In this document: positions 1 to 45,773 of the stretch, piece by piece | How positions within the stretch are numbered: position 1 is the first letter of the stretch | How the letters are laid out: each line of letters begins with the position of its first letter | Source of the DNA: Candidatus Gastranaerophilales bacterium | GTDB taxonomy: Bacteria > Cyanobacteriota > Vampirovibrionia > Gastranaerophilales > Gastranaerophilaceae | Assembly (NCBI GenBank): GCA_944324235.1 | Contig: CALUVN010000011.1 | Span: 1 to 45,773, forward strand | Length of the DNA stretch: 45,773 nt | Direction of reading: 5' to 3' | Program-made: the position numbers and the translations under genes | The notes under the pieces: model-generated | What the model saw: the letters and a program-made list of their open reading frames with translations, nothing else | What the model was told of the DNA's origin: nothing | Database searches by the model: none

Positions 1-279
1 CGACCAAGAGCGTGTCTACCCCTCTCCCAAAACCAGACATTAAGTCAGGTTTTGCTCGGCAGAGTACCACATGCCCATATTAGATTGTCAATTGGTCTTG
101 CGACCAAGAGCGTGTCTACCCCTCTCCCAAAACCGGACATGAAGTCAGGTTTTGCTCGGCAGAGTACCACATGCCCATATTAGATTGTCAAATTGGTCTT
201 ACGACCAAGAGCGTGTCTACCCCTCTCCCAAAACCAGACATTAAGTCAGGTTTTGCTCGGCAGAGTACCACATGCCCAT
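1..279. repeat. Three tandem copies of a ~100-bp structured repeat
   Basis: Copies begin at 1, 101 and 202 with the same opening (CGACCAAGAG) and are nearly identical for about 78 bases. The third diverges after about 279. Each copy can fold: AAAACC, one unpaired base, GAC, a five-base loop, GTC, one unpaired base, GGTTTT (29-53 in copy 1), flanked by GAGC (8-11) and GCTC (54-57). Copy junctions carry a second hairpin, TTGGTC-TTGC-GACCAA (92-107) and TTGGTC-TTAC-GACCAA (193-208). Inside the 29-53 hairpin, copy 2 differs from copies 1 and 3 only at an unpaired base and in the loop. The window starts exactly at a copy start, so the array may extend leftwards. It is not CRISPR-like, because the whole unit is conserved with no variable spacers. 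Function unknown. Confidence 0.9.
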
Positions 280-293
280 TATTAAATTATCAA

Positions 294-316
294 ATTGAAA
301 CGGTTCGTGTTTCAAT
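294..316. other. Perfect 8-bp inverted repeat (hairpin)
   Basis: ATTGAAAC (294-301) and GTTTCAAT (309-316) form a perfect 8-bp stem around a 7-base loop just after the third tandem repeat. On the minus strand it lies downstream of the small possible ORF at 361-501. It has only a weak, interrupted T run, so it is at best a poor terminator. The stem resembles ends of some CRISPR repeats, but there is a single copy and no array. Confidence 0.5.
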
Positions 317-360
317 CTCGTCACTTGCAAGTCTACTTTAAATATTGTGTGTTGTCAATA

Positions 361-501
361 TTACCTTACTTCCGGGTGGTTGGAGTTTGAGAGTTTTATC
401 TCGTAGTACTCGTTTTTGTCTATGTCTACTCCCATAGTTTTTATATCACAATATTTTTTCTTTTTCTTTTTTGTAAGTAGTTTTTTGTAGTCGCCTGCCA
501 T
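361..501 (-). CDS. Possible 46-aa lysine-rich small protein
   Basis: Reading leftwards from an ATG at 501 there are 46 codons to a TAA at 361. The product starts MAGDYKKLL, then has a run of six lysines, and ends in a polar stretch (NEYYEIKLSN). No convincing Shine-Dalgarno site precedes the ATG. ATA codons look more frequent than in neighbouring genes. This could be a real small gene, a remnant linked to the repeat array, or chance in an AT-rich gap. No family is recognised. The rest of the 280-573 gap holds only the hairpin at 294-316 and the probable promoter at 511-539. Confidence 0.2.
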   Translation of the reverse strand: MAGDYKKLLTKKKKKKYCDIKTMGVDIDKNEYYEIKLSNSNHPEVR

Positions 502-510
502 ATTTTTATC

Positions 511-539
511 TTATCATGAACTTATCGTTTTTTTATAAT
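511..539 (+). promoter_or_regulatory. Probable promoter of the MsbA-like gene
   Basis: TTATCA (511-516), a 17-base spacer and TATAAT (534-539) form a sigma-70-type promoter about 35 bases before the start codon. A second overlapping TATAAT lies at 539-544. The gene's ribosome-binding site is the AGGGGA at 561-566. Confidence 0.5.
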
Positions 540-573
540 ATAATTTTCTTATAACATTGTAGGGGATATTGTC

Positions 574-2412
574 ATGATTAATGAATATAAATTGAAAGAT
601 ACAGTCTCTAAAAATGCCTTTAATTACTGGTATTTGATTAAAAAAATTGCACCTTACGTAAAGCCTGTTATGGGGAGGGTTATTCTTAATATCTTGATTG
701 CCATTCCATTAGGACTTCTTGATGGTGTTGTTGCGTTTTCTTTAAAACCGTATATGGATTTGGTTATTAACGGTTCTCCTGACGATAAATGGGTGCTCGG
801 CGGGTTTGAAATCCCGACTCAAGCCTTTTTAGCTGCAATTATTCCGTTTGGTATTGTTGCTTTTGCGGTTATTCAAGGTGTATTGAAATACTTGAGCAGT
901 TATTTTACTGATTGGACTGGCTATAAGGTTTCTAATGCTTTAAAAATTGATTTGTTTAAAAAATTGACAATGCTAGATCCTCAATTTTATGATGTGAATT
1001 CATCAGGGCTGGTTCTAACAAGATTTTTTACTGATCCGGATGTTGCCTCCAGATCTATTCTTGATAATTTGAAAACATTTATTTCGACTATATTCGGACT
1101 TATAGGGCTTGTCGGTGTCCTTTTGTATAACTCCTGGCTTCTTGCGATTATCGGGGTTACAATCATGGGTATAGCAATGTCACCGGTTATTCTTATCCGT
1201 AAAAAAATCAAGAGTGTCTCCAATAAAAATATGGTTGTAGGAAGTAATATGACTACTAACTTTAACGAAACTTTTGCCGGAAATAAGATTATTGCAGCGT
1301 ATAATTTGCAGGAGACGCAGAACCATAAATTTGAATCTCAGGTGCATGAACAGTTTGATTTGGTTATGACATTAACTAAACGTGTCGGATGGATGTCTCC
1401 GATAATGTATTTTGTTTGTTCAATCGGGATTGCGCTTGTCATGGCTTTCGGAAACCACCTTATTTTGACCGGTAAAATGACAGCCGGCAGTTTTGCGTCA
1501 TTTGTTACCTCATTGCTTTTGTTGTATAAACCGACGAAAACTCTAGGACAGACTTTGACGCTTGTTCAAAATAACTTCGTTGCATTGGGGCGCGCATTTG
1601 AGTTGTTTGAACTTACTCCGCATATCAAAAATCCTGAAAATCCTAAAGAATTAAAAGGATTAATCAGCAGTATTGATTTTTGTAATGTATGTTTTGAATA
1701 TGAGAAAGATATTCCTGTTTTGAAAAACTTCAGTCTGCATGTTCAAAAGGGTGAGACTCTTGCTCTTGTCGGAAATTCCGGAGGTGGTAAGAGTACTGTA
1801 GTAAATCTTATACCGCGTTTTTATGATGTAAAAAGCGGAGCAGTGCTTCTTGACGGAACTGACGTAAGAAATTTTGATTTGAATTCTTTAAGAAGTCAAA
1901 TTTCATTTGTATTTCAGGATAACTTCCTGTTCACAGGTACAATTCGCCAGAATATTTTGCTTGGTAATCCTGAGGCGACTGAAGAACAGCTGCAGAATGT
2001 TATCAGGATGGCGCATTTGGATGAATTTATTTCAACACTTGATAACGGGCTGGATACGGAAGTCGGCGAACGCGGAACTACTCTTTCAGGCGGGCAACGT
2101 CAGCGAGTTGCTATTGCGCGTGCTATGTTAAAAGATGCGCCGATTGTTATTCTTGATGAGGCTACTTCTGCTCTTGATAATAAATCTGAAGAAATTGTTC
2201 AGCATGCGCTTGATAATCTTATTCAGAATAAAACAGTATTTGTTATTGCACACAGACTTTCAACAATTAAGAGTGCCGATAGAATTGCTGTAATAAACGA
2301 AGGTGAACTTGTTGAACTTGGAACGCATGATCAATTGATGTCGATACCTGAAGGACGATACAAGCATCTTTATGAAATGCAATTTGCGCATCAGGAGGAG
2401 GCCGCATCATAA
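574..2412 (+). CDS. msbA: MsbA-like lipid A/lipid exporter ABC transporter (fused permease-ATPase)
   Basis: This 612-residue half-transporter has an N-terminal six-helix membrane domain (about residues 30-330) and a C-terminal ATPase. Visible ATPase motifs are the Walker A GNSGGGKST from about residue 400, the signature LSGGQRQR near 503, and Walker B VILDEATSALD near 523, followed by the H-loop in VIAHRLST. Length and domain order match MsbA and related lipid or multidrug exporters, which work as homodimers in the inner membrane. The kdsB gene in the same window implies Kdo-containing LPS, which favours a lipid A flipping role, but a general lipid or drug exporter cannot be excluded. The ATG at 574 follows AGGGGA at good spacing. 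The next gene overlaps its stop codon by one base. Confidence 0.85.
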   Translation: MINEYKLKDTVSKNAFNYWYLIKKIAPYVKPVMGRVILNILIAIPLGLLDGVVAFSLKPYMDLVINGSPDDKWVLGGFEIPTQAFLAAIIPFGIVAFAVIQGVLKYLSSYFTDWTGYKVSNALKIDLFKKLTMLDPQFYDVNSSGLVLTRFFTDPDVASRSILDNLKTFISTIFGLIGLVGVLLYNSWLLAIIGVTIMGIAMSPVILIRKKIKSVSNKNMVVGSNMTTNFNETFAGNKIIAAYNLQETQNHKFESQVHEQFDLVMTLTKRVGWMSPIMYFVCSIGIALVMAFGNHLILTGKMTAGSFASFVTSLLLLYKPTKTLGQTLTLVQNNFVALGRAFELFELTPHIKNPENPKELKGLISSIDFCNVCFEYEKDIPVLKNFSLHVQKGETLALVGNSGGGKSTVVNLIPRFYDVKSGAVLLDGTDVRNFDLNSLRSQISFVFQDNFLFTGTIRQNILLGNPEATEEQLQNVIRMAHLDEFISTLDNGLDTEVGERGTTLSGGQRQRVAIARAMLKDAPIVILDEATSALDNKSEEIVQHALDNLIQNKTVFVIAHRLSTIKSADRIAVINEGELVELGTHDQLMSIPEGRYKHLYEMQFAHQEEAAS

Positions 2413-2747
2413 TGAATACTGTTATAAAAAAGTGGATTCAACCTTATTTGCTGATTGAATATTTAAAAGATTATTATACTGTAACGGATTTAACTTTTGA
2501 CGGAGCTTCAAAAAATAAATTTAAAGCAAAGATGTTTGAAGCTGTAAACGCAGGTAAAATCGGTCTTTATATGAAAAATGTCAACAAGTTTTATATACTT
2601 GAAGAAAAAGAAAATGTTTCCTTGATTGATATAATCAAAGAAAAATTATCGTTGTCTGATGCTGATCTGGCTGATGAACCAGATAAAGAAAGAGCTTTGC
2701 AGCTTGTTGATATGGGTAAATCCGAAGCTTCATTTATTTTTTCATAA
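2412..2747 (+). CDS. Small hypothetical protein coupled to the MsbA-like exporter
   Basis: This 111-residue protein is not recognised. It starts in a TAATG overlap with the transporter stop, so the two are almost certainly co-translated. The sequence is soluble, mixed alpha/beta in character and lysine-rich, with no signal peptide or membrane helix, and its last third is acidic (SLSDADLADEPDKE). It contains no cysteine. The coupling suggests a cytoplasmic accessory role beside the exporter, but this is inferred from position only. A 62-base gap without a terminator separates it from the CHAP-like gene. Confidence 0.7.
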   Translation: MNTVIKKWIQPYLLIEYLKDYYTVTDLTFDGASKNKFKAKMFEAVNAGKIGLYMKNVNKFYILEEKENVSLIDIIKEKLSLSDADLADEPDKERALQLVDMGKSEASFIFS

Positions 2748-2809
2748 AAGGCAATTTTTTCGGGGAAATTTACTTTATATATATAAGAGAAATTTCACTG
2801 AGGTACAAA

Positions 2810-3751
2810 TTGTTTAGTTTTTGCGCAAACTTTTCATATTATCCGATGCCGATGGCAATGCCGTTCGGCTCATTGTGCTGTAGTGGTGGAAATTCTTTTT
2901 GGGGCGCTTTTTTAGGCGGATTTCTCGGTTCTTCTCTTTTTAGCGGCAACGCTTACGTACCTCAACCTCAGTATTACTCTAATAATTTCTCTTATGGCTT
3001 TGGCGCTTATTCTTCGCCGCTATTTAGTTATGCCCCTTCATACATGCCCGCATCAACAATGGTAATGCCTGCTGCAATGCCGCAGTTTAATTTAGCTCCT
3101 TCACCAATGAATTTTGGTATTTCCGCAAATTCAAACTATGCGTATTCTCCGTTTGCAGCAATGCCTGCGGAAGCGGCCGCTGTTACAACAAGTACTTCAG
3201 GTATTGAAGCTTATAATCCTTTCAGTTATAAGCCTGAAACAACTAAAAAATCTGACGGTACAAGATTTGATTCAAATGATTATATGGACGGCAAATACGT
3301 TACATCATCTCTCAAATCCAAGCGTACAACTACGTTTAATACAAAAACTAATTTACCTCAATTGAAGGCTGTAGGATATAGTGCAGAAAAAGGCGGCAGA
3401 CTTGCTCAGGAGGCCTTGTCACATGTCACGGGATTCAGTTCTAATTGCGGTACTTATGTCCGTAAGGCTCTTGAACGTGCGCATCTTGATAACGGCAAGC
3501 GAACAGGCAGTGCTGCAGATTTTGGTGATGTACTGTTGAAACAAAAAAACTTCAAAGAAATTTCTACAAAAGGGCTGGATTTATCTTCTCTGCCTGCGGG
3601 TTGTGTATTGGTATACGGCAGAGGCGTTTCAGGTTATGACAAAGAACACGGACACGTTGAAATTACACTTGGCGACGGCCGTGCTGCAAGTGACGGAATT
3701 ACAAAAAATATACGTAAAGGCGCAAGAGTATTTGTCCCTGTTAATGCTTAA
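2810..3751 (+). CDS. CHAP/NlpC-like cysteine peptidase with low-complexity N-terminus
   Basis: This 313-residue protein has two halves. Residues 1 to about 130 are low complexity and rich in Tyr, Pro, Met, Ala and Phe, with a Gly/Phe patch (GGNSFWGAFLGG). The C-terminal ~120 residues look like a CHAP or NlpC/P60-type amidohydrolase: a candidate catalytic Cys213 in SSNCGTYVRKAL and a candidate His282 in HGHVEITLGDG. Such enzymes cut peptidoglycan peptides or amide links. The start is a TTG at 2810, chosen because GAGGT at 2800-2804 precedes it; the next ATG is at 2847 without such a site. No classical signal peptide is clear. Its 3' end overlaps the convergent coaE gene by 11 bases. Fold and catalytic residues are inferred from motifs. 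Confidence 0.7.
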   Translation: MFSFCANFSYYPMPMAMPFGSLCCSGGNSFWGAFLGGFLGSSLFSGNAYVPQPQYYSNNFSYGFGAYSSPLFSYAPSYMPASTMVMPAAMPQFNLAPSPMNFGISANSNYAYSPFAAMPAEAAAVTTSTSGIEAYNPFSYKPETTKKSDGTRFDSNDYMDGKYVTSSLKSKRTTTFNTKTNLPQLKAVGYSAEKGGRLAQEALSHVTGFSSNCGTYVRKALERAHLDNGKRTGSAADFGDVLLKQKNFKEISTKGLDLSSLPAGCVLVYGRGVSGYDKEHGHVEITLGDGRAASDGITKNIRKGARVFVPVNA

Positions 3752-4313
3752 AAAATAATTTTCGGATTTGTGCCTCAAGGCTTTCTATGGAACGATTATT
3801 ATAAACTACATAATCGGCAAGTTCTCTTTTTTTATCTTGAGACATCTGGGCATCCATTCTGAGTTTAGCGTCTGTTTTGGTCAGATGATTTCTAATCATA
3901 AGTCGTCTCAGTCTGGAACGGTCATTTGAATAGACAAGGAGGACTTTATCAAACATATTCTGCATGTTAGCTTCATATAAAAGCGGTATGCCTATGAACA
4001 CATATTCCTCATTTTGATTTTTCTCAAAAAATTCAAAAATTTTCTGTTTAATAATCGGATGAACAATACTTTCCAGCTTTTTTTTCAATACGGGATTTTC
4101 AAATACAATCTTGCCCAGTTTTTTTCTGGAAACAACGTCGTTTTCCAGAATATCATACGGTCTGAATGACTCCACAATTAAATCTTTGTAGTCTTCAAGA
4201 ACCTGATGCCCGAAAATGTCCGTGTCTGCAACTTTGTAATCATGCTGCATCAAAAATCTTTCAACTTCTGATTTTCCGGCTGCAATATTGCCTGTTATTG
4301 CGACTTTTATCAT
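3741..4313 (-). CDS. coaE: Dephospho-CoA kinase
   Basis: CoaE phosphorylates the ribose 3'-hydroxyl of dephospho-CoA, the last step of coenzyme A synthesis. The 190-residue length is typical. The P-loop GNIAAGKS is at residues 8-15, followed by the family's VADTDIFGHQVL stretch. A central PLLYEANM and the YSNDRSRLRRLMIRN segment fit the CoA-binding and lid regions. The ATG overlaps the upstream pseudouridine synthase stop in an ATGA junction, so the two are translationally coupled. The 3' end runs 11 bases into the convergent CHAP-like gene. Confidence 0.93.
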   Translation of the reverse strand: MIKVAITGNIAAGKSEVERFLMQHDYKVADTDIFGHQVLEDYKDLIVESFRPYDILENDVVSRKKLGKIVFENPVLKKKLESIVHPIIKQKIFEFFEKNQNEEYVFIGIPLLYEANMQNMFDKVLLVYSNDRSRLRRLMIRNHLTKTDAKLRMDAQMSQDKKRELADYVVYNNRSIESLEAQIRKLFFKH

Positions 4314-5041
4314 TTATTTGATATCCTGTTTAAAAAATTTCTTAATTCTCTTATTTGCAGAGGCTTTATAGGTTTAAATTCACCGCGTTTCAGTCCGTCA
4401 AGATTAATGTTTGCATGCTGAATTCTCTTGAGTGATTTTACTTCAAATCCGATGTATTCGAACATTTTTCTTATTTGGCGGTTTAATCCTTGATAAAGTG
4501 TAATTTGCATCGTTGTATGCTTGTTATCGATTTCAAGTACGGTAATATCTGCATAAGCCATTTTACCTTTTTCGATTTCAACCCCGTTTGCAAGCTGTTC
4601 CAGCTGATGCGGGTGAACTTTGCCGTCTACAGATACCAGATAAACCTTAGGGACTTTTACTGAAGGGTGCGTGAGTTCATTAATTAAATCTCCGTCGTTT
4701 GTCAGAATTAAAAGTCCTGTTGAATCTTTATCAAGTCTTCCTACAGGTTTAAGGTGAAACATTGTTTCCGGCAAAAGGTCATAAATGGTTTTTCTGCCTT
4801 TTTCATCGACGGATGTTGTAATATAACCTGCAGGTTTGTAAAATCTATAGTATTCGTGTTTTACAGGTCTGATTAATTTTTTGTCAACAAAAACTTTGTC
4901 ATTCGGTTGTACAAGATAGCCAAGTTCTGTGACTTTTTTACCGTTAATACTCACTTTGCCCTGCGCAATAAGCTCATCTGCATCTCGTCTGGAACATAAA
5001 CCTGAAGATGCAATATATTTATTTAAACGGATGCCGGACAT
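4310..5041 (-). CDS. RsuA/RluB-family rRNA pseudouridine synthase
   Basis: This 243-residue enzyme isomerises a uridine in ribosomal RNA to pseudouridine. An N-terminal S4 RNA-binding domain (about residues 3-50, RLNKYIASSGLCSRRDAD) precedes the catalytic domain. The family motif GRLDKDSTGLL places the catalytic Asp at residue 104. The later LNRQIRKMFEYIG is also characteristic. The family acts on 23S (RluB/RluE/RluF) or 16S (RsuA) rRNA; the S4 domain and length favour RluB, but the exact target cannot be read from sequence. Its start lies inside the end of the thioesterase gene (19-base overlap) and its end couples to coaE. Confidence 0.9.
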   Translation of the reverse strand: MSGIRLNKYIASSGLCSRRDADELIAQGKVSINGKKVTELGYLVQPNDKVFVDKKLIRPVKHEYYRFYKPAGYITTSVDEKGRKTIYDLLPETMFHLKPVGRLDKDSTGLLILTNDGDLINELTHPSVKVPKVYLVSVDGKVHPHQLEQLANGVEIEKGKMAYADITVLEIDNKHTTMQITLYQGLNRQIRKMFEYIGFEVKSLKRIQHANINLDGLKRGEFKPIKPLQIRELRNFLNRISNK

Positions 5042-5445
5042 TTTAACGCCCTTTCAAAAACATCAACAAGAACCTGTGGCATTCTTCTGTAGAGCTTTCC
5101 GTCGTTATTAATTGCAACAACATCTACCTGTGCTTCAATAAAAGTTTTTCCGCTTGTTTTTGATTTTATTGCCTGCTTGAACGTAACCGAAAGGTTATTG
5201 AATTTTTCAATCCATGTCAAAATAATAATTTCATCATCAAGTTTTGCAGATGCCTTGTAGCGTACATTGAGATTAACAACAGGCAAAAGAATGTCGCGTG
5301 CTTTAAGCTCAGATAAATTGTGCCCCATTTCTTCGCACCAGAGCACACGTCCCATTTCAAGCCATCTCAAATATGCCCCATGCCATACAACACCGTACGC
5401 ATCAGTATCTGCATAATAAACTTTTTGTTCAAATTCGTGTATCAT
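5023..5445 (-). CDS. YbgC-type acyl-CoA thioesterase (hotdog fold)
   Basis: This 140-residue protein matches the 4-hydroxybenzoyl-CoA thioesterase/YbgC family, which hydrolyses acyl-CoA or acyl-ACP thioesters as hotdog-fold oligomers. The active-site segment YYADTDAYGVVWHGAYLRW carries the conserved Asp, and the RYKASAKLDDEI and later VDVVAINNDGKLYR blocks fit the fold. A longer reading from a TTG at 5463 adds six residues; the ATG at 5445 matches the family's usual N-terminus better. It is the first gene of a three-gene minus-strand unit with the pseudouridine synthase and coaE. In other bacteria YbgC sits with Tol-Pal envelope genes, which are not present here. Confidence 0.85.
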   Translation of the reverse strand: MIHEFEQKVYYADTDAYGVVWHGAYLRWLEMGRVLWCEEMGHNLSELKARDILLPVVNLNVRYKASAKLDDEIIILTWIEKFNNLSVTFKQAIKSKTSGKTFIEAQVDVVAINNDGKLYRRMPQVLVDVFERALKCPASV

Positions 5446-5490
5446 AACCTGATTGTACCACAAAACCTAAATTAATGAAAGGAGAAAACT

Positions 5491-5628
5491 ATGAAATTTA
5501 TGTGCGATTTATGCGGATGGATTTACGATGAGGAAAAAGAAGGAAAACCTTTCCGCGATTTGGAAGATGATTGGGTCTGTCCTGCATGCGGCGCTCCAAA
5601 GAGCGATTTCACCGCTCTTGAAGAATAA
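5491..5628 (+). CDS. Short rubredoxin
   Basis: This 45-residue iron protein has two CxxC knuckles, C5/C8 (CDLCGWIYD) and C30/C33 (DDWVCPACGAPK), that would ligate one Fe as in rubredoxins. Only 21 residues separate Cys8 and Cys30, against about 29 in classical 52-54-residue rubredoxins, so a loop is shortened. Rubredoxins carry single electrons, often to superoxide reductase, rubrerythrin or flavodiiron proteins in anaerobes; no such partner is in this window. An AGGAGA lies 6-7 bases before the ATG. The gene is monocistronic, with tRNA-Pro next. Confidence 0.88.
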   Translation: MKFMCDLCGWIYDEEKEGKPFRDLEDDWVCPACGAPKSDFTALEE

Positions 5629-5651
5629 ATTATTAAAAAGAAACAAAACAC

Positions 5652-5680
5652 TTGACGCTGAAATATGTTTGTTCTAAGAT
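5652..5680 (+). promoter_or_regulatory. Promoter of tRNA-Pro
   Basis: TTGACG (5652-5657), a 17-base spacer and TAAGAT (5675-5680) form a good sigma-70-type promoter ending ten bases before the mature tRNA. Confidence 0.7.
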
Positions 5681-5689
5681 ATTCCCAGA

Positions 5690-5766
5690 CGGGATGTAGC
5701 GCAGTTTGGTAGCGCACCTCGCTTGGGACGAGGGGGTCGCACGTTCGAATCGTGTCATCCCGACCA
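5690..5766 (+). tRNA. tRNA-Pro (anticodon UGG)
   Basis: The acceptor stem CGGGATG (5690-5696) pairs with CATCCCG (5756-5762). The anticodon arm CTCGC-TTGGGAC-GAG gives anticodon TGG, and the T-loop GTTCGAATC is standard. CCA is encoded at 5764-5766. It has its own promoter upstream and a terminator just downstream. Confidence 0.96.
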
Positions 5767-5770
5767 TTTA

Positions 5771-5804
5771 AAAAGACCGTCCTTTTATAGACGGTCTTTT
5801 ATTT
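5771..5804 (+). terminator. Rho-independent terminator after tRNA-Pro
   Basis: AAAAGACCGTC (5771-5781) and GACGGTCTTTT (5790-5800) form a perfect 11-bp stem with an 8-base loop, followed by ATTTTG. Confidence 0.9.
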
Positions 5805-5843
5805 TGAAAGTTACTATATTGAGTTAAGAGAGGATTAGGGAAA

Positions 5844-6944
5844 TTGGATTTTACAACTTTAACCATTGAAGCACTTAAAACTTTAGCTTCCTTTGTTGGG
5901 AACTACGGTGTTGCCATAATTTTATTAACACTTGTTGTAAGACTGTTTATGTGGCCGTTGAATGTTTCTCAACAGCGTTCAATGAGAATGATGCAGACCC
6001 TGCAGCCTAAACTTAAAGCTATTCAGGATAGATACAAAAGTAATCCGCAGGTTATGCAGCAAAAAATGATGGAGTTCTATAAGGAACATAAATTCAATCC
6101 TATGGGCGGCTGTCTTCCTTTGTTAATTCAAATGCCTATATTTATTCTTTTGTATTCGGCATTGATGAGCCCTCAGTTTATTCAAATTGCCGGTGATTCT
6201 CAATTTCTTTTTGTGAAAAGTTTGGCAACTACTTTGAGAGCGACTGCGGGAATTTCCAATGACGGTACAATGGGCGCTTCAAAGTACGATACTTTTATTC
6301 TCGGAAAAACAGCAAGAGTATATTTGCCTACTGAAACTCTTGATAACGTAAAAATTACAAAGCCTAATAAGGCGCTGGAAATTCAAGGTGATTTAAATCC
6401 AGGTGAAAATATTGATTTTAAAGTTAGTCTTGATAACCTCGATTTGAAATTCAGCCAGCTTGATCAAATTCAAAAAGCTGAAATGGCTATTACTGATGTA
6501 AATTCAAAAGAAACCGAAACTGTTACTTTCGAACGTAAGGACGGTTTGCTTGTTGCATCAGTTCCTTCTGTTGAAGTAAAACATGCTTTCCATTTTGATG
6601 TTCTGTTTTTGATTCTTTTGTTCGGCTTGACAATGTGGCTCTCACAAAAGCTTATGATGTCTATGAACAATACTCAGGCTAACAGTGATCCTACTCAGGC
6701 TGCTATTCAGAAATCAATGGGAACTTTTATGCCGATAATGATTCTGGCAACTTTTGTTATAATTCCGATACCGGCTGGTGTTCTCCTGTACCTTATTACA
6801 AGTAATGTTGTTCAGGTTCTTCAAACTGTTATTGTTAATAAACAAATGGATGCAGAAGATGCTGCTAAAAAAGTTAAGGCAAAAGATTCTAACAATAAAG
6901 TCATTGATGCTGAAATTGTTGATGAAGAAAAGAAGGATAAATAA
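5844..6944 (+). CDS. yidC: YidC/Oxa1 membrane protein insertase
   Basis: YidC inserts and folds inner-membrane proteins, alone or with SecYEG. In this 366-residue protein the N-terminal helix leads to LLTLVVRLFMWPLN, whose Arg33 fits the groove arginine of Oxa1/YidC proteins. The cytoplasmic coiled-coil pair (about 50-90) and the GGCLPLLIQMPIFILLY helix follow. Between this helix and the next (around residue 255) lies about 110 residues of charged, beta-rich sequence (about 145-245) that bacterial YidC proteins usually lack at this point. Later helices include FLILLFGLTMWL and the segment PAGVLLYLITSN. The C-terminus is Lys/Asp-rich. The start is a TTG at 5844 after AGGATTAGGG. The next unknown gene follows after two bases. 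Confidence 0.93.
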   Translation: MDFTTLTIEALKTLASFVGNYGVAIILLTLVVRLFMWPLNVSQQRSMRMMQTLQPKLKAIQDRYKSNPQVMQQKMMEFYKEHKFNPMGGCLPLLIQMPIFILLYSALMSPQFIQIAGDSQFLFVKSLATTLRATAGISNDGTMGASKYDTFILGKTARVYLPTETLDNVKITKPNKALEIQGDLNPGENIDFKVSLDNLDLKFSQLDQIQKAEMAITDVNSKETETVTFERKDGLLVASVPSVEVKHAFHFDVLFLILLFGLTMWLSQKLMMSMNNTQANSDPTQAAIQKSMGTFMPIMILATFVIIPIPAGVLLYLITSNVVQVLQTVIVNKQMDAEDAAKKVKAKDSNNKVIDAEIVDEEKKDK

Positions 6945-6946
6945 TT

Positions 6947-7264
6947 TTGCGCATATTCTCTTGTTTAATGGAAAAATATCGTTCTTCAAGATTTGAACCT
7001 TACACATCTGATTTTACCAAATATATTTACGCTAAACGCAATGGTTGTGTTTCAGACTTGCAGAGTCGTTTTTCCTCTGAAGAAATTAATAATGCAAAAT
7101 TACTTGACAGAATTAAGACTCCAAATAATGATTTCGAAGATAAATATTGGATGTTAACTAATAAGGGAGCTGTAGATATTAAGCTTTTGTATAAAAAGTC
7201 AAGCTGTCTTCAAAAAATACATGATTTTTATCTGCGATTAAAAGGATTTGATGGCAGGGTGTAG
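6947..7264 (+). CDS. Small hypothetical protein between yidC and queA
   Basis: This 105-residue protein is not recognised. The reading frame opens with TTG at 6947, two bases after the yidC stop; an ATG at 6968 (residue 8) is an alternative start. Neither has a clear Shine-Dalgarno site, so translation may be coupled to yidC. The sequence is basic and soluble, with no membrane helix, and has three cysteines (one in the part before the alternative start). The stop TAG at 7262 directly abuts the queA ATG, which argues for a real gene in the operon. The place occupied here by this gene sometimes holds an RNA-binding Jag protein in other bacteria, but no KH or R3H motif is visible. Confidence 0.6.
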   Translation: MRIFSCLMEKYRSSRFEPYTSDFTKYIYAKRNGCVSDLQSRFSSEEINNAKLLDRIKTPNNDFEDKYWMLTNKGAVDIKLLYKKSSCLQKIHDFYLRLKGFDGRV

Positions 7265-8308
7265 ATGTTATTATCAGATTTTGATTATGAACTTCCTGAA
7301 GAATTGATTGCGCAAATGCCGGCGGACAAGCGCGAAAATTCTCGTATGCTAGTTTTAAACTGTGACTCTCATACATTAGAGCATAAACATTTTTATGACA
7401 TTGTAGATTTGATAGAGCCTGATTCACTTCTTGTATTGAATGATACAAAGGTTCTTCCTGCACGTCTTCGCGGGCATAAAGAAACCGGTGCGAATATTGA
7501 AATTTTTCTACTTAAGCAGACTGTCGAAGATTGTTGGGATGTGCTGATTAAACCGTCAAAGCGTGTTAAGCCGGGAACAATTGTCAAAGTTAGCGATGAA
7601 CTTTCTGTAGAAGTTTTGGAAAGATTAGAAGATGACGGCGAGTGGAGTGTAAGGCTTTTATTTGAAGGTGATGTGCTTGATGTTTTACATAGAAACGGAA
7701 ATATCCCACTTCCACCGTATATTGAGAGAAAAATGCAGTCTGATGATTTGAAGAAGTTGGACTTTGAGCGTTATCAGACCGTTTATGCCAGAGATGAGGG
7801 GTCAGTTGCTGCACCGACAGCAGGGCTGCATTTTACTCAGGATATATTGAAAAAACTTGCAGACAAGGGTGTTGAGATTAAATATGTTACCCTGAATGTC
7901 GGGCTTGGTACATTTAGACCGGTAAAGTGCGAAAATGTTCTTGAGCATAAAATGCATTCCGAGGCTTTTGAAATTTCAGAAGATACTGCTTGCGCAGTAA
8001 ACAATGCTAAGCGTGAGGGGCGTAAGATTATAGCTGTCGGTACAACTACTGTTCGAACACTTGAAACCGCTTATCAGCAGTTTGGAGAAGTTAAAGCCTG
8101 CCGCAGCGCGTCTGAGCTTTTTATCTATCCTCCTTATGAGTTCAAAGTGGTTGATAATCTTATTACAAATTTCCACCTGCCAAAGTCTACTCTTTTAATG
8201 TTAGTTAGTGCATTGGCAGGGAAAGAATTTATATTTGAGGCTTACCGCGAAGCAATTGCTCAGAAATACAGATTCTACAGCTATGGCGATTGCATGTATA
8301 TAAGATAA
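7265..8308 (+). CDS. queA: S-adenosylmethionine:tRNA ribosyltransferase-isomerase
   Basis: QueA transfers and rearranges the ribose of SAM onto preQ1 at position 34 of GUN-anticodon tRNAs to give epoxyqueuosine. The 347-residue length is typical. It opens with the family start (LSDFDYELPEELIAQMPA), followed by LVLNDTKVLPARLRG, the core GSVAAPTAGLHFT and the C-terminal NFHLPKSTLLMLVSAL block. It starts immediately after the stop of the small upstream gene. The tRNA-His in this window (GUG anticodon) is one of its expected substrates. Confidence 0.96.
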   Translation: MLLSDFDYELPEELIAQMPADKRENSRMLVLNCDSHTLEHKHFYDIVDLIEPDSLLVLNDTKVLPARLRGHKETGANIEIFLLKQTVEDCWDVLIKPSKRVKPGTIVKVSDELSVEVLERLEDDGEWSVRLLFEGDVLDVLHRNGNIPLPPYIERKMQSDDLKKLDFERYQTVYARDEGSVAAPTAGLHFTQDILKKLADKGVEIKYVTLNVGLGTFRPVKCENVLEHKMHSEAFEISEDTACAVNNAKREGRKIIAVGTTTVRTLETAYQQFGEVKACRSASELFIYPPYEFKVVDNLITNFHLPKSTLLMLVSALAGKEFIFEAYREAIAQKYRFYSYGDCMYIR

Positions 8309-8331
8309 AATTTCCTCAAATTTTCTGAATT

Positions 8332-8847
8332 TTATTTTTTTAATTTTTGGACTAAGTCGTCTACTTTTTGTTTAAGACTTTCGTAGTCTGAATTATTTTC
8401 AATTACGTAGTCCCAGTCTTTTATATCGTCAAGACCGGTTTCTGTAATATCGGTTTCCCCTATAAGCTGACCGCGGCTAGCTCTGGTTTCTCTTGTTGCT
8501 TCCACACGGATTGTAATAGCGCCCGCAGCCTTAAATACTTCATATTCGTGCGGAACTCTGACGTCTGTAACCATTATGTTTCCATCCTGTTTGATAATTT
8601 TTTTCAACCAGTAATCTGCATCCTGTGAGCGCCCCCAGTTGCCGAGGTTAATCAAATCCTGTCGGTAGAGAGGTTTATTTTTTTCTATTTCTTCGTAAGT
8701 TAATCCTTTGTCAGCGCCGTATGTTAACTTTATGATATCGCCCATTGCGCATCTGCGGTAATCCGGCATTTGAGCAAGCATCAATTTGGCAACGGTATCC
8801 TTGCCGGAATATTGTTTGCCTGAAAATATAATAATTTTATCCGCCAT
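8332..8847 (-). CDS. P-loop kinase, dNMP kinase / phosphomevalonate kinase-like
   Basis: This 171-residue kinase has a P-loop GKQYSGKDT at residues 10-18 and a short nucleoside-monophosphate-kinase layout. The C-terminal blocks DVRVPHEYEVFKAAGA, ITIRVEATRETR and DWDYVIENNSDYE resemble animal-type phosphomevalonate kinases and the related phage deoxynucleoside monophosphate kinases. No other mevalonate-pathway gene is in the window, so a nucleotide kinase role is more likely; the substrate is unknown. GGAGGA, embedded in the end of the upstream M49-like gene, precedes the ATG and shows the two are one operon. The 23-base convergent gap to queA holds no clear terminator. Confidence 0.7.
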   Translation of the reverse strand: MADKIIIFSGKQYSGKDTVAKLMLAQMPDYRRCAMGDIIKLTYGADKGLTYEEIEKNKPLYRQDLINLGNWGRSQDADYWLKKIIKQDGNIMVTDVRVPHEYEVFKAAGAITIRVEATRETRASRGQLIGETDITETGLDDIKDWDYVIENNSDYESLKQKVDDLVQKLKK

Positions 8848-8849
8848 AA

Positions 8850-10733
8850 TTATTCCTCCTTCAGAAGTTGTTCTGCAAGTTCAGACTCTGTTCTTCCGTT
8901 AAGAGTTTTATTAATTTTTTGGAGTTTTTGTCCGATAAGTTCCATATTTTCAGTCCATACAAAATTGTCGTTTACGTATTTTTCGGCTTTGTCAAAATCA
9001 CCGTCTATCTGTATTCTGACAATTTCCGATAACATTTCTTTTGCGATAGGAACAACTTTATCAATGTTAACATGGATTTTGCCGTCAGGTGTTATATCAT
9101 AAGCGCCTCTGTCGGCAAAATATTTATTTTGCATAACTGTTCTTACACGGTGAGCCTGACTCATCTCAGGTTTTGATTTTAAGAAGTTGTCAGTGATAGT
9201 CGTTACGATAATCTGTTTTCTTTGTTCTTCCGTGTACATTCCAAGTTCAGTTAACAAATCCACAAACGCCAGAGAACCCATATCAGCTTTGTTTTCTTCT
9301 ATGATATTGCGGTATTTGCCGAGTTTTTCGTTACCTTTTTTAGGTCCGAGTGAGTGGGCATTTTCATGGCCTATTGTGAACCAGTGGTCTGCTTCGTCAA
9401 GATAATACTTGTGCTGGTCTTTGTCTAAAATTGCATCAAGTCTTTCCTGTAGTTTTTTCATATCACTTATAAATCTTATTTGTCTGTGGTAGACGTTACG
9501 TCTGCCTCCGCCTATTGTAAGTGAAAGTTTATCGTCATTAGGAAGATTTTCAGCCAGAGTAATTCCGCCCCTGTAAGCTCCCACATCTCCGGTAACAGCA
9601 ACTAAGTCAACGTCTACCATTGTCTGTTTTGCATCTCCGGTTGTTGAGATGTTTTGTTCGTATTCATCGTTGTACGGCATGTTCTGCGCAAGGGTCGGGA
9701 GATATTTTTTAATTGCCATAAGTGCATCCGTACCTTTTTTATTTACGATTCCAACACGTCCGCCGAGCATATCTTTTGGTATTGGAGAAATTCCCCGTTC
9801 TTCAAGCATCTTACTAAGTTTTTTATTTTCAACTATTGTACCTGTCATTTCATCTTCATAGTTTTCTCGGGTAATCGTAAATTCAAGCGGTGTATCCTGC
9901 AGTGCTGCCCATTGTTTATCTGCGTATGCATCAAGCATAGGATTGGCGATTCTTAAAGCCTGCGCTTGAAGGATTAAGTATTTCGTAAAGTCTTTGTTAG
10001 TTGAATAATTTGCAGCTTTATCAAGTTCGTCTGCCATTAGGGCAAAGTCTTCTTTGAATTTGTCTATATAATCAATTCCGACAAGTTCATCTCCGTTTCT
10101 TTCCACTACAGTGCGTTGGTTAAGAATTTTTTTCACTTCGTCATTTTTGCCTTCTTCTAGCATTTTAATTAAAATTTTATGAAATTCTTCTTTTGTCATA
10201 TCCTCAGGATAAAATCCTTTTCCAGGTAAGTCTTTTTGTCCTTTGGCAAGATGAATTTTTTGAGACATTGTATCAATAGCATTAATGCCTTTTTGTGCAT
10301 CAAAGAGTACTTTAGTCATTTCTGCATCTTTATTGCCTTTTTTTATTTCTTTTTCAAGATAATTTTTAAATTCCAAATTGTGAGGGTTATCAAGCTGCAT
10401 GTTGATATTTTCTAAAATATATGCGGCTTTTACTAAATGTTTTAAAGCTTTTTTATCATCTTCATTAAGCTCCAAATATTCCGGAGCATCGGCTTTTAAC
10501 ATTTTTTTTGTCATCAGATAATCTTTATCCGTACGCTTTTTCAGTTCCTCTGTCGAAAGGTTCAGTCCGTTGCCGCCTTTGAATGTTACGTTATTTATTG
10601 TTGCCATATTATCAAGCTCCCTCATTATTTTTTCATTATTAAAATATTCTGACTTAGTGGTAATTAATTTTTGTTTTTGAGTCGTTATATATTTGTTGTT
10701 TATTTTATTTGTGCTAATCTTATTGATTTCCAT
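8850..10733 (-). CDS. M49-like zinc metallopeptidase (DPP III / NUDT3 C-domain type)
   Basis: This 627-residue protein carries a zinc-peptidase signature: HENAH at residues 456-460 followed by SLGP, and about 20 residues later EENKAD (479-484). The pattern HExxH..GP...EExKAD fits the M49 group (dipeptidyl peptidase III and the peptidase domain fused to some Nudix proteins); classical DPP III has the longer HExxxH. His456, His460 and Glu480 are the expected zinc ligands and Glu457 the catalytic base. The first ~35 residues are Asn/Lys/Thr-rich and probably disordered. No signal peptide or membrane helix is visible, so it is likely cytoplasmic. The start at 10733 is supported by AGGAT seven bases upstream. 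It leads an operon with the small kinase. Activity is inferred from motifs. Confidence 0.7.
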   Translation of the reverse strand: MEINKISTNKINNKYITTQKQKLITTKSEYFNNEKIMRELDNMATINNVTFKGGNGLNLSTEELKKRTDKDYLMTKKMLKADAPEYLELNEDDKKALKHLVKAAYILENINMQLDNPHNLEFKNYLEKEIKKGNKDAEMTKVLFDAQKGINAIDTMSQKIHLAKGQKDLPGKGFYPEDMTKEEFHKILIKMLEEGKNDEVKKILNQRTVVERNGDELVGIDYIDKFKEDFALMADELDKAANYSTNKDFTKYLILQAQALRIANPMLDAYADKQWAALQDTPLEFTITRENYEDEMTGTIVENKKLSKMLEERGISPIPKDMLGGRVGIVNKKGTDALMAIKKYLPTLAQNMPYNDEYEQNISTTGDAKQTMVDVDLVAVTGDVGAYRGGITLAENLPNDDKLSLTIGGGRRNVYHRQIRFISDMKKLQERLDAILDKDQHKYYLDEADHWFTIGHENAHSLGPKKGNEKLGKYRNIIEENKADMGSLAFVDLLTELGMYTEEQRKQIIVTTITDNFLKSKPEMSQAHRVRTVMQNKYFADRGAYDITPDGKIHVNIDKVVPIAKEMLSEIVRIQIDGDFDKAEKYVNDNFVWTENMELIGQKLQKINKTLNGRTESELAEQLLKEE

Positions 10734-10785
10734 AAATATATCCTATTATCCCAATTATAGCAGTTTTTCTTTGTAAATCAATATT

Positions 10786-11256
10786 TTATTTATGGTATGT
10801 TTCACCTTTGATAATTTTGAATGCCCGGTATATTTGTTCTACAAGTATCAGTCTTGCAAACTGGTGCAGAAATGTCATCTTTGATATACTCATTTTCAGA
10901 TTTGCTCTTGCTGAAACAGATTTTCCTATTCCGCATGATGAACCTATAACAAATACTATTTCACTCACTCCGTCGTTTGTCAGGGCTTCGATTTTTTGAG
11001 CAAATTCTTCTGATGAAAATTGTTTTCCGTTAATTTCCAGTGTTATAACGAAAGACTGTGGCTTAATTAATGCCAGAATTTTTTCGCCTTCCTGTTCAAG
11101 TACTTTTTCGGTAAGATTTTCATCCTTAATCTCTATTGGCATTAACTCTATAATTTCTAATGATGCATACGGGGTAAGCCGTTTTAGAAATTCATCTATG
11201 CCGTCTTTAAGAAATTTTTCTTTAATTTTTCCGAGTGCAATTATTTTAATTTTCAT
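10786..11256 (-). CDS. rlmH: 23S rRNA (pseudouridine1915-N3)-methyltransferase
   Basis: RlmH, a small SPOUT enzyme, methylates pseudouridine 1915 in helix 69 of 23S rRNA, acting on assembled 70S ribosomes. The C-terminal knot sequence is clear: FVIGSSCGIGK (SAM loop; other RlmH proteins usually have GG where this has SS), MSISKMTFLHQFARLILVEQIYRA and the final GETYHK. From the ATG at 11256 the product is 156 residues, the usual RlmH length; a longer frame from 11295 would add 13 unlikely residues. Its start overlaps the end of the MscS-like gene by 11 bases. Confidence 0.94.
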   Translation of the reverse strand: MKIKIIALGKIKEKFLKDGIDEFLKRLTPYASLEIIELMPIEIKDENLTEKVLEQEGEKILALIKPQSFVITLEINGKQFSSEEFAQKIEALTNDGVSEIVFVIGSSCGIGKSVSARANLKMSISKMTFLHQFARLILVEQIYRAFKIIKGETYHK

Positions 11257-12106
11257 TACTGCTTGCAATATACAGACTTCTTGAAGGGAATGCAAATTCT
11301 ATTCCTTCTTCACGGAATCGTTTTATGGCTTCAAATAAAATTTGTTCTTTTACTTTTCTGAATTTTGTCAGATTATTTGTTTTGACATAAGCTATCATTC
11401 TTATGTTTATTGAGCTTTCAGCAAGTGAATCAATGATTACAAGATAATCATTATAAATTTCACTGTGTTTTTCCGCAATTTCTTCAAGAATTTCTCGTGC
11501 ACGTTGGATTTTTTCATTACTCATATCGTAAGTAATCCCGAAGGTTTCATCAAACATGCGTTTATGAGCCATTGAAATATTGTATATGTTAGCGCCTGAT
11601 ACAGAGCTGTTAGGAATTACGCATAAAAAATTATCAAGAGTACGAAGTTTTGTCGAACGAAGGTTTATGTCTTCAACAGTACCTTCAATGTCTCCTATTT
11701 TGATGTAATCTCCTATTTTATAAACTCTGTCAGACAGTATTGCAAAAGTTCCGAATACATTTGCAATAGTAGCATTTGCAGCAAAACCTACTGCCAAACC
11801 TGTGATACCGAATCCTGTTATCAGTGAGGCTACCGAGTAACCGTTACTTTGCAAAAATGCAGCAATTATTAGAAATACAATGATAAATTTTAATGTACGG
11901 GTTAATATCGGCAAAAATTGTATCAGAGGTGAATCTTTGTGCTTTTCAATTAATTTGTTTTTAGTTCTGTATTCAAATATATTAACCATTTTGAATAAAA
12001 TCATAATGACAAATATATTTATTACAGCTTCTATTAATAAATCAAAATGCATAGATTTAAGAATTTTATTTATTTGTTCAGCATACTCTAAAATTTCGTT
12101 TATCAT
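11246..12106 (-). CDS. MscS-family mechanosensitive ion channel
   Basis: This 286-residue inner-membrane channel opens on membrane tension and releases solutes during hypo-osmotic shock. Three membrane helices occupy about residues 20-130. The pore-lining third helix is rich in Gly and Ala as expected (LITGFGITGLAVGFAANATIANVFG). The beta domain follows (DYIKIGDIEGTVEDINLRSTKL) with the conserved IPNSSV turn, then the C-terminal alpha/beta domain. The length equals E. coli MscS (286). It lies 41 bases downstream of tRNA-Gly on the same strand and may share its transcript. rlmH starts inside its last codons. Confidence 0.92.
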   Translation of the reverse strand: MINEILEYAEQINKILKSMHFDLLIEAVINIFVIMILFKMVNIFEYRTKNKLIEKHKDSPLIQFLPILTRTLKFIIVFLIIAAFLQSNGYSVASLITGFGITGLAVGFAANATIANVFGTFAILSDRVYKIGDYIKIGDIEGTVEDINLRSTKLRTLDNFLCVIPNSSVSGANIYNISMAHKRMFDETFGITYDMSNEKIQRAREILEEIAEKHSEIYNDYLVIIDSLAESSINIRMIAYVKTNNLTKFRKVKEQILFEAIKRFREEGIEFAFPSRSLYIASSNEN

Positions 12107-12147
12107 GATATCCCTAATTTGTAAATCCGGTTATTATGTATTAAAAA

Positions 12148-12220
12148 AGCGGAAGACGAGGTTCGAACTCGCAACAACCTGCTTGGAAGGCAGGGACTCT
12201 GCCAATTGAGTTACTTCCGC
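12148..12220 (-). tRNA. tRNA-Gly (anticodon UCC)
   Basis: Read on the minus strand, GCGGAAG (12220-12214) pairs with CTTCCGC (12155-12149). The anticodon arm CTGCC-TTCCAAG-CAG gives anticodon TCC, and the T-loop GTTCGAACC is standard. The discriminator base is U. CCA is not encoded: the next three bases are TTT. The other two tRNA genes in this window do encode CCA. Confidence 0.95.
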
Positions 12221-12245
12221 ATGAAGTTTATTCTTCTGTGTCTAT

Positions 12246-12274
12246 AATCTACCTTAAAAACAGATTTTTTGCAA
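12246..12274 (-). promoter_or_regulatory. Probable promoter of tRNA-Gly
   Basis: On the minus strand TTGCAA (12274-12269), a 17-base spacer and TAGATT (12251-12246) lie about 26 bases before the mature tRNA. It may also serve mscS and rlmH downstream. Confidence 0.5.
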
Positions 12275-12395
12275 GTGTTTTTTTTTATTAATATAGCTAG
12301 CTCTAAAGTATTAGTACATTTTTGTTAAATATTTTTTTCTAAGTTTATTCTGTCGAGTGGTGAAATTTGCTGATAAAAAGTTTATTATATATATG

Positions 12396-12562
12396 TAAGC
12401 TCACTAGGTCCAGACACTTTTTCGGGGTTGCGACAAGAGATTTCTTTGAGCCGGTTTGGTTGAAAACCTGTGGGCTTATATCTTAAAAGTATACTATGTA
12501 CTATTTTTATAAACATTAAAACCGTTTGAAGATAGGCTTGCAAGAAATTGCAGGTCTTTTTT
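12396..12562 (+). ncRNA. Candidate structured RNA (independent sRNA or ppiC leader)
   Basis: This lies in the ~400-base gap between tRNA-Gly and the PpiC-like gene. TAAGCTCAC (12396-12404) pairs with GTGGGCTTA (12470-12478) with one G-U. Inside it, AGGT (12406-12409) pairs with ACCT (12466-12469) and CCAGAC (12410-12415) with GTTTGG (12454-12459). The result is a long rod-like hairpin. After an A/T-rich linker comes a strong terminator (12534-12562). A weak promoter, TTGCTG (12367-12372), 17 bases, TATATG (12390-12395), would start transcription near 12402 or just upstream, so the exact 5' end is uncertain. The ~165-nt size recalls 6S RNA, but no SRP, tmRNA, RNase P or known riboswitch core was recognised. 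The 12275-12366 part shows nothing else. Confidence 0.5.
12534..12562 (+). terminator. Strong terminator 57 bases before the ppiC-like gene
   Basis: AGGCTTGCAA (12534-12543) and TTGCAGGTCT (12548-12557) form a 10-bp stem with two G-U pairs around a GAAA tetraloop, followed by a T run to 12562. It either ends the upstream candidate RNA or acts as an attenuator in the leader of the downstream gene. Confidence 0.85.
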
Positions 12563-12618
12563 ATTTGTTTTATTTCTGTTATTATTGTGAATGTAGAAAG
12601 AAAAAGGAGTTTTAAAAT

Positions 12619-12900
12619 ATGACAACTGAAGTAAGAGCAAGTCACATTCTTGTTAAAACCGAGCAGGAAGCAAAAGATTTATATGATGAAATTAAAAACG
12701 GTAAAGCATTCGCTGATGTTGCCGCTGAAGTTTCTCTTTGTCCTTCCGGAGCAGTGGGTGGAGATTTAGGTTACTTTGGCAGAGGCATGATGGTTAAACC
12801 TTTTGAAGATGCAGCTTTTAATATGGAAGTTGGCGAAGTTTCTCAGCCTGTGCAGACTCAATTCGGATGGCATTTGATTTATTTAACCGATAAGAAATAG
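12619..12900 (+). CDS. Parvulin-type peptidyl-prolyl isomerase (PpiC-like)
   Basis: This 93-residue protein is a single stand-alone parvulin domain that speeds cis-trans isomerisation of prolyl bonds. Family landmarks are the opening RASHILVKTE with the active-site His, FADVAAEVSLCPSG, the GGDLGYFGRGMMVKPFEDAAF block and the final FGWHLIYLTDKK. There is no signal peptide, so it works in the cytoplasm, like E. coli PpiC (also 93 residues). AAGGAG lies at good spacing before the ATG. The next gene begins four bases after its stop. A terminator-like hairpin sits in its leader. Confidence 0.93.
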   Translation: MTTEVRASHILVKTEQEAKDLYDEIKNGKAFADVAAEVSLCPSGAVGGDLGYFGRGMMVKPFEDAAFNMEVGEVSQPVQTQFGWHLIYLTDKK

Positions 12901-12904
12901 TTTT

Positions 12905-14515
12905 ATGACAGCACTTGACTTAGTTAGAAATTATTTAAAGCAATCTGAAGTTGATTATCTGCTTGTGAATTCGACAAATAAATTTCTTGTGGAATACAAC
13001 ACTTTGGATGCAAATTCACGATATAAACTCACGGGCTTTTCCGGTTCTACCGGAGATGCTCTTGTGAGTGCTGATGAATGTATGCTTTTTGTTGACGGCA
13101 GATATCATATTCAGGCTGATTTGGAGGTCGATCGGGAATGTGTTGAAGTTGTTAAGCTTCAAACCGGGGATACTTTTTTAAATAAAATTGTTGAGAGAAT
13201 TCCTGAAAATTCCGTGCTCGGAATTTTTTCCGAAAAGAATTCCATGCTCCGTGTTGAATCTTTAATGAAAGCACTGGAAAAGAAAAATTCTAAAGTGCGT
13301 ATTCTCGATGATGACCCGCTTGATGATGAAATTCAATCAGCTGAACGTGTTGTTGAATCTGTGCCGGTCGAACTTGCAGGATTTAGTGCTTTTGAAAAAT
13401 TTGAAAGAATTTCTTCTATACTTGAAGATAATCAGGCATTTTTCATTACAAATCTTGAGGAGGTTTCTTATCTTTGCAATCTCCGCTCTTATTCCGTACC
13501 TTTTGCTTCGCAAATTTACGGCAAAGTTCTTGTATTGAAAGACAGAGCCGTATTATTCACCGATGAACAAATCGAAAATTTTGATGCTTTCGATGTTAAA
13601 AAATATGCGGAATTTGAAAATTATATTTCCGGATTAGCAGAAATAAAAATTTTTGTTGATAAATCTTCTTTGAATGCACATGATTACTTTGTAATGGCTG
13701 ATAAATGCGAATTTATTCAAAACAGCCCTGTCAAATTGATGAAATCTGTTAAAACAAATGCAGAAATTAATCATTATAAAAAAGCTTTTGAGGCAACAGA
13801 CAAAACTATGTTTGCAATAAGAGAATTTATTGAAAATAATGATAATATTTCTGAATTTGATATAGCACAAAAGCTTGAAGAAGAATTTTACAGATTTGGT
13901 GCAAAAGGTTTGAGTTTCAAACCGATTGTAGCAAAGGATAGAAATTCTGCTCTTGCGCATTATTCAAAATCTTCAAAAGACGAAATTTTATCGGACGGAA
14001 GTCTTGTTTTGATTGACTGCGGTGCTTATTATGAAGGCGGACTTGCGACTGATATTACCCGCGTATTTGTTAAAGGTGAACCGTCACAGCTTCAAAAACA
14101 GGTTTATACGACTGTGTTAAAAATGTTTTTGAATTCATATAATTTCTATGCTGAAAAAATAGCCGGTTATGATGTGGATAATCTCGCAAGAGAAATTTAT
14201 TCGCAAAATAATATAGACGGATTTGTTTTTAATCACGGGCTCGGGCATGGTATAGGTGTTAGTGTTCACGAGATGCCGCCGAACTTGAGTAAAAACGAAA
14301 TTGCAAAAGGTGTTATTCAAAATAACATGTGCTTTACTATTGAACCCGGTTTGTATAATGAAAAGCATTTCGGTGTAAGATTGGAAAATTCATGCTGCCT
14401 CGCAGGCGGCAAAATTACATCGTTTGTCAAAATGTGTTATGAGAAAAAGCTTATTGATTTTTCAATGTTATCGGAAGTTGAAAAACAGTGGCTTGCCAAT
14501 TTTGAGGTTTTATAG
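12905..14515 (+). CDS. M24B Xaa-Pro aminopeptidase (three-domain type)
   Basis: This metallopeptidase removes an N-terminal residue preceding proline. At 536 residues it has the long layout: two creatinase-like N-terminal domains (about 1-150 and 150-305) and a C-terminal pita-bread catalytic domain. The five metal ligands are visible: Asp371 (LIDCGAYY), Asp383 (TDITRVF), His448 (GLGHGIG), Glu480 (TIEPGLY) and Glu494 (VRLENSC). FSGSTGDALVS and FVDGRYHIQ near the N-terminus are typical of this class. There is no signal peptide. The start at 12905 lacks a clear Shine-Dalgarno site and probably depends on coupling to ppiC. Confidence 0.92.
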   Translation: MTALDLVRNYLKQSEVDYLLVNSTNKFLVEYNTLDANSRYKLTGFSGSTGDALVSADECMLFVDGRYHIQADLEVDRECVEVVKLQTGDTFLNKIVERIPENSVLGIFSEKNSMLRVESLMKALEKKNSKVRILDDDPLDDEIQSAERVVESVPVELAGFSAFEKFERISSILEDNQAFFITNLEEVSYLCNLRSYSVPFASQIYGKVLVLKDRAVLFTDEQIENFDAFDVKKYAEFENYISGLAEIKIFVDKSSLNAHDYFVMADKCEFIQNSPVKLMKSVKTNAEINHYKKAFEATDKTMFAIREFIENNDNISEFDIAQKLEEEFYRFGAKGLSFKPIVAKDRNSALAHYSKSSKDEILSDGSLVLIDCGAYYEGGLATDITRVFVKGEPSQLQKQVYTTVLKMFLNSYNFYAEKIAGYDVDNLAREIYSQNNIDGFVFNHGLGHGIGVSVHEMPPNLSKNEIAKGVIQNNMCFTIEPGLYNEKHFGVRLENSCCLAGGKITSFVKMCYEKKLIDFSMLSEVEKQWLANFEVL

Positions 14516-15268
14516 ATGAACGAAATCACAAGTGTTAATAACGAACTTGTAAAAAATACGGCAAAGCTTCATCAGAAAAAATTCCGCGATGAATCAGGTG
14601 ATTTTCTGCTTGAAGGTGAAAAACCCGTAAGAGAAGCTTTGAGTTTTGGAATTAATATTAAGTATGCGTTTGTACTTAAAGAAAAAGCCCAAAATTATTC
14701 ATTTTTAGGTGATAAGGTTATTTGTGTAAACACGGCCGTTTTGAGTAAAATTTCAACAACGGATTCACCGCCTGATATTGTTGCAGTTGGTGTTAAGAAG
14801 AATTTTTCAGTCAATGATTTGAAAGGTGCTAAGAAAGTTGTTCTTCTTGAAAATATCCGTGATTTAGGTAATCTTGGCACTATTCTCAGGACTTCGGTTG
14901 CCTTCGGTGCTGATGCTGTTGTTTTATACGGAGATTCCGCTGATGTGTATAACCCTAAGTGTGTCCGTTCTGCGGTTGGAAATTTATGGAAAATTCCTGT
15001 TGTTTCTATTAAAGATTTTTCAATTTTAAAAGAATTATTTACAGATTTTCAACGGGTCGCAACTTTGCCGCGAGCAGAAAATTATTTGAAAAATTTTCAG
15101 GCTGAAGAAAAAATCCTTGTTATGTTCGGCTCGGAAGCTGACGGTTTGAGTGAAGAACTTATAAACTTTTCGACCGCAGCGGTTAAAATAGAAATGGCAT
15201 CTTCCGTTGAATCTTTAAATTTGAGCGTTTCGTGCGCGGTTGTTCTCTATAAAATGTTTATAGTATAA
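14516..15268 (+). CDS. SpoU/TrmH-family RNA 2'-O-methyltransferase
   Basis: This 250-residue SPOUT methylase transfers a methyl group from SAM to a ribose 2'-hydroxyl in rRNA or tRNA. The three knot motifs are clear: ENIRDLGNLGTILRT, MFGSEADGLSEEL and IEMASSVESLNLSVSCAVVLY. The N-terminal substrate-binding domain includes KFRDESGDFLLEGEKPVREAL, as in RlmB/TsnR-type rRNA enzymes. The target nucleotide cannot be told from sequence. The ATG directly follows the TAG of the aminopeptidase gene, so the two are coupled. dnaA follows after seven bases. Confidence 0.9.
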   Translation: MNEITSVNNELVKNTAKLHQKKFRDESGDFLLEGEKPVREALSFGINIKYAFVLKEKAQNYSFLGDKVICVNTAVLSKISTTDSPPDIVAVGVKKNFSVNDLKGAKKVVLLENIRDLGNLGTILRTSVAFGADAVVLYGDSADVYNPKCVRSAVGNLWKIPVVSIKDFSILKELFTDFQRVATLPRAENYLKNFQAEEKILVMFGSEADGLSEELINFSTAAVKIEMASSVESLNLSVSCAVVLYKMFIV

Positions 15269-15275
15269 TTTTTTT

Positions 15276-16673
15276 ATGGATATTTTGGAAGTCAAAAAAT
15301 TATGGAGTGATGTGAAAGTCGAGCTGCGTGATACTATTCCGGCTCATGCTTTTTATTCCTGGGTTGACGCGCTGGAAGCCGTCGGGTTTGAAGATAATGT
15401 TTTTTCGCTCCTTACTGTTCATATGATGGCTCCGCAAATTGTCCGTAACTCTTATTATTCTCAAATGTGCAATGCGTTTGAAAAAGTTATCGGTAAAAAA
15501 ATTGATTTTACCATCGATTACGATGCTGCACTTGCTGAAAAGTATAAAAAAGAAAAGAAAAAAGAAAGTATGCGGCCGAGGAGTTTGCAGCAGGATGATG
15601 CTCCTGAATCTTCTAAAACTATGGATAATCTTGCGCAAATGCAGTCTTTCAGTAACCTGAATTTGAAATATAAATTTGAAAATTTCGTCGTCGGCGAAAA
15701 TAACAGATTTGCTCATGCTGTTGCTTATACGGTTGCACAAAATCCTGCTAAGAAATACAATCCTTTATTTATTTACGGCGCGTCCGGACTTGGTAAAACC
15801 CACCTTATGCAGGCAATAGGACACTATATTATTTTTAATAAACCTAAATTAAAGGTCAGATATATTAAAACTGAAGAGTATGTTAATGAGCTTATTAAAA
15901 ATCTGCAGCACGGCGGTGAACGCAATGCCAGAATGGATAAGTTCAGACAAAAATACAGAAATATCGATGTTCTGCTGATTGACGATATTCAGTTTTTGGA
16001 AAGTAAGACATATACAATGGAAGAAATTTTCCATACATTTGACAGCCTTTATAACAACAATAAGCAAATTGTAATTACCTCTGACAGGCTGCCAAAAGAT
16101 ATTCCGACCCTCCCGGACAGGTTGAGAACCCGTTTTGAAATGGGGTTGATTGTTGATATTACTCCGCCTGATTTTGAAACACGTGTGGCTATTCTTAAAA
16201 ATCTGGCAGAACAACGAGCTTTGAATATTGGTTTCGATGCGCTTGAATATATCGCAAATAATTACGTATCTAATGTTAGAGAATTGGAAGGCGCATTTAT
16301 AAAGGTTTGCGCTTATGCTGACATTGAAAAAGTTCAGCCGACTCTGGATTTTGTGAAAAAAGTTCTCAACTGTGAACATAATAAAAAAGAGTTGACAATT
16401 GAGTCTGTTGCAAAAGCTGTTGGTGATTATTACGGCGTTTCTGTTGCCGATTTTTTAAGCTCTTCACGCAGTCAGAAAGTCTCAAGTGCAAGACATGTTG
16501 CCGTTTATCTTGCTCGCGAACTTACCGAAAAAAGTTTTGAAGCTATCGCGGAATTTTTCAAGAAAAAACATACTACTATGCTTTATTCTTATGAAAAAAT
16601 TCGTGATGAATTGAAAATTAACAAAGATATGGAAAGAGCTGTTGAAGATATTAGAAACAGTTTGAAAGGGTAA
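15276..16673 (+). CDS. dnaA: Chromosomal replication initiator DnaA
   Basis: DnaA binds DnaA boxes at oriC, melts the origin and loads the helicase. The 465-residue protein shows all four domains: domain I (about 1-85), a short lysine-rich linker (about 90-125), the AAA+ domain with Walker A GASGLGKT (168-175) and Walker B VLLIDDIQF (Asp236/237), and the C-terminal DNA-binding domain. The DnaA signature region reads SSARHVAVYLARELTEKSF, then KKKHTTMLYSYEKI, where GGRDHTTV is more usual. It sits between an rRNA methylase and ruvA, not beside dnaN. The seven-base gap upstream leaves no room for an origin. Confidence 0.97.
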   Translation: MDILEVKKLWSDVKVELRDTIPAHAFYSWVDALEAVGFEDNVFSLLTVHMMAPQIVRNSYYSQMCNAFEKVIGKKIDFTIDYDAALAEKYKKEKKKESMRPRSLQQDDAPESSKTMDNLAQMQSFSNLNLKYKFENFVVGENNRFAHAVAYTVAQNPAKKYNPLFIYGASGLGKTHLMQAIGHYIIFNKPKLKVRYIKTEEYVNELIKNLQHGGERNARMDKFRQKYRNIDVLLIDDIQFLESKTYTMEEIFHTFDSLYNNNKQIVITSDRLPKDIPTLPDRLRTRFEMGLIVDITPPDFETRVAILKNLAEQRALNIGFDALEYIANNYVSNVRELEGAFIKVCAYADIEKVQPTLDFVKKVLNCEHNKKELTIESVAKAVGDYYGVSVADFLSSSRSQKVSSARHVAVYLARELTEKSFEAIAEFFKKKHTTMLYSYEKIRDELKINKDMERAVEDIRNSLKG

Positions 16674-16676
16674 TTT

Positions 16677-17294
16677 ATGTACGATTATATAAGAGGAATT
16701 TTTGCAGGTAAAATTTCTAATGCTCGCGGTTGTTTTCTGACGGTTGAAGCTGGCGGCATCGGATATCTCGTGGAAATTACCGCAAGAGATTACGCCTCTG
16801 TAAATGATATTAACGCAGAAGGTAAAATTTATACGGTTCTTTTACACCGCGAAGACAAAATGTCGCTGTGCGGTTTTTTGCATAAAGAAGACAGGGATAT
16901 TTTTAATATAATGACCTCTGTTTCCGGTGTGGGAAGCAAGATGGCGCTTACACTTCTTGATGAATTTCAATCCTCTGAACTTATTGGCTGCGTTATTGAC
17001 GGCAATTATAAAGAGCTTACCCGTGCTAAAGGTGTCGGTCCGAAACTTGCTCAGAAAATTATTCTTGAATTAAAAGATAAAATTATGAAATATCAAACGA
17101 CTGAGCCTATCAGAGTTCAAACTCCTGTTAAACAACAGCCGCAGGCCATTGATGATGCGCAAACGGTCCTTGTATCTTTCGGCTACGAGCGCGAAGAGAT
17201 TAAATCTGCTCTTTCTAAAGCTGTTCAGTTAGTTAAAGAAAATGCTCCGGCTGAAGATATTCTTAAAGAAGCTTTGAAAATTCTTTCAGCTTAA
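16677..17294 (+). CDS. ruvA: Holliday junction helicase subunit RuvA
   Basis: RuvA binds four-way junctions as a tetramer and guides the RuvB motors during branch migration. The 205-residue length is typical. The N-terminal OB-fold begins MYDYIRGIFAGK. The helix-hairpin-helix pair is at ISVSGVGSKMALTLL-like (written VSGVGSKMALTLL) and AKGVGPKLAQKIILELKDK. A flexible Gln/Pro linker leads to the C-terminal RuvB-binding domain (DAQTVLVSFGYEREEIKSAL). It follows dnaA after three bases. Its last four bases overlap the convergent pilD gene. Confidence 0.96.
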   Translation: MYDYIRGIFAGKISNARGCFLTVEAGGIGYLVEITARDYASVNDINAEGKIYTVLLHREDKMSLCGFLHKEDRDIFNIMTSVSGVGSKMALTLLDEFQSSELIGCVIDGNYKELTRAKGVGPKLAQKIILELKDKIMKYQTTEPIRVQTPVKQQPQAIDDAQTVLVSFGYEREEIKSALSKAVQLVKENAPAEDILKEALKILSA

Positions 17295-18298
17295 ATAGGT
17301 GAGTAGTGGCATAAGAAATATACAAGAAATGTAGCTATTACCATTGCAGGCCCGAACGGCAGAAACGTCTGTTCTTCCGGATTTTTTAGCCCTGTAATAA
17401 TTTGTTTGCATGCATATAGCCCTGTGATAGCAAGTATTATCGCAGCAGCGAGATATATTAATGTATTTGAAATTAGTCCTGTATACTGCATTATCCAATA
17501 TGTAACAGCCAATATTAAAAATAGTGAAAGTGATACTAAAGTTTTCATTTCTCTTTTTACATAAAGCTTTTTAAAAAATGCCGGTAAAGTCAGTAAAACT
17601 TGAACCCCGACACTTACAGCCAATATCATCAGGATTGCCCGCCAGCCGAATAAGGCACCGATTCCCGCTGCAATAAAAGTATCACCTTCTCCAAACGCAC
17701 GGTTTCCTGCAATCGGGTAACCGAGTCTTGCCGCAAGCTCCATAATAGCAGCTCCTGCCAGAATACCAAGCAGTGAGTTTATTACCGGTAATGTCTGCAG
17801 CCAGCAGTTACCGAGATATATTGAACCGAAAAGTTGATATGAACCATACATGTCCATAATGGTTATTATTATTGAGTATAAAATTCCTATGATGATTAAA
17901 GAGTGAGTGTGTACATCATATACAACTTTTTCTTTGATGTCTGTTCCAGCAATTACAATAAGCAGGCTGAAAAAGGTTAAAGCAAAAAATAAATCGAGCG
18001 ATACGCCTAATTTCAGATAGGTTAATACAAAAATTAAGCATGTTATAAATTCCACAATTGGATATTGTATGCTGATTTTTTCTTTGCAAAATCCGCATTT
18101 ACCGCCAAGACAAATATATGAAAGTATAGGAATGTTATGCCACCATTTGAGTTTGTTACCGCATTTAGGGCATTTTGACGGCGGAAACACGATAGACTCT
18201 CCGCTTAGAGTCCTCAAAATTACAACATTAAGAAAACTTCCGATACATAGCCCTGTGAGAGCGACAAAAACCAATAAAATAATATTTGTAGCATCCAT
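17291..18298 (-). CDS. pilD: Type IV prepilin peptidase / N-methyltransferase
   Basis: PilD cleaves and N-methylates type IV prepilins and related pseudopilins in the inner membrane. The N-terminal cytoplasmic part keeps both CxxC pairs, Cys43/Cys46 (CPKCGNKL) and Cys68/Cys71 (KCGFCKEK), tied to the methylase activity. The aspartyl protease residues are Asp120 (AGTDIKEK) and Asp206 (GEGDTF). At 335 residues it is longer than many homologues (250-290), with extra C-terminal membrane segments. AAGGAGA precedes the ATG at a longer-than-usual distance. The upstream sigma factor ends 16 bases away on the same strand, suggesting one operon. It converges on ruvA with a 4-base overlap. Confidence 0.94.
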   Translation of the reverse strand: MDATNIILLVFVALTGLCIGSFLNVVILRTLSGESIVFPPSKCPKCGNKLKWWHNIPILSYICLGGKCGFCKEKISIQYPIVEFITCLIFVLTYLKLGVSLDLFFALTFFSLLIVIAGTDIKEKVVYDVHTHSLIIIGILYSIIITIMDMYGSYQLFGSIYLGNCWLQTLPVINSLLGILAGAAIMELAARLGYPIAGNRAFGEGDTFIAAGIGALFGWRAILMILAVSVGVQVLLTLPAFFKKLYVKREMKTLVSLSLFLILAVTYWIMQYTGLISNTLIYLAAAIILAITGLYACKQIITGLKNPEEQTFLPFGPAMVIATFLVYFLCHYSPI

Positions 18299-18314
18299 TT
18301 TTTAATTATCTCCT

Positions 18315-19151
18315 TTAAGTTTTTGACTTATTAGTTGTTGTTTTATCCGGCGATTGTATTATATCGTACAACATACTAATTGCTTGTTTAATTTTTCTTG
18401 ATACCTGCATTTGGGATAAGTTTAATTTTTCAGCAATATCTTTCTGACTCATATCCTCATAATAGTGCATTTTGATTATATTTTTCAATTCATCCGGCAG
18501 TTTTTCAACGGCGTTGGCAAGTGTTATTTTCTCTTCGTAAAAATTTAAGTCTTCCTGATAGTCGCCTGAAGGCAGTTTATCTAACAGGGATGCTGAATCT
18601 TCTTCAATATTATCAACTTTAAATATAAACTGATCAAGTGATATCGGGCTTCTGTTAAATTCAGTCTGGAGAGCCTCGTTAATTTTATCTAAATCAATAT
18701 TTGCTTCAGCAGCAATTTGTTCATTTGTGGGGTCCTCATATCCCAGATTTTTAAGTCTTTTGATAGATGCACTGATTTTCGCAAGGATTGTTTGCATTTC
18801 ACGTGATGTCTTTATAATAGAGCCTTTATCCCGCAGATAATGAAGAATTTCCCCTCTTATAAAATAAGTTGCGTAGGTGCTGAATTTAACTTTCTTTTCA
18901 GGTTTATACGTTCTTATTGATTTTATTAATCCGATTACGCCGACCTGTATTAAATCTTCTTTTGTCAAATCAGTTCTTCTGTTAACAGAACCTGCAATTT
19001 TTTTTACAAGAGCCATCGACAGTTCAACTATTCTTAAATGCGCTATTCTTTTTTTCTTTTCATCCTGAGTGGTCTTGTATGTTAAAACAAGATTATCAAG
19101 AAGTGAAAAATCTTCGTATTTTGCCTTCACTTGCGCCCTCACAGCTATCAT
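18315..19151 (-). CDS. Alternative sigma-70 family factor, SigF/group 3-like
   Basis: This 278-residue factor has region 2 (DLIQVGVIGLIKSIRTYKP, then FSTYATYFIRGEILHYLRD), a region 3 segment (about 115-165) and a C-terminal region 4 helix-turn-helix (KDIAEKLNLSQMQVSRKIKQ). It lacks region 1.1, as in group 3 factors such as cyanobacterial SigF and Bacillus SigB/F. Cyanobacterial SigF is known to control type IV pili, and here the next gene is the prepilin peptidase. The start is uncertain: a TATAAT at 19163-19158 (minus strand) lies too close to the ATG at 19151. The message may be leaderless, or translation may start at the GTG at 19130, which has GAGGG just upstream. Confidence 0.85.
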   Translation of the reverse strand: MIAVRAQVKAKYEDFSLLDNLVLTYKTTQDEKKKRIAHLRIVELSMALVKKIAGSVNRRTDLTKEDLIQVGVIGLIKSIRTYKPEKKVKFSTYATYFIRGEILHYLRDKGSIIKTSREMQTILAKISASIKRLKNLGYEDPTNEQIAAEANIDLDKINEALQTEFNRSPISLDQFIFKVDNIEEDSASLLDKLPSGDYQEDLNFYEEKITLANAVEKLPDELKNIIKMHYYEDMSQKDIAEKLNLSQMQVSRKIKQAISMLYDIIQSPDKTTTNKSKT

Positions 19152-19277
19152 TTAATTATTATATCATAATTTAATTTTTCTTCTAAAATTTTAAATTTAG
19201 TTAATATTTGATATTTATTATCTTTTTATGTTAATATTTTTATATACAAACATCATTGTGTTAATGGAGATTTTGAA

Positions 19278-19559
19278 ATGATTACTATAAAAGATGTTGA
19301 ACATGTTGCAAAACTTGCCAGACTTGAATTAACGGAAGAAGAAAAAGAGCTTTATACAAAACAGCTCGGTGATGTGTTGAAATATGTTGATCAAATGAAT
19401 GAAGTTGATACTTCTTCTATTAAACCTATGACTCAGGTTATTGATTTTGTTAATGTTATGAGAGAAGATAAAGTATCTTACGATCTTACAAAAGAACAGT
19501 TAATGGCTAATGCTCCGGAAGAAGAAAACGGATTTTTCAAAGTTCCTAAGATAAACTAA
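19278..19559 (+). CDS. gatC: Asp/Glu-tRNA amidotransferase subunit C
   Basis: GatC bridges GatA and GatB in the enzyme that converts Glu-tRNA(Gln) or Asp-tRNA(Asn) to the amidated forms. The 93-residue length and sequence are typical: VEHVAKLARLELTEEE at the N-terminus, then QLGDVLKYVDQMNEVDTS, SIKPMT and a final GFFKVPKI. GGAG lies ten bases before the ATG. gatA and gatB are not in this window. pyrG follows after 64 bases, probably in the same transcript. Confidence 0.95.
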   Translation: MITIKDVEHVAKLARLELTEEEKELYTKQLGDVLKYVDQMNEVDTSSIKPMTQVIDFVNVMREDKVSYDLTKEQLMANAPEEENGFFKVPKIN

Positions 19560-19620
19560 ATTGTTGGACGCCGGCTTTTGTCCGGAGATTTCTTATTGGA
19601 TATGTATTAGATTGGGGTAA

Positions 19621-21228
<1,608 letters not shown>

Positions 21229-21234
21229 TAATTT

Positions 21235-22746
21235 ATGCATAATCAAATGACTTTATTATTTTCAGCTATTATTATGTATTTTGCAGCAGGTGCTGTGCAG
21301 TTTTTTTTCAAAAATAGTAAAGTCAAATATTACTTTATGCTCGCGGTATCTTTTGCTGCAGGAATGTTGACGGCAATACCGGCTTTCAGTGCAGTGAGGA
21401 GTCTAAGCAGCAGTTATATCAATTATACCTTGTTCGGTGCAAATATTACTTTTGTGCTGGATAATATTAATGCATCTATCATTTTATTTATTGTTTTATC
21501 GATATTTCTTTCAATGCTGGCGTTTCGAAACACCCTTTTAGGCGGGGCTGCAAAATCATGGTTTTTATACGGACTTTTTGTAGCTTCTTCTTTAGCGCTT
21601 TTGACATCAGTGAACGGTATTTTATTTACGATATATCTGGATTTAATGCTTATAGCTTTACTTGCTTTATTTAATGTTTCAAAGAAATTCCTTGCGCTTT
21701 CTCAGCTATGTTTACTACCGTTTATATCTGCTTTTGCTTTTATCTACGGGCATGCTAAAACTATCGAGTTCGGTAAATTGTTAGGAGTTCTCAATAAGTG
21801 GGATTTTGTATTAATTGCGTCAGGTGTTTTTGTTGCCGGATATGTTATTGCAAAAGCACACAGATTATATTCTAAACTTGATTATGTGAGTATTTTGTAT
21901 TTTGGAACGGGCTTGCCTGTATTATTTTATATATTGATAAGATGTTTGTTTTTGTGGCAGATTCCTGAGGAATTTATATCATATTTAATTCTTGTCTTTG
22001 GATTTATGATTGCTTTTTGGGGTGTATTCAGCTCTTCTGCGGCGGATAAATCTTTTGAAATTATCTGCGCTGTTGCTTATAAAAATATCGGGGTATGTCT
22101 GGTTGCATTTGCTCTGGCAATGTTCGGTATAATCTTAAAGGTTTTGCCGGCATCAGCAAACGCTTTATTTGCTGTGTATTTTTTGATTTTTAATCAGATT
22201 GTAGGAATACCTGCTTTATTGATTTCTAAAGCCTTTTCTTCTGAAGGTGAAGAGGTATCAGGCGGGCATAAATTTTTATCGTGCAATCTTATTTGCTCAG
22301 AAATTTTAAGTTTAGTGTTAATTGCTATTCCGCCATTGACTGCGTTTGTCGGCGGAGTTTTAATTTGTAATTCGATAATATCTGGTTTTGAGGTGAAAAA
22401 TTATATTTTTATTATCCTGTTACTGATTGTAATTTTGTTGTTATTTATTTTGGAAATATTCACTGCTCGCAGGATTGTTTCTTTGTCCAAAACAGTTTGT
22501 AATCATGGATTGTCTCTTATTGAAGTTTTACCTTTGTGGATTTTTACGGGTATAATTCTTTTTGCCGGAGTATTTCCGCATATTGCGATAGAATTTTTTA
22601 TTACTCCTGTTTTTGTATTCTCCGGTGGAAATCTTTACGTTCCGCAGGTTATGCTTTCTAATATTTCTATTATTAATATTTCGTTTGTAACAATGTTTGT
22701 TGCATTTTATCTGTTAAGATTTTTGTTGCTGAGGGGAAATAAATGA
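21235..22746 (+). CDS. Divergent NuoL/MrpD/HyfB-type antiporter-like membrane subunit
   Basis: This 503-residue protein is almost entirely hydrophobic, with roughly 13-14 membrane helices. It resembles the proton-antiporter-like subunits of complex I, Mrp antiporters and group 4 hydrogenases, but is highly divergent. In a by-eye alignment to HyfB-type sequence recalled from memory, the helix-5 glutamate position is Asp (TIYLDLMLIAL). The AH of the PRAHPAAPSHVSA region remains, followed by DYVSILYFG, but the key helix-7 lysine aligns with a proline (GTGLPVLFY). Ion translocation may therefore be changed or lost. It overlaps the next gene, a NuoH/HyfC-like protein, in an ATGA junction. No catalytic hydrogenase or Nuo subunit is nearby. 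Family call moderate, function unknown. Confidence 0.6.
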   Translation: MHNQMTLLFSAIIMYFAAGAVQFFFKNSKVKYYFMLAVSFAAGMLTAIPAFSAVRSLSSSYINYTLFGANITFVLDNINASIILFIVLSIFLSMLAFRNTLLGGAAKSWFLYGLFVASSLALLTSVNGILFTIYLDLMLIALLALFNVSKKFLALSQLCLLPFISAFAFIYGHAKTIEFGKLLGVLNKWDFVLIASGVFVAGYVIAKAHRLYSKLDYVSILYFGTGLPVLFYILIRCLFLWQIPEEFISYLILVFGFMIAFWGVFSSSAADKSFEIICAVAYKNIGVCLVAFALAMFGIILKVLPASANALFAVYFLIFNQIVGIPALLISKAFSSEGEEVSGGHKFLSCNLICSEILSLVLIAIPPLTAFVGGVLICNSIISGFEVKNYIFIILLLIVILLLFILEIFTARRIVSLSKTVCNHGLSLIEVLPLWIFTGIILFAGVFPHIAIEFFITPVFVFSGGNLYVPQVMLSNISIINISFVTMFVAFYLLRFLLLRGNK

Positions 22747-23483
22747 TGTTGGAAGTTCTTATCCTTATTTTATTTGCACCATTATTCGGAGGATTATCAA
22801 TAGCTGTAATGCAGTATTGCCAGTGTCGAAAATTTTTTAACCCTATTCAGCCATATTTAGATATTTGGCATTGCCTAACCTCTAAAGGCGAAGTTTCCAA
22901 ATGGAATCCGAATGGGGCAATTTCGCTTGCCGCGGCTATTCTCGCAATATTTATTTTGTTCAATGTTAACTTTAATCTGGACTTCATTGTCTTTATTAGC
23001 TTTATTTTAATCAGTATATTATTTTCTCAAAAGTATTCCGACCTTAATTTAAAAACAGAAATTTGTAATATACTTTCATTCATTTGGGTAATGTCTACCC
23101 TTTATATTTATTCTCAGAATTCTGTTTTTGAAACATTACTTACGTTATATTCGGAAAATATATTTCCGGCATTGCTTTTGTTTTTAATTTTTATTTTTCT
23201 CGGAGTAAATATGCTGACTTTTGATAAACTAGATTTCAAAAAAGATGTTGATTCAGCTTTTTTATATTATTCACAGCTGCTTTGTTTTAATTCCTTACTT
23301 TCTTTATCTGTGTTAATTGTGGGTAATGATAGTGTATGGAAGTTTGCAGGAATTTTTCTTGCAGTCGCATGTGCTGCTGGTATAGTGAAATTTCTCGGGC
23401 ATAAATTTCCGAATTTGTCATGCGTGGTAATATTTTTATTATCGTTATTTTTTGGAATTTTAGCGCTCAGTTCTGCTATTTGA
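22743..23483 (+). CDS. Divergent NuoH/HyfC/HycD-like membrane subunit
   Basis: This 246-residue membrane protein has about 7-8 predicted helices. Its N-terminus follows the pattern of the complex I NuoH and hydrogenase-4 HyfC/HycD family: a first helix ending in APLFGGLSIAV, then NPIQPYLDIWHCLTSKGE, which matches the family's loop (LLQPYYDLxKLLRK) after the usual R-G-R-R-G-P stretch. Here that stretch is replaced by CRKFFNP. The C-terminal LGHKFPNLSC then helix also fits. It is shorter than usual (about 300-330) and the conserved charged loop with a DTG-type motif is not recognisable. It is translationally coupled (ATGA) to the antiporter-like gene. The two may form a reduced membrane module without a redox arm, or work with subunits encoded elsewhere. 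Confidence 0.55.
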   Translation: MMLEVLILILFAPLFGGLSIAVMQYCQCRKFFNPIQPYLDIWHCLTSKGEVSKWNPNGAISLAAAILAIFILFNVNFNLDFIVFISFILISILFSQKYSDLNLKTEICNILSFIWVMSTLYIYSQNSVFETLLTLYSENIFPALLLFLIFIFLGVNMLTFDKLDFKKDVDSAFLYYSQLLCFNSLLSLSVLIVGNDSVWKFAGIFLAVACAAGIVKFLGHKFPNLSCVVIFLLSLFFGILALSSAI

Positions 23484-23494
23484 CAAGAAAACTC

Positions 23495-23523
23495 TTGACT
23501 ATCTGCTATGTTGAGAGTATTTT
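23495..23523 (+). promoter_or_regulatory. Promoter of the transporter-radical SAM unit
   Basis: TTGACT (23495-23500), a 17-base spacer and TATTTT (23518-23523) lie in the 73-base gap after the NuoH-like gene. This marks a new transcription start for the next two genes. Confidence 0.6.
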
Positions 23524-23556
23524 AGAACATACGGAGATGTTATCGGGGAGAAGATT

Positions 23557-24945
23557 ATGGAAGATAATAATTTGTTGAAAAAGTTCACAACGGCCCAGTT
23601 CTTAAATTTTTGTTTAGGATTTTTCGGGTTGCAATTCGCATGGCAGATGCGTATAATTTTGTCCGGTCCTGTGACTGAAGGACTGGGTGCTTCTCCATTT
23701 CTTTACGGATTAATTTGGCTCGCAGGGCCGTTTACCGGTATGGTTGTACAACCTCTCGTCGGAACATTAAGTGATAAAACAGTTTCACCTTTCGGAAGAA
23801 GAAGACCTTATCTTTTAACGGGAGCATTGCTTTCTGCCGTTGCTTTGTGGATTTTTCCGAATTCAGAAAATGTAGCGATGTATTTTCATAGATTATTAGG
23901 TATTGCATTACCTGAGTGGACAGCTTTATTTATTGCTGCGATAATGATTTGGGTTATTGATGCTTGTGTTAATATCGCACAGGGCCCTTACAGAGCGTTG
24001 ATTCCGGATGTTGTACCACCTGAACAGCATTCAATAGCAAATTCTTATATCAGCCTTGCAATAGGTTTAGGCTCTGTTATTGCTGCAGGAACTGCTCCGT
24101 TTTTGAAATGGATGTTTAATTATCAGATGTCTATTTCTTCACAATTTTTGATGGCTGCTTTAGCTTTTTCTCTTGCTATGATTTGGACTTGTTTGACTAT
24201 AAAAGAACACCAAACTAAAAAAGAACTTTTGAAAGATGCTGCTGTTGCTGATAAAGTTGAGGATACTTTCTGGGATAGTTTAAAAAACTTTTTTGCTATG
24301 TCGCCTGAAGTTCCAAAAATCTGCATTATGCAATTTTTTACATGGATTGGTACTATGTGTTTGTTAATATTTTTTACCCAGTACTCGGTTCATACTATTT
24401 TTCAGGTGCCTGATTTGACGACAGCTTCTGAGGGTGTGGAAATGCTTTATGAAACAGCTGTAACAAACGGAACGAATTTTTCTTCAATATGTTTTGCAAT
24501 ATTTAATCTGGTATGTTTTTTGGTTGCTATTCCAATCGGCTTTTTATCTGTTAAGTATTCAAATAAAAAAGTGCATATCATTTCTTTAATCACTATGATT
24601 ATTGCATATTTAGGTATGTTTTTGACTCATAATTATAAGTTAGTTGCGATATTAATGGGATTGGCTGGTATTGGTTGGGCTAGTATTTCAGCTTTACCTT
24701 TTGCTATGCTTTCTCAATTTATTAAAAAGGGCACTGAGGGCTCTGTTATGGGAATTTTTAATATTTTTATTGCAGGTCCGCAAGTGTTTGTTTGTACATT
24801 AGTGGCTGGACTTATTTCAAGATGTGTAATACATCTCGAAAGCGGTGCTATAAATTACCATTGGGAGTATGCATTTTTAATAGGTGCTATCTGCCTTGCA
24901 GCTGCTGCGATTGTTACAAATTCTATTAAAGAAAAGGAATTGTAA
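23557..24945 (+). CDS. MFS sugar transporter, SUT/SLC45 (sucrose/GPH-type) family
   Basis: This 462-residue inner-membrane permease has 12 predicted helices. The loop after helix 2-3 reads GTLSDKTVSPFGRRRPYLL, the diagnostic segment of the sucrose/maltose H+ symporters (plant SUT, animal SLC45), and the preceding IWLAGPFTGMVVQPL also fits. ACVNIAQGPYRALIPD corresponds to the family's helix-4/5 region. A glucoside or disaccharide is the most likely substrate, but no glycosidase or sugar kinase neighbours it. Instead the next gene encodes a radical SAM protein starting right after its stop. It has its own promoter. Confidence 0.8.
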   Translation: MEDNNLLKKFTTAQFLNFCLGFFGLQFAWQMRIILSGPVTEGLGASPFLYGLIWLAGPFTGMVVQPLVGTLSDKTVSPFGRRRPYLLTGALLSAVALWIFPNSENVAMYFHRLLGIALPEWTALFIAAIMIWVIDACVNIAQGPYRALIPDVVPPEQHSIANSYISLAIGLGSVIAAGTAPFLKWMFNYQMSISSQFLMAALAFSLAMIWTCLTIKEHQTKKELLKDAAVADKVEDTFWDSLKNFFAMSPEVPKICIMQFFTWIGTMCLLIFFTQYSVHTIFQVPDLTTASEGVEMLYETAVTNGTNFSSICFAIFNLVCFLVAIPIGFLSVKYSNKKVHIISLITMIIAYLGMFLTHNYKLVAILMGLAGIGWASISALPFAMLSQFIKKGTEGSVMGIFNIFIAGPQVFVCTLVAGLISRCVIHLESGAINYHWEYAFLIGAICLAAAAIVTNSIKEKEL

Positions 24946-26367
24946 ATGACAGAAGAGGATGTAAAAGAGGAAATTAAGAAAAAAGTCTTATTAATTTATC
25001 CGCCGTCACCGGTTTTAAACAGAGAAGACAGGTGTCAGCAGCCAACCAAAGATTTGATAGTAATTCCTCCTCTGCCGCCGACAGATTTGATGTATCTGGC
25101 TTCAATTTCCGAGCAAGCTGGCTGTGAAGCTATGATTCGTGATTATAGTCAGGGGGGAAACTTTGTTTCTGATTTAAAAACTTATTCGCCCGATTATATT
25201 GTCATTAATGTTGCGATGCCAACTTTGGAGCATGATTTAGATGCTGTCAGAATTGCGAAAGAAATATGTCCTGATATTATTACGATTGCAAAGGGTGCTG
25301 CATTTTTGACAATGGCAAATGAAATTTTAGCCAATCATAAATCGCTTGATATTGCAATTTTAGGTGAGGCTGAAGAAACTCTGCGCGAAATTCTTGAGGG
25401 AAACAGCCGTGAAGAAATTAAGGGTATTTATTACAGGGAAGATTTGGTTATCAGATTTACAGGTGTCAGACCTTTTATTGATAATCTGGATACTTTGCCT
25501 TTTCCTGCAAGACATCTCGTGAATAATAATATGTACAGACGCCCTGATAATGGTAAAGTTCAGGCTGTAATTAAAGTTTCCAGAGGCTGTCCGTTCCATT
25601 GCTTTTTCTGTCTGGCGACTCCTGTTTCAGGTTCGAAAGTCAGACGCAGAAGTGTGGATAATATTATTGAAGAAATCAAAGAGTGTGTTGAAAAGTATAA
25701 TATTAAAAATTTTCTTTTCTGGTCTGATATTTTCAATCTGGATAAATCTTGGACTATGGAATTATGCCAGAAGATTATCGACAGCGGTTTGAAAATTACC
25801 TGGTCTGCTAACACGCGTGCTGATACCGCTGACTTAGAAATGGCAAAGAAAATGTATGATTCAGGATGCAGACTTGTTAGTATAGGTGTTGAAAGCGGTT
25901 CTCAGTATATTCTTGATAAAATTGGCAAGAGAATTACCTTGACGCAAATCCGTGAAACCGTTAAAATTTTCAAAAAAGCTAAAATACGTATTTATAACTA
26001 TTTTGTAATTGGACTTCCTTGGGAAAATGAAGATACAGTTGAAGAGACTATTCGCTTTGCGATAGAGTTAGATAGTGATTTTATAAGTTTTTATACAGCA
26101 ACACCTTTGCCTGGTACAAGATTTTATAATTTTGCCAGGGAACACAAGCTTTTTGATAAGGAAACTTCTTTTGAAAGTGCTTACTTTTATCCGTCGGTGA
26201 ATACTTTATGTCTTTCTAAAGACCGAGTTTTTGAACTTCATAAACAAGCTATCAGAAGGTTCTATTTAAGACCTTTGTATATTTTGAGAATGCTGTCACG
26301 TATACGTTCGCTTTCAGAGGTTATAAATTATTTTGTGGCAGGAATGAATGTGCTTTTTAGAAGATAG
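24946..26367 (+). CDS. B12-binding-domain radical SAM protein
   Basis: This 473-residue protein has an N-terminal cobalamin-binding-like Rossmann domain (about 12-160; KVLLIYPPSPV, then PPLPPTDLMYLAS) and a radical SAM core with the cluster motif CPFHCFFC, giving Cys215, Cys219 and Cys222. GVESGSQYILDKIGK and FFVIGLPWE-like FVIGLPWENED are typical of the Elp3/MiaB-like fold. The DxHxxG cobalamin motif is not visible, as in many members that still bind B12. The substrate is unknown; relatives act on lipids, hopanoids, cofactors or tRNA. The ATG follows the transporter stop with no gap, so the two are coupled. A strong bidirectional terminator follows. Confidence 0.85.
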   Translation: MTEEDVKEEIKKKVLLIYPPSPVLNREDRCQQPTKDLIVIPPLPPTDLMYLASISEQAGCEAMIRDYSQGGNFVSDLKTYSPDYIVINVAMPTLEHDLDAVRIAKEICPDIITIAKGAAFLTMANEILANHKSLDIAILGEAEETLREILEGNSREEIKGIYYREDLVIRFTGVRPFIDNLDTLPFPARHLVNNNMYRRPDNGKVQAVIKVSRGCPFHCFFCLATPVSGSKVRRRSVDNIIEEIKECVEKYNIKNFLFWSDIFNLDKSWTMELCQKIIDSGLKITWSANTRADTADLEMAKKMYDSGCRLVSIGVESGSQYILDKIGKRITLTQIRETVKIFKKAKIRIYNYFVIGLPWENEDTVEETIRFAIELDSDFISFYTATPLPGTRFYNFAREHKLFDKETSFESAYFYPSVNTLCLSKDRVFELHKQAIRRFYLRPLYILRMLSRIRSLSEVINYFVAGMNVLFRR

Positions 26368-26400
26368 TATTTTTTTAATTTTTTAGGTTTAAAGTAAACT

Positions 26401-26433
26401 AAAAGGACTTATTTTTTCTAAATAAGTCCTTTT
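26401..26433. terminator. Bidirectional terminator between convergent units
   Basis: AAAAGGACTTATTT (26401-26414) and AAATAAGTCCTTTT (26420-26433) form a perfect 14-bp stem with a 5-base loop and A/T tails on both sides. It serves the radical SAM gene (+) and the winged-helix gene (-). Confidence 0.92.
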
Positions 26434-26454
26434 ATCAGTTATCTGTTTAATTCT

Positions 26455-27138
26455 CTAGACGTGTAAAATGAAACCGCCTTTATCAGCATTTTGGAGGTTA
26501 TCTCCGTCAATTTTAGCACGCAGATTTTTTATGTATTTGTAAACATAGTCTCTAGGAAGATCCAGAAGTGCGGCTAAATCTTTTGCATAAACAATTTTCC
26601 CGCTGTTTTGTGCAAAGTGATCAAATACTTTTTGTTCTCTGTCTGTGAGAGCTTTTTTAAATACAATTCTTACTTCTTCTCTTAATGTATCATTTTTATT
26701 TTCTTCCACAGCTTTTGGTGCGGCTTTTTTTGAAACAGAGGTTTTAGCTTTTCTGGAAACTTTTTTTGTTTCCGAAGATTTGAGTTCATCTTTAATTTTA
26801 GGAGTTTTGGTTGAAGGTTTAGTTGAAGAAATACCTTCTTTAAGTGCTTTTAAATCCTCGGACTTAAGGTTGCCGATTGAGAACGGCGATGGAGAGATTT
26901 CTCTCTCTCTTTCAAATGAGCGTTCAGCAATTGAGTTGATTCTCTCTCCTTTAGTTTGGTGCCATTCATCTGTTGTTGATACCATAGGTTGACCTTTTAA
27001 TACAATATCAACGAGATCATTTGTATGTTTATCTTCCTCTAATTTTTTCCCCAATCTGGCAGCAAATTCTTCTAATGTAATCTTTTCCAATGAGCTTCTC
27101 CATTGTTTAATCTCTTCTTTGCTCAAGTATTCAGACAT
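26455..27138 (-). CDS. Winged-helix protein with Lys/Ser-rich linker (possible transcription factor)
   Basis: This 227-residue protein has three parts. The N-terminus (about 1-75) is an acidic helical region (SKEEIKQWRSSLEKITLEE). Residues about 100-155 are a Lys/Ser/Thr/Ala-rich histone-like linker (KKVSRKAKTSVSKKAA). The C-terminal ~60 residues resemble an OmpR-type winged helix: LTDREQKVFDHFAQNSG, then VYAKDLAALLDLP and YKYIKNLRAKIDGD, ending GGFILHV. No receiver domain is present. It may be a DNA-binding regulator or nucleoid protein; targets are unknown. AAGGAG lies eight bases before the ATG. It is a single-gene unit between a terminator and mlaE. Confidence 0.6.
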   Translation of the reverse strand: MSEYLSKEEIKQWRSSLEKITLEEFAARLGKKLEEDKHTNDLVDIVLKGQPMVSTTDEWHQTKGERINSIAERSFEREREISPSPFSIGNLKSEDLKALKEGISSTKPSTKTPKIKDELKSSETKKVSRKAKTSVSKKAAPKAVEENKNDTLREEVRIVFKKALTDREQKVFDHFAQNSGKIVYAKDLAALLDLPRDYVYKYIKNLRAKIDGDNLQNADKGGFILHV

Positions 27139-27251
27139 TCATAATCTCCTTACTAAAATAATCTCATTTACTTATTATAATTTAGCATAAAACATTAAGA
27201 AAAAATCAAAATGTTTCATAACGTAAATTTTTATTTTACTTTTTAACAATT

Positions 27252-27983
27252 CTAAATATAAAATACCAGATTAACAAGAAAATCCGCAATCATTAAGTAT
27301 ATGGTTAAAAGAATAGCAGATTTTGTTGTTGATAATCCTACTTCTTTAGCTCCGCCTTTTGTTTCGTATCCTTGAGTTGCACATATAAGGGCAATTAATC
27401 CGCCAAAAATGAAAGATTTTAGCAGACTGATATAAATATCTTTTGTTGCCATCCACGCCCATACAGAGTGCATATATCTTGCAGGGTGCAAATCAATTGT
27501 TGCAGAAGCGACAAGCATCCCTCCGGCAATACCAATGAACTCGGCAAGTAATACAACCATCGGAACTGTTAATGCAGCAGCAATGATTCTTGGCGTGAAA
27601 TAATAACCGACAGGATCGACTTTTAAAATTTTCATAGCATCAACTTGGGAAGTTACCTGCATATTTGCTATTTCGGCGCATATTGCAGTCCCTGCTCTTG
27701 CGCCAATTGCAAGTGCAACAAATCCTGGAGCAAGTTCTCTTATCATTATTATTGCTATTGTTCCTCCAATGTATGTATCTGCTCCTGACATAAGAAATTG
27801 TTTTGATACTTGTATTGCAATTGTGGCCGCTGCAATAAATGATATTATCAGTGAAATTGACAGTGAATCATAGCTTATTGATGCAGCCTGAGATATTACT
27901 GACGAAAATTTCACCTGTCCTGAAAACAGGTATTTCAGACATTTGATAAAATTTTGAACGCATAAGCCTAAAAAGTTAATCAT
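27252..27983 (-). CDS. mlaE: MlaE-family phospholipid ABC transporter permease
   Basis: MlaE/YrbE permeases form the inner-membrane core of MCE-type transporters that move phospholipid or other lipids between the two membranes. The 243-residue protein has five to six helices and the family core: IIMIRELAPGFVALAIGARAG, then AEIANMQVTSQVDAM with the conserved Glu and DAM, and LKVDPVGYYFTPR. Cyanobacterial and plastid relatives (Ycf63/TGD1) share this sequence. No MlaF ATPase or MlaD/MCE protein is nearby, so partners must be encoded elsewhere. It lies 22 bases downstream of ilvE on the same strand. Confidence 0.9.
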   Translation of the reverse strand: MINFLGLCVQNFIKCLKYLFSGQVKFSSVISQAASISYDSLSISLIISFIAAATIAIQVSKQFLMSGADTYIGGTIAIIMIRELAPGFVALAIGARAGTAICAEIANMQVTSQVDAMKILKVDPVGYYFTPRIIAAALTVPMVVLLAEFIGIAGGMLVASATIDLHPARYMHSVWAWMATKDIYISLLKSFIFGGLIALICATQGYETKGGAKEVGLSTTKSAILLTIYLMIADFLVNLVFYI

Positions 27984-28005
27984 TTATCTTCTTTCATTTT
28001 TCATT

Positions 28006-28920
28006 TTAATAAATTGGCATACACCATTTTTTATATTTAGGAATTTTTCCTCTTACAACATCGAAGTAGAGTCTTTGCAGTTCGTGTGAAATTTTTCCGA
28101 TATTGCCCGAGCCTAATTTTCTGCCGTCAATTTCAGATATAGGACTGACTTGCGCTCCTGTTCCGCAGTAGAATGCTTCATCAGAAACATATAGTTCGCT
28201 TCTGTCGATTGTTCTTTCCTCAACTTCAATACCTAATACGTTTTTCGCAAGTTCAATTATTGTATTACGCGTAATTCCGATTAGGATATTATCTGTTTGG
28301 CTTGATGTGACAAGTTTTCCTTTTTGCACGAGGAAAAGATTCATTGCTGAGCCTTCAGTAACATTGCCTGATTCATCCAGAACTATTGCATCGTCAAATC
28401 CTGCGTTATGAGCATCGGTTTTGATGAGTGCAGCGTTTGCATAGGAGCCGGTGATTTTAGCTCTTGGCGGAATTGCATTGTCGCTGTTTCTTCTCCAGCT
28501 AGATACGCAAACTCGCAGACCTTTTTCTAAATCTATGTAATCGCCCATTTTGTTAGTTATTATCAAAAAAGAATCTTCATTGTTATACAATCCGGGGCCT
28601 ACATTTCTTCCTGATTTATAAATTATCGGGCGAACGTAGCAATTTTCTCTGTAATTATTTTTCTGTAAAAGTTTTCTTGTGATTTCGCAGTATTCATCAA
28701 TATTATGCGGACTTTGCATCATCATAATTTTACTGCTGTTTATCAATCGTTCAAAGTGTTCAGGAACACGAAATGCGTAGAGTTGTTTTTCTTCATCATT
28801 ATAGTAGGCTCTAATTCCTTCAAAGACAGCAGTACCGTATAAAAATGCATGTGTATGAACGTGGATTACGGCTTTTGAAGCTTCCACGAAACTTCCGTTC
28901 ATATAGTAGTACTCTGTCAT
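28006..28920 (-). CDS. ilvE: Branched-chain amino acid aminotransferase
   Basis: This class IV PLP transaminase interconverts Leu, Ile or Val with their 2-oxo acids using glutamate/2-oxoglutarate. The 304-residue length is typical. The start resembles the family (YYYMNGSFVEASKAVIHVHTH), and the GTAVFEGIRAY motif follows. The PLP lysine is Lys155 in RAKITGSYANAAL. The downstream GNVTEGSAMNLF and IGITRNTIIELA blocks bind the cofactor phosphate. AAGGAG lies seven bases before the ATG. Other branched-chain synthesis genes are absent from the window, so a synthetic or degradative role cannot be decided. Confidence 0.95.
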   Translation of the reverse strand: MTEYYYMNGSFVEASKAVIHVHTHAFLYGTAVFEGIRAYYNDEEKQLYAFRVPEHFERLINSSKIMMMQSPHNIDEYCEITRKLLQKNNYRENCYVRPIIYKSGRNVGPGLYNNEDSFLIITNKMGDYIDLEKGLRVCVSSWRRNSDNAIPPRAKITGSYANAALIKTDAHNAGFDDAIVLDESGNVTEGSAMNLFLVQKGKLVTSSQTDNILIGITRNTIIELAKNVLGIEVEERTIDRSELYVSDEAFYCGTGAQVSPISEIDGRKLGSGNIGKISHELQRLYFDVVRGKIPKYKKWCMPIY

Positions 28921-28994
28921 AATTTCTCCTTAAACGAACTATGACATTTATGATAGCACGAAAGTCGAAATTTTGTTTTAATGTTTACAATAGT

Positions 28995-29657
28995 TTATTT
29001 TTTGTCTACTGCGGCAATAAATTTTTTAGCGTCGTTTATCGGGATAGCGAATCCTATTCCTATATTAGATATATTATTGTCGGGATTAAAAATAGATTGA
29101 CTGATTCCGATAACCTCTCCTGCTGAATTTACCAGCGGTCCGCCTGAGCATCCGGGATTAATGGCTGCATCTGTTTGAATTTTGTTTTTAGAGTAATCAA
29201 TTCTTGAAACTATCCCCTGAGTCAGAGTTCCTGAAAAGCCAAAAGGATTGCCTATCGCAAGAACTTTTTGCCCTACTTTGACTTTTTCCGAGTCGCCGAA
29301 TTCTATTGTTTTTAATTTACCTCTGGCTTTTATTTTCAAAAGTGCAAGGTCATTATTTTTACCCATTATTGAAATAATTTCGCCTTTATACGTTTCTCCG
29401 TTTGAGGTAGTAATATCAATATCCGTACTGCCTTCTACAACGTGAGAGCCTGTTAGTATAAGACCGTCTTCCCGCACAATGCAGCCTGTTCCTGCGGAAA
29501 ACCCGTCAGAAACATTTGCTTCTATTGAAACTATCGCCGGATTTATTTTTTCGTACACTGATATATTAATCATTTCATCCGGTTCGTAAGTTGCTGCAGT
29601 CGCCCCGTTTATTCCGATGATAATTGCCGTCAGGACAAATAATATTCTTTTAAGCAT
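28995..29657 (-). CDS. Secreted HtrA/DegP-like serine protease lacking PDZ domain
   Basis: This 220-residue protein has a signal peptide (MLKRILFVLTAIIIG, cut after about residue 22, ATAA) and a trypsin-like protease domain. The triad is His72 (LTGSHVVEG), Asp103 (NNDLALLKI) and Ser171 (NPGCSGGPLV). The oxyanion loop has GCSGG where HtrA proteases usually have GNSGG. The chain ends after the protease domain; no PDZ domain follows, unlike DegP/DegS. It is probably a periplasmic protein-quality or processing protease. The ATG at 29657 was chosen because AGGAGGG precedes it and a signal peptide follows; the longer frame from 29774 adds 39 unlikely residues. Confidence 0.88.
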   Translation of the reverse strand: MLKRILFVLTAIIIGINGATAATYEPDEMINISVYEKINPAIVSIEANVSDGFSAGTGCIVREDGLILTGSHVVEGSTDIDITTSNGETYKGEIISIMGKNNDLALLKIKARGKLKTIEFGDSEKVKVGQKVLAIGNPFGFSGTLTQGIVSRIDYSKNKIQTDAAINPGCSGGPLVNSAGEVIGISQSIFNPDNNISNIGIGFAIPINDAKKFIAAVDKK

Positions 29658-29737
29658 ATTCCCTCCTGTTTTTAATATAATTATTTCTCTTTTAGTGAAT
29701 TTGTCACCCGCTCGGGGAAACTTTTTTTGTGTAGTTA

Positions 29738-29766
29738 TTGTAATTATTAAAATTTTAATGTATAAT
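29738..29766 (+). promoter_or_regulatory. Promoter of ycf23
   Basis: TTGTAA (29738-29743), a 17-base spacer and a perfect TATAAT (29761-29766) lie 48 bases before the ycf23 start. This is in the divergent gap with the HtrA-like gene. Confidence 0.65.
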
Positions 29767-29813
29767 TCAGGCAAGACTTATATTAAAGTTTATTTGAAAA
29801 GGAGAATTTTAAA

Positions 29814-30572
29814 ATGAGCAGAATTGAATTATTTAGACAACACTTAAGAGAAAAAAGAGCTGTTAAAGTTATAGCAGGTATTGACAATTTTGATATGGAA
29901 AATATTAAAAAAGTCGTTATGTCAGCAAACGAATCAGGCGCAAGCGCTATTGATATCTGTGCAGATGCTGATATTATCAGAGAAGTTCGTTCAATGACAG
30001 ATTTGCCGTTGTTCGTATCTTCAGTAAAACCTGAAGAACTTGTTCAGGCTGTTGAACTCGGCGCTGATGCTATTGAACTCGGTAACTTTGACGCATTGTA
30101 CAAAAAAGGTGCATCTTTCTCTGCTGAAGAAGTTCTTTCACTTGTTCACCAAACTATCGATATGCTCGGTGATAACAGAGTATTCTTCTCTGTTACTATT
30201 CCTGGTGAATTGGATGTAACTTCTCAAATCGAACTTGCAAGAAAACTTGAAACTATGGGCATTGATTTAATCCAAACAGAAGGTTACTTCTCTGCTTCAT
30301 CTCAAGCTGACGGAGTAAGAGGATTGCTTGAAAGAGCTCAATTAACTTTATCTAACACAATTGAACTTTCAAGAAACATCGATTTACCTATTATGACAGC
30401 TTCAGGTATCAACCCTACAACAGCTCCGTTTGCATTTGCTGCAGGCGCAAGCGCTATCGGTGTTGGTTCTTGCATCAACAAAATGGATTCAACATTGTCT
30501 ATGATGGCTACTATCAGAAACCTTGTTGAAATTGCAGAAAAAAATACTCAACATGTTCTTGAATTAGTTTAG
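29814..30572 (+). CDS. ycf23: Ycf23 (DUF561) family TIM-barrel-like protein
   Basis: This 252-residue protein matches Ycf23/DUF561, known chiefly from cyanobacteria and red-lineage plastids. Its role is not established. The fold looks like a TIM barrel: repeating beta-alpha units such as AVKVIAGIDNFD, ASAIDICADADI, ADAIELGNFDALY and DLIQTEGY, with a phosphate-site-like end (ASGINPTT, AIGVGSCIN). No catalytic set can be assigned by eye. AAGGAG precedes the ATG. Its own promoter and terminator make it a single-gene unit. Codons ending in C (TTC, ATC, AAC) look commoner than in neighbouring genes, as in the ribosomal protein genes of this window, which hints at high expression. Confidence 0.88.
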   Translation: MSRIELFRQHLREKRAVKVIAGIDNFDMENIKKVVMSANESGASAIDICADADIIREVRSMTDLPLFVSSVKPEELVQAVELGADAIELGNFDALYKKGASFSAEEVLSLVHQTIDMLGDNRVFFSVTIPGELDVTSQIELARKLETMGIDLIQTEGYFSASSQADGVRGLLERAQLTLSNTIELSRNIDLPIMTASGINPTTAPFAFAAGASAIGVGSCINKMDSTLSMMATIRNLVEIAEKNTQHVLELV

Positions 30573-30595
30573 TATTTTAAATTGATGACTTAGAG

Positions 30596-30644
30596 AAGAT
30601 TCTTCACGTATTACTCTTTATAGACAGCGTGAAGAATCTTTTTT
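30596..30644 (+). terminator. Terminator after ycf23
   Basis: AAGATTCTTCACG (30596-30608) and CGTGAAGAATCTT (30628-30640) form a perfect 13-bp stem with a 19-base loop, followed by a T run to 30644. Confidence 0.88.
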
Positions 30645-30718
30645 ATACACAATTATTTACATATAATGGCAATTTTGCATTGTTTTCTGTAAAATAATAC
30701 TGTTGAAAGAGGGATAAC

Positions 30719-32284
30719 ATGGAATTTATTTTTAATTTAGTTTATATTTATGTAGCATTATATTCACTTTATTTTCTTGCATTAGCTATCAGAAACCTGA
30801 ATGACAGACCGTTTCAGGTAGAAAAAAGATATGTTCAGTTTGAAGACAAAGATAACATTGCCGTTATTATTTATGCTCATAATAACAGAGATTCTCTTTC
30901 AAATTTGATTAATGAATTAAAAAAACAGGATTATCCGATTAACAGTTTCAAGGTATTTGCACTTCTTGACAATTGCAATGACGGTTCTGCACAGTTGTTC
31001 GACAGAGAACCGTTTGTTAATGTGGTAAATATTAACGATGTTGGTACTGTCGGGAAAGATCAGGCCGTTTCTGTTTTGCTCGAAGAATTGAGAAACGACG
31101 ATTGGATTGATTCATATTTATTCATTGATGCTGACAGAAGTATTGACCCTGAATTTTTGACGACTGTTAACGCTGCACTTGCAAATAATTACGTTTTAAG
31201 CGGTGAGACACTTATTGACAGCGAAACTTTAGGGCCTGTTGCCAAGATTAAAGCAGCTTATCAAAAATATCATATGAATTTTATGAGAAAAGCTCGCTCA
31301 CTTTTCGGGCTTGCGTCACGTGCTGATTCCGGTGTCTTTATCATTAAGAAAGAAATTGTAGACCAGATTGGTTCTGTTGATTTTAAAGATATAAATTCTG
31401 AGTTGAAGTACAGTCTGCTTCTTTCAAATATCAAATACAAATGTACTTACAATCCTAATATTCAGACTTTTGTTGAATCTGAAAATTATGTTTTTGAAAA
31501 ACCGAGATTGTCTGTAAGATTGAATTTATTCCAAAATTGTTTTACAAAAATCTGGTCAAAGAATTTTGTGTTCGCTGAGCATACTCTTTCACTTTTATAC
31601 CCTAATATCTGGTTTATGCTTATTGCGTATGCATTTATAATGAAACATTCTTATGAATATTACTTCTTTGTTGATTTTAAATTCGTATTATTTACATTTA
31701 TTTTATATGTCGCAGGGTTTGGCATAAGTTTGATAAATTCAAAATTATCAGTTAAGGAAATGGGTCTTCTTGCTTTGTATCCAGCATATTCCTTCTGCCA
31801 TATTATCAATAATCTGCCGCCAATCAGAAAAATCAGAAATAAAATTAAAAATATAGAAGAATTGCCTAAAGATACTGAAAAAATGGCTGTTGACGTTATC
31901 GTTTCAACAAACAGAACTGATTTGCCTTGCAAGTTGGAATTTATTTCAGAAAACGGGCTTTCCAAGGTGAAATTCATTTATAAAAATAAAAAATTCACTA
32001 CAACAAGCCATTTGCGCGTAATTGATGCACTTCAGGAATTAAAATTTAAACTTGATGAGCACGGGTTTATTTTGAAAATATGCAATTGCTGTTCACATTA
32101 TTCAGCCTGCAACGACGGTTCTACAAATATGATTAAAGGTTATTGCAACAGCGATTATCCAAGCCCTTCAATTAAAGAGCCTAAACCTACTTTCATCTGG
32201 AATACATGTCCTGAATTTACACCTGCAAAGCTCAACAATATAATTCAGGAAATGGTTGAACAGGGTGTAACTGCTGATTCATAG
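30719..32284 (+). CDS. GT2 glycosyltransferase with C-terminal cysteine cluster
   Basis: This 521-residue membrane protein has an N-terminal helix, a family 2 glycosyltransferase domain (about 45-270) and two to three helices around 300-355, resembling processive BcsA/IcaA-type enzymes. Visible motifs are VIIYAHNNRDSLSNL, LLDNCNDGS, the DAD nucleotide-sugar/metal motif in LFIDADRSIDPEF and DSGVFIIKKE. A QxxRW motif is not apparent. After the helices comes about 140 residues with a cysteine set (Cys455, 457, 458, 464, 476, 497; ICNCCSHYSACND, then KGYCNSD and WNTCPEF) that could bind zinc or an Fe-S cluster. The last part is not recognised. The sugar and acceptor are unknown. It converges on folC across 13 bases. 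Confidence 0.72.
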   Translation: MEFIFNLVYIYVALYSLYFLALAIRNLNDRPFQVEKRYVQFEDKDNIAVIIYAHNNRDSLSNLINELKKQDYPINSFKVFALLDNCNDGSAQLFDREPFVNVVNINDVGTVGKDQAVSVLLEELRNDDWIDSYLFIDADRSIDPEFLTTVNAALANNYVLSGETLIDSETLGPVAKIKAAYQKYHMNFMRKARSLFGLASRADSGVFIIKKEIVDQIGSVDFKDINSELKYSLLLSNIKYKCTYNPNIQTFVESENYVFEKPRLSVRLNLFQNCFTKIWSKNFVFAEHTLSLLYPNIWFMLIAYAFIMKHSYEYYFFVDFKFVLFTFILYVAGFGISLINSKLSVKEMGLLALYPAYSFCHIINNLPPIRKIRNKIKNIEELPKDTEKMAVDVIVSTNRTDLPCKLEFISENGLSKVKFIYKNKKFTTTSHLRVIDALQELKFKLDEHGFILKICNCCSHYSACNDGSTNMIKGYCNSDYPSPSIKEPKPTFIWNTCPEFTPAKLNNIIQEMVEQGVTADS

Positions 32285-32297
32285 AGGTAATTTGATT

Positions 32298-33455
32298 TTA
32301 AAGATTATTTTTTATGATTTCCTGAAGCATGTAAAATGATCCGCAAACTATTGTCATAGTATTTTCTTTTTGCGGCAGTTCCGTCAGCGATTTGAATTCT
32401 TTAGACGGAAACTGACAGGCTGTTTGAAGTTCTTCAACGGTGCATGAATTTTTGTTATTAAAATGGTAAAAATAAATTTCATCGCCTTGCTCAAAAAGAA
32501 TTTCCATCATTTTTTTGTAATCTTTATTGCGCAGACATCCGAAAACAAATCTTCTGTATTTATCCGGATAGTAGTAATCAAGGCTTTCTCTGAGTCCTGT
32601 AATTCCATTCGGGTTATGAGCGCCGTCTATTATTAAATTTTTATCCTCTATTACCTGAAAACGGCATGGATGTTTTACTTTTTTCAGTCCTTCGTCGACG
32701 ATGCTTTGCGAAATTTCAGGAAAAACAAGCTTGAGTGCAGTAAGCGCGAGTGCGAGATTTTCCTGTTGATAAGTGCCTTTTAGAGATAGGTTTGTAGTAT
32801 CTGCAAAAGGAGCTGTAAAAAGCAGCAGTGAATTTTGTTCATCAGCGGCATCTTTTATCGCCTCGTATCCTTCTGATGTAACTACAGGGCAATTCGGTTT
32901 TATAATTCCGGCTTTTTCAAATGCAATCTTATCTTTAGTATTCCCTAAACGTTCTGTGTGGTCTAAGTCAATATGAGTGATAATTGCACATAGATTTTTC
33001 TTTATAACGTTTGTAGCGTCAAAACGTCCGCCAAGACCTGTTTCCAGAACAACAACATCAACATTATTATCTGCAAAATATTTAAAGGCTGCAGCTGTAA
33101 GAATTTCAAATTCTGTCAGATGAATTTGGTTTTTATCTGCAATTTCGCATATATTTGTCACGTAATATGCAAAATCTTCTTTTGAAATATCTTCACCATT
33201 GATTTTTATACGTTCTGTATATTCAAATATGTGCGGGCTTGTGTAGAGTCCTGTTTTTTTGCCGTATTCTTGCAAAACTGATGCCAGAATAGCGCAGACA
33301 GAACCCTTGCCGTTCGTTCCTGCTACGTGAAAATATTGGAGGGAATCCTGAGGATTGCCTAGAATTTCAAGGATTGCTGAAATTCTCTCCAAGCCCAGAT
33401 TAATATAAAATTTTCCTTGTGATGTTAAAGTTTTTATCGCATTTTCGTAATTCAT
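32298..33455 (-). CDS. folC: Folylpolyglutamate / dihydrofolate synthase
   Basis: FolC, a Mur-ligase relative, adds glutamate to dihydropteroate and/or tetrahydrofolates. The 385-residue protein begins NYENAIKTLTSQGK, then has the ATP loop HVAGTNGKGS (GTNGKGS at 46-52), the TSPHIFEYTERIKING block and VVLETGLGGRFDATN. The C-terminal VIEDKNLIIDGAHNPNG is diagnostic of FolC. It starts three bases after murG on the same strand, at the end of the murein-synthesis block, so it is probably transcribed with it. Whether it has both activities cannot be told. Confidence 0.94.
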   Translation of the reverse strand: MNYENAIKTLTSQGKFYINLGLERISAILEILGNPQDSLQYFHVAGTNGKGSVCAILASVLQEYGKKTGLYTSPHIFEYTERIKINGEDISKEDFAYYVTNICEIADKNQIHLTEFEILTAAAFKYFADNNVDVVVLETGLGGRFDATNVIKKNLCAIITHIDLDHTERLGNTKDKIAFEKAGIIKPNCPVVTSEGYEAIKDAADEQNSLLLFTAPFADTTNLSLKGTYQQENLALALTALKLVFPEISQSIVDEGLKKVKHPCRFQVIEDKNLIIDGAHNPNGITGLRESLDYYYPDKYRRFVFGCLRNKDYKKMMEILFEQGDEIYFYHFNNKNSCTVEELQTACQFPSKEFKSLTELPQKENTMTIVCGSFYMLQEIIKNNL

Positions 33456-33458
33456 AGT

Positions 33459-34577
33459 CTACACCAGATTTTGCAGTTCTTTTGCGATATTTTCGGCGGC
33501 GTCAAATTTAGCAAGAAAACCTGCATTTTTTTGCAAATTATCAAGCAAATCAGGATTTTTTACAAGTTCTGTAATCTTTTCCAGCAGCATTGTCGGGCTT
33601 GTTTCAGAATCTTCAAGGTATAGTGCTGCATTTTTATCTACCATATACTGAGCATTTTTTCTTTGATGATCAGCTGCCGCAAATGGATACGGAATAAGAA
33701 TTGATGCTATTGAACTTGCGCACAGTTCAGAGATACTCAAAGAGCCGGCACGCGATACAGCTATATCAGAAGCCTTCAGAACAGTTACCATGTCATCAAA
33801 GTATGGCTTTATAAGTAAATTTCTGTCATATTCGTATGAAGGATAAACTTCTTTTAAACGCTCAATTGTATTTTCATAATTTTTCTTGCCTGTTTGGAAA
33901 ATAATTTGCAGGTCGTAATCTTTTGACAGTGTTTTCAAAATTTCAACAGTTGCATAATTTATGGTTTTTGCACCCTGAGAGCCGCCCATTATGCAGAGCG
34001 TTGTTTTGTTTTCAAGCCCGAGATAATTTCTTGCTTCCGTTTTAGCCAGAGTTTTGAACGCTTCGCGGATTGGATTTCCGTTTATGCGGCAGTTTGGATT
34101 GTTTATATATTCTTTTGCACATTCAAACGAGAGTGACACAACTTTTGCTTTTGGAGCAAGTTTTCTTGTGACAAGCCCTGGCTGCGCGTCGCAGTCATGC
34201 ATAATATAAGGAACTTTATTGGACACAACCGCTGCAAGCAAAATTGGCGCAGAAACATAGCCGCCTGTTCCGAATATAGCATCAGGTTTGTATTTCATAA
34301 TATACATCCAGCTTTTCCCGCAGGCTATTATCAAATCAATAATCCATTTTATAAAACCGAAAGATATTTTTCTCGGCATCCCGTGCACATTTACGGGTAA
34401 AAAGTCATACCCTTTTTGTTTCGCAATTTTGTATTCAAGATTTTGCGGATTGCCTATATAGTAAATTTTGGCAGATTGGTCATATTTTCTCAGATAGTCT
34501 GCAACTGCAATTGCAGGATAAATGTGACCACCTGTTCCGCCGCCTGTTATAAAATATGTTTTTTCAGTCTTATACAT
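33459..34577 (-). CDS. murG: UDP-GlcNAc:lipid I transferase MurG
   Basis: MurG adds GlcNAc to lipid I to make lipid II on the cytoplasmic face of the inner membrane. The 372-residue GT28 protein has the N-terminal glycine loop TGGGTGGHIYPAIAVA (11-26), FGTGGYVSAPILLAA, the second glycine loop MGGSQGAKTINY and the UDP-GlcNAc site SRAGSLSISELCA followed by YPFAAADHQRKNA. AAGGAAT precedes the ATG, which lies eight bases inside the end of ftsW. Confidence 0.96.
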   Translation of the reverse strand: MYKTEKTYFITGGGTGGHIYPAIAVADYLRKYDQSAKIYYIGNPQNLEYKIAKQKGYDFLPVNVHGMPRKISFGFIKWIIDLIIACGKSWMYIMKYKPDAIFGTGGYVSAPILLAAVVSNKVPYIMHDCDAQPGLVTRKLAPKAKVVSLSFECAKEYINNPNCRINGNPIREAFKTLAKTEARNYLGLENKTTLCIMGGSQGAKTINYATVEILKTLSKDYDLQIIFQTGKKNYENTIERLKEVYPSYEYDRNLLIKPYFDDMVTVLKASDIAVSRAGSLSISELCASSIASILIPYPFAAADHQRKNAQYMVDKNAALYLEDSETSPTMLLEKITELVKNPDLLDNLQKNAGFLAKFDAAENIAKELQNLV

Positions 34578-35757
34578 TACGATTCCTTATTTTTTTAATT
34601 TTCTTCTTGGAAATATTTAGTAAAATGCCGACCATCCATAGTGATACAATAAGTGATGAGCCGCCATAGCTTATGAATGGCAACGGTACACCTGTTGTAG
34701 GGAAGAACGAACTTGCAACACTCATGTTCAAAAATGCTTGAAATCCTATAGAGAAAGTTAAACCAACGGCAAGAAGTTTTCCGTACATATCAGGACACCT
34801 TGCAGCTATTATAAATCCCCTGTGCAGGAATGTCCAGAATAAACCTATTACCAGCAGACATCCTACCCAGCCCATTTCTTCCGCAATTATTGCAAAGATA
34901 AAGTCTGTATGGCATTCCGGAAGATATGATAATTTTTGAATTGAACCGCCGTATCCTACACCTGTAAGTCCGCCTGAGGCAAACGCTATTAGGGATTGGA
35001 TTATGTTGTACCCTGCGCCCTGCGGGTCTAATTCCGGATGCCGCCATGTCCTTAATCTCGTAAGCTGATACGGTTTAATTATCGTTGTAAGCCCGATTAT
35101 TATAGTAGTTACGCCTGCTATCAGGCAGCTGAAGAACAGTTTTAACGAACCGCCTGCGCACAAGAACATTACAACCGACACAGACAGTAACAAAATTACC
35201 ATACTAAGGTTTGGCTGCATAAATATGAATAATATCATACCGATAATCGGTAGAAATGCAAACACCCATTTATCCTGATCAAAAAGATTTGCATCGTTTT
35301 TAAACGCACTTGCAAGCAGCAATACAACAGCCGGTTTCGCAAATTCTGAAGGCTGCAGCTGGAAACCTGCAATATTTATCCATCTTTTTGCTCCGTTAAC
35401 CATAACGCCCAATGGCGTAAAGTCTACAAGTGCAAGCAGCACCAGAATTATTATAAATACTATCGTATTCCATTGTGCTAATTTTTTATAATCATAATTT
35501 ATGAAAAATTTAAGTCCGATAAATCCTACAACAAAGCTGATTACCTGTTTTATAAGAAATTGTGCCGGATTACCGCCTCCATCAAGACATTTCGGCGCTG
35601 AGGCTGAAAATATCGCCATAAAACCGATAATAACAAGAAAAGTTACTACTATCAGCAGAGTTCTGTCCGGTGCAGACTCAATAATACTCTGTATAGGCTG
35701 TTCTTTATATCTTGAATATCTTGGTTCTCTGTTATTATCCGAGTTTTGATAGGACAT
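34570..35757 (-). CDS. ftsW: SEDS-family peptidoglycan glycosyltransferase FtsW
   Basis: FtsW polymerises lipid II into glycan strands at the division septum with its partner class B PBP. The polytopic protein has about ten helices. Family landmarks include NGAKRWINIAGFQLQPSEFAK, TRLRTWRHPELDPQGAGYN, GYGGSIQKLSYLPECHTDFIF and the C-terminal TTGVPLPFISYGGSSL. FtsW rather than RodA is favoured because it lies between murD and murG. The start is uncertain: the ATG at 35757 (SYQNSDNN, a charged cytoplasmic tail) gives 395 residues; upstream ATGs at 35787 and 35805 extend deeper into murD. Confidence 0.93.
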   Translation of the reverse strand: MSYQNSDNNREPRYSRYKEQPIQSIIESAPDRTLLIVVTFLVIIGFMAIFSASAPKCLDGGGNPAQFLIKQVISFVVGFIGLKFFINYDYKKLAQWNTIVFIIILVLLALVDFTPLGVMVNGAKRWINIAGFQLQPSEFAKPAVVLLLASAFKNDANLFDQDKWVFAFLPIIGMILFIFMQPNLSMVILLLSVSVVMFLCAGGSLKLFFSCLIAGVTTIIIGLTTIIKPYQLTRLRTWRHPELDPQGAGYNIIQSLIAFASGGLTGVGYGGSIQKLSYLPECHTDFIFAIIAEEMGWVGCLLVIGLFWTFLHRGFIIAARCPDMYGKLLAVGLTFSIGFQAFLNMSVASSFFPTTGVPLPFISYGGSSLIVSLWMVGILLNISKKKIKKIRNRNV

Positions 35758-37087
35758 ATTCTTTGAATACCTCTCCTCTTTCTTCATAGCTTTTGAACAT
35801 ATCAAAGCTTGCGCATGCCGGTGAAAGCAGCGCTACATTCGGGTGCAGCTCAAGTGACTTATCAATAGCGCTTTGCAAGGAGTTTTCTCTGATAATATTA
35901 TCAAAGCCGTTAGCTCTCAGATTATCTTCAAAGCGTTGAGCCGCTTCCCCAATCAGTATAACCGTTTTGATATGTTTTTTTGTTTCTTCGCAAAATTCCT
36001 TAAGGTCTGTATTTTTATCCCTGCCGCCGGCAATCAGAACCACATTCGGCTCATTGAAGGATTTAATTGCAACGATAGATGCTTCAGGGTTTGTACCTTT
36101 TGAATCGTTGTAGAATGTAGTTCCGTTGATTTCAGCAACTTTTTCCAGTCTGTGTGCAGGGGCTTTAAATGACATTATTGCATCTTTGATGTGTTCATTT
36201 GAAATCCCGACAATTTTGGCACAAATGATTGCACACATTATATTTTGGTAATTGTGTTCGCCTACGAGCGGACATTCTGCTAATTTTATAATTTCTTCTT
36301 CTTTTCCGTTTCGTTTGTAATAAATAGCCTCATTTTTTTCAAAGCAGCAATTTGCGCCTTTATCTTCTGCAAAGAAGAACAGTTCACCTGCTGTATGAGG
36401 TGCGAATTCAACCAGTTTTGAATCTTTTGCGTTTAGAACCGAAAATGCCGGATTTTGCGGGAATTTAAAGATTTTAGCTTTTGCTTCAAAGTAATTTTCA
36501 AGTCCTTGGTGCCAGTCGATATGGTCAGGAGTGAAATTTGTCCAGACACTAATCTGCGGCTGTAGTGACGGACTCATCGCAAGCTGATAGGAGCTTAGTT
36601 CACATACCAGATAATCATTTTCATCATCAATAAGGTCGCAAGGCGGCTTACCTATATTACCGCAGGCCGGTGCTTTGTATTCCGTTGACAAAATATGCGA
36701 AGTAAGCGCTGTTGTAGTTGTTTTTCCGTTTGTGCCCGTAATTGCAATAAAAGGAATTGAAGTTTGGGTGTATGCCAGCTCAATTTCCGAAATTACATGT
36801 ATATTTGCGTCGGCAAGTTTTTTCATAATTTCGCTGTGCGGAGGAATTCCCGGACTTGTTATTGCTATATAGGCTTCTTTTATAAAATCGTCGCTGTGTC
36901 CGCCTGTTTCAACTTTTATCCCAAGCGATTCAAGTTCCTGAATTTTTGCTTTGTCTTCTTCAGACGCTGCTTTTTTTTCAGTCAAATATACATCTGCGCC
37001 TTTTTTATTTAAATATTTAGCAGCAGCAATTCCGCTTTTTGATAAACCCAATATCAATACTTTTTTTTCAAACCAGTTTGTTCTCAT
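35735..37087 (-). CDS. murD: UDP-MurNAc-L-Ala:D-Glu ligase MurD
   Basis: MurD adds D-glutamate to UDP-MurNAc-L-alanine. The 450-residue protein shows the N-terminal UDP-binding domain (KKVLILGLSKSGIAAAKYL), the ATP loop ITGTNGKTTTTAL (GTNGKTT at 118-124), the NYLVCELSSYQLA-like segment (YLVCELSSYQLA), the NFTPDHIDWHQG motif and the C-terminal domain with FYNDSKGTNPEA and LIAGGRDKNTDL. AAAGGAG lies nine bases before the ATG. It follows mraY with a one-base gap and overlaps ftsW. Confidence 0.96.
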   Translation of the reverse strand: MRTNWFEKKVLILGLSKSGIAAAKYLNKKGADVYLTEKKAASEEDKAKIQELESLGIKVETGGHSDDFIKEAYIAITSPGIPPHSEIMKKLADANIHVISEIELAYTQTSIPFIAITGTNGKTTTTALTSHILSTEYKAPACGNIGKPPCDLIDDENDYLVCELSSYQLAMSPSLQPQISVWTNFTPDHIDWHQGLENYFEAKAKIFKFPQNPAFSVLNAKDSKLVEFAPHTAGELFFFAEDKGANCCFEKNEAIYYKRNGKEEEIIKLAECPLVGEHNYQNIMCAIICAKIVGISNEHIKDAIMSFKAPAHRLEKVAEINGTTFYNDSKGTNPEASIVAIKSFNEPNVVLIAGGRDKNTDLKEFCEETKKHIKTVILIGEAAQRFEDNLRANGFDNIIRENSLQSAIDKSLELHPNVALLSPACASFDMFKSYEERGEVFKEYVLSKLG

Positions 37088-37088
37088 T

Positions 37089-38069
37089 TTAGATGACTCC
37101 TTTCAATGTCAAATAAAAGACTGCTGCCGCAATCAAAGAACAGCAGAGAGAAAATATTGAGAATACAACAACAATTTTCTTTTCGCTCCAATCGCACAGT
37201 TCAAAATGATGGTGTATCGGAGACATTTTGAAAACACGTTTTCCTGTCAGCTTGAAACTTGTAACCTGAATAATAACGGAAAGCGTTTCAATGACAAAAA
37301 TTGCACCGAGAAATATCAGCAGAATTTCAAACTTGCCCATAACCGCAAGAGTCCCGAGCAGACCTCCTATAGCAAGCGAGCCTGTGTCACCCATAAAAAC
37401 CTGTGCCTTTGGCTTGTTGTATCTTAAAAATCCGAGAAGTGCACCGGCAACAGTTGCTGAAATAATCGCAACTTCCGGATAACCCGAAAATAGAGCTATA
37501 ATTGAACATATAGCAAACGGAAACATTCCGGTGGATGCGGCAAGTCCGTCAAGTCCGTCTGTCAGATTATAGGCATTTGAAGCACCGGTAATTACGAATA
37601 CCGCAAAAAACGGGTAGAACCATTTTAAATCCACTCCGTAGTGCCCAAATGATACCACACTGCCGTTTGTGTAGTTCATCATGACATACATTGCAGGAAG
37701 AAGAGCTATAGCAATTTGTCTCATTAATTTACCCTTAGCTGAGAGCCCGTCGTTGCCTTTACCTTTCAGTTTAATGTAGTCATCCTGAAATCCTGCAAGC
37801 GTGTAGAAGAAAAATGTAATCAATATAATAAATGCATCAGTGGAAAGTCTTTGTGCAAGCATTAAAACAACAATTGATGCAAGTATTGCTGCTGTTATTA
37901 TAAATACACCGCCGGTTGTCGGTGTGCCCTGTTTTTTAGCATGTGCTTCAGGAGCAACATCTTTTATGTACTGACCAATCATTTTCTTTTTAAGCCAGTC
38001 AATATACGGTACGCCGAAAAGCAGGCACAAAATTAATCCCAGTAAAAATGCAACCGCTATCATTATCAT
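37089..38069 (-). CDS. mraY: Phospho-MurNAc-pentapeptide transferase MraY
   Basis: MraY moves phospho-MurNAc-pentapeptide from UDP onto undecaprenyl phosphate to make lipid I in the inner membrane. The 326-residue protein has about ten helices. Family motifs are KKQGTPTTGGVFI, the catalytic DDYIKLKGKGNDGLS, SNAYNLTDGLDGLAA, AQVFMGDTGSLAIGG and the C-terminal MSPIHHHFE. The ATG overlaps the murF stop by four bases, and GGGAG lies just upstream. murD follows after one base. Confidence 0.97.
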   Translation of the reverse strand: MIMIAVAFLLGLILCLLFGVPYIDWLKKKMIGQYIKDVAPEAHAKKQGTPTTGGVFIITAAILASIVVLMLAQRLSTDAFIILITFFFYTLAGFQDDYIKLKGKGNDGLSAKGKLMRQIAIALLPAMYVMMNYTNGSVVSFGHYGVDLKWFYPFFAVFVITGASNAYNLTDGLDGLAASTGMFPFAICSIIALFSGYPEVAIISATVAGALLGFLRYNKPKAQVFMGDTGSLAIGGLLGTLAVMGKFEILLIFLGAIFVIETLSVIIQVTSFKLTGKRVFKMSPIHHHFELCDWSEKKIVVVFSIFSLCCSLIAAAVFYLTLKGVI

Positions 38070-39397
38070 TGGTTATTATCTCCCTTTATCATATTAATTA
38101 TCTCTTCAAACTTCATTGAGCGAGAAGCTTTTAAAAATATAGTAGTACCGACATTTACGTTTTCAAGTATGTAACGTGCAGCTTCACAATTTGATGAAAA
38201 GCTTTTCACATCAAATCCTTCCTGTTTTAATTCTTCGCCTGTTTCTTCAGCAAGTGAACCTACCGTCAAAAAGCTGGAATTATGCGGTTTCGCCGCAAGG
38301 AATTTCCCCACTTCTCTGTGTAAGGCTGTTTCCTGTTCTCCAAGTTCACCCATATCTCCGAGAATTACGACAGATTCCGGATAAAGTTCCATAAATGTGG
38401 AAACTGAAGCTTTCATTGAATCAGGATTTGCATTGTAGCTGTCGTTTATAAATTTATATCCGTTTACGTCCTGTATTTCCCAGCGTTTTTCAATCGGATG
38501 GTAATTTTTTAGCCCTGCTTTAATTTGGGCTTCCGTAAGTTTTAATTTTTTGCCTGTTTCAATAGCCGCCAGCGAATTTTCAACATTATAAATTCCTTCG
38601 ACATTGAGTTCGTATTCACTGTTGCGGTATGAGAATTTTGTGTATCCGGGTTTTTGTTCTGATATTTTTACATCGTCTGACGAGTAATAAACTGTTTCGC
38701 CTTTAAATTCCGAAAACTTTTTAATTCTATCCTGATTCAGTGCAATAAATTCGCCGTCAGGTTTTATGTATTTAGTGAGCTCGCATTTTGCTTTTGCGAT
38801 GTTGTCAAGGCTTCCAAGACGTCCTATGTGGGCAGAGCCTGCATTTGTGATAATCCCTATATCGCATCCGGCATGTTTTGCTATTAATTCAATTTCGCCC
38901 AAGCCGCGCATACCCATTTCTATAATCACTAATTCCGTATCTTCAGGCATTGTATTGATTGTTTCACAAAAGCCGATTTCGTTGTTATGGTTAGAAAAAG
39001 TCTTATGGGTTTTGAATTTTTCAGACAGTACCGAATAGAGCATTTCTTTTGTAGTGGTTTTCCCCGAACTGCCTGTTATTCCTACTGTAAAAACATTCAG
39101 CTTTTCTTTATAAAATTGGCAGATATTCATGTACGCTTCCAGCGTATTTTTTACCTTTATGACAAGCGGTGCGTCTGCATCATCTTTTGTTGTCAGACAG
39201 CCGGAAGCTCCGTTTGCAACTGCCGTATCAATAAAATTTTCGCCGTCAAATTTAGCACCCTTTAAAGGGATATATATGTCACCTTTTTTTATACAGCGTG
39301 TATCAGTAGAGAACGTAAACTCCATATTTTCTTCGTTTACGTTTTTTATTAATTCTCCCTTACAAGCCTGTAAAATTTCATCCACTCTCAATTTCAT
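38066..39397 (-). CDS. murF: UDP-MurNAc-tripeptide:D-Ala-D-Ala ligase MurF
   Basis: MurF adds D-Ala-D-Ala to complete the UDP-MurNAc-pentapeptide. The 443-residue protein has FSTDTRCIKKGDIYIPLKG in the N-terminal domain, the ATP loop GITGSSGKTTTKEML (GSSGKTT at 109-115), TFSNHNNEIG, the EMGMRGLGEI block, NAGSAHIGRLGS and FINDSYNANPDSM. It is the first gene of the minus-strand murein block. No strong ribosome site lies next to the ATG; GGAG is 18 bases upstream. murE, murC and mraW/ftsI are absent here. Confidence 0.96.
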   Translation of the reverse strand: MKLRVDEILQACKGELIKNVNEENMEFTFSTDTRCIKKGDIYIPLKGAKFDGENFIDTAVANGASGCLTTKDDADAPLVIKVKNTLEAYMNICQFYKEKLNVFTVGITGSSGKTTTKEMLYSVLSEKFKTHKTFSNHNNEIGFCETINTMPEDTELVIIEMGMRGLGEIELIAKHAGCDIGIITNAGSAHIGRLGSLDNIAKAKCELTKYIKPDGEFIALNQDRIKKFSEFKGETVYYSSDDVKISEQKPGYTKFSYRNSEYELNVEGIYNVENSLAAIETGKKLKLTEAQIKAGLKNYHPIEKRWEIQDVNGYKFINDSYNANPDSMKASVSTFMELYPESVVILGDMGELGEQETALHREVGKFLAAKPHNSSFLTVGSLAEETGEELKQEGFDVKSFSSNCEAARYILENVNVGTTIFLKASRSMKFEEIINMIKGDNNQ

Positions 39398-39461
39398 AAC
39401 ATATTCTATGATACTCCAAAAAAATATTAGAATACATAAAGTTAATAAATATTAATACTAC

Positions 39462-39490
39462 TTGACAGCTGGTTTTGACTGGGTGATAAT
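39462..39490 (+). promoter_or_regulatory. Strong promoter of rplU-rpmA
   Basis: A perfect TTGACA (39462-39467), a 17-base spacer and GATAAT (39485-39490) form the best sigma-70 promoter in the window. It sits in the divergent gap between murF and rplU. Confidence 0.85.
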
Positions 39491-39496
39491 GATTTT

Positions 39497-39582
39497 ACGT
39501 GTATAGTAAAGGTAAATCGTTGATAAATACCCCGAGATGCCGAATTGACGGGTTACGAGACCTAAAATGAAAGGAAATTAAG
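39497..39582 (+). promoter_or_regulatory. 5' leader of rplU, possible autoregulatory site
   Basis: About 86 bases lie between the expected transcription start and the rplU ATG. They contain a GC-richer core (39530-39563) with short pairing options such as ACCC/GGGT and CCG/CGG, then AAAGGA before the ATG. Ribosomal protein leaders, including L21 leaders in Firmicutes, often bind the encoded protein. No match to a known leader could be confirmed by eye. Confidence 0.3.
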
Positions 39583-39933
39583 ATGTACGCAATTGTAGAA
39601 ACTGGCGGAAAACAGTATCAAGTTGAAGAAGGACGTTATGTAGACGTCGAATTATTGGACGGCGAACAAGATGCAAAAGTCGTTTTTGATAAAGTCGTTA
39701 TGATTGTTAACGGTAAAAAATCAAAAGTAGGCCAACCTTATGTTGAGGGTGCTTCTGCTGAAGGTTCTATCGTTAAACATGACAAAGCTAAAAAAGTTAT
39801 CGTTTACAAACAAAGACCTAAAAAAGGCTATAGAAAAAAACAAGGCCACAGACAAGGTTTTACAAGAGTTATGATTTCTAAAATCAGAACTTCTGCTCAA
39901 AAGAAAGGCGCAGCAGAATCTGCTGAAGCTTAA
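39583..39933 (+). CDS. rplU: 50S ribosomal protein L21
   Basis: bL21 binds 23S rRNA and needs bL20 for assembly. The 116-residue protein has the family opening YAIVETGGKQYQVEEGRYVDVE, the core FDKVVMIVNGKKSKVGQPYVEG and the KQRPKKGYRKKQGHRQG C-terminal signature. About ten extra residues (AQKKGAAESAEA) end it. AAGGAAATTAAG precedes the ATG. It is followed by rpmA, the usual order, and driven by the strong promoter at 39462. Confidence 0.98.
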   Translation: MYAIVETGGKQYQVEEGRYVDVELLDGEQDAKVVFDKVVMIVNGKKSKVGQPYVEGASAEGSIVKHDKAKKVIVYKQRPKKGYRKKQGHRQGFTRVMISKIRTSAQKKGAAESAEA

Positions 39934-39971
39934 TAATCAGTGATAGTAACTAATTACAAGGAGATATAAAA

Positions 39972-40226
39972 ATGGCACATAAGAAAGGTATGGGATCTAC
40001 CCGTAACGGTCGTGACTCCGAAGCTAAGCGTTTAGGCGTTAAAAAATTCGGCGGCGAAATGGTTACTTGCGGTAACATTCTTGTTCGTCAAAGAGGTACT
40101 AAAATTCACCCGGGCAACAATGTTGGTATCGGTAGTGATGACACTTTGTACGCTCTTATCGACGGTCAGGTTAAATTTGAATCTCACAGACGTGACAGAA
40201 AACAGGTTAGTGTTTACGCTGTGTAG
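39972..40226 (+). CDS. rpmA: 50S ribosomal protein L27
   Basis: bL27 sits near the peptidyl transferase centre, and its N-terminal tail reaches the P-site tRNA. The 84-residue protein begins [20 protein letters not shown] and continues [16 protein letters not shown] and the [15 protein letters not shown] block. The tail starts directly with AHKK, so there is no cleavable N-terminal extension of the Firmicutes kind. AAGGAGA precedes the ATG. The transcript ends at the terminator 25 bases downstream. Confidence 0.98.
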
Positions 40227-40250
40227 TTAACTTAAGTAAATAGTAGTGTT

Positions 40251-40283
40251 AAAGGCTGGCAGATTGTTCTGTCAGTCTTTTTT
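40251..40283 (+). terminator. Terminator after rpmA
   Basis: A 13-bp stem (40251-40263 with 40268-40280, including two G-U pairs) with a TTGT loop is followed by further Ts to 40283. Confidence 0.9.
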
Positions 40284-40385
40284 CATGTTAATTTTTGTAA
40301 CTAAAAGTATATACGATTTTAAAGTTTTTGCTCCCGTGTGTCGATAGATTATATGTAATCAGAAAACTTAAAGGAGAATTCATAT

Positions 40386-40541
40386 ATGCTCAAAAAGATT
40401 GTAACACCTTCGTGTAATGTATGCGACAGTGTGGAATTCATATTAAGAGGAGCGAGAAAACGCCGTTCAATGGCGATGGCAAACGCAAGAATGATTAATG
40501 CGGATGCCGGTATTCAGGCGCGATTGGTAGCAGTTAAGTAA
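40386..40541 (+). CDS. 51-aa small basic protein with CNVC motif
   Basis: An ATG at 40386 with AAAGGAG at ideal spacing opens 51 codons ending in TAA at 40541. A perfect terminator lies 43 bases downstream, so this is very likely a real single-gene unit. The product begins MLKKIVTPSCNVCD and has an Arg/Lys cluster (LRGARKRRSMAMANARM) and an AlaVal-rich end (ARLVAVK). One CxxC pair and the basic helix suggest a nucleic-acid or metal-binding role, but no family is recognised. It is not L36 or another known small ribosomal protein. No promoter was firmly identified in the 100-base gap after the rpmA terminator. Confidence 0.65.
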   Translation: MLKKIVTPSCNVCDSVEFILRGARKRRSMAMANARMINADAGIQARLVAVK

Positions 40542-40583
40542 GTGGCTGTTATCTCGTGATTAAATAAGACAGTTGAGAGTTAT

Positions 40584-40615
40584 AAAAGACCGTCAAGCTA
40601 ACTTGGCGGTCTTTT
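40584..40615 (+). terminator. Terminator after the 51-aa gene
   Basis: AAAAGACCGTCAAG (40584-40597) and CTTGGCGGTCTTTT (40602-40615) form a 14-bp stem with one G-U pair and a CTAA loop. It shares the AAAAGACCGTC arm with the terminator after tRNA-Pro. Confidence 0.92.
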
Positions 40616-40619
40616 AATA

Positions 40620-40647
40620 TTGCGATAATTATTTTTTGTTGTATAAT
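40620..40647 (+). promoter_or_regulatory. Probable promoter of the accD operon
   Basis: TTGCGA (40620-40625), a 16-base spacer and TATAAT (40642-40647) precede accD by 56 bases. A perfect DnaA-box sequence, TGTGGATAA, lies at 40653-40661, at the expected transcription start. Confidence 0.55.
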
Positions 40648-40703
40648 TACTTTGTGGATAATTTTTATTATCGATTTAGATTTGTTAGTAGGGATGTTTA
40701 AAT

Positions 40704-41570
40704 ATGACTATTCAAGATTGGTTTGAAAAACGTAAAGAGGCTCAAATACAAAGAAGAGCACTTGAAGCAAAAGTTGAAGTCGAAGGTAATCCTGACCTTT
40801 GGACAAAATGCGTTCACTGCGATTCCCAGCTTTTGAAGAAAGATTTGGAAGAAAATGATATGGTTTGCCCTGTTTGCGATTATCATTTTCGTATAAATGC
40901 GACAAAAAGAATTAAACAGCTTTTTGATGAAGGTTCTTTTGAAGAATTGTTCAAGGATATCAAACCTACTGACCCTTTAAATTTTGTTGACACAGAACCT
41001 TATAAAGAACGATTGGAAAAGGCTCATGCTAAAACAAATCTTGATGAAGCTGTCATTACTGGATTGGCATCTATAGAAGGTCACAGAGTTGCGGCTGCCG
41101 TAATGGATTTCGATTATATGGGCGGTTCAATGGGCAGTGTCGTAGGTGAAAAAGTTACCAGATTAATAGAAAAAGCTATTGAATTAAGACTTCCTGTTCT
41201 GGCTATTACGTCTTCAGGCGGCGCAAGAATGCAGGAAAGTGCTCTGAGTCTTATGCAGATGGCTAAAACATCATGTGCATGTTCCAGATTGGATGATGCC
41301 GGTTTGTTGTATGTTAATCTGCTCACTGAACCTACTTTCGGAGGGGTGACGGCAAGCTTTGGAACTCTGGGTGATATTATCGTTGCCGAACAAGGCGCAA
41401 GAATCGGGTTTGCAGGCCGTCGTGTAATTGAACAGACTATCAGACAAAAACTCCCGTCTGATTTCCAAACTGCTGAATATTTGCTGAAATACGGTCAGGT
41501 TGATGTTGTATCATCACGAAAAGACTTGAGAAAGACACTCGCAAATATATTCGCTATGCATAATAATTAA
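40704..41570 (+). CDS. accD: Acetyl-CoA carboxylase carboxyltransferase subunit beta
   Basis: AccD pairs with AccA to move the carboxyl group from biotin to acetyl-CoA, giving malonyl-CoA for fatty-acid synthesis. The 288-residue protein has the N-terminal zinc ribbon with Cys36/Cys39 (KCVHCDS) and Cys55/Cys58 (CPVCDYHF), then the crotonase-fold domain (FDYMGGSMGSVVGEKVTR, TSSGGARMQES, PTFGGVTASFGTLGD, GFAGRRVIEQT). accA follows after ten bases, so the two subunits are made together. GTAGGGA precedes the ATG at a slightly long spacing. Confidence 0.97.
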   Translation: MTIQDWFEKRKEAQIQRRALEAKVEVEGNPDLWTKCVHCDSQLLKKDLEENDMVCPVCDYHFRINATKRIKQLFDEGSFEELFKDIKPTDPLNFVDTEPYKERLEKAHAKTNLDEAVITGLASIEGHRVAAAVMDFDYMGGSMGSVVGEKVTRLIEKAIELRLPVLAITSSGGARMQESALSLMQMAKTSCACSRLDDAGLLYVNLLTEPTFGGVTASFGTLGDIIVAEQGARIGFAGRRVIEQTIRQKLPSDFQTAEYLLKYGQVDVVSSRKDLRKTLANIFAMHNN

Positions 41571-41580
41571 GAGGTAATAT

Positions 41581-42531
41581 ATGACAGTTTTAGATTTTGA
41601 AAAACCTATTATGGAAATTCAAGAAAAGATTGAAGAACTAAAGAAAATAAGTGCGGAGTCCGGTATGGATTTAAATAAAGAAATAGAAACATTTGAACAA
41701 CAGGCTGATGATTACAAAAAAGAACTTTATGCTAATTTGAAACCATCTCAAAAATTGCAGATTGCAAGACATCCGGAAAGACCTAATTTTCTTGATTATG
41801 TTAATCTAATGTGTACTGATTTCATAGAACTTCACGGAGACAGAGAAGGAATGGATGACCGCGCTATTATCGGCGGACTTGCTAAACTTGACGGACGTCC
41901 TGTCATGATTATCGGTACAATGAAGGGTAAATCCACAAAGGAAAATCTTGAGTATAACTTCGGTATGCCGCAGCCGCAAGGTTACAGAAAGGCTTTGCGA
42001 TTGTTTAAGCATGCCAGCAAGTTTAAATTACCTATAATCACAATTATTGATACCCCTGGTGCTTATCCCGGTATAAGCGCAGAAGAAACAGGACAAGGTG
42101 TTGCTATTGCTACAAATTTACGTGATATGGCAAAATTGGAAGTTCCTGTTATCGCTATTATTTCCGGTGAAGGCTGCTCGGGTGGTGCTCTCGGACTTGC
42201 AGTTGCTAACAAAGTTTATCTGCTTGAACATGCTTATTATACTGTTATTTCACCGGAAGGCTGTGCGTCAATTTTGTTCCGTGATGCTTCTAAAGCTGCA
42301 GTGGCTGCAGATGCTTTGAAAATTACAGCTCCTGATTTGATGAAATTCAATATTATTGACGGTGATATTAAAGAGCCTGTCGGCGGTGCTCATAATGATT
42401 ATGATTTGATGGCTAAGAATATGAAAGAAACTATTCTTTCAGCTCTTGCGGATTTAGACAAGATGAGTCCTGAAGAACTTAAAAACGACAGGTATGATAA
42501 ATTCAGACGTATGGGTGCATTTTTGGAGTAG
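41581..42531 (+). CDS. accA: Acetyl-CoA carboxylase carboxyltransferase subunit alpha
   Basis: AccA is the second half of the carboxyltransferase. The 316-residue protein has the usual N-terminal helical region (FEKPIMEIQEKIEELKK), then LSPSQ-like LKPSQKLQIARHPERP, the FIELHGDREGMDDRAI block, the NFGMPQPQGYRKALRL core, ITIIDTPGAYPGISAEE and SGEGCSGGALGLAVA. GAGGT precedes the ATG. The adjacent accD-accA arrangement is common but not universal; accB and accC are not here. prmA follows after six bases. Confidence 0.97.
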   Translation: MTVLDFEKPIMEIQEKIEELKKISAESGMDLNKEIETFEQQADDYKKELYANLKPSQKLQIARHPERPNFLDYVNLMCTDFIELHGDREGMDDRAIIGGLAKLDGRPVMIIGTMKGKSTKENLEYNFGMPQPQGYRKALRLFKHASKFKLPIITIIDTPGAYPGISAEETGQGVAIATNLRDMAKLEVPVIAIISGEGCSGGALGLAVANKVYLLEHAYYTVISPEGCASILFRDASKAAVAADALKITAPDLMKFNIIDGDIKEPVGGAHNDYDLMAKNMKETILSALADLDKMSPEELKNDRYDKFRRMGAFLE

Positions 42532-42537
42532 TTTTAT

Positions 42538-43467
42538 ATGAACTCTTATTACGAACTCCAAATCAAGATTAATCCTGCAATAGAAGATATTGTTTCTGAC
42601 ATTTGTTTTGAAAATCTTCCGTGTGAAGGAATTGTTATGGCTGAAGAAGCTTATAAAGACTTAGAGATGATATCAACTACAGAAGGTACATTGAGGGTAT
42701 TTCTTACAGGAGAGTCTGACCATGCTGAACTGATTTCTGAATCTTATATTCGGAATCTTTTCAAAGAACAGCGAGCACTTCTTAAATCCCGCGGTTTTAC
42801 GGATGACGAGCTTGGCAGCTGGGAATTTTCTTTTGTTGAAAAAGAAAATGAAGATTGGTCACGTAAGTGGAAAGAAAAGTGGGATATCACAAGAGTTTCT
42901 GACAGAATTGTAGTAGTGCCTGACTGGCTTGAATATGCCCCGAACGCTGATGAAATTGTAATACGCCTTGAGCCGGGGTGTGCTTTTGGCACAGGTACTC
43001 ACCAGACTACTCAGCTTTGTATGAAGGCTATTGAGCATTATATGCCAAAACATGCAAGAGTTGCAGATATTGGAACAGGAAGCGGAATTTTAGCAATTTG
43101 TGCCGCTAAATTCGGTGCGACATACGTTTACGGCTGCGATAATGATGAAACAGTTATTGATGTTGCGCGTGAAAATGCCGCAAAAAACAGTGTTGAGTGT
43201 ATTTTTGAGTTGAATACAGCCGATAAATTAACCGAAACTTTTGATTTTATCTGTGCAAATATTTTGCATAATGTTCTTGCTGAAATAATGGGAGATTTGA
43301 AAAAACTCATGAATCCTGATGCTAAAATGGTGTTGTCAGGTATTTTGAATGAGAAAAAACAAGTCGTTCTTGATGCAATTGAAAAATACGGACTGAAACT
43401 TATTGAAGAAATGCATCAAGACCAATGGGTTGCGCTGATTGTTAAAAATGTGGAGGCGTTTTATTGA
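42538..43467 (+). CDS. prmA: Ribosomal protein L11 methyltransferase
   Basis: PrmA trimethylates lysines and the N-terminus of L11. The 309-residue protein has the small N-terminal L11-binding domain (about 1-100) and a Rossmann methylase domain with GCAFGTGTHQTTQLC, the SAM loop VADIGTGSGILAICAAKFGA and the ANILHNVLAEIM motif. It sits in the acc operon after accA. The following small gene starts in a TTGA overlap with its stop. Confidence 0.95.
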   Translation: MNSYYELQIKINPAIEDIVSDICFENLPCEGIVMAEEAYKDLEMISTTEGTLRVFLTGESDHAELISESYIRNLFKEQRALLKSRGFTDDELGSWEFSFVEKENEDWSRKWKEKWDITRVSDRIVVVPDWLEYAPNADEIVIRLEPGCAFGTGTHQTTQLCMKAIEHYMPKHARVADIGTGSGILAICAAKFGATYVYGCDNDETVIDVARENAAKNSVECIFELNTADKLTETFDFICANILHNVLAEIMGDLKKLMNPDAKMVLSGILNEKKQVVLDAIEKYGLKLIEEMHQDQWVALIVKNVEAFY

Positions 43468-43889
43468 TATACGGCAAAGAATTTGAAATAGTTTTTTCAC
43501 TAGTTTTTGCAGTCTTGTTTGGTTTAATAGCTTATTTTGTGTTCAACATATTAAAAGGTTCATTTAACGAAATATTTGATTGTGATTATTACGATGAAAT
43601 TAAATCAATTTCAAATGCTGAGCCTCTGAAAATATTTACAACACGTATTTCCAGTATAAACTGGCTCATTTATAGAGGGTTTTATGCTGATGTTGAAATT
43701 TATTCAGATTTTATAGTTTTTAAGATTTTTAACAGAGCTTTAGTTGTTAATGATTTTTCAAAATTAAAGTTAACCGGCAAATTTACCTCAACTTTAATTG
43801 TTAATTCAGGTAAAAATAAAATAAAACTTCCGTTAGGTATGGAAGAATATGAATATATAAAGAAATTTTTGGAGGAACACAATGTCTAA
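43464..43889 (+). CDS. Small hypothetical membrane protein
   Basis: This 141-residue protein is not recognised. A single N-terminal membrane helix (about residues 9-31, FSLVFAVLFGLIAYFVFNIL) is followed by a cytoplasmic or periplasmic beta-rich domain of about 105 residues that could resemble a PH-like fold (ADVEIYSDFIVFKIFNRAL). The start is a TTG at 43464 overlapping the prmA stop, chosen because GGAGG lies seven bases upstream. The last eight bases overlap kdsB, whose ribosome site lies inside this gene. It is clearly part of the operon; its function is unknown. Confidence 0.7.
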   Translation: MIYGKEFEIVFSLVFAVLFGLIAYFVFNILKGSFNEIFDCDYYDEIKSISNAEPLKIFTTRISSINWLIYRGFYADVEIYSDFIVFKIFNRALVVNDFSKLKLTGKFTSTLIVNSGKNKIKLPLGMEEYEYIKKFLEEHNV

Positions 43890-44616
43890 AACAGCAATAA
43901 TAATTCCGGCACGTTACGGCTCAAGCCGTTTAGAGGGCAAACCTCTCATTGAAGTTGCCGGTAAAACAATTATTCAATGGGTTTATGAAAAGGCGCAGAT
44001 GTCTAAACTTGCAGATATGATTATTGTCGCGACGGATGATGAACGAATTTTTAACACAGTAAAAGCATTTGGCGGAAATGTTGAAATGACTTCAACATCA
44101 CATAAATGCGGCAGTGACAGAATTAGAGAAGTTGTGGACAGACATCCTGAAATAGATTATATAGTGAATCTTCAGGGGGATGAACCGCTAATTGAACCTT
44201 CAGCCATAGACGAGGTTGCAAGAAATGTCATCGAAGATAGCTCTGCGGATATATCAACGCTTGTAAGAGTTTTAACAAGTGCAGAAGATATTGATAACCC
44301 GAATCTGGTAAAATGTGTTCGTGATAAAAACGGTTTTGCTCTTTATTTTTCAAGATCCAAAATTCCTTATGAAAGAAACCCTGTTTGTGGCGAATTCTAT
44401 GGACATCTCGGTATATACGGCTATAAGCGTGAAGCTTTGATTAAGATGACAACTCTTGCCCAAACTCCGCTTGAGAAAACGGAAAGCCTTGAGCAGCTGC
44501 GTGCTCTGGAAAATGGCATGAAGATTAAAACTTCTGTTGTAAACTTTGCTCCCGTGGGTATTGATACGGCTGATGACCTTGAAAAATTCAAAAAAATTAT
44601 TTCCCAAAAGTTATAA
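43882..44616 (+). CDS. kdsB: CMP-Kdo synthetase (3-deoxy-manno-octulosonate cytidylyltransferase)
   Basis: KdsB activates Kdo with CTP for attachment to lipid A in the LPS inner core. The 244-residue protein shows IIIPARYGSSRLEGKPL, the VATDDERIFNTVKAFGG block, HKCGSDRIREVV, VNLQGDEPLIEP and FYGHLGIYGYKREAL, all characteristic of the family. GGAGGA precedes the ATG. Its presence with the MsbA-like exporter indicates a diderm cell with Kdo-containing LPS or a related glycolipid. Confidence 0.96.
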   Translation: MSKTAIIIPARYGSSRLEGKPLIEVAGKTIIQWVYEKAQMSKLADMIIVATDDERIFNTVKAFGGNVEMTSTSHKCGSDRIREVVDRHPEIDYIVNLQGDEPLIEPSAIDEVARNVIEDSSADISTLVRVLTSAEDIDNPNLVKCVRDKNGFALYFSRSKIPYERNPVCGEFYGHLGIYGYKREALIKMTTLAQTPLEKTESLEQLRALENGMKIKTSVVNFAPVGIDTADDLEKFKKIISQKL

Positions 44617-44623
44617 AAAATGC

Positions 44624-44652
44624 TTGCAATTTTTGTTAAATTATATTAATAT
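44624..44652 (+). promoter_or_regulatory. Possible promoter of the response regulator gene
   Basis: TTGCAA (44624-44629), a 17-base spacer and TAATAT (44647-44652) lie just after kdsB, about 90 bases before the start. The region is so AT-rich that other -10 choices exist, including TATAAT at 44658-44663. Confidence 0.4.
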
Positions 44653-44742
44653 AACGTTATAATTATTTAAAAAATTTAAAAAAAAGAAATATTTTTTAAT
44701 ATTAGTGTTTGAATGTGATTTAATAAACATAAGGAAAAGACT

Positions 44743-45492
44743 ATGACAGAAAATGCAGAAATGACTACCGAGAATGAAGATCGTCAACGTATTCTTTTAG
44801 CAGATGATGAAGCTTCAATCAGACGTATTCTTGAGACTAGATTAAAAATGGCAGGTTATGATGTTTATACAGCCGCAGACGGTGAAGAGGCTGTTAATGC
44901 TTTTAATAAATATAATCCAGATCTCGTAGTTTTGGATGTTATGATGCCAAAGATGGATGGTTATGGTGTTACCAGAGAAATCAGACGTACAGCTGATGTA
45001 CCTATTATTATATTGACCGCTCTTGGTGATGTTTCAGAAAGAATTACAGGTTTGGAACTCGGTGCTGACGATTATGTTATTAAACCGTTCTCTCCAAAAG
45101 AACTTGAAGCACGTGTAAAAGCTGTTTTGAGAAGAACTAATAACAGAGAAACTGTTACACCTAGCGGTAAAGTTACTAAAAATGTTATTACAACAGGTAA
45201 TATCAAAATTGATACTGCTAGACGTCAGGTATTCAGAAAGAATGAAAGAATTCGTTTGACAGGTATGGAATTCAGCTTGTTGGAACTTCTTGTAAACAAT
45301 TCAGGTCAGGCATTTTCAAGAAACGAAATTTTGCAGCATGTTTGGGCATATCCGCCTGATCACAGAATTGATACCCGTGTAGTTGATGTTCATATTTCAA
45401 GATTGCGTTCTAAACTGGAATCAGATCCGGCAAATCCTGAATTGATATTGACTGCCCGCGGAATTGGTTATATGTTCCAACGCATTAACTAA
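44743..45492 (+). CDS. rpaB: RpaB-like OmpR/PhoB-family response regulator
   Basis: This 249-residue two-component regulator has a receiver domain with acidic pair Asp21/Asp22 (LLADDEASIRRIL), phospho-acceptor Asp65 (VVLDVMMPKMDGYG), Thr92 and Lys114, then a winged-helix domain ending SRLRSKLESDPANPELI and ARGIGYMFQ. The stretch LTALGDVSERITGLELGADD, then VIKPFSPKELEARVKAVLRR, is close to cyanobacterial and plastid RpaB (Ycf27). RpaB with histidine kinase NblS/Hik33 is essential in cyanobacteria and controls light and redox stress genes. No kinase gene is adjacent here. A single-gene unit is implied by the flanking gap and the terminator after it. Confidence 0.88.
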   Translation: MTENAEMTTENEDRQRILLADDEASIRRILETRLKMAGYDVYTAADGEEAVNAFNKYNPDLVVLDVMMPKMDGYGVTREIRRTADVPIIILTALGDVSERITGLELGADDYVIKPFSPKELEARVKAVLRRTNNRETVTPSGKVTKNVITTGNIKIDTARRQVFRKNERIRLTGMEFSLLELLVNNSGQAFSRNEILQHVWAYPPDHRIDTRVVDVHISRLRSKLESDPANPELILTARGIGYMFQRIN

Positions 45493-45508
45493 GATTAGTA
45501 TTTAAACA

Positions 45509-45550
45509 GAAAAAGATTCTTCCTTGATTTTAAGTGGAGAATCTTTTTTT
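45509..45550 (+). terminator. Terminator after the response regulator gene
   Basis: AAAAAGATTCTTCC and GGAGAATCTTTTT pair with one bulged base around a ~12-base loop, followed by more Ts to 45550. It shares its AAGATTCTTC arm with the ycf23 terminator. Confidence 0.85.
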
Positions 45551-45626
45551 ATGTAAAAAAATTGTATTTAAGAGTAATAAAGTTCTGGACAAAAAATATT
45601 TATGTGTTAATATAATTTATGTCAAT

Positions 45627-45703
45627 GGCGTCTGTCGTCAAGCGGTTAAGACCTCGGATTGTGGTTCCGATATGCATGGGTTCGAATCCCATCAGACGCC
45701 CCA
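45627..45703 (+). tRNA. tRNA-His (anticodon GUG)
   Basis: GCGTCTG (45628-45634) pairs with CAGACGC (45693-45699). An encoded extra G at 45627 (G-1) faces C at 45700, the tRNA-His hallmark. The anticodon arm CGGA-TTGTGGT-TCCG gives GTG, and the T-arm GGGTTCGAATCCC is standard. CCA is encoded at 45701-45703. A TATAAT at 45611-45616 lies 11 bases upstream. Confidence 0.96.
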
Positions 45704-45726
45704 TTTTTAAGAATAGCAAATTTTAT

Positions 45727-45750
45727 AAGAGCCTTAAACGGCTCTTTTAT
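45727..45750 (+). terminator. Terminator after tRNA-His
   Basis: AAGAGCC (45727-45733) and GGCTCTT (45740-45746) form a perfect 7-bp stem with a 6-base loop, followed by TTATT. Confidence 0.8.
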
Positions 45751-45773
45751 TGTTATTGTTAGTTTTGAGCCGT

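What the first reader, a model, noticed from the sequence alone, without database searches (positions are those of the whole stretch)
12367..12562. Candidate structured RNA with strong terminator before ppiC
A long rod-like hairpin (19 paired positions in three segments), an A/T linker and a 10-bp GAAA-loop terminator follow a plausible promoter. The total length is about 165 nt, and no known RNA class was recognised. Either a stand-alone small RNA or an attenuator/riboswitch controlling the PpiC-M24-SpoU-DnaA-RuvA unit would be notable, since dnaA lies downstream.
Basis: partly seen in the sequence, partly recalled or inferred. Interest (0 to 1): 0.6.

Follow-up and report, generated by a model that had tools for sequence, protein, structure and literature searches.

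The report
New small RNA of gut Gastranaerophilales
The hairpin before ppiC is a real, previously uncatalogued small RNA gene, kept in nearly 200 of the related gut-bacterium genomes searched, with its own promoter and terminator; it is a free-standing RNA rather than a switch for the ppiC-dnaA genes, and its target is still unknown.

Summary
Window 12395-12478 folds into a rod (P1 plus P2) followed by a linker and a terminator ending near 12562. A covariance model built from relatives finds it in 192 of 382 genomes of the class, all in the window's own family (27 genera of Candidatus Gastranaerophilales), nearly always one copy per genome. In a 73-sequence alignment 18 of 19 stem pairs carry compensatory changes. 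The tip sequence UUCGGGGUUGCGAYAA is nearly invariant. No Rfam family matches; SRP RNA and a probable 6S RNA lie elsewhere in the genome.

It is a free-standing gene. A promoter with fixed spacing puts the start at 12395 across 70 loci, with an upstream palindrome at -97. Either P1 is followed directly by a U tract (42 of 73) or a separate terminator follows. ppiC has its own TATAAT promoter after that terminator, and in other genera the RNA sits beside unrelated genes (leuB, tcdA-like, pyrF, diguanylate cyclase). This argues against a ppiC-dnaA attenuator.

Most likely it is a trans-acting regulatory sRNA presenting the GGGUUG hairpin and, in this lineage, a conserved single-stranded tail. 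Whether its partner is mRNA or protein was not resolved. It is a new RNA family of a known kind.

The parts
12298..12313 (.). palindromic operator-like site TAGCTCTAAAGTATTA (consensus TAATNCTNNAGNATTA), at -97 from the predicted start
   Evidence: at most 1 mismatch in 50/72 loci within 170 nt upstream against 0.003 expected; usually at -97, otherwise about -83 or -64. The window copy has 2 mismatches. At most two exact sites per genome in the genus.
12347..12365 (+). conserved upstream element plus -35-like region ATTCTGTCGAGTGGTGAAA
   Evidence: positions -48 to -30 conserved without gaps in 70 loci; the only exact match to the pattern in the genome
12383..12388 (+). -10 box TATTAT
   Evidence: TATNAT at exactly -12 to -7 of the first RNA base across 70 loci; also found
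12395..12478 (+). core of the small RNA (rod-shaped hairpin domain)
   Evidence: R1 match 91.8 bits, R2 match 79.1 bits; covariation
12396..12409 (+). P1, 5' arm
   Evidence: pairs with 12466-12478; all 13 modelled pairs have compensatory changes in 73 sequences
12466..12478 (+). P1, 3' arm
   Evidence: as above
12410..12415 (+). P2, 5' arm CCAGAC
   Evidence: pairs with 12454-12459; 5 of 6 pairs have compensatory changes
12454..12459 (+). P2, 3' arm GUUUGG
   Evidence: as above
12421..12436 (+). near-invariant apical core UUCGGGGUUGCGACAA: short stem UCG/CGA, hexaloop GGGUUG (12425-12430), bulged pyrimidine
   Evidence: nearly invariant in A1 and A3; the inner stem itself is only weakly supported
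12479..12533 (+). A/T-rich 3' tail with conserved CTATGTAC (12494-12501) and GTTTGAAGAT (12524-12533; GTTTGATAT elsewhere)
   Evidence: exact GTTTGATAT within 160 nt of P1 in 27/72 loci against 0.0014 expected, mostly in ppiC-linked genera
12534..12562 (+). intrinsic terminator, 10-bp stem, GAAA loop, T run
   Evidence: equivalent hairpin plus T run visible in ppiC-linked relatives
12580..12585 (+). -10 box (TATTAT) of the separate ppiC promoter
   Evidence: same position as exact TATAAT in relatives, 19/35 against 3.9 expected
12619..12900 (+). ppiC, downstream neighbour, not part of the RNA gene
   Evidence: Pfam PF13616 E 7.5e-25
12148..12220 (-). tRNA-Gly (TCC), divergent neighbour, not part of the RNA gene
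   Evidence: same arrangement in most ppiC-linked relatives

Best explanation
A free-standing small RNA gene of Gastranaerophilales. Shown by sequence comparison: a single-copy structured RNA with a covarying P1-P2 rod, a near-invariant UUCGGGGUUGCGAYAA tip, a dedicated promoter starting at 12395, and an intrinsic terminator at 12534-12562. Inferred: a DNA-binding regulator acting at the -97 palindrome and the -48/-36 element controls its synthesis. Inferred and less certain: the RNA acts in trans, P1/P2 serving as a stable scaffold that presents the GGGUUG hairpin (and, in ppiC-linked genera, the single-stranded tail with GUUUGAUAU) for base pairing with target mRNAs. Rough odds: real structured RNA about 0.97; free-standing gene about 0.92; regulatory base-pairing as the mode of action about 0.5. 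The score given is for the whole statement.
For: Conservation in 27 genera, essentially one copy per genome. Covariation in 18/19 pairs, 96.5% of cells paired against 75.3% shuffled, falling to 18-53% when slid. Gap-free promoter logo at fixed distance from the first P1 base in 70 loci, unique in the genome. Palindrome in 50/72 upstream regions against 0.003 expected. P1 followed directly by a U tract in 42/73. Variable neighbours: ppiC, leuB, a TcdA/ThiF-like gene, pyrF, diguanylate cyclase, inverted ppiC. ppiC has its own promoter. Length changes in the U-rich segments are not multiples of three, so it is not a coding sequence. Conserved unpaired tail.
Against: No transcript data were available. 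No target found: the excess of sites complementary to the loop lies inside coding sequence on both strands, so it is no evidence. No Hfq detected in the genome, although divergent cyanobacterial Hfq can escape such models (PMC6202907). A G-rich loop is not the usual C-rich anti-ribosome-binding-site seed. One lineage (g40) seems to keep promoter, P1 and terminator with a different loop.
Confidence: 0.55

Rival explanations
1. A protein-binding (ribonucleoprotein) RNA: the GGGUUG hairpin in its rod binds one conserved protein, sequestering or guiding it, as 6S, CsrB-type or SRP RNAs do, without base pairing to mRNA.
For: Single copy, both ends closed into a rod, near-invariant apical motif despite free drift of the stem sequence; no Hfq found; no target signal.
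Against: No candidate protein; no CsrA-type GGA motif in the loop; the extra conserved unpaired tail in part of the family is more typical of a pairing RNA.
Confidence: 0.3
2. Transcription attenuator or riboswitch that controls the ppiC-M24-spoU-dnaA-ruvA genes: the rod is the sensor and the 12534-12562 hairpin the switchable terminator.
For: Lies directly upstream of ppiC on the same strand with a terminator between in this genus and many others.
Against: ppiC has its own -10 box after the terminator; at least five other contexts exist, with convergent or inverted genes downstream; in many genera P1 is directly followed by the U tract, leaving no expression platform; no anti-terminator pairing between rod and terminator was seen in the predicted folds.
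Confidence: 0.05
3. A divergent member of a known RNA family (6S, SRP or other) that the Rfam models miss.
Against: No Rfam match at E below 2; no Rfam hit on divergent copies except an unrelated SRP elsewhere on L091; SRP RNA (74 bits) and a 6S candidate (39 bits) are on other contigs of the same genome; the 80-90 nt core lacks 6S size and central bubble.
Confidence: 0.05

Closest known systems
Yfr1, the cyanobacterial sRNA (PMC2190773)
   Same: Single-copy, lineage-wide small RNA in the same broad phylum; ultraconserved core in otherwise variable stems; ends in a Rho-independent terminator; often at a conserved genomic position.
   Different: Yfr1 is 54-69 nt, two separate stem-loops with an unpaired ACUCCUCACAC; here one 84-nt rod with UUCGGGGUUGCGAYAA at its tip. 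No sequence or structural resemblance beyond style.
6S RNA (RF00013)
   Same: Rod-like free-standing bacterial RNA with own promoter.
   Different: 6S is about 185 nt with a large central bubble mimicking an open promoter; the family model does not match here and a separate 6S candidate exists in the genome.
Trans-acting intergenic bacterial sRNAs in general
   Same: Promoter immediately upstream of the first stem, intrinsic terminator, conserved unpaired segments, changing neighbours.
   Different: G-rich hexaloop rather than a C-rich seed; no Hfq found; target unknown.

Membership tests
6S RNA (RF00013) | match to the Rfam covariance model | tested here: not met
   no match at 12221-12618 at E up to 10; a 39.1-bit candidate lies elsewhere
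6S RNA (RF00013) | about 180-nt hairpin with large central bubble | tested here: not met
   conserved core is 79-90 nt; no such bubble in the covarying structure
Signal recognition particle RNA (RF00169/RF01854) | model match with domain IV | tested here: not met
   no match here; SRP RNA found on contig C8
Yfr1 | ultraconserved ACUCCUCACAC between two stem-loops | tested here: not met
   motif absent from the sequence; definition from PMC2190773
Cis-acting attenuator/riboswitch of ppiC-dnaA | conserved location upstream of the controlled gene | tested here: not met
   other contexts in many genera
Cis-acting attenuator/riboswitch of ppiC-dnaA | controlled gene transcribed through the element | tested here: inconclusive
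   ppiC has its own promoter-like -10 box after the terminator in relatives, but no RNA data
Free-standing bacterial sRNA gene | conserved secondary structure supported by compensatory changes | tested here: met
   18/19 pairs, 0/500 shuffles reach the observed values
Free-standing bacterial sRNA gene | own promoter and terminator | tested here: met
   by sequence conservation only:
Free-standing bacterial sRNA gene | detected discrete transcript | not testable with these tools
   no RNA-seq available
Trans base-pairing sRNA | conserved complementarity to target mRNAs | tested here: inconclusive
   loop-complement sites are in excess, but inside coding sequence on both strands
Trans base-pairing sRNA (Hfq-dependent) | Hfq in the genome | tested here: inconclusive
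   no PF17209 match, but divergent cyanobacterial Hfq may be missed (PMC6202907)

The most novel reading that the evidence does not exclude
A lineage-wide, single-copy ribonucleoprotein or global-regulator RNA of Gastranaerophilales, on the scale of 6S or CsrB, which presents a UCG-GGGUUG-CGA hairpin to a yet unknown protein and is controlled by its own dedicated DNA-binding regulator.
Probability: 0.25. Interest if true: 0.72.

Novelty: new member of a known kind. Interest (0 to 1): 0.5.

Why it matters
No small RNA of Gastranaerophilales, a common but little-studied lineage of gut bacteria in the cyanobacterial phylum, was found in the papers searched. This candidate is unusually well supported for a purely comparative one: family-wide, single copy, strongly covarying, with a dedicated promoter. 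Its near-invariant tip and near-unique regulatory site make clear tests possible, and the alignment could be offered to Rfam as a family.

Tried and rejected
Rfam at gathering and at E up to 10: only chance-level matches (snoRNAs, BTnc060, carA). 6S and SRP identity: rejected, both lie elsewhere. Phage origin: the 16-base core occurs in 7 viral contigs but none has the fold. Members outside the family: the one phylum-level hit (G345, 23 bits) lacks the core and was discarded; weak hits L310, L311 and L313 were discarded as chance, while L308/L309 (g30) look real and L312 (g40) looks like a real member with another loop. Target search with the loop complement TCGCAACCCCGA: excess over reversed control in family genomes, but the sites read through coding sequence (for example Ala-Thr-Pro codons in what I take, by eye, to be mnmE and rsmI) on both strands, so rejected as target evidence. 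Promoter regulon: no other exact copy in the genus; near-matches looked like coding chance or a repeat in G001. Alternative inner helix AAGA/UCUU: formed in many sequences but absent in divergent genera, so not part of the family structure. Literature searches found no description.

Full report
Observation. The three-segment rod (19 pairs), the A/T linker and the GAAA-loop terminator are present as described. Folding energy alone is only moderately better than shuffled sequence (z -2.8 and -2.1), so comparison was needed. Rfam gave nothing above threshold in the region and only chance-level matches at E up to 10.

Conservation. A DNA search of the genus found the element in 4 of 4 genomes at 84-90% identity in the relatives, and in 81 of 191 family genomes. 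A 29-sequence alignment (A1) shows a stem of 13 pairs, of which 12 have changes on both sides; 98.4% of cells are paired against 88.8% after shuffling. A covariance model (R1) found it in 118 of 191 family genomes. Forty regions were fetched, mostly divergent copies, and a 74-row alignment (A3) gave 18 of 19 pairs with compensatory changes, 284 such cells against 66 shuffled, with 96.5% of cells paired against 18-53% in slid controls. A3 was fitted to the R1 structure, which leans its counts towards that structure; A1 was aligned by sequence alone and gives the same answer. The refined model R2 matched 192 of 382 genomes of the class at E up to 0.05, all in the window's family, 27 genera, nearly always one place per genome. 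The phylum search gave no credible member outside the family. Named records with the core are mostly Candidatus Gastranaerophilales or Melainabacteria; a contig of the window's genus (G002:C23, 26,970 bases) has the same length as CALUTF010000023.1 in that list, a Gastranaerophilales bin, from which I infer the host lineage. Two records with other names, 'Fusobacterium sp. CAG:439' and 'Muribaculaceae', carry clear copies; I take them for misnamed or contaminated bins, which was not tested. The 16-base core in seven viral contigs is not accompanied by the fold.

Anatomy. P1 (12396-12409 with 12466-12478) varies freely in sequence but keeps its pairs. P2 (12410-12415 with 12454-12459) changes from CCAGGC/GUUUGG to CCUGUC/GACGGG or CUGAAC/GUUCAG in distant genera. 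The tip reads UUCGGGGUUGCGAYAA almost everywhere and can form UCG-GGGUUG-CGA with a bulged pyrimidine. This inner stem is invariant in most genera, so it is weakly tested; its mean predicted probability is 0.44 and a competing AAGA/UCUU helix is possible in 45 sequences. Divergent copies such as UUUCG-GGGUUA-CGAAA (L308, L309) and UUUUC-UAGAUU-GAAAA (L312) fit it. Length changes in the U-rich segments are not multiples of three, so the element is not a coding sequence.

It is its own gene. With the first base of P1 set to +1, 70 upstream regions line up without gaps: TATNAT at -12 to -7, A-tract at -22 to -17, GGTGAAAA at -36 to -29, ATTCT at -48 to -44 (the call numbers the base before P1 as -1). 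The combined pattern occurs exactly once in G000, at this locus. A palindrome TAATNCTNNAGNATTA lies at -97 (or about -83, -64) in 50 of 72 loci with at most one mismatch, against 0.003 expected; in the genus it is nearly confined to this locus. In the window the palindrome has two mismatches (12298-12313). At the 3' end, P1 is followed directly by at least 5 T in 8 bases in 42 of 73 copies, giving an RNA of roughly 90 nt; in the window's genus and other ppiC-linked genera the RNA runs through a tail to a separate terminator. That tail carries CTATGTAC and GTTTGATAT; the latter is present exactly in 27 of 72 loci against 0.0014 expected per 160 nt.

Not an attenuator of ppiC-dnaA. But ppiC has a -10 box after the terminator: exact TATAAT in 19 of 35 loci against 3.9 expected, TATTAT at 12580-12585 in the window. 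In other genera the RNA stands after leuB, beside a TcdA/ThiF-family gene or pyrF, between a pilin-like gene and a diguanylate cyclase, or divergent from ppiC. A cis element would not change its gene so often.

Mechanism. Shown by comparison: structured RNA, promoter, terminator, single copy. Inferred: regulated synthesis by a DNA-binding protein at the palindrome. Open: what the tip binds. A scan for sites complementary to the loop found more hits in family genomes than the reversed control, but inspection placed them in coding sequence on both strands, so it is not evidence for targets. Hfq was not found, but cyanobacterial Hfq is divergent (PMC6202907), so this is inconclusive. I favour a trans base-pairing sRNA (about 0.5) over a protein-binding RNA (about 0.3).

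Comparison with the known. SRP RNA (74 bits to RF01854) and a 6S candidate (39 bits, under the 46.4 cut-off) are elsewhere in the genome. The nearest analogue in style is Yfr1 of cyanobacteria (PMC2190773), a single-copy RNA with an ultraconserved core, but sequence and architecture differ. Literature searches found no earlier description; the library held is open-access only. Verdict: a new RNA family of a known kind, confirmed by comparison, with function still to be established.

Noticed in passing
window 12479-12533; L011, L012, L018, L031, L076 and others: Second conserved module (CTATGTAC ... GTTTGATAT) between the rod and the terminator in ppiC-linked genera; possibly a pairing region or a regulatory site.
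   Followed up: partly
window 12298-12313; L317 and L318 near position 1501: The -97 palindrome also occurs once elsewhere in G002 and in G003, in both cases next to TGTACTATTTTTAC-AAA-CATTAC, which resembles the RNA's own tail; G002's copy is near a REP-type transposase-like ORF. May mark another target of the same regulator or a second RNA.
   Followed up: partly
L114:2528-2567 (same as L030:1573-1612): Partial tandem second copy of the apical core directly after the first RNA in one genome (G151).
   Followed up: no
L011, L016, L017, L018, L027 upstream of the RNA: The divergent tRNA-Gly gene is repeated in tandem (2-5 copies about 100 nt apart) in several relatives; the window has one.
   Followed up: no
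L312 (g40): Promoter, P1 and terminator resemble the family but the tip is UUUUUC-UAGAUU-GAAAA instead of the GGGUUG loop; suggests the loop can be replaced while the scaffold stays.
   Followed up: partly
G039 and G166: Two or three copies of the RNA per genome, some at contig ends, so possibly assembly duplication.
   Followed up: no
L124 and L172: Records named Fusobacterium sp. CAG:439 and Muribaculaceae carry clear copies of this RNA; probably misnamed or contaminated bins.
   Followed up: no
L037 (G000 contig C4:43592-43775): Probable 6S RNA of this lineage scoring 39.1 bits, below Rfam's cut-off of 46.4; the Rfam model may miss it in the whole lineage.
   Followed up: partly
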